From Gordonia desulfuricans NBRC 100010 (GTDB lineage Bacteria > Actinomycetota > Actinomycetes > Mycobacteriales > Mycobacteriaceae), in contig NZ_BCNF01000053.1 in the NCBI RefSeq assembly GCF_001485495.1, forward strand, positions 1-36,824: 36,824 nt of DNA, given 5' to 3'. This document shows, one piece after another, positions 1-36,824 of this stretch (its first letter is position 1; every line of letters begins with the position of its first letter). The notes under the pieces were generated by a model. It saw only the letters and a program-made list of their open reading frames with translations, ran no database searches and was not told where the DNA came from. The position numbers and the translations under genes are program-made.

Positions 1-180
1 CCCGTGTCGAGATCTCTGTGGGTTGGGCTGGGTGGTGGCCACCGCCCCGTCGATGATCGAGCCGGGATCGGCGGGGCATCTCTGAGTGCCACCCCCCCGA
101 CGATGATCGAGCCGGGACCGAGCCCGAAGGGCGAGGACCCGTGTCGAGATCTCCGTGGGTAGGGCTCGGTGGTGACCATC
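1..180. repeat. Dispersed intergenic repeat, two tandem copies
   Basis: Two copies of one unit are visible. The segment starting CCCGTGTCGAGATCT at 1-43 recurs at 138-180 with about five mismatches, ending in GGTGGT(G/A)CC. The segment GATCGAGCCGGGA at 55-67 recurs at 105-117. The same core, GATCGAGCCGGGACC followed about 30 bases later by GAGGACCCGTGTCGA, is found at 36744-36781 and, reversed, several times in 10192-10599. No gene is seen in this stretch. The repeat runs into the 5' side of the longest possible reading frame of the first gene, which argues for that gene's later GTG start. Confidence 0.7.
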
Positions 181-285
181 TCGGTGATGGTCGCCTCGAT
201 TCGTCGGCTCGCTCCTCGTCGACACCCCGACTGCGACAAGCTCGATCCGGCGGCGGTACCGACCCGGGTACCGCATGATGGACCG

Positions 286-1923
286 GTGAACAGCAGATCA
301 GCGGTGGTGGAGACCACGTCCGGGCCCTATCGCGGTGTGGTCGAGGGGCCGGTGACGGTGTGGCGGGGTATGCGGTTCGCGGCACCACCGATCGGTGAGA
401 ACCGGTGGCGCCGGGCACAACCGGCGCCGGTGCACACCGAGATCGTCGAGGCCGACCGTCCCGGCTCGGTGTGTCCGCAGCAGGTGATCCCGGTGGTGGG
501 GCTGGGCCCGGATGCGGTGATGGACGAGGACTGCCTGTTCCTGAACGTGTGGTCGCCGAGTGGGTCCGACGGCCCGGCGCTGCCGGTGATGGTGTGGCTG
601 CACGGCGGGGCCTATGTCTACGGGTCGGGCAGCCAGCCGCTCTACGACGGGACCGTGCTGGCGCGCACGGCGGGGATCGTCGTGGTCACCGTCAACTATC
701 GGATCGGGGCGTTCGGATTCGCCGACATGCGAACGGTTGTCGACGACGCCGAGTCGAATCCGGCGCTCAGCGACGTCCTCGCCGCCCTGCGCTGGGTGCA
801 GGACAACATCGCCGGGTTCGGCGGCGACCCGGCACAGGTCACGGTGGCCGGGGAGTCGGCCGGCGGCGGGATGGTCACCACGCTGCTCGCGATGCCCGCC
901 GCGACCGGATTGTTCGCGCGGGCGATCTCCCAGAGTTCCCCTGCCAGTACGATCTTCACCGCCGAACGGATGGCCGTCGTCGCCGATCTGCTGCACCGGG
1001 GGATACCGGCGGGGCTGCGCGATGCGAGCGCCGAGCACCTCGTCGAGGCCGGGATGTCGGCGTTCGCCGATGTGCCGCAGGCGAGTCCGGGCATCCTCGC
1101 CTACACCCCGACGGTTGACGGCGACCTGCTGCCGCGACATCCGATGGACGTCTTCGCGGCGGGCGAGTCGTTGCCGGTGCCGCTGCTGATCGGCAGCAAC
1201 CGTGACGAGGCAACGGTGTTCAAGTACATGAAGTCGCCGCTGATGCCGATCGACCTCGACGTCCTGCGCCGGATGTTCCTCCGCCTTGCCGACGAGCGTC
1301 CCGACCTCCCCATCCCGGACGAGCACGTCATCGAATCACTCTATCCACGAAGGAAATCCGCGGCCGGGGTCGGTATGGCCCGCGACCTCGCCTTCCGGAT
1401 GCCCGCATTGTGGGTGGCCGAACCGCATTCGCGCATCGCGCCGGTGTACCTGTACCGATTCGACTGGGCCCCACCGATGTTCCGGGTGATGCGGCTCGGC
1501 GCCACCCATGCCGCCGAACTGGGTCTGACGTGGGGCAACATCTCGATCGGCAAGCGCGACATCACCTATCGTCTCGGCGGCCGGGGGACGGCAGAGACGT
1601 TGTCGGCACGGATGGTGGCCCGCTGGGGTGCCTTCGTGCGCGGTGCGGCACCAGATCACGTCACCGGCACCACTCTGAACGGCGCCACTCTGAACGGCGC
1701 CACTCTGAACGGGTCTGGGATGAACGGCACCACTCTGAACGGGTCCGGCGCGAACGGATCCGGGCCGAACAGTACTGGGCCGAACAGTGCTGGGGTGAGC
1801 TGGCCCGCGTACACACCGGAACGGCGGGCGACGATGGTCATCGGGGCGGCCGATCGCGTCGTCGACGATCTCGACGGTGCGCTGCGGCAGACGTGGGGAG
1901 AGGTCGCCCTGGGCTTCCGCTGA
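286..1923 (+). CDS. Type B carboxylesterase with an Asn/Gly-rich repeat insert
   Basis: This is a carboxylesterase of the type-B/cholinesterase family, expected to hydrolyse carboxylic esters; the substrate is unknown. It is 545 residues long from the GTG at 286. The nucleophile elbow GESAGG places Ser191, Glu308 lies in SNRDEAT, and His408 lies in THAAELGL, so the triad looks complete. The oxyanion motif LHGGAYVYGSG precedes the nucleophile. No signal peptide is evident, so it is probably cytoplasmic. Near the C-terminus (about residues 462-501) is an insert of eight 15-bp repeats encoding pentapeptides such as ATLNG. I chose GTG 286 because the longer frame from 169 reads through repeat DNA and because CATGAT lies 6 bases before 286. 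An esterase-like gene follows on the same strand. Confidence 0.85.
   Translation: MNSRSAVVETTSGPYRGVVEGPVTVWRGMRFAAPPIGENRWRRAQPAPVHTEIVEADRPGSVCPQQVIPVVGLGPDAVMDEDCLFLNVWSPSGSDGPALPVMVWLHGGAYVYGSGSQPLYDGTVLARTAGIVVVTVNYRIGAFGFADMRTVVDDAESNPALSDVLAALRWVQDNIAGFGGDPAQVTVAGESAGGGMVTTLLAMPAATGLFARAISQSSPASTIFTAERMAVVADLLHRGIPAGLRDASAEHLVEAGMSAFADVPQASPGILAYTPTVDGDLLPRHPMDVFAAGESLPVPLLIGSNRDEATVFKYMKSPLMPIDLDVLRRMFLRLADERPDLPIPDEHVIESLYPRRKSAAGVGMARDLAFRMPALWVAEPHSRIAPVYLYRFDWAPPMFRVMRLGATHAAELGLTWGNISIGKRDITYRLGGRGTAETLSARMVARWGAFVRGAAPDHVTGTTLNGATLNGATLNGSGMNGTTLNGSGANGSGPNSTGPNSAGVSWPAYTPERRATMVIGAADRVVDDLDGALRQTWGEVALGFR
1669..1788 (+). repeat. Eight 15-bp in-frame tandem repeats in the carboxylesterase
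   Basis: Units of 15 bases (for example GCCACTCTGAACGGC) run from 1669 to 1788. They encode TTLNG, ATLNG, ATLNG, SGMNG, TTLNG, SGANG, SGPNS and TGPNS. The first five units are the most alike and the last three drift towards SGPNS. The period is a multiple of three, so copy-number changes would keep the reading frame. Confidence 0.85.
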
Positions 1924-1953
1924 CGCGACGACCCGACCGACTTGCATCCGAAC

Positions 1954-2030
1954 TGAGACACAGTTACTGTTCCGTCTCAACCATTCCTTACTGTTCGGTA
2001 AGGAATGGTTGTCACTACACACACTGTGTG
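1954..2030. promoter_or_regulatory. Operator-like palindrome cluster before the lipase-like gene
   Basis: Three inverted repeats lie within 77 bases. TGAGAC (1954-1959) pairs with GTCTCA (1974-1979). CAACCATTCCTTAC (1978-1991) pairs perfectly with GTAAGGAATGGTTG (1998-2011) across the loop TGTTCG. CACACA-C-TGTGTG lies at 2018-2030. The 14-bp stem is AT-rich and has no T-run after it, so an operator fits better than an intrinsic terminator of the upstream esterase. TetR-family repressors often bind such sites, but no cognate regulator gene is adjacent. Confidence 0.55.
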
Positions 2031-2077
2031 ACCTCGGTCGGGGGAGGGATCACCGAGGACGAAGGTGGATCACAGGG

Positions 2078-3472
2078 ATGTCCCTGCCCTTGTCGGCTGC
2101 GTTGTCGGCTGCGCTCGTTTCGACGACGCGGGCCCGGCGCCTGCTCGCAATGCTCACCACGACCGTGGCACTGGTGCTGGTCGGAGGGGTGTCGGCCGGT
2201 ATGGCCGTCGCACCCACGGCCGATGCCGCGCCGCCGAATCGCACGCCGCAGCCCGGCGAGGTGTTCAACGGTTATGTGGTGGGCACGTTCACCTCCGGGC
2301 GGATGGCGAGCCCGCAGGAGATCATCACCCCGCTCGTCTCCGGTGATCCCTTCTACACCGAGCCCGCCCTGCGCGGCGACGAGAAACCCGGCACCCTGCT
2401 CAAGGCCAAGAAGGTCGACGTGCAGTTCACCGGCTTCCGCCCGGGTGATCTCGACGCCTACAAACTCATGTACGTCAGCCGGGGCCTGCACGACGAGCCC
2501 GACATCTCCACCGGCATCCTGATGGTCCCGCGCGACGGCCGCACCAACCGCAAGCTGGTCGGCTACCAGTACGCCAACGACAGTGTGGGCGCCTACTGTC
2601 ATCCCTCCACCATGATGACCGGCGGCGATCCGATGGACGGCGCGGTCTGGTCCGCGCTCGGGCCGCTGGCCCAGATGTTCGGCAAGGGCTATGCGGTGAT
2701 GGTCTCCGACGTCGGCAACGACGGTGACCCCCAACCGCACGGCGTCTTCGCCGGCAAGGCCGCCGCCAACATGATGCTCGACGGTCTGCGCGCGGCGCTG
2801 GCCCACGCGCCGGCGAAACTGCCTGCCACCACCCCGATCTCGCTGTTCGGTGTCGCCGGTGGCGGGGTGGGTGCCGCCTTCGCCGCAGAGAATGCGGCCC
2901 GCTACGCCCCGGAGCTGAACATCAAGGGCACCGTGCTCGAGGGCATGGTGGTCGACCAGCGCAACTTCATCCGCACCGCCGGCGGTTCCCTCGGTTCCGG
3001 GTTCGCCTTCGCCACCCTGCTCGGGCTGGAGCCGCGTTATCCGGAGATGCGTATCGACGACAAGCTCACCCCGGCGGGCAAGGCGCTCGCCGACGTCTTC
3101 CGCACCCAGTGCCAGACCCCGGCCTACTTCGGTACCCCGTTCGTACCGCTGCGAACCCTGTTCACCGGTAACCGCGATCCCGCCGACATCCCCGAGTTCC
3201 AGCACGTCTACCGCGACAACCGGCTGGGCACCCGCAGCCCCGCCGCGCCGGTGCTCATCGCCTCCTGCGCCCGCGACGACTCGCCGATGTCGTTGATCCC
3301 GGCCGCCGACGCCCGCACACTGGCCGGCACCTACCGGCGCGGGGGTACCCGGGTGGACTATCAGCCGACCGACTGCAGCATGCTCCATTTCCTCACCGAC
3401 ATGTACGGCTGGGGGACCGACCTGTTCGGCATGCAGACCATCGACTGGATGTCGGCACGCCTCGAGGGCTGA
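2078..3472 (+). CDS. Secreted lipase-like protein (LIP family) lacking the nucleophile serine
   Basis: This 464-residue protein resembles the secretory lipase (LIP) family of mycolic-acid bacteria. Residues about 15-45 form a signal peptide (a basic TRARR stretch, a hydrophobic run, then a TADA-APP cleavage site), so it should be exported. The body follows the family plan, including KGYAVMVSDVGNDG and a helix after the elbow. However, the elbow reads G258-V-A260-G-G where an active lipase has G-x-S-x-G; codon GCC at 2855-2857 encodes Ala. The candidate acid (Asp400 or Asp401, in CARDDSP) and His437 (in LHFL) remain. It may therefore be a non-catalytic binding protein or use another residue; a sequencing error is possible but would need more than one base change for most Ser codons (GCC to TCC is one). 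Start ATG 2078 follows GAAGGTGG. Confidence 0.75.
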   Translation: MSLPLSAALSAALVSTTRARRLLAMLTTTVALVLVGGVSAGMAVAPTADAAPPNRTPQPGEVFNGYVVGTFTSGRMASPQEIITPLVSGDPFYTEPALRGDEKPGTLLKAKKVDVQFTGFRPGDLDAYKLMYVSRGLHDEPDISTGILMVPRDGRTNRKLVGYQYANDSVGAYCHPSTMMTGGDPMDGAVWSALGPLAQMFGKGYAVMVSDVGNDGDPQPHGVFAGKAAANMMLDGLRAALAHAPAKLPATTPISLFGVAGGGVGAAFAAENAARYAPELNIKGTVLEGMVVDQRNFIRTAGGSLGSGFAFATLLGLEPRYPEMRIDDKLTPAGKALADVFRTQCQTPAYFGTPFVPLRTLFTGNRDPADIPEFQHVYRDNRLGTRSPAAPVLIASCARDDSPMSLIPAADARTLAGTYRRGGTRVDYQPTDCSMLHFLTDMYGWGTDLFGMQTIDWMSARLEG

Positions 3473-3481
3473 TCGGCGGTA

Positions 3482-3503
3482 CCCGACCCCGATCGGGTTC
3501 GGG
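3482..3503. terminator. Imperfect 22-bp palindrome after the lipase-like gene
   Basis: CCCGA at 3482-3486 pairs with TCGGG at 3499-3503 around the inner palindrome CCCGATCGGG, with one mismatched pair. It lies 10 bases after the lipase-like stop and just before the -10 box of the next gene. It could be a short terminator or an operator of the Rid gene. Confidence 0.35.
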
Positions 3504-3509
3504 CGCACG

Positions 3510-3521
3510 TAGACTCGCGAC
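3510..3521 (+). promoter_or_regulatory. Leaderless-type -10 box of the Rid gene
   Basis: TAGACT at 3510-3515 is followed by 6 bases and then the ATG at 3522. A start point about 7 bases after the box would coincide with the start codon. Confidence 0.6.
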
Positions 3522-3926
3522 ATGTCCCGCGTGCGCCTGAACTCCTCACCCGCCCTGCACGACGGCGGATTCCCCTACAGCGCCACGGTCTCGGCCGGCC
3601 CGCTGATCTTCACCGCGGGGATCTCTCCGCTCGACGCCGACGGCGCGGTGATCGCCCCGGGCGACGTCGTCGAACAGACCCGCGCCTGCCTGCAGAACCT
3701 CACGACGGTTCTCGCCGAGCAGGGGGCATCGCTCGGTGACATCGCCAAGCTCACCGTCTACGTCGCCGAACGCCTGCAGGCCGACCTCGTCGTGGCCTGG
3801 GAGGCGATCACCGCCGGATTCGGTGACGCCGTACCGCCGCCCGCGATGATGATGGGGGTGACCGTCCTGCCCTACGACGATCAGGTGGTCGAGATCGAGG
3901 CGGTCGCCGCACCGCCGGTGGCATAG
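3522..3926 (+). CDS. Rid (YjgF/YER057c/UK114) family protein, non-RidA subgroup
   Basis: A 134-residue, single-domain member of the Rid family of small trimeric cytosolic proteins. The fold markers TAGISPLD, a helix with QNLTTVLAEQGASL, and the C-terminal VLPYDDQVVEIEAVA are clear. RidA itself deaminates reactive 2-aminoacrylate and related enamines, using an arginine in the P-A-R segment. Here that position is Met109 (PPAMMMGV), so RidA-type imine deaminase activity is not expected; other Rid subgroups lack this Arg and have unknown roles. The length is typical. It seems to be transcribed on its own, from a -10 box directly before the ATG. Confidence 0.85.
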   Translation: MSRVRLNSSPALHDGGFPYSATVSAGPLIFTAGISPLDADGAVIAPGDVVEQTRACLQNLTTVLAEQGASLGDIAKLTVYVAERLQADLVVAWEAITAGFGDAVPPPAMMMGVTVLPYDDQVVEIEAVAAPPVA

Positions 3927-3938
3927 GTCAGGGCTGAA

Positions 3939-3987
3939 CCCAGACCCCCCATCGCCCAGACCCCCACATCGCCCAGACCCCACATCG
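3939..3987. repeat. Three short tandem repeats (16-17 bp)
   Basis: CCCAGACCCC(C)(CA)CATCG-type units occur at 3939-3954, 3955-3971 and 3972-3987, between the Rid gene and the next ATG. The C-rich units differ by one or two bases. No further signal was seen in this gap. Confidence 0.7.
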
Positions 3988-4008
3988 CCGAGCCGAGACG
4001 AGCCACAG

Positions 4009-5220
4009 ATGACCCGCCCGCACATCACCGACCGCCGGCGTCGTAACCGGCTGCTGCGTCGGCACCATCTCGCCGCCGACCACCGTGGCACCGATGTCGT
4101 CACCGTCGCCGACGACATGGTGGGTCTGCACGCCACCACACCGTCGACGGTGTACCTGAGTGCCTGGGCGCGCCTGGCCGACGGGTTCACCCCCGCCGAC
4201 CTCGATGCAGCCCTCTACACCGACCGCACCCTGGTCAAACAACTCGCGATGCGCCGCACCCTGTTCGTCGTGCCGCGCCCACTGCTGCGAGATGCGGTGG
4301 GCGCCATAGGCTCCCGGGTGGTGGCCTCCGAGCGCACCAACCTGCGCCGGCACCTGCGCGACGGTGAGGGATTCGGCGATCCGGACGAGTGGATCGACGC
4401 CGCCCGTACCGCCGTCGCCGGCGTGCTCGACGGCGGTGACTTCCTCACCTCCGCCGAGATCCGTTCACAGCTCACCGAATTCGATCGCAGCGTGATCGTC
4501 AGCCCCGGAAAGTCCTACGGTGGACCGAGTCCGATGTTGCCCCGCATCCTCAACCTGATGAGTGCCGGCGGCGAGATCGTGCGCGCCACCAACGACGCCG
4601 AGTGGCACCGGTCCCGGCCCCGCTGGTCGTCGATGACCGGCTGGCTCGGGGAGCCGCTCGCGCCGACCGATCCGGCGGTGGCCCACGTCGACCTGATCCG
4701 GCGCTGGCTGGCCACCTTCGGCCCGGGTACCGAGACAGATCTGGTCTGGTGGCTCGGCTCCACCAAGACCGCAGTGCGCAAAGCACTCTCGGAGATCGAG
4801 ACCGTCGAGGTCGATCTCGACGACGGCTCCGTCGGCCTGGTCCTCGCCGACGACGTCGACACCCCCGACGACGCCGACGTCGCCCCGCAGGCACTGGTGC
4901 TGCCCGAACTCGATCCCACCACGATGGGCCACAAGATCCGCGACTTCTATCTCGGTGCCCACACCGGACATGTCTTCGACAGCAACGGCAACGGCGGCCA
5001 GACGATCTGGTGGGACGGGCGGATCGTCGGCGGCTGGTATCGCACGGATACCGGGAGCGGGGAGTCGGGTATCGGGACCCAACTGTTCGAGAACCTGCCG
5101 GCATCTGCCCGGCGGGCCGTCGACGCCCGCGTCGCCGAACTCCGGGAGTGGCTCGGGGAGGTACGGTTCACTCCCGGCTTCCCGCCACCGTTCATGCAGG
5201 CCCTGCGCAGCCGGAGTTGA
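4009..5220 (+). CDS. Winged-helix DNA-binding domain protein (HTH_42 family)
   Basis: A 403-residue protein of the HTH_42 (DUF1006-like, YcaQ/AlkX-related) superfamily, common in actinobacteria. The family layout is visible: an N-terminal RRNRLLRRHHLA segment, the VADDMVGLHATTPSTVYLSAWARL region, RTLVKQLAMRRTLFVVPR, and a C-terminal GGWYRTDTG...ELREWLG segment that resembles the conserved tail. Some distant members are DNA glycosylases for crosslinked or alkylated bases, but most single-gene actinobacterial members are uncharacterised, so a DNA-repair role is only a possibility. It is cytoplasmic, with no signal or membrane segment. The ATG follows a C-rich repeat; no strong ribosome binding site was seen. 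Confidence 0.75.
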   Translation: MTRPHITDRRRRNRLLRRHHLAADHRGTDVVTVADDMVGLHATTPSTVYLSAWARLADGFTPADLDAALYTDRTLVKQLAMRRTLFVVPRPLLRDAVGAIGSRVVASERTNLRRHLRDGEGFGDPDEWIDAARTAVAGVLDGGDFLTSAEIRSQLTEFDRSVIVSPGKSYGGPSPMLPRILNLMSAGGEIVRATNDAEWHRSRPRWSSMTGWLGEPLAPTDPAVAHVDLIRRWLATFGPGTETDLVWWLGSTKTAVRKALSEIETVEVDLDDGSVGLVLADDVDTPDDADVAPQALVLPELDPTTMGHKIRDFYLGAHTGHVFDSNGNGGQTIWWDGRIVGGWYRTDTGSGESGIGTQLFENLPASARRAVDARVAELREWLGEVRFTPGFPPPFMQALRSRS

Positions 5221-5260
5221 GTACAGTGAAGCCGGTGAACGTATCGGGCCTGGTCATCGT

Positions 5261-5278
5261 TCACAGGAAGCTCCCAGC
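5261..5278 (+). promoter_or_regulatory. Candidate PhoP box upstream of phoP
   Basis: TCACAGG at 5261-5267, then four bases, then TCCCAGC at 5272-5278. The known mycobacterial PhoP site is a direct repeat of TCACAGC with a 4-base gap (11-bp period). Both half-sites match 6 of 7. It lies 45 bases before the phoP start, which suggests autoregulation. Confidence 0.6.
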
Positions 5279-5322
5279 CTGAACCCAGTTCGGTGGCAGA
5301 TTGGGGGTGTGAGGTGGTTCTC

Positions 5323-6039
5323 GTGAGTGACAAGGGTCAGGGAAGCAGCCAAGGCGCGAAAGTGCTCGTCGTCGACGACGAGGTCAACATCCGCGAGTTG
5401 TTGTCGGTGTCGTTGAAGTTCCAGGGATACGAGGTCGAGACCGCCGCCGGCGGTCCCGAGGCCATCGATCGCTGCCGGAACTTCAAACCCGACGTCCTGA
5501 TCCTCGACGTCATGATGCCCGGCATGGACGGCTTCGGACTGCTCCGCCGCCTCCGCGCCGACGGCATCGCCGCCCCGGCGCTGTTCCTGTCCGCGCGCGA
5601 CAGCGTGGAGGACAAGATCAACGGACTGACCATCGGCGGGGACGACTACGTCACCAAGCCGTTCAGCCTCGAAGAGGTCGTCGCCCGCCTGCAGGTGTTG
5701 CTGCGGCGCAGCGGATTCGACGAGCGTGCCAAGGAATCGTCGCGAATCACCTTCGCCGACATCGAACTCGACGACGAGACCCACGAGGTGTGGAAGAACG
5801 GGCAGCTGATCTCGTTGTCGCCCACCGAGTTCACCCTGCTGCGCTACTTCATGGTCAATGCGGGAACCGTCCTGTCCAAGCCGCGCATCCTCGACCACGT
5901 GTGGAACTACGACTTCGGCGGCGAGGTCAACGTCGTCGAATCGTATGTGTCCTATCTGCGTCGCAAACTCGACACCGGCATCACCCCGCTGATCCACACC
6001 CTGCGCGGCGTCGGCTATGTGATGCGAGAGCCGCGCTGA
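5323..6039 (+). CDS. phoP: Response regulator PhoP
   Basis: OmpR-family response regulator, 238 residues. From memory of the family it is very close to M. tuberculosis PhoP: a receiver domain (VLVVDDE, then the phospho-acceptor Asp62 in LILDVMMPG, and Lys in YVTKPF) and a C-terminal winged helix with LSPTEFTLLRYFMVNAGTVLSKP-like and VESYVSYLRRKLDTG segments. In mycobacteria PhoP responds to acid and related stress and controls envelope lipid and virulence genes; the same envelope role is inferred here. I chose GTG 5323 because GAGGTGG (5311-5317) is a well-spaced ribosome binding site. phoR follows after 13 bases, so the two form an operon. A candidate PhoP box lies upstream. Confidence 0.93.
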   Translation: MSDKGQGSSQGAKVLVVDDEVNIRELLSVSLKFQGYEVETAAGGPEAIDRCRNFKPDVLILDVMMPGMDGFGLLRRLRADGIAAPALFLSARDSVEDKINGLTIGGDDYVTKPFSLEEVVARLQVLLRRSGFDERAKESSRITFADIELDDETHEVWKNGQLISLSPTEFTLLRYFMVNAGTVLSKPRILDHVWNYDFGGEVNVVESYVSYLRRKLDTGITPLIHTLRGVGYVMREPR

Positions 6040-6052
6040 GCGCGACATCGAC

Positions 6053-7540
6053 ATGACCAACTCTGTGCGCGGCATCCGCCGCGGTGTTCCACTCCGTATC
6101 TCGCTGGTCGCGTTGACCCTGGTGCTCGTCGCCGTCGGGCTGCTCGTCTCCGGGATCGCGGTGACCTCGGCGATGCGGCAGAACCTCACCGACCGCACCG
6201 ACCAGGGGCTGGTGAGCGCCGTCGACACCTGGGCCAAGCCGCGCATCCCCGAGAGCGGGGCTCAGCCGGGCCCACCCATCGGGCCGCGCCGCCCGCCGTC
6301 GTCGTACTTCGTGCAGATCACCGCCGATGACGGGATGGTCATCACCAACTCCTCGGACTTCACCGACCAGCCCGACCTCAGCGGGCTCGGTGACGGCAGC
6401 GCGGAACCGATCACCGTCGACTCCGCCGACGGCGACGGCCCGCAGTGGCGGGTCCTCAAACGTGTGTCCCCCGACGGCTCGTCGATCGTGGCGGTCCCGT
6501 TGACCGACGTGAACAAGACCCTCTCGCGGCTGGAGTGGCTGCAGTTCGGGATCGGTGCCGGCGTGGTGGCCCTGCTCGGGATACTCAGCTATCTGCTGGT
6601 CCGTTCCAGCCTGCGACCGCTGCGCCGGGTGGAGGAGACCGCGCACGCGATCGCGGCGGGCAACCTCAACATGCGGGTCGACCCGGGGCCGCCGAACACC
6701 GAGGTGGGCAGCCTGTCCGGGTCGTTGAACACCATGCTCGTGCAGATCCAGCATGCCTTCGCCGCCACCGCGGCCTCCGAACAGCAGGCGCGGCGATCCG
6801 AGGAACAGGCGCGTCACTCCGAGGAGAAGATGCGTCGCTTCATCGCCGACGCCAGTCATGAACTGCGCACCCCGCTGACCTCCATCAAGGGGTTCTCCGA
6901 GCTGTACCGGCAGGGTGCGGTCAGCGATGCCGGGGATGCGATGCGCCGCATCGACGACGAGGCAGGGCGGATGACGCTGCTGGTCGAGGACCTGCTGATG
7001 CTGGCCCGCCTGGATGCCCAGCGTCCGCTGAGTTCGGAGCCGGTGGACATGATGATGCTCGCCGCCGACACCGTGCAGGCCTCCCGTGCCGCCGCCCCCG
7101 ACCGTGACATCCGGTTGCAGGTCAGCCCGTCGGACTGCCCGCCGATGGTGCTCGGCGACGCCGCACGCCTGGTGCAGGTGATCCGCAACCTGGTGAACAA
7201 TGCCGTCGTGCACACCCCGCCCGATGCGTCGGTCACCATCGGCCTCGGTGTGGACCAGTCGCCGGCGCCCGGTCCGTCCGGGGTCGCCCGCCGGCCCGAG
7301 GTGGTGGTCACCGTGACCGACACCGGTCAGGGGCTCACCGCCGAGGAACAGGCCAAGGTCTTCGAACGGTTCTACCGCGGCGACAGTTCACGCTCCCGCG
7401 GCGGGAACGGCGGCGGGAGCGGTCTCGGACTGTCGATCGTGTCGGCGCTGGTCGGCGCCCACGGCGGCCAGGTCGGCGTGGACTCCGCGCCCGGTCAGGG
7501 TGCGCGGTTCTGGGTGCGGTTGCCCCTGCTGGTGGACTGA
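6053..7540 (+). CDS. phoR: Sensor histidine kinase PhoR
   Basis: Membrane histidine kinase partner of PhoP, 495 residues. TM1 is at about residues 16-38 and an extracytoplasmic sensor domain spans about 39-160. TM2 lies at about 161-184 and is followed by a HAMP segment. The HisKA motif ASHELRTPLTSIKGF has its phospho-acceptor at His269. The HATPase domain shows NLVNNAVVH (N box), VTDTGQGL, FERFYRG and GSGLGLSIV. A charged linker repeat (EEQARHSEE type) lies just before HisKA. The Pro-rich stretch GPPIGPRRPPSS in the sensor domain and a Gly-rich insert (GGNGGGSG) in the ATP lid are local variations. It begins 13 bases after the phoP stop and its end merges into a 17-bp tandem repeat. Confidence 0.92.
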   Translation: MTNSVRGIRRGVPLRISLVALTLVLVAVGLLVSGIAVTSAMRQNLTDRTDQGLVSAVDTWAKPRIPESGAQPGPPIGPRRPPSSYFVQITADDGMVITNSSDFTDQPDLSGLGDGSAEPITVDSADGDGPQWRVLKRVSPDGSSIVAVPLTDVNKTLSRLEWLQFGIGAGVVALLGILSYLLVRSSLRPLRRVEETAHAIAAGNLNMRVDPGPPNTEVGSLSGSLNTMLVQIQHAFAATAASEQQARRSEEQARHSEEKMRRFIADASHELRTPLTSIKGFSELYRQGAVSDAGDAMRRIDDEAGRMTLLVEDLLMLARLDAQRPLSSEPVDMMMLAADTVQASRAAAPDRDIRLQVSPSDCPPMVLGDAARLVQVIRNLVNNAVVHTPPDASVTIGLGVDQSPAPGPSGVARRPEVVVTVTDTGQGLTAEEQAKVFERFYRGDSSRSRGGNGGGSGLGLSIVSALVGAHGGQVGVDSAPGQGARFWVRLPLLVD

Positions 7541-7608
7541 CGCCGCCGGTGGAGTGACGCTGCCGGTGGAGTGATGCTGCCGGTGGACTGTCGCTGCCGG
7601 TGGGCCGG
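7541..7608. repeat. Four 17-bp tandem repeats directly after phoR
   Basis: Units CGCCGCCGGTGGAGTGA, CGCTGCCGGTGGAGTGA, TGCTGCCGGTGGACTGT and CGCTGCCGGTGGGCCGG occupy 7541-7608. The last 15 bases of phoR (7526-7540, CTGCTGGTGGACTGA) are themselves a diverged unit, so the array overlaps the phoR stop codon. Confidence 0.85.
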
Positions 7609-7634
7609 GCTCCGTCCCGGACTGGTGTGTCCGT

Positions 7635-8483
7635 TCAGATCAGGCGTCGTAACCGGGCGAACTCGGTCAGATCGGTGCGGAACCGGTCAAGGCTCTCCAG
7701 CGTGTACATGCCGTCGATCTGCTGGTCCTCCCACAACCGGTGGATTCGACGCAGATCGGATTGGCGTGACTTCCAACCGATTCCGTCGATGACGGCGAGG
7801 ACCACCTGTCGCGGCAGCCGGACCTCGGCCATCTCCTCGATCTCGCGCACCGCGTCGGTCAGCTTGGAGCCGGTGGAGTCGAATCCCTTGGCGGCCACCA
7901 CGATGTCGGCCGACGCCTCGTCGCCGACGATCAGGTCGGCCGGGGCGGTGCGACCGTTACGGCCGGTGAACCGCGACCGAGTGACATAGGACAGGCCCAG
8001 ATCGCGGGCGATGTCCTCGATCTCGTCCTCGATGCGCCGGCCCGACGCGCCCGCCCGGGTCGCGGTCACCCGGGTACCGGCACGGGCCACGAGGATGTCG
8101 GCAAAGGTGTAGGTGCGGTGCATCTGCGTCTCCAGTAGACGCACCAGGTCGAACTCGGAGTCGAGCCACGTCACCAGTTCCACCGGCTTCGCGCGCGCCA
8201 GCCCGTACCAGCCCGACGTACCGAACCGGTCGCGGAGCACGTTCTTGAGCTTCTCCTGCGACAGCCCGATCGCCAGCCCCAGCACCGGCACATCGGCCGG
8301 ATGGTCACGCACCCACGCCGAAAGACCTGCGATATCGGTCACCAGCATGTCGCCGAGGCTCGCGGTCGCGGCGGTGAGATGTTCGGTCTCCGGCGTCGTC
8401 TCGGTGGGATCCACGTGAGCGGTCAAGCGCCCCAACGAGGTCAGGTACTCGTCGAAATCCGGGACGGCGTCGGCGGCGGTCAT
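7635..8483 (-). CDS. Probable type II restriction endonuclease, acidic catalytic residue missing
   Basis: A 282-residue protein starting 5 bases after the stop of a DNA adenine methyltransferase on the same strand, the usual layout of a restriction-modification pair. The C-terminal half has a PD-(D/E)XK-like core: P181-A-D183, then IVVAAKGFDSTGSKLTDA. Related restriction enzymes, as I recall them, read E-A-K-(a)-STGSK-TD here, with the Glu and Lys catalytic. In this protein the triplet is A197-A198-K199, so the acidic residue is absent while Asp183 and Lys199 remain. The enzyme may be inactive, or another acidic residue such as Asp193 or Glu189 may substitute. The N-terminal 150 residues show no domain I can name. 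Assignment rests on context plus this motif. Confidence 0.6.
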   Translation of the reverse strand: MTAADAVPDFDEYLTSLGRLTAHVDPTETTPETEHLTAATASLGDMLVTDIAGLSAWVRDHPADVPVLGLAIGLSQEKLKNVLRDRFGTSGWYGLARAKPVELVTWLDSEFDLVRLLETQMHRTYTFADILVARAGTRVTATRAGASGRRIEDEIEDIARDLGLSYVTRSRFTGRNGRTAPADLIVGDEASADIVVAAKGFDSTGSKLTDAVREIEEMAEVRLPRQVVLAVIDGIGWKSRQSDLRRIHRLWEDQQIDGMYTLESLDRFRTDLTEFARLRRLI

Positions 8484-8488
8484 CTGAC

Positions 8489-9586
8489 TCAGTCCCGTCC
8501 GATGAACAGGAATTCGCTCACGTCGCGGCGGGTGGCCGCGGCATGCGTCCCGAAGCTGTACTTGTGATCGATCGCGATCACCTCCACCGACGGCTTCACC
8601 TTGCCCAGCAGGTCGACGATCCGATCCGGTCCGGGCAGCGCATTCGACGAGTACGACAGCACGATCGCCCCGGCATCCTCGAAATGCTCGAAGGTCCGCA
8701 CCAGGGCGTCCTCGATGGTGTGTTTGTACGCGAACGGCGTGTACCGCTTGGGCAGTTTCTTGGTCTTGGTGTTCTCCATGATCGTCATGCCCTTCCAGTA
8801 GGCCGACAGGCCCTCCAGGAAGTGGTAGCGCTTGATGTAGTCGTTGTCGTCGGTCGGCGGGGCATACGGCGGATCCAGGTACACCAGATCCGGGGCGCCG
8901 CCCAGCGCCCGCTCGGTGTCCAGATCGAACACGTCCCCACACGAGCTGTGGTGCCGCAGACCGTTGGAGAACACCGTCGCGTTGTACTCGGCGACCGAAC
9001 GCAGCCGGAAATGGTCCCGCAACGACATCTTCAGGTCCCGGCGACCGTCGGCATAGCGGCTGGAATCGGTGAAGGTGAACACCCCACGCGGCTGTTTGCG
9101 TGCCGCCGACAACACCAGCGCCGAGATCGCCAGATCACGCCGGTACCCGCGCAGCCGGTCGATGTGCGACCACGCCGAATCCAGGAACGCCCGATCCTCG
9201 GCATCGAAGTACAGGCCGTCGAACGTCGACGAGATGAAGTCCCGGTCGTCGGCGGGGGGACCGCAGATCTCCTCGACCAGCTCCGGCTCCAACCGCACCG
9301 ACGAGTTCGTGACCGTCGCCCGCGTGATGATGTGCGGGAAGTTCAGGAAGTCGTTGCTGGCCACCGCGAAGCCCTGCGCCTTGAGCAGATACGACACCAC
9401 CCCCGACCCGGAGAACGCATCCACCGCGGTGGATCCGCCCAGCTCGGCGAAGGTGCGCTCGAGGTGCGGCAACAGCCGATACTTCGAGCCCATGTACCGC
9501 AACCGGGGGAAACACTGCGCCGCGCCGACGACGTCGGTGGATGCGGCGCTGCGGGCGCGGGTGGGCTTGGGGGTTCGGCGACTCAC
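8489..9586 (-). CDS. DNA N6-adenine methyltransferase, D12 class
   Basis: A 365-residue D12-class (Dam-like) methyltransferase that would transfer a methyl group from S-adenosylmethionine to adenine in a specific DNA site. The N-terminal motif RYMGSKYRLLPHL and the AdoMet-binding DAFSGSGVVSYLL are followed by the catalytic D238-P-P-Y241. The class architecture is complete, so it should be active; the target site cannot be read from sequence. The GTG at 9586 is the earliest sensible start; a weak -10-like CATCCT lies 6 bases before it. The downstream endonuclease-like gene is 5 bases away and probably translationally coupled. In M. tuberculosis phoR and the HIT gene are adjacent, so this pair looks like an insertion there. 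Confidence 0.88.
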   Translation of the reverse strand: MSRRTPKPTRARSAASTDVVGAAQCFPRLRYMGSKYRLLPHLERTFAELGGSTAVDAFSGSGVVSYLLKAQGFAVASNDFLNFPHIITRATVTNSSVRLEPELVEEICGPPADDRDFISSTFDGLYFDAEDRAFLDSAWSHIDRLRGYRRDLAISALVLSAARKQPRGVFTFTDSSRYADGRRDLKMSLRDHFRLRSVAEYNATVFSNGLRHHSSCGDVFDLDTERALGGAPDLVYLDPPYAPPTDDNDYIKRYHFLEGLSAYWKGMTIMENTKTKKLPKRYTPFAYKHTIEDALVRTFEHFEDAGAIVLSYSSNALPGPDRIVDLLGKVKPSVEVIAIDHKYSFGTHAAATRRDVSEFLFIGRD

Positions 9587-9710
9587 CAGAAAAGGATGTC
9601 ACGGACCCCCGACAACATTTACCCAACACCACGGTGAACACGCGATGGTGTGCCTGAGGCATTGGTCGCAACCTGGCACGAATGCCGCGAACCTCGCCCT
9701 CGGCGACCCA

Positions 9711-9723
9711 TAGACTGGTCCCC
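9711..9723 (+). promoter_or_regulatory. Leaderless-type -10 box of the HIT gene
   Basis: TAGACT at 9711-9716 is followed by 7 bases and the ATG at 9724. This decides against the longer frame starting at 9682. Confidence 0.65.
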
Positions 9724-10149
9724 ATGTCGTCGGTATTCACGAAGATCATCAACGGAGAACTGCCCGGTCGATTCGTCTGGCGTGATGGCCAGGCCGTCGC
9801 GTTCCTCACCATCGAGCCGGTCACCCCCGGCCACATCCTGGTGGTGCCCCGCAAGGAGGTCGACCACTGGGAGCAGATGGACACCGCGACCTTCACCCAC
9901 CTGACCGACGTCGCCCAGAAGGTCGGCCGCGCCGTCAAGGAGGCCTTCGGTGCCCCGCGCATGGGCATGCTGATCGCCGGCCTCGAGGTCCCGCACGTGC
10001 ACGTCCACGTCTTCCCCGCCCTCACCATGGAGACCTTCGACCTGACCAACGCCCGTAAGGACATCACCCCCGAAGAACTCGACGCCGACGCCGAGAAGAT
10101 CCGCGCCGCCCTCATCGCCACCGGATACCGCGAATACGTCGATGACTGA
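9724..10149 (+). CDS. HIT family nucleotide-binding protein
   Basis: A 141-residue histidine-triad protein with the signature HVHVHVF near residue 95, where the middle His is the nucleophile for hydrolysis or transfer on nucleoside phosphoramidates or dinucleotides. The N-terminal FTKIINGELPGRFVW and the HILVVPRKEVDHWEQM segment are typical of the Hint branch. It is cytosolic and the length is normal. Its counterpart in M. tuberculosis (Rv0759c, from memory) also lies next to phoR. The substrate is not known. It begins at the leaderless ATG 9724 and is followed by a repeat cluster. Confidence 0.88.
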   Translation: MSSVFTKIINGELPGRFVWRDGQAVAFLTIEPVTPGHILVVPRKEVDHWEQMDTATFTHLTDVAQKVGRAVKEAFGAPRMGMLIAGLEVPHVHVHVFPALTMETFDLTNARKDITPEELDADAEKIRAALIATGYREYVDD

Positions 10150-10657
10150 GTGACTGCTTCTGAGGTGGTCGCCGACAATCGCGTCTCACCGGGTCTCGAC
10201 ACGGGTCCTCGCCTGGCGGCTCGGTCCCGGCTCGACCATCCATGGTGGTTGCGGGGGTCTCGACACGGGTCCTCGCCTAGCGGCTCGGTCTCGGCTCGAC
10301 CATCCATGGTGGTTGCGGGGGTCTCGACTCGGGTCCTCGCCTGGCGGCTCGGTCCCGGCTCGACCATCCATGGTGGTTGCGGGTTGTTGTGGCTGGTTGA
10401 GCCGGTGAGGAGCGGAGCGACGAGGCGTGTCGAAACCTCCGTCGGCCGATGTCGGGGGGTGACCCGCTCTGAGGTGGTCACCGACAATCGCGTCTCGCCG
10501 GGTCTCGACACGGGTCCTCGCCTGGCGGCTCGGTCCCGGCTCGACCATCGAAGGGTTGCCGGGTCTCGACTCGGGTTCTCGCCTGGCGGCTCGACCATCG
10601 ATGGTGGTGTCGAAACCTCCGGCGGCCGACGTCGGGTCGCAACCACCGACGGGTCGT
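10150..10657. repeat. Intergenic repeat cluster: 64-bp tandem array plus dispersed copies
   Basis: No gene is supported in these 508 bases. Three head-to-tail 64-bp units start at 10192, 10256 and 10320 (GGTCTCGAC(A/T)CGGGTCC, ending in CCATGGTGGTTGCGGG). A fourth copy lies at 10501-10549 and a shortened fifth at 10562-10599. About 80 bases from the CTGAGGTGGTC at 10160 recur from 10470 with few changes. A second repeat type, GGTTGAGCCGGTGAGGAGCG and onward, occupies about 10395-10441, and its GTGTCGAAACCTCCG tail recurs at 10608-10622. The cluster is the reverse orientation of the repeat at both ends of the window. Confidence 0.8.
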
Positions 10658-12775
10658 CTACACCGTCCGGTGGATCAGCAGCGGTAGGACAGCCGTTGCG
10701 CCCGCCTCGCGGAGCGCGGCGGCGGCCAGCGTGACCGCCCAGCCGGACCGGCTCTCGTCGACGACCAGCAACACCGCCTGACCGGCGACGTCGTCGGGTG
10801 CCGGGCCCAGCCGCTGCTGCCACTGGGTGGCCTCCGCGGCGCCCGGCAGATCCCGCGACGGCGCATCGCCCATCTGTACCGGCATCGAGGTACCGGGACG
10901 CCGGCCCACCCGGCACAGATGTGCGGCGAGTTCCTCGGCGAGAGTGGTGCCGGTCAGGCGTAGCGAACAGATCACATCGGGACGCCGACCGCCCTCACGC
11001 CCCCATGCCGCCAGCGTCGCCACGGCGGCCTCGCCGAGATCGGCGAGTGCCTGCTCATCATGATTGCGTGCGGCTGCCAGCAGATCCGACCACTCCGGGG
11101 CGTCGGCATGCGCCAGCACCCGCCCCGGTGATGCCATCAGTTCCATCGGGATTCGGCCGCGCTTGCCGAAACTGCCGCCGGGGTACATCTTTCGGGGTTC
11201 CAGGACCTGGGCGGAGCGGCGCAGGCTCACCGTCACCGACCGCACGATCGCCGGATCGACGTCGGCGGACAGGGCCTCGCTGAACCGGCCGCGGCACACC
11301 GAACACCGTCCGCACGGTGTGGCGTCGGGATCGTCGAGGGATTCGGTGAGCAACTGCATCAGGCATTGCCGGCCATGGACATAGGACCGCATGATGTCGG
11401 CCTCGCGGCGTCGGACCGCCAGCACGCCGTCGTAGTGTGCGGCGTCGAAGGTCCAGGGTCTGCCGGTGGAGATCCAGCCGTCCTGGCCGCGTTCGGTGGC
11501 ACCGTCGACGGCGAGTTGCTTGAGCATCAACTCGATCCGTCCGCGACGCTGCCCGGTCTCGGCCTCCAGGGTCGGCACCGACATCGGGGCGTCGGCGGCG
11601 GCCAGGGCGTCGAGCAGGGCGGTCATCCGTTTGGGGTCGGGGATGGTCGACGTCGCGAAATGCTCCCACACGGCGTCGTCGGTGGCCGACGCCAGCAGCA
11701 TCACCACGGCGTCGTCGAGGGCGCGTCCGGCGCGACCCACCTGCTGGTAGTAGGAGACCGGGGACGGCGGTGACCCGACATGTACCACGAAACCCAGATC
11801 CGGTTTGTCATAACCCATTCCGAGTGCGGATGTCGCCACGAGCGCCTTCACCTCGTTGCGCAGCAGGGAGTCCTCGAGCGCGTGGCGCCGGTCGGCGTCG
11901 AGTTGTCCGGTGTAGGCGGCCACCGGCAGTGAATCCCCGTGGACGGCTTGGATGGCCGAGACCAGCCGGTCGGCGTCGGCGACGGTCAGGACGTAGACGA
12001 TCCCGGAACCGGGCAGGGCGGGGAGGTACTGGGCCACCCAGCCATATCGCTGGATGGGGGAAAGCCCATCGAGAACGTTGAGCTGCAACGACTTCCGGGC
12101 CAGCGGTCCGCGGAGCACCAGGGTCTGGTCGGTGCCGTCGCTATCCGCGGAGAGCTGTGCGGCGACGTCGGCGGTCACCCGCTCGTTGGCGGTGGCGGTG
12201 GTCGCGAGCACCGGGGTGGACGGGTTGAGTGTGCGCAGCACGTCGGCGACGCGCCGGTAGTCGGGGCGGAAGTCGTGTCCCCAGTCGGAGATGGCATGGG
12301 CCTCGTCGATCACCAGCAGGCCCAGCCGGCCGGCCATCGCGTCGAGCACCCGCCGGCCGAAGCCCGGATTGGCCAGCCGCTCCGGCGACACCAACAGCAC
12401 GTCGAGATCGCCGGACCGCAGCGCCGCCTCGATCTCACCCCACTCGTCGATGTTCGACGAGTTCAGCGTGGCCGCCGACAACCCGGCACGCCCCGCGGCG
12501 GCCACCTGATCACGCATCAGCGACAGCAGCGGGGAGACGATCAGCGTCGGCCCGGCGCCGCGGGAGCGCAGGATGGCCGTCGCCGACCAGTACACCGCCG
12601 ACTTGCCCCAGCCGGTGGCCTGGACCACCAGCACCCGGGCACGCTCGACACCGACGAGGCCGGTGACGGCCTCCCACTGGTCGTCGCGCAGCCTCGCCTG
12701 CGGGCCGGCCAGGTTGGTGATCACCGCACCGGCGGCCGCGACGTCGGACTCTGAGAGCACATCCACCCCGGTCAT
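10658..12775 (-). CDS. recQ: RecQ-family ATP-dependent DNA helicase with a phosphoribosyltransferase-like tail
   Basis: A 705-residue superfamily 2 helicase. Walker A is ATGWGKS with Lys58; the DEAH box lies in VIDEAHAISDWGHDFRP, a RecQ hallmark. Helicase motifs continue with LATTATA and QQVGRAGRA. A zinc-binding Cys cluster follows: C in RQCLMQLL, then CGRCSVC. The last 130 residues look like a phosphoribosyltransferase fold: PDVICSLRLTGTTLAEELAAHL, then VLLVVDESRSGWAVTLAAAALREAGA, as in the PRPP loop of ComF-type proteins. RecQ unwinds DNA during recombination and repair; the tail's role is unknown. The start at 12775 is supported by a TAGATT box 7 bases before it. No RQC/HRDC domain pair is obvious. 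Confidence 0.88.
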   Translation of the reverse strand: MTGVDVLSESDVAAAGAVITNLAGPQARLRDDQWEAVTGLVGVERARVLVVQATGWGKSAVYWSATAILRSRGAGPTLIVSPLLSLMRDQVAAAGRAGLSAATLNSSNIDEWGEIEAALRSGDLDVLLVSPERLANPGFGRRVLDAMAGRLGLLVIDEAHAISDWGHDFRPDYRRVADVLRTLNPSTPVLATTATANERVTADVAAQLSADSDGTDQTLVLRGPLARKSLQLNVLDGLSPIQRYGWVAQYLPALPGSGIVYVLTVADADRLVSAIQAVHGDSLPVAAYTGQLDADRRHALEDSLLRNEVKALVATSALGMGYDKPDLGFVVHVGSPPSPVSYYQQVGRAGRALDDAVVMLLASATDDAVWEHFATSTIPDPKRMTALLDALAAADAPMSVPTLEAETGQRRGRIELMLKQLAVDGATERGQDGWISTGRPWTFDAAHYDGVLAVRRREADIMRSYVHGRQCLMQLLTESLDDPDATPCGRCSVCRGRFSEALSADVDPAIVRSVTVSLRRSAQVLEPRKMYPGGSFGKRGRIPMELMASPGRVLAHADAPEWSDLLAAARNHDEQALADLGEAAVATLAAWGREGGRRPDVICSLRLTGTTLAEELAAHLCRVGRRPGTSMPVQMGDAPSRDLPGAAEATQWQQRLGPAPDDVAGQAVLLVVDESRSGWAVTLAAAALREAGATAVLPLLIHRTV

Positions 12776-13012
12776 GGGCACCAATCTAGTCCCGCTCACC
12801 GACATCGCCGCGACCTGCACCGATCGCCTGTGGACAACTCCGCCGGATACGCCCGGGCCGTCCGGCGGCAGGCAAAGATCCAGGTACGGGGCGGATCTGC
12901 CGGCCGGTCCGGAGCGACGTGGGGAAGCGTCGCCGCACGCGCGCGACCGCTCACAGGAAACTGGCAGGTCGAGTGCAGAGTGAGGTCAGTTGAACAGCCA
13001 AAACTGGTTCCC
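12776..13012. promoter_or_regulatory. Divergent promoter region between recQ and the glycosyltransferase gene
   Basis: On the minus strand TAGATT (complement of 12783-12788) sits 7 bases before the recQ ATG. On the plus strand AAAACT sits 7 bases before the ATG at 13013. A sequence matching the DnaA box, TTGTCCACA, occurs on the minus strand at 12829-12837. TCACAGG at 12951-12957, then four bases, then TGGCAGG at 12962-12968 resembles a weak PhoP box (6 of 7 and 4 of 7). Confidence 0.5.
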
Positions 13013-14281
13013 ATGACGACAGAAGCGCTCCCACAGGCCGCCGCCCCGATCGCGGTGGTCGCCGACACCTCTCCCGCCGCGCCGGTCCTCGACATCGTCG
13101 TCCCGGTCTACAACGAAGAGAACGACATCGCAGACTGCCTGCGACGACTGCACGCCCACCTGCGGGTGCAGGTCCCGTTCACCGCGCGCATCACCGTCGC
13201 CGACAACGCGAGCACCGACTCCACCGTCGCGATCGCCGCCGCGGTCGCCGAGGAGATCGGCGGCATCCGCGTGGCACACCTCGAAGAGAAGGGCCGCGGT
13301 CGCGCGCTCAAGGCGGTGTGGTCGCGCAGTGACGCCGAGATCGTCGCCTACTGCGACGTCGACCTCTCCACCGACCTCAACGCGCTGATGCCGCTGATCG
13401 CCCCGCTGATCTCCGGGCACTCCGACATCGCGATCGGCACCCGGCTGTCCCGCTCGTCGCGGGTGGTCCGCGGCCCCAAGCGTGAGTTCATCTCCCGCTC
13501 CTACAACCTGATCCTGCGCACCGCGATGCGGGCCCGGTTCTCCGACGCCCAGTGCGGCTTCAAGGCCATGCGCACCGAGATCGGCCGCCAGGTGCTCCCG
13601 TACGTGGAGGACACCGGCTGGTTCTTCGACACCGAGCTGCTGGTGCTGTCGGAGCGGATCGGCCTGCGGATCGCCGAGGTCCCCGTCGACTGGATCGACG
13701 ACCCGAACTCCACCGTCGACATCGTCTCCACCGCGGTCGAGGACCTGAAGGGTTGTGCCCGTGTGGGTTACGCGCTGGCAAGCGGTCGCCTGCCGATCGC
13801 CGACCTGCGCGCCACCATCGGCCGTGACCGTGCCCCGGGCCCCGCGATCGACGGTGTGCCGCACGGCATGGTCGGACAGCTCGCCCGGTTCTGTGTGGTC
13901 GGCGTGGCCTCCACCATCGCCTATGCGGTGCTCTACCTGCTGCTGCATTCCTTTCTGGGAGCACAGGTCTCGAACTTCGTCGCCCTCGCGGTGACCGCGG
14001 TCCTCAACACCGCCGCCAATCGTCGCTTCAGCTTCGGTGTCCGCGGCCGCAAGGATGCGATGCGGCACCAGTTCTTCGGGCTGGGCGTGTTCCTGTTCGG
14101 CTGGATCGTGACCGCCGGATCGCTGGTCGCCCTGCACCAGTTCGCACCCGACGCCGGCAAGAACATCGAGCTGGTGGTCCTGGTGGTGGCCAACCTGGTC
14201 GCGACGGCCACCCGATTCGTGGGGCTACGGTGGGTGTTCGGCGTCCACAAGGACCGGACCGAGGCGGCCACCGCCCAGTGA
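13013..14281 (+). CDS. Family 2 glycosyltransferase fused to a GtrA membrane domain
   Basis: A 422-residue protein. Residues 26-240 form a GT2 domain of the polyprenyl-phosphate glycosyltransferase type (VVPVYNEEND, then D115-V-D117-L-S and a GWFFDTELL motif). Residues about 285-415 form a GtrA domain with four hydrophobic segments. Such proteins attach a sugar from a nucleotide donor to a polyprenyl phosphate on the cytoplasmic face; GtrA-type segments are thought to help flip the lipid-linked sugar. The next gene encodes a GT-C enzyme that would use it outside, so the pair likely makes a cell-envelope glycan modification. The sugar and acceptor are unknown. Start ATG 13013 leaves MTTEALPQ before the domain. 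Confidence 0.88.
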   Translation: MTTEALPQAAAPIAVVADTSPAAPVLDIVVPVYNEENDIADCLRRLHAHLRVQVPFTARITVADNASTDSTVAIAAAVAEEIGGIRVAHLEEKGRGRALKAVWSRSDAEIVAYCDVDLSTDLNALMPLIAPLISGHSDIAIGTRLSRSSRVVRGPKREFISRSYNLILRTAMRARFSDAQCGFKAMRTEIGRQVLPYVEDTGWFFDTELLVLSERIGLRIAEVPVDWIDDPNSTVDIVSTAVEDLKGCARVGYALASGRLPIADLRATIGRDRAPGPAIDGVPHGMVGQLARFCVVGVASTIAYAVLYLLLHSFLGAQVSNFVALAVTAVLNTAANRRFSFGVRGRKDAMRHQFFGLGVFLFGWIVTAGSLVALHQFAPDAGKNIELVVLVVANLVATATRFVGLRWVFGVHKDRTEAATAQ

Positions 14282-14371
14282 CCGAGACCTCGCCCGGACA
14301 CCGGGCCCCGGCCCGATCAGCCACCCGATCAGCCCCCTGATCAGCACCGCCACGTCGACCATCAGAGAGAG

Positions 14372-16492
14372 ATGATGACCTCGAGCACAACCGAATCGGC
14401 GACGGCCCCGGAGAGTTCCTCCCGGGGCCGTGGCCCTGTCTTCACACCCCCCGCCGACCCTTCCCCGCGATGGAAATGGTCGTCGTTGGCGGTTCTCCTG
14501 ATCGGCACCGCGGTGATCGACCTGTGGCATCTGTCGATCAACGGCTGGGCCAACTCCTTCTACACCGCGGCGATCCAGGCCGGCTCGCAGTCGTGGAAGG
14601 CGTGGTTCTTCGCGTCGTCGGACATGGCGAACTCGATCACCGTCGACAAACCGCCTGCCTCGCTGTGGCTTCCGGCGATCTCGGTGCGGATCTTCGGCCT
14701 CAACTCCTGGTCGGTCCTGGTGCCCAACGCCCTGATGGGTGTGGCGACGGTGGCCCTGATGTACGTGATCGCCCGAAAGTGCTTCGGGCACTGGGCGGCG
14801 ATCGGTGCCGGCGCCGTCCTCGCGCTGACGCCGGTGGCGGCCATGATGTTCCGCTTCGACAATCCCGAGGCGCTGCTGATCCTGCTGATGGTGGCCGCGG
14901 TGTGGGCGATGCTCAAGGCGGTCGAGGACGGCCGCACCCGCTGGCTCGTGCTCACCGGCGTGTTCGTCGGATTCGGTTTCCTCACCAAGCAATTGCAGGT
15001 GATGCTGATCGTCCCGCCGCTGGCGCTCACCTACTTCGCCTTCGGCCCGCACTCGTGGCCGAAACGTCTGGCGCAGTGCTTCGCCGCACTCGGCGCGATG
15101 ATCGTCAGCGCCGGCTGGTGGATTCTCGCCGTCGAACTGTGGCCTGCGTCGTCGCGGCCGTGGATCGGTGGCTCCCAGAACAATTCGATCCTCGAACTCA
15201 CCCTCGGCTACAACGGACTCGGCCGGCTCAACGGCAACGAGACCGGCAGCGTGGTCCCCGGTGGCGGTGGCCGCGGCGGCTATGGGGCGACGGAGATCCC
15301 GGGCATGCCCGGTGGCGGTGAGTTCCCCGGTGGCCCAGGCGGTCCCGGCGGGCGTGGCGGTATGTGGGGCCAGACCGGCATCCTGCGCATGTTCACCGCC
15401 GAGCAGGGCGGGCAGATCGCCTGGCTCATCCCGACCGCACTCATCCTGGGAATCGGCGCACTGGTGCTGCTGGCCCTCGCGTGGCGCGCGGCCGGACGTG
15501 ACGCGGTGCGTCGTCCGATGGCACACCTGAGCGTGTGGGGACTGTGGCTGATCCTCACCATGGGCGTGTTCAGTTTCATGGCCGGGATCTTCCACAGCTA
15601 CTACACCGCAGCCCTGGCACCGGCCGTCGCCGGTCTGCTCGCCGGCGGTGCGGCCGTCGCCTGGTATCACCGGGACAGCCTGTGGGTGCGCGTCCTGCTG
15701 GCCGCGGCCGTGTGGTTCGCCGCGATCTGGGGATACGTCCTGCTGCAGCGGTCGCCGGACTTCGTGCCGTGGCTGGCACCGATCGTGCTGTTCGTCGGCC
15801 TGGTCGGCGGCGCGGTGATGCTGCTGGCCCACCGCGAGTACCTGGGGGCGCTGGCGCTCGGGTTGTCGGTGGCGGCCGGCCTGGCCGGTCCGCTGGCCTA
15901 CACCGCCGACACCATCACCACCGCCAAGGAGGGCTCGATCATCAGCGCGGGCCCGCGCGTGGAGAACGGTGGCCCCGGCGGTTTCGGCGGTGGTGGTCGC
16001 GGTGGACGTGACCGCAACCGTGAGTTCCCGCAGGGCTTTCCGGGTATGGGGCCCGGCGGCATGGGTGGCGGTACCGGATACGACGGTATGGGCGGCTTCG
16101 GCGCGATGATGGAGATGGGCGGTGGCCCCGGTGGCCTGCTCAACGGGTCCCGGCCGAGTGCGGAGATGATCGAGAAACTCACCGCCGATGCCGATCGGTA
16201 CACCTGGATCGCCGCGGCCATCGGGTCCAACTCCGCATCGGGCTATCAGCTCGACACCGGCTACTCGGTGATGCCGATCGGCGGGTTCAACGGCACCGAC
16301 CCGTCGCCGACCCTCGAGGAGTTCCAGACACTGGTGTCCGAGCACAAGATCCACTACTTCATCGGCGGTGGCCGGATGATGGGTGGCGACTCGCGTGGGA
16401 CGTCGGGACAGATCGCCGAATGGGTGGAGCAGAACTTCACGTCATTGACGATCGACAATGTGACGTTGTATGACCTGACATCCCCCAAATGA
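14372..16492 (+). CDS. GT-C membrane glycosyltransferase (ArnT/PMT-like, family 39)
   Basis: A 706-residue polytopic membrane enzyme, similar in plan to YkcB/ArnT-like transferases that move a sugar from a polyprenyl-phosphate carrier to an acceptor outside the membrane. The first extracytoplasmic loop keeps acidic residues (VIDLWHLSINGW; SITVDKPPASLWLPA). Two Gly-rich outer loops are notable: about residues 294-332 and 531-592, with runs of GG, PGG and GMGG. A soluble C-terminal domain follows. It sits 90 bases after the GT2-GtrA gene and fits as the final transferase of the same pathway. ATG 14372 or the adjacent 14375 both fit the AGAGAGAG ribosome binding site; I use the first. Confidence 0.85.
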   Translation: MMTSSTTESATAPESSSRGRGPVFTPPADPSPRWKWSSLAVLLIGTAVIDLWHLSINGWANSFYTAAIQAGSQSWKAWFFASSDMANSITVDKPPASLWLPAISVRIFGLNSWSVLVPNALMGVATVALMYVIARKCFGHWAAIGAGAVLALTPVAAMMFRFDNPEALLILLMVAAVWAMLKAVEDGRTRWLVLTGVFVGFGFLTKQLQVMLIVPPLALTYFAFGPHSWPKRLAQCFAALGAMIVSAGWWILAVELWPASSRPWIGGSQNNSILELTLGYNGLGRLNGNETGSVVPGGGGRGGYGATEIPGMPGGGEFPGGPGGPGGRGGMWGQTGILRMFTAEQGGQIAWLIPTALILGIGALVLLALAWRAAGRDAVRRPMAHLSVWGLWLILTMGVFSFMAGIFHSYYTAALAPAVAGLLAGGAAVAWYHRDSLWVRVLLAAAVWFAAIWGYVLLQRSPDFVPWLAPIVLFVGLVGGAVMLLAHREYLGALALGLSVAAGLAGPLAYTADTITTAKEGSIISAGPRVENGGPGGFGGGGRGGRDRNREFPQGFPGMGPGGMGGGTGYDGMGGFGAMMEMGGGPGGLLNGSRPSAEMIEKLTADADRYTWIAAAIGSNSASGYQLDTGYSVMPIGGFNGTDPSPTLEEFQTLVSEHKIHYFIGGGRMMGGDSRGTSGQIAEWVEQNFTSLTIDNVTLYDLTSPK

Positions 16493-16497
16493 GGGGC

Positions 16498-16509
16498 TAA
16501 AGTGCCCGC
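16498..16509 (+). promoter_or_regulatory. Leaderless-type -10 box of the LtrA gene
   Basis: TAAAGT at 16498-16503, then 6 bases, then GTG at 16510. The box overlaps the end of the preceding gene's stop region, so the gene can be transcribed separately. Confidence 0.6.
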
Positions 16510-17751
16510 GTGACATCGAGCATCGGCCATCGGCTGACCCGGATGACCGGTCGCGACCCGCATCAGCACGAGCGGGCCGCCACCAGTCTGGAACTGTTCT
16601 ACGATCTCGTCTTCGTCGTGGTCTTCTCGGTCGCGGGCACCCAGGTCGCGCACTATCTCGCCGAGGGGCACTATCGCACCGCGGTCTTCGGATACGTGTT
16701 GTGTACCTTCGCGGCGATCTGGGCGTGGATCAACTTCAGCTGGTTCGCCTCCGCCTTCGACACCGACGACTGGTTCTTCCGGGGTGTGGTGCTGGTCCAG
16801 ATGATCGGCGTGGCGATCCTGGCGCTCGGTGTCAACGACGTCTTCGCCTCGATCGACGCCGACGAGCACGTCGACATCCGGGTCCTGGTGATCGGCTACG
16901 TGGTGATGCGCGTCGGCCTGCTGACGCAGTGGATCCGGGCCGGACTACAGAGCCCGGAATTCCGGCGCACCTGCTTCACCTATGCGATCGCCGTGATCGT
17001 CGCCCAGGTGCTGTGGGTGGTCGTGGCGGTGATCGACCTGGCCCTGTGGCCGACCATCGTCGGCATCCTGATCTGTGCCGCCGTGGAACTGCTCGGCCCG
17101 GTTGTCGCCGAGACCCGCGTCAAGGCCACCCCATGGCATCCGCATCACATCGCCGAGCGCTACTCACTGCTGACCATCATCACCCTCGGTGAGGGTGTGG
17201 TCGGCGTCGTCGCGGTGATGCAGGCGCTCGTCGAGGAGGATGGCTGGACCACCGACACCGCGATCTTCGGCCTGGCCGCCATGGTCATCCCGTTCGCGAT
17301 GTGGTGGCTGTACTTCATCGTGCCCACCGGCGACGCGTTGCACCGGCACCCGGAGAAGTGCTTCCCCTGGGGGTACGGGCACACCCTGATCTTCATGGCC
17401 GCCGCGGCCACCGGTGCCGGACTCGAGGTGGCGGCATTGTGGAGCGAGCATCACGCGAGTATCGGGGCGGGTGCGGTGATCGCCTGTGTGGCCGTCCCAC
17501 TCGGTGTCTACTGCCTTGGCATGCTCACCTTCTACGACTATCTGGTCGGCTTCGACCGGCTGACGCTCTTCGGCGGTGCCGGCGTGATCGCGATCCTCGC
17601 CGCGGCGGTGTGGTCGGCGTCGGCGGGGGTGTCGCTGACGTTTGCCGTCGTCGTGGTGGCGCTCGCGCCACTGTTCCTGGTCGTCGTCGACGAGTTTCTC
17701 GGTGCGCCCCGCCGCGCCCGGGCGGTCGCCGGGCTGTCGGGGACGGAGTAG
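16510..17751 (+). CDS. LtrA family multi-pass membrane protein
   Basis: A 413-residue integral membrane protein of the LtrA family (low temperature requirement A). The family start motif LELFYDLVFVVVFSVAGTQVAH and the later VERYSLLTIITLGEG-like segment (here AERYSLLTIITLGEGVVG) are clear, with about ten or more hydrophobic helices. LtrA was named in Listeria for growth in the cold; its biochemical activity is unknown. The GTG at 16510 is chosen by the leaderless box. It lies between the glycosylation pair and purD, without clear linkage to either. Confidence 0.85.
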   Translation: MTSSIGHRLTRMTGRDPHQHERAATSLELFYDLVFVVVFSVAGTQVAHYLAEGHYRTAVFGYVLCTFAAIWAWINFSWFASAFDTDDWFFRGVVLVQMIGVAILALGVNDVFASIDADEHVDIRVLVIGYVVMRVGLLTQWIRAGLQSPEFRRTCFTYAIAVIVAQVLWVVVAVIDLALWPTIVGILICAAVELLGPVVAETRVKATPWHPHHIAERYSLLTIITLGEGVVGVVAVMQALVEEDGWTTDTAIFGLAAMVIPFAMWWLYFIVPTGDALHRHPEKCFPWGYGHTLIFMAAAATGAGLEVAALWSEHHASIGAGAVIACVAVPLGVYCLGMLTFYDYLVGFDRLTLFGGAGVIAILAAAVWSASAGVSLTFAVVVVALAPLFLVVVDEFLGAPRRARAVAGLSGTE

Positions 17752-17777
17752 TCGCGCGGCCGCCACGGCCCGACCGT

Positions 17778-17790
17778 TAGAGTCGTGGAC
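17778..17790 (+). promoter_or_regulatory. Leaderless-type -10 box of purD
   Basis: TAGAGT at 17778-17783 then 7 bases then GTG at 17791. This favours GTG 17791 over the in-frame GTG at 17785. Confidence 0.6.
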
Positions 17791-19044
17791 GTGCGCGTAC
17801 TCGTGATCGGCTCGGGCGGCCGCGAACATGCCCTCCTGCTTGGTCTCGCCAAGGACCCGTCGGTGACCGACCTCCACGTCGCCCCGGGTAACGCCGGCAC
17901 CGCCGCGGTGGCCACCAACCATGCCGTCGACGTCGCCTCGTCCGACGAGGTGGTGGCCCTGGCGACATCGCTCGCCGCCGACCTGGTGGTGATCGGACCC
18001 GAGGTCCCGCTGGTGCTCGGTGTGGCGGATGCCTTGCGCCACGCCGGTTTCGCCACCTTCGGTCCCGGCAAGGATGCCGCGCGGATCGAGGGGTCCAAGG
18101 CCTTCGCCAAGGACGTCATGGCCGCTGCCGGGGTGCGTACCGCGCACGCCGAGGTGGTCGACAACCCGGCCAACCTCGACGCCGCCCTCGATCGTTTCGG
18201 ACCCACCTGGGTGGTCAAGGACGACGGGCTGGCCGCGGGTAAGGGCGTGGTGGTCACCACCGATCGTGCCGCCGCCCGCGATCACGCCGCCGAATGCCTC
18301 GAGAGCGGCCACCCGGTACTGCTGGAGAGCTTCCTCGACGGCCCCGAGGTCTCCCTGTTCTGCCTCGTCGACGGTGAGACCGTGGTGCCGCTGATCCCGG
18401 CGCAGGACCACAAGCGGGTCGGCGACGGCGACACCGGTCCCAACACCGGCGGCATGGGCGCCTACACGCCGCTGCCGTGGCTCTCCGACGAGATGACCCG
18501 CCGCATCGTCACCGAGGTGGTCGAGCCGGTCGCCGCCGAGATGGTGCGTCGCGGCTGCCCGTTCAACGGTCTGCTCTACGCCGGTCTCGCGATCGGCGCC
18601 GACGGGCCGGCCGTCGTCGAATTCAATTGCCGCTTCGGTGATCCCGAGACGCAGGCGGTGCTGGCGCTGCTGGAGTCGCCGTTGGGACAGGCGCTCGGCG
18701 CCACCGCGGTCGGTACGCTGGGCGACCTGCCGCCGCTGGAGTGGACCGACGGTTCGGCCGTCGTCGTGGTGATCGCCGCCGAGAACTACCCGGGCACCCC
18801 GCGCACCGGAGATGTGATCGCCGGGGCCGACGCCGAGGGTGTCCTGCACGCCGGCACCAAGCGCAATGCGGAGGGGCAGATCGTGTCCGCCGGTGGCCGT
18901 GTCCTCGGCGTGATCGGCGTCGGCGCCGACCTCGAGGCCGCCCGCGCCCAGGCCTACGAGCGGGTCGCCGCGGTGAAGCTGCCCGGCTCGCACCACCGCA
19001 CCGACATCGGCAAGGCCGCCCTGGAAGGCCGGATCTCGCTGTAA
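17791..19044 (+). CDS. purD: Phosphoribosylamine-glycine ligase PurD
   Basis: GAR synthetase, 417 residues, catalysing the second step of de novo purine synthesis: 5-phosphoribosylamine plus glycine and ATP to GAR. The protein begins [16 protein letters not shown], the usual PurD start. The ATP-grasp segments [13 protein letters not shown] and [13 protein letters not shown] are present, as is PNTGGMGAY. Cytosolic, normal length. It appears to be its own transcription unit, ending at a strong hairpin (19062-19093). purB, purC, purS and purQ lie further on, as in M. tuberculosis. Confidence 0.96.
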
Positions 19045-19061
19045 CACAGGGTGAATCGTGA

Positions 19062-19093
19062 ACCACCCGCCGGCCCTCGGGCCGGCGGGTGGT
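19062..19093. terminator. Strong bidirectional terminator between purD and the esterase
   Basis: The arm at 19062-19075 (ACCACCCGCCGGCC) pairs perfectly with 19080-19093, closing a four-base CTCG loop. The genes on either side converge on it, so it can end both transcripts. No T-run follows. Confidence 0.8.
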
Positions 19094-19123
19094 GTCGTCT
19101 GCGGGCCGTGGGCGGAGGACTGC

Positions 19124-20095
19124 TCAGCGGGCCAGGTTGCGGCCCAGGAACTCCACCTGATCGGGCAGCACGCCGCGCCAGTACCGGTTGGTGTGTCCGC
19201 CGGGGCCGGTGCTGAACACCGGCGGCGGGTGCACCCCGGCCACCCACTGCCGGGTGTAGGTGAAGAACTGGTCGCTGGACCCGATCGAGATCATCAGGGG
19301 GATACGGCGGAACGCATCCTGTTGTCCGAACAGCGAATTGCGCTGATAGTCGTCGAATCCGTCGAAGGCGCGGGCCGGGAAGTTCCGCGGATCGGCCCAC
19401 AGCGCGGGCGAACTCACCGCGATCGCGGTGACCCGCGGCGCGCCCAGCAGCGCACCCAGGCGCAGGGCACCGTAGCCGCCCATCGACCAGCCGAACAGGC
19501 CGATCCGCTCCACCGACAGGTCCAGATCGGGATTCGACCCGAGCATCGGGATGAACTCGTCGAGCACCATCGCGCCACCGTCGGTGCCGTCGGCGCGTGC
19601 ATGCCAGTAGTTGGCCGCGCCGTCGACGGCGGCGATCGCGAACGGTGCGTTGCCGGCGTCGACGTAGGTCTGCAGCACCTTCTGGATGCCCAGTTGCGAG
19701 CTGAAGATGGTGTGTTCGTTGGTGGTGAGGGCGTGGAGCACCACCACGACGGGCAGGGTGCCGGTCACCCCGGTCGGCCGGGCGACGGCCCAGCGGGTGG
19801 GCCGACCGCCCATGTGCGTGGAGTCGAAACTGCCGGTGATCAGCGGGGGGCCGTCGGTGACCGGGGCCGCCGACGTCTCCGACGGGAGCAGGTCGTCGGC
19901 GGCGGACTCCACGCGGCGGTTCTCCACCGTGACGGTGTCGTCGTCGGCGGCACAGCCTGCGAGTCCGAGGGCGGTGAGCCCGAGCCCGGAGGTGAGCACC
20001 GCGCGCCGCGAGACCCGGGCGGGTCCCGACGGGTGGTCGGCAGCCGGGTGCGAGGAGGCGGTGCGGCGGAGCGGCAGCGATCGGTGGCGGGACAT
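19124..20095 (-). CDS. Exported esterase, Tat-type lipoprotein (alpha/beta hydrolase)
   Basis: A 323-residue alpha/beta hydrolase of the S-formylglutathione hydrolase/antigen-85-like group. The N-terminus has SRRAVLTSGLGLTALGLAGC: twin Arg at residues 30-31, a hydrophobic stretch and a lipobox ending at Cys48, so it is predicted to be Tat-exported and lipid-anchored. Ser204 sits in GWSMGGYGALRLG; Asp lies in IGSSDQF and His in GGHTNRYW, so the triad looks complete. The position after purD matches an exported esterase of M. tuberculosis (Rv0774c, from memory). The natural ester is unknown. ATG 20095 is the start; a GTG three codons earlier is possible. Confidence 0.85.
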   Translation of the reverse strand: MSRHRSLPLRRTASSHPAADHPSGPARVSRRAVLTSGLGLTALGLAGCAADDDTVTVENRRVESAADDLLPSETSAAPVTDGPPLITGSFDSTHMGGRPTRWAVARPTGVTGTLPVVVVLHALTTNEHTIFSSQLGIQKVLQTYVDAGNAPFAIAAVDGAANYWHARADGTDGGAMVLDEFIPMLGSNPDLDLSVERIGLFGWSMGGYGALRLGALLGAPRVTAIAVSSPALWADPRNFPARAFDGFDDYQRNSLFGQQDAFRRIPLMISIGSSDQFFTYTRQWVAGVHPPPVFSTGPGGHTNRYWRGVLPDQVEFLGRNLAR

Positions 20096-20175
20096 CGAGT
20101 TCACAGGGTAGTGGGTGTCGCGCCGCCGATCGAGTCGCCCGAGCACCACGGGGACGTGCGCTGTGGCCGAACGGA

Positions 20176-20571
20176 CTACAGCGAATCGATTGCCGCACGC
20201 AGCCGGGTCGCGGCGTCGGCGGCCACGTCGGGCAGGCCGGGGGCGTCGGCGACCTGCACCATGATGTCGGGGTTCATGGCCTCGACGATCACCGCACCGG
20301 GCTGCTCGGTGCTGTCGCGGACGACCACATTGCACGGCAGCAGCAGGCCGATCTGCCGGTCGACGCCGAGGGCACGGTGTGCCAGCTGCGGGTTGCAGGC
20401 ACCGAGGATCAGGTAGTTCTCGATGTCGGCGTCGATCTTCTTCTTCAGCGTCGCGGTCACGTCGATCTCGGTGAGGACGCCGAATCCCTGCCCGGCCAGC
20501 GCCTCCCGGATTCTGGCGACGGCATCGTCGAAGGTGGTCTCGGTCAGGGTGGTGGCGATCGCCAGGTCCAT
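20176..20571 (-). CDS. DUF302 family protein
   Basis: A 131-residue DUF302 protein. The conserved plan is visible: TTFDDAVARIREALAGQGFGVLTEIDV, then ENYLILGACNPQLAHRAL, then LLLPCNVVVRDSTEQPGAVIVEAMNP. The family has no established biochemical function; it often accompanies CsoR-type regulators and sulfur or metal stress genes, which is the case here. It starts 44 bases after the CsoR-family stop on the same strand, with AAAGGA as ribosome binding site, so the two form an operon. Cytosolic, typical length; Cys residues in GACN and LPCN could react with thiols or metals (inference). Confidence 0.82.
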   Translation of the reverse strand: MDLAIATTLTETTFDDAVARIREALAGQGFGVLTEIDVTATLKKKIDADIENYLILGACNPQLAHRALGVDRQIGLLLPCNVVVRDSTEQPGAVIVEAMNPDIMVQVADAPGLPDVAADAATRLRAAIDSL

Positions 20572-20615
20572 GGTGGGTGTCCTTTCGGTGGGTGCCCGGG
20601 TGGGCCGGGGTGCGC

Positions 20616-23247
<2,632 letters not shown>

Positions 23248-23275
23248 GGTGTCTCCTCGGGATTCACGCCGAAAT

Positions 23276-23291
23276 ATACCCAGGGGGGTAT
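23276..23291. promoter_or_regulatory. CsoR-type operator, MMPL promoter, proximal
   Basis: ATACCCAGGGGGGTAT, arms of 6 bases (ATACCC/GGGTAT). It differs from the csoR-like gene's operator at two positions and is 29 bases upstream of the MMPL GTG. Confidence 0.7.
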
Positions 23292-23305
23292 GCAATGAGG
23301 CGAAT

Positions 23306-23321
23306 GTACCCCCGGGGGTAT
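23306..23321. promoter_or_regulatory. CsoR-type operator, MMPL promoter, distal
   Basis: GTACCCCCGGGGGTAT. Its centre is 30 bases from that of the neighbouring site, three helical turns, so both can be bound on one face. Confidence 0.7.
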
Positions 23322-23359
23322 GCCGGATGCAAGCATGCGTCGAGGTCCGACCGGGATCT

Positions 23360-23408
23360 GGCCGGGAGAGGGATCAGGCCGGGAGAGGGATCAGGCGGGC
23401 CGGGATCA
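23360..23408. repeat. 17-bp tandem repeat overlapping a gene end
   Basis: GGCCGGGAGAGGGATCA occurs twice in a row (23360-23376 and 23377-23393), then a shorter GGCGGGCCGGGATCA (23394-23408). The last unit supplies the TCA that is the stop codon of the minus-strand gene. Confidence 0.8.
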
Positions 23409-24161
23409 GGCGGGCCGGGGAGCGCTGACCGGCCGTCCCTTGCCGTCGAAGGCGAGGGCCACCGTCGAGACACCGTCGGTGATCACGCACGACGATGCGC
23501 CCGCGGCGACGGCACCGTCGGCCCGCCACACGATGTGCCAGCCGGTCCGTACCGCGAGCCCGTGGACGGCCACTCGGTGATCGCCCACCGGGATGCCGGC
23601 CAGGAGGCCCGGAAGACAGGCCGCGACCTCGGAGAGTGTGGGTTCACCCGCCTCCGGGCGGCCCGTGTCGGCGCCGGGGCCGGACACGTCGGGGCCGGAC
23701 AGGAGGAACACCCCGTGACGGCCGTCGTCGAGGTCGACGCAGTGGTAGGGGCCGGTCCCGACGATCTGGACCGCCACCGCGCCGATGGTCTCCAGGGTGC
23801 GTGTGACGTCGGTGCCCGCCGTCAGGGGGATCGTCGGTTCCAGCAGTTCGCGCAGCCCCAGACGTTCACCCGCCCGGCGGAGTTCGACGCCCCGGAGGTC
23901 GGCGGGTGAACCGGCCGACGATGGCTCCGCCCAGCCCCATCGCAGGCCGGTCACCGACGCGTCGATCGACGCCACCAGCCATGCATGTGCCTCGATCCGC
24001 CGAGTCGGATCGGCGTTCGCCGAGAACACGATTCGCGGACCGTCCACCACTGTCGTGTACTCGCCGAGGTCGCCGGCGAGGCGCCGGTTCAGGGCGTCGC
24101 GGCGCAATGCGGCGTACCAGGCGCCGCAGTCGGCGGCGGCACGCAAGCCGTCCAGATGCAT
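23406..24161 (-). CDS. Conserved hypothetical protein, possibly DUF6882-like
   Basis: A 251-residue soluble protein with no motif I can firmly name. The region GEYTTVVDGPRIVFSANADPTRRIEAHAWLVASIDASVTGLRWGWAEP resembles DUF6882-type proteins, which have no known function. No signal peptide or membrane helix is seen. The ATG at 24161 is preferred over the GTG at 24170 because TAGCGT (complement of 24169-24174) lies exactly 7 bases before it. It is divergent from a TetR regulator whose start is 129 bases away; the same arrangement (a hypothetical gene, a TetR gene and then purB) is remembered from M. tuberculosis. Confidence 0.7.
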   Translation of the reverse strand: MHLDGLRAAADCGAWYAALRRDALNRRLAGDLGEYTTVVDGPRIVFSANADPTRRIEAHAWLVASIDASVTGLRWGWAEPSSAGSPADLRGVELRRAGERLGLRELLEPTIPLTAGTDVTRTLETIGAVAVQIVGTGPYHCVDLDDGRHGVFLLSGPDVSGPGADTGRPEAGEPTLSEVAACLPGLLAGIPVGDHRVAVHGLAVRTGWHIVWRADGAVAAGASSCVITDGVSTVALAFDGKGRPVSAPRPA

Positions 24162-24290
24162 GCGGCTCACGCTAATCCGTCCTGGACGGTCCGCGGGCGT
24201 GTGTCAGGTGTCCGAACGACCGCCCGCGGGCGGGAGAGAATCCCACGAAAACCGGCCGGTGACCGAGATCACCCTGGCAGCATGGTCGGC

Positions 24291-24884
24291 ATGACATCGG
24301 CGGCGACCCCCAAGGGCACGAGGCGTCGGTCGCAACTGATCGAGGCCGCCGGGACCCTTCTGCTCGAGGGTGGCTTCGATGCCGTCCGCCACCGTGCGGT
24401 GGCCGACCGGGCCGGGATGCCGCTGGCCTCGACCACCTATTACTTCGCCTCCCTCGAGGATCTGCTGGCCGAGGCGGCCGCCTATGTCACCCACAACGAG
24501 CAGGAGGCCATCGCCACCCGCAGCGCCGCGCTCACCCGCCGCAAGCGGGGCGGGCACGCCACCGCGGAGGCGCTGTCGGAGGTCTTCGTCGGTTCGCGGA
24601 CGCCGATCACCGCGCTCGCCGCCCACTACGAGCTCATCGCGCTCGCACCCCGGTATCCGCGGCTGCGGCAGGTGGTGGAGCAACGGCGGGGATTCGTGTC
24701 GTCGGTGCACACCGAGGTGCTCGAGAAGTCCGGCCGGGACTGCGGCCCCGACGACGTCGCCCGCCTGATCGCCGTCGAGGACGGTGCGGTGGTCGGCGCA
24801 CTCGGCTGCGGGGCGGGCTCGCCCTACGATGCGACGCGCGACGCACTCGACGGCGTGATCGACGTACTCGCACCCCGCCGATGA
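24291..24884 (+). CDS. TetR family transcriptional regulator
   Basis: A 197-residue TetR-family repressor. The helix-turn-helix is at about residues 10-55: RRRSQLIEAAGTLLLEGGFDAVRHRAVADRAGMPLASTTYYFASLEDLL, of the TTYYYF type. The C-terminal ligand domain is variable, with a GAVVGALGCG segment. The ligand and target are unknown; the divergent gene at 23406-24161 is the first candidate. An ATG at 24282 is a possible alternative start; at 24291 a weak CAGCAT box lies 7 bases before the codon. A small secreted protein follows, its longest frame overlapping this stop by ATGA. Confidence 0.85.
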   Translation: MTSAATPKGTRRRSQLIEAAGTLLLEGGFDAVRHRAVADRAGMPLASTTYYFASLEDLLAEAAAYVTHNEQEAIATRSAALTRRKRGGHATAEALSEVFVGSRTPITALAAHYELIALAPRYPRLRQVVEQRRGFVSSVHTEVLEKSGRDCGPDDVARLIAVEDGAVVGALGCGAGSPYDATRDALDGVIDVLAPRR

Positions 24885-24979
24885 TCCGCGGTCGGACGGA
24901 GACCGATCGGCGCGACCACGGCGCCGGCGGGCAGACGGCAGCGGACAGACGACCGCAGACAGATGACGGGGGAGAACAG

Positions 24980-25378
24980 ATGACGGGGCGGATTCGACGG
25001 TGGCTGACCACCGTGATCGTCGGTGCGGGGATCGGCCTGGCCGGGATCGGGGCGGGGCCGGCGCAGGCGGCGCCGAGCGGACCGGTGGATCCCGGGGTGC
25101 CGTTCTCCTCGGTGGTCTACGGCACCGGCTGCACGTATTCGCTGGTCTCGCCGGTCAATGCGAGCGGGCTGGTCAGCTTCTACGAGCAGCGTCGCGGATA
25201 CCCGCCGATCCTGATCGGGCGAGCCCAGGCCTACCAGCTGGTCGCGACGGTGTGGTGGACTCCGCGCCGGATCGGTGACCGCATCCTCTACGCCGAGCAG
25301 AACGGGGTGCGCGGGCCGTCGATCGTGGCCCGCGTCCACCAGGGATACGGCTCGGGCGGAGTGTGTTTTGCCCTCTAG
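24980..25378 (+). CDS. Small secreted protein with two cysteines
   Basis: A 132-residue exported protein. GRIRRW, then a hydrophobic stretch and GPAQAAPS give a Sec signal peptide cleaved after AQA. The mature part of about 95 residues has one Cys near its start (GTGCTYSLVS) and one near its end (GGVCFAL), probably a disulfide. It resembles small exported proteins of unknown role in Mycobacteriales. GGGGGAGA (24968-24974) supports ATG 24980. The frame is open further upstream, to an ATG at 24881 overlapping the TetR stop, but that adds a charged N-terminus that would bury the signal peptide. Transcription from the TetR gene is possible. Confidence 0.75.
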   Translation: MTGRIRRWLTTVIVGAGIGLAGIGAGPAQAAPSGPVDPGVPFSSVVYGTGCTYSLVSPVNASGLVSFYEQRRGYPPILIGRAQAYQLVATVWWTPRRIGDRILYAEQNGVRGPSIVARVHQGYGSGGVCFAL

Positions 25379-25457
25379 ACCTCCGGTCGCGGGCGGTCCG
25401 CCGGTGGGCCCGGTGCGCCTGTCGGTGATCTGGGTGAGGGCGTCGCGGGCGCACCAC

Positions 25458-25469
25458 TAGACTGTTCAC
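25458..25469 (+). promoter_or_regulatory. Leaderless-type -10 box of purB
   Basis: TAGACT at 25458-25463, then 6 bases, then GTG at 25470. Confidence 0.65.
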
Positions 25470-26897
25470 GTGCCGAAACCTGCCATCTCCAACGTCCTCG
25501 CGAGCCGCTACGCCTCGGCCGATCTCGTCGAGATCTGGTCGGCGACCAACAAGATCGCCACCGAACGCCGCCTGTGGATCGCCGTCCTGCGGGCCCAGAG
25601 CGACCTCGGGATCGACGTCCCGGAGGGCGCGATCGCCGACTACGAGCGGGTCGTCGACCAGATCGACCTCGCGTCGATCGCCGAGCGTGAACGCGTCACC
25701 CGCCACGACGTGAAGGCGCGCATCGAGGAGTTCAACGCGCTGGCCGGGCACGAGCAGATCCACAAGGGTATGACCAGCCGCGATCTCACCGAGAACGTCG
25801 AGCAGCTGCAGATCCTGCAGTCGCTGCGGTATGTGCACTCCCACGGTGTCGCCGTGCTCGCGCGCATCGTCGAGCGTGCCGCGCAGTACTCGACGGTGGT
25901 GATGGCCGGCCGCAGCCACAACGTCGCCGCCCAGGCCACCACCCTCGGCAAGCGGTTCGCATCGGCCGCCGACGAGCTGATGATCGGCCTGACCCGGCTG
26001 TCGGAGCTGATCGACCGCTACCCGCTGCGCGGGATCAAGGGCCCGATGGGGACCAGCCAGGACATGCTCGACCTGCTCGGCGGGGACGCCGGCAAGCTGG
26101 CCGAACTCGAGTCGCGGGTGGCGACCCACCTCGGATTCGCGCGATCGCTGACCTCGGTCGGCCAGATCTATCCGCGGTCCCTCGACCACGACGTGCTGTC
26201 GGCGCTGGTGCAGGTGGCCGCCGCGCCGTCGTCGCTGGCCCACACCATCCGCCTGATGGCCGGTCACGAGCTGGTCACCGAGGGTTTCCAGCCCGGCCAG
26301 GTCGGGTCGTCGGCAATGCCGCACAAGATGAACACCCGCAGCTGTGAGCGGGTCAACGGCCTGCAGGTGGTGTTGCGCGGATACGCGTCGATGGGTGCCG
26401 AACTCGCCGGGGCCCAGTGGAACGAGGGCGACGTGTTCTGTTCGGTGGTGCGCCGCGTGGCACTGCCCGACGCCTTCTTCGCGATCGACGGCCTGATGGA
26501 GACCTTCCTGACGGTGCTCGCCGAGTTCGGCGCCTACCCGGCCGTGATCGCCAACGAGCTCGACCGCTACCTGCCGTTCCTGGCCACCACCAAGGTGCTG
26601 ATGGCGTCGGTGCGTGCCGGTGTCGGCCGTGAGACCGCCCACGAGGCGATCAAGGAGAACGCCGTCGCCGTCGCCCTGGCGATGCGCGAGGAGGGCCGCG
26701 AGCCCGATCTGCTCGACCGGCTGGCCGCCGACGACCGTATCCCGCTCGACCGCGTGCAGCTCGATGCGCTGCTCGAGGACAAGGAGGCCTTCGTCGGTGC
26801 CGCAGGCCGTCAGGTCGCCGACGTCATCGCCGCCGCCGAGAAGGTCCTCGCCGCCAGCCCGGAGGCCGCCGCCTACACGCCCGCCCCGATCCTCTAG
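25470..26897 (+). CDS. purB: Adenylosuccinate lyase PurB
   Basis: Homotetrameric lyase of 475 residues acting twice in purine synthesis: SAICAR to AICAR plus fumarate, and adenylosuccinate to AMP plus fumarate. The fumarase/aspartase superfamily signature GSSAMPHKMN (flexible loop with the catalytic Ser) is present, as are the KGMTSRDLTENVEQLQ and MAGRSHNVAAQATTLGKR segments. Cytosolic, typical length. The GTG start is set by the leaderless box. It is followed by the first of the two palindromic repeats that bracket the next gene. Confidence 0.96.
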   Translation: MPKPAISNVLASRYASADLVEIWSATNKIATERRLWIAVLRAQSDLGIDVPEGAIADYERVVDQIDLASIAERERVTRHDVKARIEEFNALAGHEQIHKGMTSRDLTENVEQLQILQSLRYVHSHGVAVLARIVERAAQYSTVVMAGRSHNVAAQATTLGKRFASAADELMIGLTRLSELIDRYPLRGIKGPMGTSQDMLDLLGGDAGKLAELESRVATHLGFARSLTSVGQIYPRSLDHDVLSALVQVAAAPSSLAHTIRLMAGHELVTEGFQPGQVGSSAMPHKMNTRSCERVNGLQVVLRGYASMGAELAGAQWNEGDVFCSVVRRVALPDAFFAIDGLMETFLTVLAEFGAYPAVIANELDRYLPFLATTKVLMASVRAGVGRETAHEAIKENAVAVALAMREEGREPDLLDRLAADDRIPLDRVQLDALLEDKEAFVGAAGRQVADVIAAAEKVLAASPEAAAYTPAPIL

Positions 26898-26910
26898 GCC
26901 GTTCGGTCAC

Positions 26911-26988
26911 CCCAGACCCTCCACTTTTGCGCAAACCCACGGGGGTAAAACCCGGGGTATCTGCGTAAGTGTGGAGGGTTTGTCGGTT
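26911..26988. repeat. 78-bp palindromic repeat, left copy
   Basis: Begins CCCAGACCCTCCAC and ends GGTTTGTCGGTT. The arms ACCCTCCACTTTTGCGCA (26916-26933) and TGCGTAAGTGTGGAGGGT (26962-26979) pair with 3 mismatches. It agrees with the right copy at 73 of 78 positions in the same orientation. It can also end purB transcription. Confidence 0.85.
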
Positions 26989-27038
26989 CTGTGGATGGCC
27001 ATCCGGCGTCGACGTCGGATCGTGCGACGCTGCTCGGC

Positions 27039-27953
27039 ATGGATCAGTCCACCGAGATCACACGCCGCGCCGAGGTGCTCGGTCGCGTCGCCACCGATCG
27101 CGTGCTGCAGGCCGTCGTCCGCGACGGTGAACGCGTCCGGCTCTGGCCGGGGACCTTCATGGACTGGCCCGACCACGACGCGCTGAGCACAACCGAGCGG
27201 TACCGGATCACCGCGATCGAGTCCGCGCGCAAGGGCGGACCGAACCGCACGCTCAGTCACGTGTCCGCACTCGCCGTCCACCACGTCCCGATGCTGCGAC
27301 CCGATCTGCGCCGGGTGCACTACATCGCCTCCGCACCGACCCGGCACACCGCCCGGGTCTCGCGACACAACGGAATCCTCCTCGACGACGAGCGCGAGCA
27401 GGTCGAGGGTGTCTGGGTCACGACACGTGAACGAGCGCTGTGCGACGCCGCTCGTCTCGGCACCTTCGAGCAGGCCGTGGCGATGCTCGACGCCGGGCTG
27501 CGGGCCGGCGCCGACCCCGTGCTCATCGACGCGACCATCGAACGGCTCCGCGGTCACGTCGGCGTCGAGCGGCTCCGGTATGCCAACGGCTTCGCCGATG
27601 CGCGGTCGGAGAGCGTGGGGGAGTCGTTCAGCCGTGCGCTCATGGCGGGTATGTCCGATGTCCCGACGCCGGAGCTGCAGGTGGAGATCCGCGACGCGGC
27701 GGGCCGGTCGATCGGTCGCGTCGACTTCCTGATCGGGGGCGTCCTGGTCGGCGAGTTCGACGGCAAGGTCAAGTACAGCGGCACCCTCGGCGACGACCCG
27801 CCGTCGGAGGTGGTCGTCAAGGAGAAGATCCGCGAGGACGCGCTCCGGGCAGAAGGCTATGTCGTCATCCGGTGGACATGGGAGGACCTGCTCGATCCGC
27901 GTCGGTTCCGGGCGGTCCTGCGCAAGGGGATGCGGGCCGCGGGACTGCTCTGA
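27039..27953 (+). CDS. AbiEi-like/DUF559 protein with an intact nuclease motif
   Basis: A 304-residue protein. The N-terminal part (HTTH-like RAEVLGRVATDRVLQ... and the VSALAVHHVP...HYIASAPTRHTARVSRHNG segments) resembles the AbiEi antitoxin-type proteins of actinobacteria. The C-terminal part is a DUF559 (Vsr-like) domain of the PD-(D/E)XK nuclease superfamily: ESVGESFSRALM, D229 in GRVDFLIG, E239 and K243 in GEFDGK, and the later KEKIREDALRAEGYVVIRWTW. The catalytic set looks intact. No partner toxin gene is adjacent, so toxin-antitoxin function is doubtful; a mobile or defence nuclease is an alternative. GACGCT lies 7 bases before ATG 27039. The gene is bracketed by near-identical 78-bp repeats. 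Confidence 0.75.
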   Translation: MDQSTEITRRAEVLGRVATDRVLQAVVRDGERVRLWPGTFMDWPDHDALSTTERYRITAIESARKGGPNRTLSHVSALAVHHVPMLRPDLRRVHYIASAPTRHTARVSRHNGILLDDEREQVEGVWVTTRERALCDAARLGTFEQAVAMLDAGLRAGADPVLIDATIERLRGHVGVERLRYANGFADARSESVGESFSRALMAGMSDVPTPELQVEIRDAAGRSIGRVDFLIGGVLVGEFDGKVKYSGTLGDDPPSEVVVKEKIREDALRAEGYVVIRWTWEDLLDPRRFRAVLRKGMRAAGLL

Positions 27954-27964
27954 GCGTCGGCCCA

Positions 27965-28042
27965 CCCAGACCCTCCACACTTGCGCAGACCCACGGGGGT
28001 AATACCCGGGGTCTCTGCGTAAGTGTGGAGGGTTTGTCGGTT
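27965..28042. repeat. 78-bp palindromic repeat, right copy
   Basis: Same orientation as the left copy, starting 1054 bases after it. The arms ACCCTCCACACTTGCGCAGA (27970-27989) and 28014-28033 pair at 19 of 20 positions, the odd pair being G-T. Its inner part carries GGGTAATACCC. It ends 22 bases before the stop of the minus-strand Rdx gene. Confidence 0.88.
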
Positions 28043-28064
28043 GCTCCCTCGAAGGCCCGCGGTG

Positions 28065-28349
28065 CTACTCGGCCGCCTTGTCGGCGTGGCCGAGGGCCCA
28101 GTCGGGCAGTACCGCATCGCGGACGCGGCGCTTGAGTTCGGCGGCGTCGGGGAAGCCGCCGTCGGCCTTGCGTTCCCAGATCCGTGTGCCGTCGGCGTCG
28201 ACGACGAAGATCCCGCCGGTACCCGGCTTGAGCGTCACCGCACCGAGATCCGCACCGAAGGTGTTCAGCAGTTCGCTCGCCATCCAGCTCGCCCGCAACA
28301 GCCAGTTGCATTGGGTGCAGTAGGTGATCGTGATGTGCGGAGCGGTCAT
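28065..28349 (-). CDS. Rdx/SelT-SelW-SelH family thioredoxin-like protein
   Basis: A 94-residue member of the Rdx family (SelW/SelT/SelH). The CxxC redox motif is YCTQCNW near residue 11, and the fold continues with [27 protein letters not shown]. Animal homologues carry selenocysteine; here both positions are Cys. It probably works as a small cytosolic thiol oxidoreductase, with an unknown partner. ATG 28349 is chosen over a GTG two codons earlier. It diverges from purC, whose ATG is 48 bases away. Confidence 0.85.
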
Positions 28350-28384
28350 GGCCACCCAGACTGCCAGATCACGACGCCGCGCAC

Positions 28385-28397
28385 TAAGGTCGACACC
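28385..28397 (+). promoter_or_regulatory. Leaderless-type -10 box of purC
   Basis: TAAGGT at 28385-28390, then 7 bases, then ATG 28398. Confidence 0.65.
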
Positions 28398-29288
28398 ATG
28401 CGCCCGGCACTTGAGTCATACACGCACATCGCCTCGGGCAAGGTGCGTGAGATCTACGCGATCGACGACGACACCCTGTTGATGGTGGCCAGCGATCGGA
28501 TCTCGGCCTACGACCACGTCCTGAGCCCGGTGATCGGCGACAAGGGACGCATCCTCACCGCGATGAGTTTCTTCTGGTTCGACGCCCTCGGCGTGCCGAA
28601 CCACCTTGCCGGCGGGCCCGAGGACGAGCGCATCCCGGCCGAGGCCGTCGGCCGTTCGATGGTGGTGCGCAAGCTGCCGATGGTGCCGGTGGAATGTGTC
28701 GCCCGCGGTTACCTCACCGGTTCCGGTCTGATCGACTACAAGGCCACCGGCGCGGTGTGCGGCGTCGCACTGCCCGAGGGTCTCGGTGAGTCCGACAAGC
28801 TGCCCGAACCGATCTTCACCCCGGCCACCAAGGCCGAGCAGGGCGACCACGACGAGAACATCAGCTACGACGCGGTGGCCGCACAGGTCGGCGAGGAGCT
28901 CGCCTCCGCGCTGCGCGACACCACCCTCGACATCTTCTCGCGTGGTGCGCAACTGGCCGCCGAGCGCGGAATCATCCTGGCCGACACCAAGTTCGAGTTC
29001 GGTCGCGATGCCGACGGCGGCCTCGTCCTGGCCGACGAGGTGCTGACGCCGGACTCGTCGCGCTACTGGGAGACCGCCACCTATACGCCGGGACAGGTGC
29101 AGCCGAGCTTCGACAAGCAGATCGTGCGGAACTGGCTCACCTCACCGGAATCCGGCTGGGACAAGGCCTCCGACACCACCCCGCCCCCGCTGCCCGCCGA
29201 GGTCGTCGACCGCACTCGGGCGCGATACATCGAAGCCTACGAATGGATTTCGCAGAAGTCCTTCGACGATTGGCCCGGCCCGGCCTGA
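28398..29288 (+). CDS. purC: SAICAR synthetase PurC
   Basis: Phosphoribosylaminoimidazole-succinocarboxamide synthase, 296 residues, joining aspartate to CAIR with ATP in de novo purine synthesis; its product is the substrate of Pur[12 protein letters not shown], the [12 protein letters not shown] segment, [22 protein letters not shown] and the [12 protein letters not shown] motif are all typical. Normal length, cytosolic. It starts at the leaderless ATG and ends 50 bases before the oligopeptidase start, possibly one transcript. Confidence 0.96.
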
Positions 29289-29338
29289 CCGGGCGGGTAC
29301 CACAACCGGGTCCACCAGAAACCGGGCAAAGGAGTCCT

Positions 29339-31528
29339 GTGAGCGACGCGACGCCGTCCACCCCAGCAGCCGGCCGCAACGGTGCCCCCGTTGCCAAGAA
29401 GGTGCCGCTCCCGCGCACCCACCACGGCGACACCGTGATCGACGAGTACGAATGGTTGCGCGACAAGGACGATCCCGAGGTGATCGCCTACCTCGAGGCC
29501 CAGAATGCCTACACCGAGGAACACACCGCGCAGCTCGCCGGTCTGCGCGCCGACATCTTCGGTGAGATCAAGTCGCGCACCAAGGAAACCGACATGTCGG
29601 TGCCGTCGCGCCGCGGCGGATTCTGGTACTACGGCCGCACCACCGAGGGCAAACAGTATGCGGCGCATTGTCGTTGCCCGATCGGTGACGCCGACGACTG
29701 GACCCCGCCGGAGGTCTCGGAGACCACCCCGCTGTCGGGGGAACAGGTCCTGCTCGACGCCAACCTGGAGGCGCAGGGACACGACTTCTTCAGTCTCGGT
29801 GCACTCTCGGTCAGCGACGACGGCAACTGGCTGGCCTACAGCACCGACGTCGTCGGTGACGAGCGATACACTTTGCGGTTCAAGGACCTCCGCACCGGTG
29901 AGCTGCTGCCCGACGTCATCGCCGACACCGCGGGCGGCGCCGTCTGGTCGGCCGACGGCGCGCACGTCTTCTATCAGACCGTCGACGAGGCGTGGCGCCC
30001 GGACACGGTGTGGCGCCACGACATCGGTGCCGGAACCGACGACGTCAAGGTCTTCCACGAGCCGGACGAGCGGTACTGGGTGGGCATGGGGTCCACCCGC
30101 AGCGACAAGTACCTGATGATCGCCGTCGGCTCCAAGATCACCTCCGAGTGCTATGTGCTCGACACCACCGACCCGACCGGCGAATTCCGTAGTGTGGCAC
30201 CACGTGTCGAGGGTGTGGAGTACACGGTCGAGCATGCCGAGATCGGTGGTCGCGACTACTTCCTGATCGTCCACAACGAAGAACGTGACGGGGTCAAGTA
30301 CGAGGACTTCGCCGTCGACATCGCCCCGGTGGACGATCCGTCGGACCGTACCGAGTTCATCGGGCACCGTCGGGGTGTGCGGGTGGAGGACGTCGACGCC
30401 TTCCGCGACTACCTGGTGCTCAGCTACCGTGCCGACGCCCTGCCGCGGGTGTCGATCGCCGACCTGCGTCGGATCGACGGGATGCCGGTGGCCGAGGACT
30501 TCATCGAGGTGGCCGCTGCCCAGGAACTGTTCTCGCTGGGGCTGGCCGGCAACCGCGAATGGACGACGCCACGACTGCGTTTCGGCTACGGCAGCTTCAT
30601 CGAACCGTCGGAGCTGTTCGAGCTCGAGGTCACCACCGGCGAGCGCATCCTGCTCAAACGCCAGCCGGTACTCGGCGGGTACGACCCGGGCGACTACGTG
30701 CAGACCCGCGAATGGGCGACCGCCGCCGACGGCACGCAGATCCCGTTGTCGATCGTGCGGCACCGCGACGTCGCCGCACCGGGGACCGAGGGGGCCGCAC
30801 CCGCACCGCTGCTGATCTACGGCTACGGCTCCTACGAGGCCAGCTATGACCCGGGGTTCTCGGTGTCGCGGCTGTCTATGCTCGACCGCGGCATGGTGTT
30901 CGTCCTCGCCCACGTCCGCGGTGGTGGCGAGATGGGCCGGCACTGGTACGAGACCGGCAAGACGCTCACCAAGAAGAACACCTTCACCGACTTCGTCGAC
31001 TCCGCACGGCATCTGGTCGCCCGCGGCTGGACCACGCCGGGTCAGATGGTGGCCGAGGGCGGTTCGGCAGGCGGTCTGCTGATGGGTGCGGTCGCCAATC
31101 TCGCACCGGAACTGTTCAACGGCATCCTCGCGTCGGTGCCCTTCGTCGACGCGCTCAACTCGATCCTCGACCCGTCACTGCCGCTGACGGTGATCGAGTG
31201 GGACGAATGGGGTGACCCGCTGCACGACCCGGTGGTCTACGAGTACATGCGGTCCTACACGCCGTACGAGAACGTCACCGCCCAGCCGTATCCGCCGATC
31301 CTGGCGCAGACCTCGCTCAACGACACCCGGGTGCTGTTCACCGAGGCCGCCAAGTGGGTTGCGCGGCTGCAGGAGCTGTCGACGTCGGACAACCCGATCC
31401 TGCTCAAGACCGAGATGTCGGCGGGCCACGGCGGCGTCAGCGGCCGGTACAAGCAGTGGGAAGAGGCGTCGTTCGAGATCGCCTGGATCCTGGCGCAGAC
31501 CGGGGCGTACACCGCACCGGCGGAATAG
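29339..31528 (+). CDS. ptrB: Oligopeptidase B (S9 family)
   Basis: A 729-residue prolyl-oligopeptidase family serine peptidase; oligopeptidase B cleaves short peptides after Arg or Lys in the cytosol. The C-terminal hydrolase domain has Ser576 (GGSAGGLLMG), Asp662 (SLNDTRV) and His697 (SAGHGGVSGR), the same spacing as in E. coli PtrB (532, 617, 652). The N-terminal part is the beta-propeller. GTG 29339 follows AAAGGA. Relative to the split pair ptrBa/ptrBb of M. tuberculosis this gene is one continuous frame. It lies right after purC and ends at a 20-bp hairpin. Confidence 0.92.
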   Translation: MSDATPSTPAAGRNGAPVAKKVPLPRTHHGDTVIDEYEWLRDKDDPEVIAYLEAQNAYTEEHTAQLAGLRADIFGEIKSRTKETDMSVPSRRGGFWYYGRTTEGKQYAAHCRCPIGDADDWTPPEVSETTPLSGEQVLLDANLEAQGHDFFSLGALSVSDDGNWLAYSTDVVGDERYTLRFKDLRTGELLPDVIADTAGGAVWSADGAHVFYQTVDEAWRPDTVWRHDIGAGTDDVKVFHEPDERYWVGMGSTRSDKYLMIAVGSKITSECYVLDTTDPTGEFRSVAPRVEGVEYTVEHAEIGGRDYFLIVHNEERDGVKYEDFAVDIAPVDDPSDRTEFIGHRRGVRVEDVDAFRDYLVLSYRADALPRVSIADLRRIDGMPVAEDFIEVAAAQELFSLGLAGNREWTTPRLRFGYGSFIEPSELFELEVTTGERILLKRQPVLGGYDPGDYVQTREWATAADGTQIPLSIVRHRDVAAPGTEGAAPAPLLIYGYGSYEASYDPGFSVSRLSMLDRGMVFVLAHVRGGGEMGRHWYETGKTLTKKNTFTDFVDSARHLVARGWTTPGQMVAEGGSAGGLLMGAVANLAPELFNGILASVPFVDALNSILDPSLPLTVIEWDEWGDPLHDPVVYEYMRSYTPYENVTAQPYPPILAQTSLNDTRVLFTEAAKWVARLQELSTSDNPILLKTEMSAGHGGVSGRYKQWEEASFEIAWILAQTGAYTAPAE

Positions 31529-31551
31529 GCACGCACAAAGCCTGCACACAG

Positions 31552-31595
31552 ACGCAGAACCCCCGGAATCTCAGAAGATTCCGGGGGTTCTGCGT
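31552..31595. terminator. Perfect 20-bp hairpin between ptrB and the exporter
   Basis: ACGCAGAACCCCCGGAATCT (31552-31571) pairs with 31576-31595 across a CAGA loop, with no mismatch. The two genes converge on it, so it is a bidirectional terminator. Its CGCAGA-CCC start and TCTGCGT-type end recall the 78-bp repeats, though the rest differs. Confidence 0.85.
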
Positions 31596-31611
31596 TACAG
31601 CCGGGACGAGC

Positions 31612-33177
31612 TCAGTGCATGAACGTCGGTGCGCGGTCGACGTCCTCCTCGACCAACGGCGACTCGATCTTCTTGCGGGGCAGGAAGAACGCCGGGATGA
31701 TCGTCAGCGCGATCAGGACGGTCGCCACGATGAAGGTGGTGCCGAATGCCTCGGCGGCCCAGTCGAACCACTGCGCAGGCGGTTGCGGCGGCAGCAGTCC
31801 GGCCTTGACGCCCTCGGCGTACTTCTCCGGTGCCGCATTGGAACCGATCGCCACCAGCGACTCGGCATGCTTGTTGAACATGGTGGCCAGGACCACCGAG
31901 ATCACCGCGGTACCGATCGACGACGCGGTCTGCTGGACCACGTTGACCAGGGTCGAACCGTCGGGGACCTGTTTGTTCGACAGGGTGGCCAGCGCGGCCG
32001 ACATGATCGGCATCATCGTCATACCCATGCCCAGACCCTGGACGAACAGGGCGATGCAGACCGCCCAGTACGGGGTGTCGGCGCCGAGGAAGACGAAGTA
32101 TCCGATGCCGAGGAAGATCAGCACGATACCGCTGAGGACGAACTTGCCCGGGCCCATCTTGTCGGTCAGCTGACCCGCGATCGGCATGGTGAGCATGGCG
32201 CCCAGACCCTGCGGGGCCAGCAGCAGACCGGCCATCAGCGTCGACTCACCGCGCACGCCGATGAAGTACTGCGGGTAGAGCAGGGATGCACCGAAGAAGG
32301 CGATCATGAACAGCGTCATGGTGATCACCGCGATGGTCAGCGTCCGGTTCTTGAACAGACGCAGATCCAGCAGCGGGTTCTTCGCACGCAGCGCGTGGAA
32401 GATGAATCCGGCGATCAGCAGGGCGCCGACGATCGCGGTGGACAACACCTTGGCGTCGATGAAGGTCCCGGCCTCCGCCGACGACGAGATGCCGTACAGG
32501 AACAGTGCCAGACCCGGGGAGAGCAGCAGCAGCCCGACGAAGTCGATGGTCGGGCGGGTGGTCTCGCCGTCGTCACGCAGCACGATCCACGCGTAGATCA
32601 TGGCGACGATGCCGATCGGGACGTTGATCAGGAACACCCAGTGCCAGCTGGCCTTCTCGATCAGCAGGCCGCCGAGGATCGGGCCACCGATCGGGCCCAG
32701 CAGCATCGGGATACCCAGCACGGCCATGACCGAACCGACCCGCTCGGGGCCGGCGGCCTTGGTCAGGATCATCATGCCGATCGGCATGAGCAGACCACCG
32801 CCGAGGCCCTGGACCACGCGGAAGGCGACCAGCGACCCGATGTTCCAGGCCAGCGCACACAGCGCCGAACCGATCACGAACAGGACCAGCGAGGTCAGGT
32901 ACACCTTCTTCGTGCCGAAACGGGCTGCGGCCCAGCTCGACAGCGGGATCACCGCGGCGAGCGCCAGCGTGTAGCCGGTCATCGTCCAGGCGGCACCGGC
33001 GGCGTTGGTGTCGAAGGTCTCCTGGAAGGTGTTCTGCGCGACCGACACGACGGTGACGTCGAGGATCGACATGATCGCACCGAGTACGACCACGCCCGCG
33101 ACGGACAAGACGTGTTTGTCGAGTTTGGTGTCTGGTGGCCCCTCGTGGAGCTCACCACCGGTGGAAGATTTCGTCAT
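31612..33177 (-). CDS. DHA2 family MFS drug-resistance transporter (EmrB/QacA-like)
   Basis: A 521-residue major facilitator of the 14-helix DHA2 group, a proton-driven exporter of drugs or other small molecules. The motif-C type segment GPIGGPILGGLLI, LDVTVVSVA in TM1, and the R-F-G-T-K-K loop (AARFGTKKVY) are seen. The helix count agrees with QacA/EmrB. No EmrA partner is next to it. It begins 11 bases after the stop of a MarR regulator, so regulator and exporter form an operon, in which MarR probably represses both. M. tuberculosis has an emrB-type gene after ptrB, which matches. The substrate is unknown. Confidence 0.88.
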   Translation of the reverse strand: MTKSSTGGELHEGPPDTKLDKHVLSVAGVVVLGAIMSILDVTVVSVAQNTFQETFDTNAAGAAWTMTGYTLALAAVIPLSSWAAARFGTKKVYLTSLVLFVIGSALCALAWNIGSLVAFRVVQGLGGGLLMPIGMMILTKAAGPERVGSVMAVLGIPMLLGPIGGPILGGLLIEKASWHWVFLINVPIGIVAMIYAWIVLRDDGETTRPTIDFVGLLLLSPGLALFLYGISSSAEAGTFIDAKVLSTAIVGALLIAGFIFHALRAKNPLLDLRLFKNRTLTIAVITMTLFMIAFFGASLLYPQYFIGVRGESTLMAGLLLAPQGLGAMLTMPIAGQLTDKMGPGKFVLSGIVLIFLGIGYFVFLGADTPYWAVCIALFVQGLGMGMTMMPIMSAALATLSNKQVPDGSTLVNVVQQTASSIGTAVISVVLATMFNKHAESLVAIGSNAAPEKYAEGVKAGLLPPQPPAQWFDWAAEAFGTTFIVATVLIALTIIPAFFLPRKKIESPLVEEDVDRAPTFMH

Positions 33178-33188
33178 GAAGAGACTTT

Positions 33189-33677
33189 CTACTCGTGGGC
33201 CGGCCGGCAGGTGGCAGGAGTGAGGTCGAAGAAGTCGACGTCGGCGTCGACGATCGGACGCAATGCCCGGACGAGTCCGGTGCGCAACTGATCGGGGAGG
33301 CCGGCGAGGAACGCGGTGACCAGATCCTTCTTGACCGCCAGCTGTTCGTCGAGGAATCGCTGACCGAGTTCGGTGAGGGTGATCCGTTTGACCCGACGAT
33401 CGGCGCTGTCCTCACGCCGGTCGAGGAAGTTCTGACGGACCAGACTGTCGACGGTGCGCCCGGTTGCGGCCAAGGACAGACGGATGGCGTCGCCGATCTC
33501 GTGGACGGAGATGGCTTCCTCGCTGGCCCCGACCGCGCACATCACCCGGAACTGGGTGAAGGTGAGATCGGAACTGGCCATCGAATCCATCGTGTCGGTC
33601 TTGGCAACACAGGCGAGTCGGTCGAGGAATCCGTGCAGGACAGCGCACGCTTCTTCGGAGGACTCTGGGGTGGACAC
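33189..33677 (-). CDS. MarR family transcriptional regulator
   Basis: A 162-residue MarR-type regulator. Segments MCAVGASEEAISVHEIGDAIRLSLAATGRTVDSLVRQNFLDRREDSADRRVKRITLTELG match the winged helix (wing DRRVKRI). The start is GTG 33677: TAGTAT (complement of 33684-33689) lies 6 bases before it. It is the first gene of the operon with the DHA2 exporter. MarR proteins usually lose DNA binding when a phenolic or drug ligand binds; the ligand here is unknown. Cys residues (ACAVLHG, LACVAK) could give thiol sensing, which is speculation. Confidence 0.88.
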   Translation of the reverse strand: MSTPESSEEACAVLHGFLDRLACVAKTDTMDSMASSDLTFTQFRVMCAVGASEEAISVHEIGDAIRLSLAATGRTVDSLVRQNFLDRREDSADRRVKRITLTELGQRFLDEQLAVKKDLVTAFLAGLPDQLRTGLVRALRPIVDADVDFFDLTPATCRPAHE

Positions 33678-33790
33678 CGGAAGATACTAACGCCGATGCA
33701 ACTATCTCGTCCACGCAATTATTGGTGACATGGAGGCGGGGCTCCCCGGGTTGTGAAGTGGCTCACACGGATGTGCGGGGGTGCCGTCGA

Positions 33791-33802
33791 TAGGCTCGGA
33801 AG
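33791..33802 (+). promoter_or_regulatory. Leaderless-type -10 box of the glutathione peroxidase gene
   Basis: TAGGCT at 33791-33796, then 6 bases, then ATG 33803. Confidence 0.6.
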
Positions 33803-34285
33803 ATGACCAACATCAAGGACATCCCGGTTTCCGCCCTCGACGGCTCCGCCCTGAACCTCGCCGACTTCGGTGGACCGCTGCTGGTGGTGAACGTCGCCAG
33901 CAAGTGCGGCCTCACCCCGCAGTACGCGGGCCTCGAGGAGATCGCCACCACCTACGCCGACCGTGGCCTGACCGTCGTCGGCGTGCCGTGCAACCAGTTC
34001 ATGGGACAGGAGCCGGGTTCGCCCGAGGAGATCGCCACCTTCTGTTCGACGACCTACGGTGTCACCTTCCCGCTGCTGGCGAAGGCCGACGTCAACGGCG
34101 ACGACCGGCACCCGCTGTACGCCGAGCTCACCAAGACCCCCGACGCCACCGGCGAGGCCGGCGACATCCAGTGGAACTTCGAGAAGTTCCTGGTCGGGTC
34201 CGACGGTGCGGTGCTGGGCCGGTTCCGTCCGCGCACCGAGCCGCTTGCACCCGAGGTGATCGAGGCCATCGAGTCCGCACTGTAG
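33803..34285 (+). CDS. Glutathione peroxidase family (thioredoxin-type) peroxidase
   Basis: A 160-residue GPx-fold peroxidase. The catalytic Cys is C35 (NVASKCGLTPQY), with Gln69 (GQEPG) and Trp/Asn in IQWNFEKFLVG. It reduces peroxides; bacterial members without glutathione use thioredoxin, and actinomycetes make mycothiol rather than glutathione. Cys81 (FCSTTYG) is a candidate resolving residue. Cytosolic, typical length. A hairpin-like segment follows at 34288-34319. Confidence 0.9.
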   Translation: MTNIKDIPVSALDGSALNLADFGGPLLVVNVASKCGLTPQYAGLEEIATTYADRGLTVVGVPCNQFMGQEPGSPEEIATFCSTTYGVTFPLLAKADVNGDDRHPLYAELTKTPDATGEAGDIQWNFEKFLVGSDGAVLGRFRPRTEPLAPEVIEAIESAL

Positions 34286-34287
34286 GC

Positions 34288-34319
34288 GGCGCCGCAGGAC
34301 AACCCTGCGGGACGGCGCC
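34288..34319. terminator. Hairpin after the glutathione peroxidase gene
   Basis: GGCGCC (34288-34293) pairs with GGCGCC (34314-34319), and GCAGG (34294-34298) with CCTGC (34304-34308); five bases bulge out on one side. It lies just after the stop and no T-run follows. Confidence 0.5.
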
Positions 34320-34396
34320 GTGGGCCGGCGGTCCGCTCGGATTCCGTGGCGGCCGGCGGCCCAGCACGCGATCTCATCCGCGCACATCGCAGGCGG

Positions 34397-34460
34397 TAAG
34401 GTGTTCGGTGTTCAGCCAACCTCCGCCCCCACCTCCGGGGAGTGGGGACAGAGATGGGAG
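34397..34460 (+). promoter_or_regulatory. Promoter and leader of purS
   Basis: TAAGGT at 34397-34402 is a good -10 box; a start about 7 bases later gives a leader of some 60 bases. A GC-rich hairpin (CCCCAC at about 34429-34434 with GTGGGG at 34442-34447) sits in it, and GGGAG at 34456-34460 is the ribosome binding site. This gene thus has a leader, unlike purD, purB and purC. Confidence 0.5.
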
Positions 34461-34469
34461 CGTGTGCCG

Positions 34470-34709
34470 ATGGCACGTGTGGTGGTCGACGTGATGCCCA
34501 AGGCCGAGATCCTCGATCCGCAGGGGCAGGCCATCGTCGGTGCGCTGGGGCGCCTGGGATTCTCCGGGATCGCCGACGTCCGGCAGGGCAAGCGATTCGA
34601 GCTCGAGGTCGACGACGACGTCGACGACGCCGCTCTCGAGCGCATCGCCGAGGAGCTGCTCGCCAACACGGTGATCGAGAACTTCAACGTCTCCCGGGTC
34701 GCGGAGTAG
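34470..34709 (+). CDS. purS: FGAM synthase subunit PurS
   Basis: A 79-residue small subunit of formylglycinamidine ribonucleotide synthase, the PurLSQ complex that makes FGAM from FGAR, glutamine and [25 protein letters not shown] and NVSRVAE match PurS; the dimeric subunit bridges PurQ and PurL. A run of Asp ([11 protein letters not shown]) is a local feature. The ATG is placed by GGGAG 9 bases before. PurQ starts 10 bases after the stop, so they form an operon; PurL is not in the window. Confidence 0.92.
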
Positions 34710-34719
34710 GTCGCGCGAG

Positions 34720-35400
34720 ATGACAGCACGTATCGGGGTCATCACCTTCCCCGGCACCCTCGACGACGTCGACGCCGCCCGTGCGGCCCGGATCGCCGGT
34801 GCCGAGGCCGTCGAGTTGTGGCACGGTGACGCCGACCTCAAGGGTGTCGACGCCGTCATCGTCCCCGGCGGTTTCTCCTACGGCGACTACCTGCGCGCCG
34901 GTGCGATCGCCAAGTTCGCACCGGTGATGGGGTCGGTCATCGAGGCGGCGGGCAAGGGTATGCCGGTTCTGGGTATCTGCAACGGTTTCCAGGTCCTCTG
35001 CGAGGCGGGCCTGCTGCCGGGCGCACTGGCCCGAAACGAGGGACTGCACTTCATCTGCCGCGACCAGTGGCTGCGCGTCGAGTCCAACACCACCGCCTGG
35101 ACCACCCGGTTCGAGCGGGGTGCGGAGATCCTCATCCCGCTCAAGTCGGGTGAGGGGCGCTATGTGGCCCCGCAGCGCAAGCTCGAAGAACTCGAGGGCG
35201 AGGGCCGGATCGTGTTCACCTATGCCGGTGACAACCCGAACGGCTCGGCGCTCGACATCGCCGGGATCTCCAGTGCCGACGGGCGAATCGTCGGTCTGAT
35301 GCCGCATCCCGAGCACGCCACCGAGGCCCTCACCGGCCCGAGTGACGACGGACTGGGACTGTTCTACTCCGCGATCGACGCGGTGCTCGCGAACGCCTGA
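34720..35400 (+). CDS. purQ: FGAM synthase glutaminase subunit PurQ
   Basis: A 226-residue class I glutamine amidotransferase supplying ammonia to PurL. The nucleophile is Cys87 ([10 protein letters not shown]); the His196/Glu198 pair is in [34 protein letters not shown] is the usual N-terminal motif. Normal length. It begins 10 bases after purS, and an M18 aminopeptidase starts 14 bases later, so all three are probably one transcript. Confidence 0.95.
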
Positions 35401-35414
35401 GGGTCCTGGATCCG

Positions 35415-36713
35415 ATGAGCACCCCCACGCTGCCGACGTCGGCCACCGCGACCGGTCTCGGCGAGTTCGTCGACGCCTCGCCGTCGCCGTTCCACGTGTG
35501 TGTCACGGTGGCCGCCGCCCTCGAAGCTGCCGGCTATCAGCGACTTCACGAGGAACATGAATGGGCCACAGAGGTTTTCGCGGCCGCCCGCAACGGCGGT
35601 CCGCGGAGCTTCTATGTGATCCGTGGTGGGTCGATCATCGCCTTCGACCTCGGTGAGGCCGACGACTTCCGCATCGTGGGCGGGCACACCGACAGCCCCA
35701 ATCTGCGACTCAAACAGCATCCCGACCGCACCTCGGCCGGGGTGTCGATGGTGGCGCTCGAACCGTACGGCGGGGCGTGGCTGAACTCCTGGCTCGACCG
35801 TGATCTCGGGTTGTCGGGGCGGCTGGCCTACCGTGAGGGCGGCGCCGTGGCGCACACGCTGGTGCACGTCACCGAGCCGGTGGTCCGGGTGCCGCAGCTG
35901 GCGATCCACCTCTCCGCCGACCGCAAGGGCGTGACCCTGGACCCGCAACGTCATGTCGACGGACTGTGGGGGATCGGCGACGACGTCCCCGGCGTCCTCG
36001 ACTGGGTTGCCGAGTATGCGGGCATCGATCCCGGCGCCCTGCTCGGCTGGGAACTGATGACCCATGACGTCGCCCCGTCGCGGCTGCTCGGTGCCGACGA
36101 GGATCTGTTGTCGGCGCCACGGCTGGACAACCAGGGCACCTGCTATGCCGGACTGAGGGCACTGCTCGACGGTGCCCCGTCGATCCACACCCGGGTACTG
36201 GCGCTGTTCGACCACGAAGAGGTCGGCAGCGGGTCCGAGCGCGGCGCGGCGTCGGAGTTCCTGCCGACGATCCTCGAGCGAATCGTGTTGGCGCGCGGTG
36301 GAGATCGCTCGGACTTCCTGCAGGCGATGGCCTCCAGTATCTGTCTGTCGGGGGACATGGCACACGCCACCCATCCCAACTATCCGGATCGGCACGAGCC
36401 GTCGCACCGCATCGCGATCGGCGGCGGGCCGGTACTCAAGGTCAACCAGAACCTGCGCTACGCCTCGGATGCGGTGGGGGAGGCGATCTTCGCGCTCGCC
36501 TGCGACACCGCTGGGGTCCCGATGCAGCGTTACACCCATCGTGCCGATCTGCCGTGCGGTTCCACGATCGGTCCGATCACCGCCACCCGCACCGGCCTGA
36601 CGACCATCGATGTTGGTGCGCCGCAGCTGGCCATGCACAGCGCGCGGGAGTTGATGGGCGCCGCCGACGTCCGGATGTATTCGGCTGCGCTACAGGCGTT
36701 CCTGAGCAGCTGA
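35415..36713 (+). CDS. M18 family aminopeptidase
   Basis: A 432-residue metallo-aminopeptidase of family M18 (aspartyl-type). Zinc and active-site motifs are present: [12 protein letters not shown] (His/Asp), [15 protein letters not shown] (Glu pair), [22 protein letters not shown] (His), and DNQGTC. It releases N-terminal amino acids, often acidic ones, and usually forms a dodecamer. M. tuberculosis has a pepC-type gene after purQ, in line with this position. Cytosolic, typical length. Confidence 0.9.
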
Positions 36714-36743
36714 TCTGATCGGCCGGCGGTTGTGACAGTTGGT

Positions 36744-36824
36744 GATCGAGCCGGGACCCGCATCGCGAGGACCCGTGTCGAAATTTGCGTAGCCTACTTT
36801 GGGTGGTGACCACACCGGAGGTGG
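36744..36824. repeat. Dispersed repeat, third location
   Basis: GATCGAGCCGGGACC at 36744-36758 and GAGGACCCGTGTCGA at 36767-36781, followed by GGGTGGTGACCAC ending near 36813. It aligns with the copies at 105-180. No gene is supported here; the GTG at 36806 belongs to the repeat. Confidence 0.7.

Follow-up and report, generated by a model that had tools for sequence, protein, structure and literature searches.

A predicted nuclease gene of Gordonia desulfuricans NBRC 100010 lies between two nearly identical palindromes, and the encoded protein likely (with a probability of roughly 0.6) binds and cuts at its own palindrome and so drives the copying of the palindrome, and occasionally of the entire unit, to new gene ends. 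The gene was found in the window, i.e., the whole stretch of 36,824 nucleotides that was analysed (contig NZ_BCNF01000053.1), and its surroundings are listed in Table 1. The framed architecture recurs in homologues, each of which is paired with a repeat of its own. Copies of the repeats are dispersed outside the cassettes, gene and repeats are present or absent between relatives, and divergent cassettes are found inverted at one site. The sequence comparison of relatives supports movement of the gene and the repeats, and this movement would be brought about by the nuclease itself. We give about even odds to the broader reading, namely that AbiEi plus Vsr/homing-endonuclease-like proteins constitute a class of repeat-propagating elements that occurs throughout the actinobacteria and has not been described before, which own private repeats, spread them, exchange and invert cassettes, and can capture unrelated cargo genes.

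Table 1 Features of the nuclease-palindrome unit and its flanks in the window.
Feature	Position	Strand	Remark
purB	25470..26897	+	Left flank of the unit
Left cognate palindrome	26911..26984	.	Starts 13 nt past purB
AbiEi-like gene with predicted PD-(D/E)XK nuclease domain	27039..27953	+	304 aa
N-terminal AbiEi-like part	27039..27599	+	Residues 1-187, predicted DNA binding
C-terminal predicted nuclease domain	27600..27950	+	Residues 188-304
Predicted active-site stretch	27723..27773	+	D229 ... G238-E239-F240-D241-G242-x-x-K245; putative catalytic role
Right cognate palindrome	27965..28038	.	Starts 11 nt past the nuclease stop codon
Rdx-family gene	28065..28355	-	Right flank; transcribed towards the nuclease gene
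purC (SAICAR synthetase)	28398..29288	+	Anchor for the matching site in relatives

The first-pass annotation had described paired 78-bp repeats around the gene, and this description was borne out. The left (26911-26988) and the right (27965-28042) repeats share 73 of 78 positions, or 78 of 86 when the match is lengthened to 86 nt, and each is strongly palindromic. The left repeat has 32-nt arms (26913-26944 and 26951-26982) that are 72% complementary, and the arms of the right repeat (27967-27998 and 28005-28036), of the same length, are 81% complementary. Folded as RNA of the plus strand, the left repeat gave -47.8 kcal/mol (z -7.0) and the right repeat -57.5 kcal/mol (z -9.2), and in neither case was any of 200 shuffled sequences as good. 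The right palindrome contains the words CCCAGACC and CGCAGACC at a spacing of 19 nt. An Rfam search of the window gave no match at the gathering threshold. The gene had also been placed between purB and purC; purB is indeed its left neighbour, whereas the Rdx-family gene intervenes on the minus strand before purC.

The frame of the nuclease gene is open, and an alternative upstream GTG start at 26991 is possible. An intact nuclease core had been noted in the first-pass annotation, and D229, E239, D241, and K245, together with other residues of the active-site stretch, were invariant across 27 aligned homologues. The protein of the window matched no family in Pfam or NCBIfam, and a sequence-profile search of the PDB gave nothing significant (best E 0.18). 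Because no Pfam family was matched, the initial label of the protein as DUF559 was not confirmed by profile, whereas its assignment as AbiEi was backed by the AbiEi models of PADLOC (best E 1.2e-9), which matched all 27 aligned homologues. Pfam searches with these 27 homologues returned AbiEi families only, with AbiEi_4 in 10 of them. In the AlphaFold model, an AbiEi-type part is followed by a domain that was closest to I-Bth0305I and Vsr by fold comparison, and the model thus supports a protein composed of an AbiEi part and a Vsr/I-Bth0305I-like domain. No AbiEii-like toxin gene adjoins the window gene, whose neighbours are purB and the Rdx-family gene, and no DDE or serine enzyme was detected by profile.

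Homologues of the gene were framed in the same manner. R1, a palindrome model built from 9 copies, detected palindromes on both sides in 10 of the 33 homologue loci of the genus and the order, with one cut by a contig end. A model-free comparison of the left with the right flank gave a repeat pair with a score of at least 45 in 26 of 32 loci; other nuclease subfamilies were also framed, each by its own different repeat. The named set comprised 80 loci, 79 of them testable and one at a contig end, and a repeat pair was present in 60 of the 79 and absent in 19. By comparison, the pair score was reached at none of 464 shifted positions (best 39) and by none of 276 other genes in the relatives' loci (best 40), which places the repeats beyond the chance resemblance that the first-pass annotation had still considered. 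The flanks of purC had no pair in any of 29 valid loci. One high-scoring purC control locus (L084) was discarded as a truncated contig, so that 29 of 30 were kept.

The protein was found in 195 of 296 genomes by a class-wide search. This search returned 30 loci, of which 27 were tested (three repeats of earlier loci were omitted) and one was too short; a pair was present in 25 of the remaining 26, which represent eight families, and absent in one. Two of the class-wide loci (L286 and L289) are repeats of earlier ones (L044 and L165), leaving 24 of the 26 as new, and the loci are not fully independent because both sets contain related species. The repeats were inverted in 19 of the 25 positive class-wide loci and were often just partly palindromic; in the named set, 20 pairs were inverted and 40 direct, an orientation that palindromy makes ambiguous. 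Cassette repeats had a median length of 69 nt and a median identity of 84%. The right repeat started a median of 6 nt past the gene end and within 10 nt of it in 41 of 60 loci, where no space is left for an AbiEii-like toxin gene. Hence further copies beside other homologous nuclease genes, for which a search had been proposed, were found. No match was obtained in phages, and 4 plasmid records matched, 3 of which were from Tsukamurella.

Each nuclease subfamily has a private repeat sequence. The median score between the left and right repeats of a cassette was 82.5 (62 cassettes). Between cassettes, the sharing of a repeat (score of 40 or more) rose with protein identity: none of 1729 protein pairs shared one below 50%, 1% of 120 at 50-60%, 36% of 14 when the identity was 60-70%, and 64% of 28 from 70% upwards. 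Among the matches listed, nearly every repeat hit lay in its own genome, the exceptions being G004, which had hits of the L044 repeat, and G010, with hits of the L037 repeat.

A word is doubled within the repeat arms. In the right repeats of the named cassettes, an 8-mer recurred at 7 or 8 of its 8 positions in 51 of 60 (24% of shuffles reached 7), and the spacing was exactly 19 nt in 42 of those 51. For the class-wide loci, 18 of 24 reached 7 (42% of shuffles), with a spacing of 20 nt in 12 and 19 nt in 3. In the window family, the right copy and a single solo palindrome showed the 19-nt step, which was less clear in others. Subfamilies differ in the word but hardly in the step, and we read this pattern as a predicted pair of binding half-sites in each arm, with a separation of about two helical turns.

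Cognate copies were found outside the cassette in 12 of 12 genomes, including the window's genome (G000) for its second paralogue, and in 7 of 8 genomes belonging to other families, i.e., in 19 of 20 in total; for G282, no dispersed copies were present among the matches listed. The dispersed copies numbered from at least one to dozens per genome, which are lower bounds. R1 gave 20 matches in the window's genome, two per place and thus 10 places, two in the window and 8 outside. The palindrome arms were conserved, and the centres varied with compensating changes. Across 31 copies drawn from several species, 91.5% of the cells paired and changes on both sides numbered 120 versus 44 in shuffles, although this set leans towards pairing because 24 of its copies were found using R1. 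Changes on both sides were far fewer when the pairing was slid.

Window-type palindromes were present in 18 of 59 genomes of the genus. All 12 genomes in which a close gene was found (E<=1e-65) had them, versus 6 of 47 others (Fisher 1.7e-8), where the cut-off was chosen post hoc (12 of 16 at 1e-60) and the association is inflated because the carriers are related, most of them belonging to one clade when 30 genomes were placed on a purC tree. Six genomes of the genus (G044, G010, G052, G005, G004, and G072) had the palindromes but lacked a close gene; of these, G005 has a framed paralogue and G072 has a decayed gene. A nuclease paralogue in the window's genome (G000:C37:9597-10518; L023, L024) matched in two separate pieces and is apparently decayed, and flank comparison at L023 gave no repeat pair.

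At the site of the window, the nuclease gene was absent between purB and purC in all 26 relatives showing both genes and in 3 further purB-purC loci seen in part. An R1 search of 30 purC loci returned just the window's own copies and none in relatives, so that the strain differences which the first-pass annotation had suggested looking for apply to both gene and palindrome. Together with the framed homologues elsewhere, the absence of the gene at this site supports the earlier reading as a small mobile or recombining unit. The pattern named there as speaking against such a unit, i.e., repeats scattered at random without a link to the gene and the gene fixed in all relatives, did not appear, though solo copies are indeed located at gene ends. 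In two relatives (L056 and L058; G058 and G001), a segment of about 0.5 kb, apparently containing a small gene, is located between purB and the Rdx-family gene in place of the nuclease unit, and the purB-Rdx spacing in a third (L057; G059) is the same.

Solo palindromes also differed between relatives. One was present in G022 and absent in G019, two genomes whose flanking sequences at this site are 95.9% and 96.8% identical, and another was present in G022 and G018 and absent in G002 and, by match coordinates, in G014. No clear target-site duplication was seen at these two repeat-only empty sites. Forty-six solo copies, orthologous copies included, were examined and 42 of them classed, of which 25 lay between convergent, 17 between tandem, and 0 between divergent genes; the background of gene pairs was 107 convergent, 246 tandem, and 102 divergent. 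In G022, a second palindrome is located about 1.5 kb from the first, and the two frame native DNA. This pair arose by the landing of a new palindrome beside an old one, suggesting that the spread of repeats may matter more than that of units. The nearest full-length paralogue in the window's genome is 41% identical, which indicates that the complete unit has not been copied recently there. Some convergent junctions with a solo palindrome in certain species carry extra DNA of about 3.4-20 kb in other species (L251-L255) and appear as insertion hot spots. The idea that islands of 15-20 kb at solo sites were framed by palindrome pairs was dropped, since one or no palindrome passed there.

A clade of species has kept a nuclease cassette at one and the same site, indicating that inheritance is often vertical. 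At this site, G010 has one degenerate palindrome and G072 has two palindromes with a decayed gene. No palindrome was found there in five outgroups with close flanks (G046, G065, G056, G001, and G017) or in G059, G068, and G055, which carry other DNA between the flanks. When the cassette site was compared between G002 and G018, the flanks were 94.7% and 94.2% identical, and the interior was inverted and 75% identical. Cassette identities from a separate comparison, in which end gaps were free and short alignments may be favoured, were not relied on for these values. The matches between the two genomes ended within the palindromes. Judged from the gene strand, the nuclease gene has one orientation relative to the flanks in G002, G023, and G051 and the opposite one in seven others. 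Furthermore, a single palindrome lies between two convergent genes in G018, G014, G022, and G019, and at the same place G002 has two palindromes with a shared centre around 2.7 kb containing NlpA-lipoprotein and luciferase-like monooxygenase genes. The best relative of this cargo was in G051, where the available flanks contained no R2 palindrome.

For the nuclease-driven copying proposed here, the following steps are conceivable. The AbiEi part would read the word doubled in the arms at 19 or 20 nt, the Vsr/I-Bth0305I-like domain would cut or nick at the palindrome, and repair or replication would copy the repeat to new gene ends. Alternatively, recombination between palindromes might swap the DNA lying between them.

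Other explanations account for parts of these results. The strong hairpins, the right repeats beginning shortly after the gene, and the location of the solo copies at convergent and tandem gene ends (25 and 17, with 0 divergent) would fit gene-end hairpins, i.e., bidirectional terminators or mRNA stabilisers, by which the nuclease gene is flanked incidentally. This explanation is unlikely, because it leaves unexplained the near-identical copy upstream of the same gene, the separate repeat of each nuclease subfamily, and the inversion in 19 of 25 positive class-wide loci with its often partial palindromy. In addition, 0 of 276 other genes had such a pair, and no long T run was seen by eye after the stem, which has just GGGTTTG at its end.

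It is quite unlikely that the repeats are operators by which the AbiEi-like part represses its own gene while the nuclease part serves elsewhere, e.g., in defence. The second copy lies past the gene, many others lie at distant gene ends with 0 of 42 between divergent genes, and copies are gained and lost between species, although the private pairing of protein and repeat, as well as the words doubled at 19-20 nt, which suggest binding sites, would suit an operator. Palindromes acting as handles for host recombination around a defence or toxin-antitoxin gene, with the nuclease uninvolved, would agree with the match of the PADLOC AbiEi models to 27 of 27 homologues, the divergent alleles between conserved flanks, and the unrelated cargo between palindromes at one site. 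We regard such a cassette as very unlikely; the tight match of repeat and protein and the solos at sites empty in relatives are unexplained by it, an AbiEii-like toxin gene is not adjacent, and there is no room for one before the right repeat in 41 of 60 loci. Each of these three explanations covers a part of the data and may hold in addition to copying by the nuclease.

The spread of REP repeats is thought to be aided by an enzyme of their own, which is unrelated to the present one. As described in the available part of one report (PMC2817692), the REP-RAYT system has a gene between two palindromic repeats, dispersed cognate repeats, co-variation of repeat and enzyme, and an enzyme that outpaces its neighbours in change. 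Comparable features were found here: the nuclease gene is flanked by two palindromes (some pairs outside the window group are partly palindromic), the cognate repeats are dispersed with an abundance tied to the nuclease gene, repeat and enzyme co-vary in the nuclease cassettes, and the nuclease gene changes faster than its neighbours in one clear case (G002 versus G018). In contrast, the REP-RAYT enzyme is a Y1/HUH tyrosine transposase, whereas the protein here combines an AbiEi-type part with a Vsr/I-Bth0305I-like domain. The nuclease-linked repeats are also longer (median 69 nt), appear to be fewer per genome, and have a word doubled at 19-20 nt. Since four REP-RAYT features are shared and the defining enzyme fold is different, we read the nuclease-palindrome unit as resembling REP-RAYT but relying on an unrelated nuclease; it would work like REP-RAYT without being a member of it.

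AbiEi is counted as a toxin-antitoxin gene in the available part of PMC12915292. The AbiEi N-terminal fold and the AbiEi profile matches resemble the AbiE type IV toxin-antitoxin system, but the window gene is without an AbiEii nucleotidyltransferase partner in its operon, and the nuclease-like extra domain and the repeats on both sides are peculiar to it in this comparison. The C-terminal domain fold of the window protein resembles Vsr and the EDxHD homing endonuclease I-Bth0305I, which binds as a dimer to a target of nearly 60 bp according to the available part of PMC3943268. Unlike I-Bth0305I and Vsr, the window protein has an AbiEi-type part in front. Furthermore, many dispersed cognate repeats are found here versus one element-free allele for a homing endonuclease, and the window gene stands alone, its neighbours giving no sign of a surrounding intron or intein. 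The unit has a single gene, its repeats are inverted in 19 of the 25 class-wide loci with a pair, and repeat-only copies exist, all of which is reminiscent of insertion sequences and MITEs. However, no DDE or serine enzyme was detected here by profile, the repeats have internal doubled words, and no clear target duplication was seen at the two repeat-only empty sites. The lack of a visible target duplication, the absence of a recent unit copy in the window's genome, and vertical inheritance at one site argue against a simple transposon.

We found no description of AbiEi-type genes with palindromes in open-licence PMC papers, an absence limited to that literature. If the reading is true, the role of REP-RAYT would have been invented a second time, independently, with a PD-(D/E)XK nuclease as the sole enzyme, and dispersed genomic palindromes would have evolved with at least two unrelated nucleases. 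Many proteins filed as AbiEi antitoxins would gain another role. Moreover, dozens of protein-repeat pairs would make the DNA recognition of one family readable from sequence, and the spread of extragenic palindromes in high-GC bacteria would become testable.

Several unusual repeat arrangements were also observed. In the window's genome, a divergent family palindrome (L018:1440-1576; G000:C55) abuts a short tandem array, the unit of which begins like the outer word of the palindrome. At a class-wide locus (L290; G335), the left flank contains a 343-nt stretch of several internal repeats that recurs on the right. Finally, two inverted doublets composed of repeats alone, with separations of 14 and 54 nt, were seen at G133:C1:4321316-4321496 and 5976387-5976592, respectively, and are REPIN-like.
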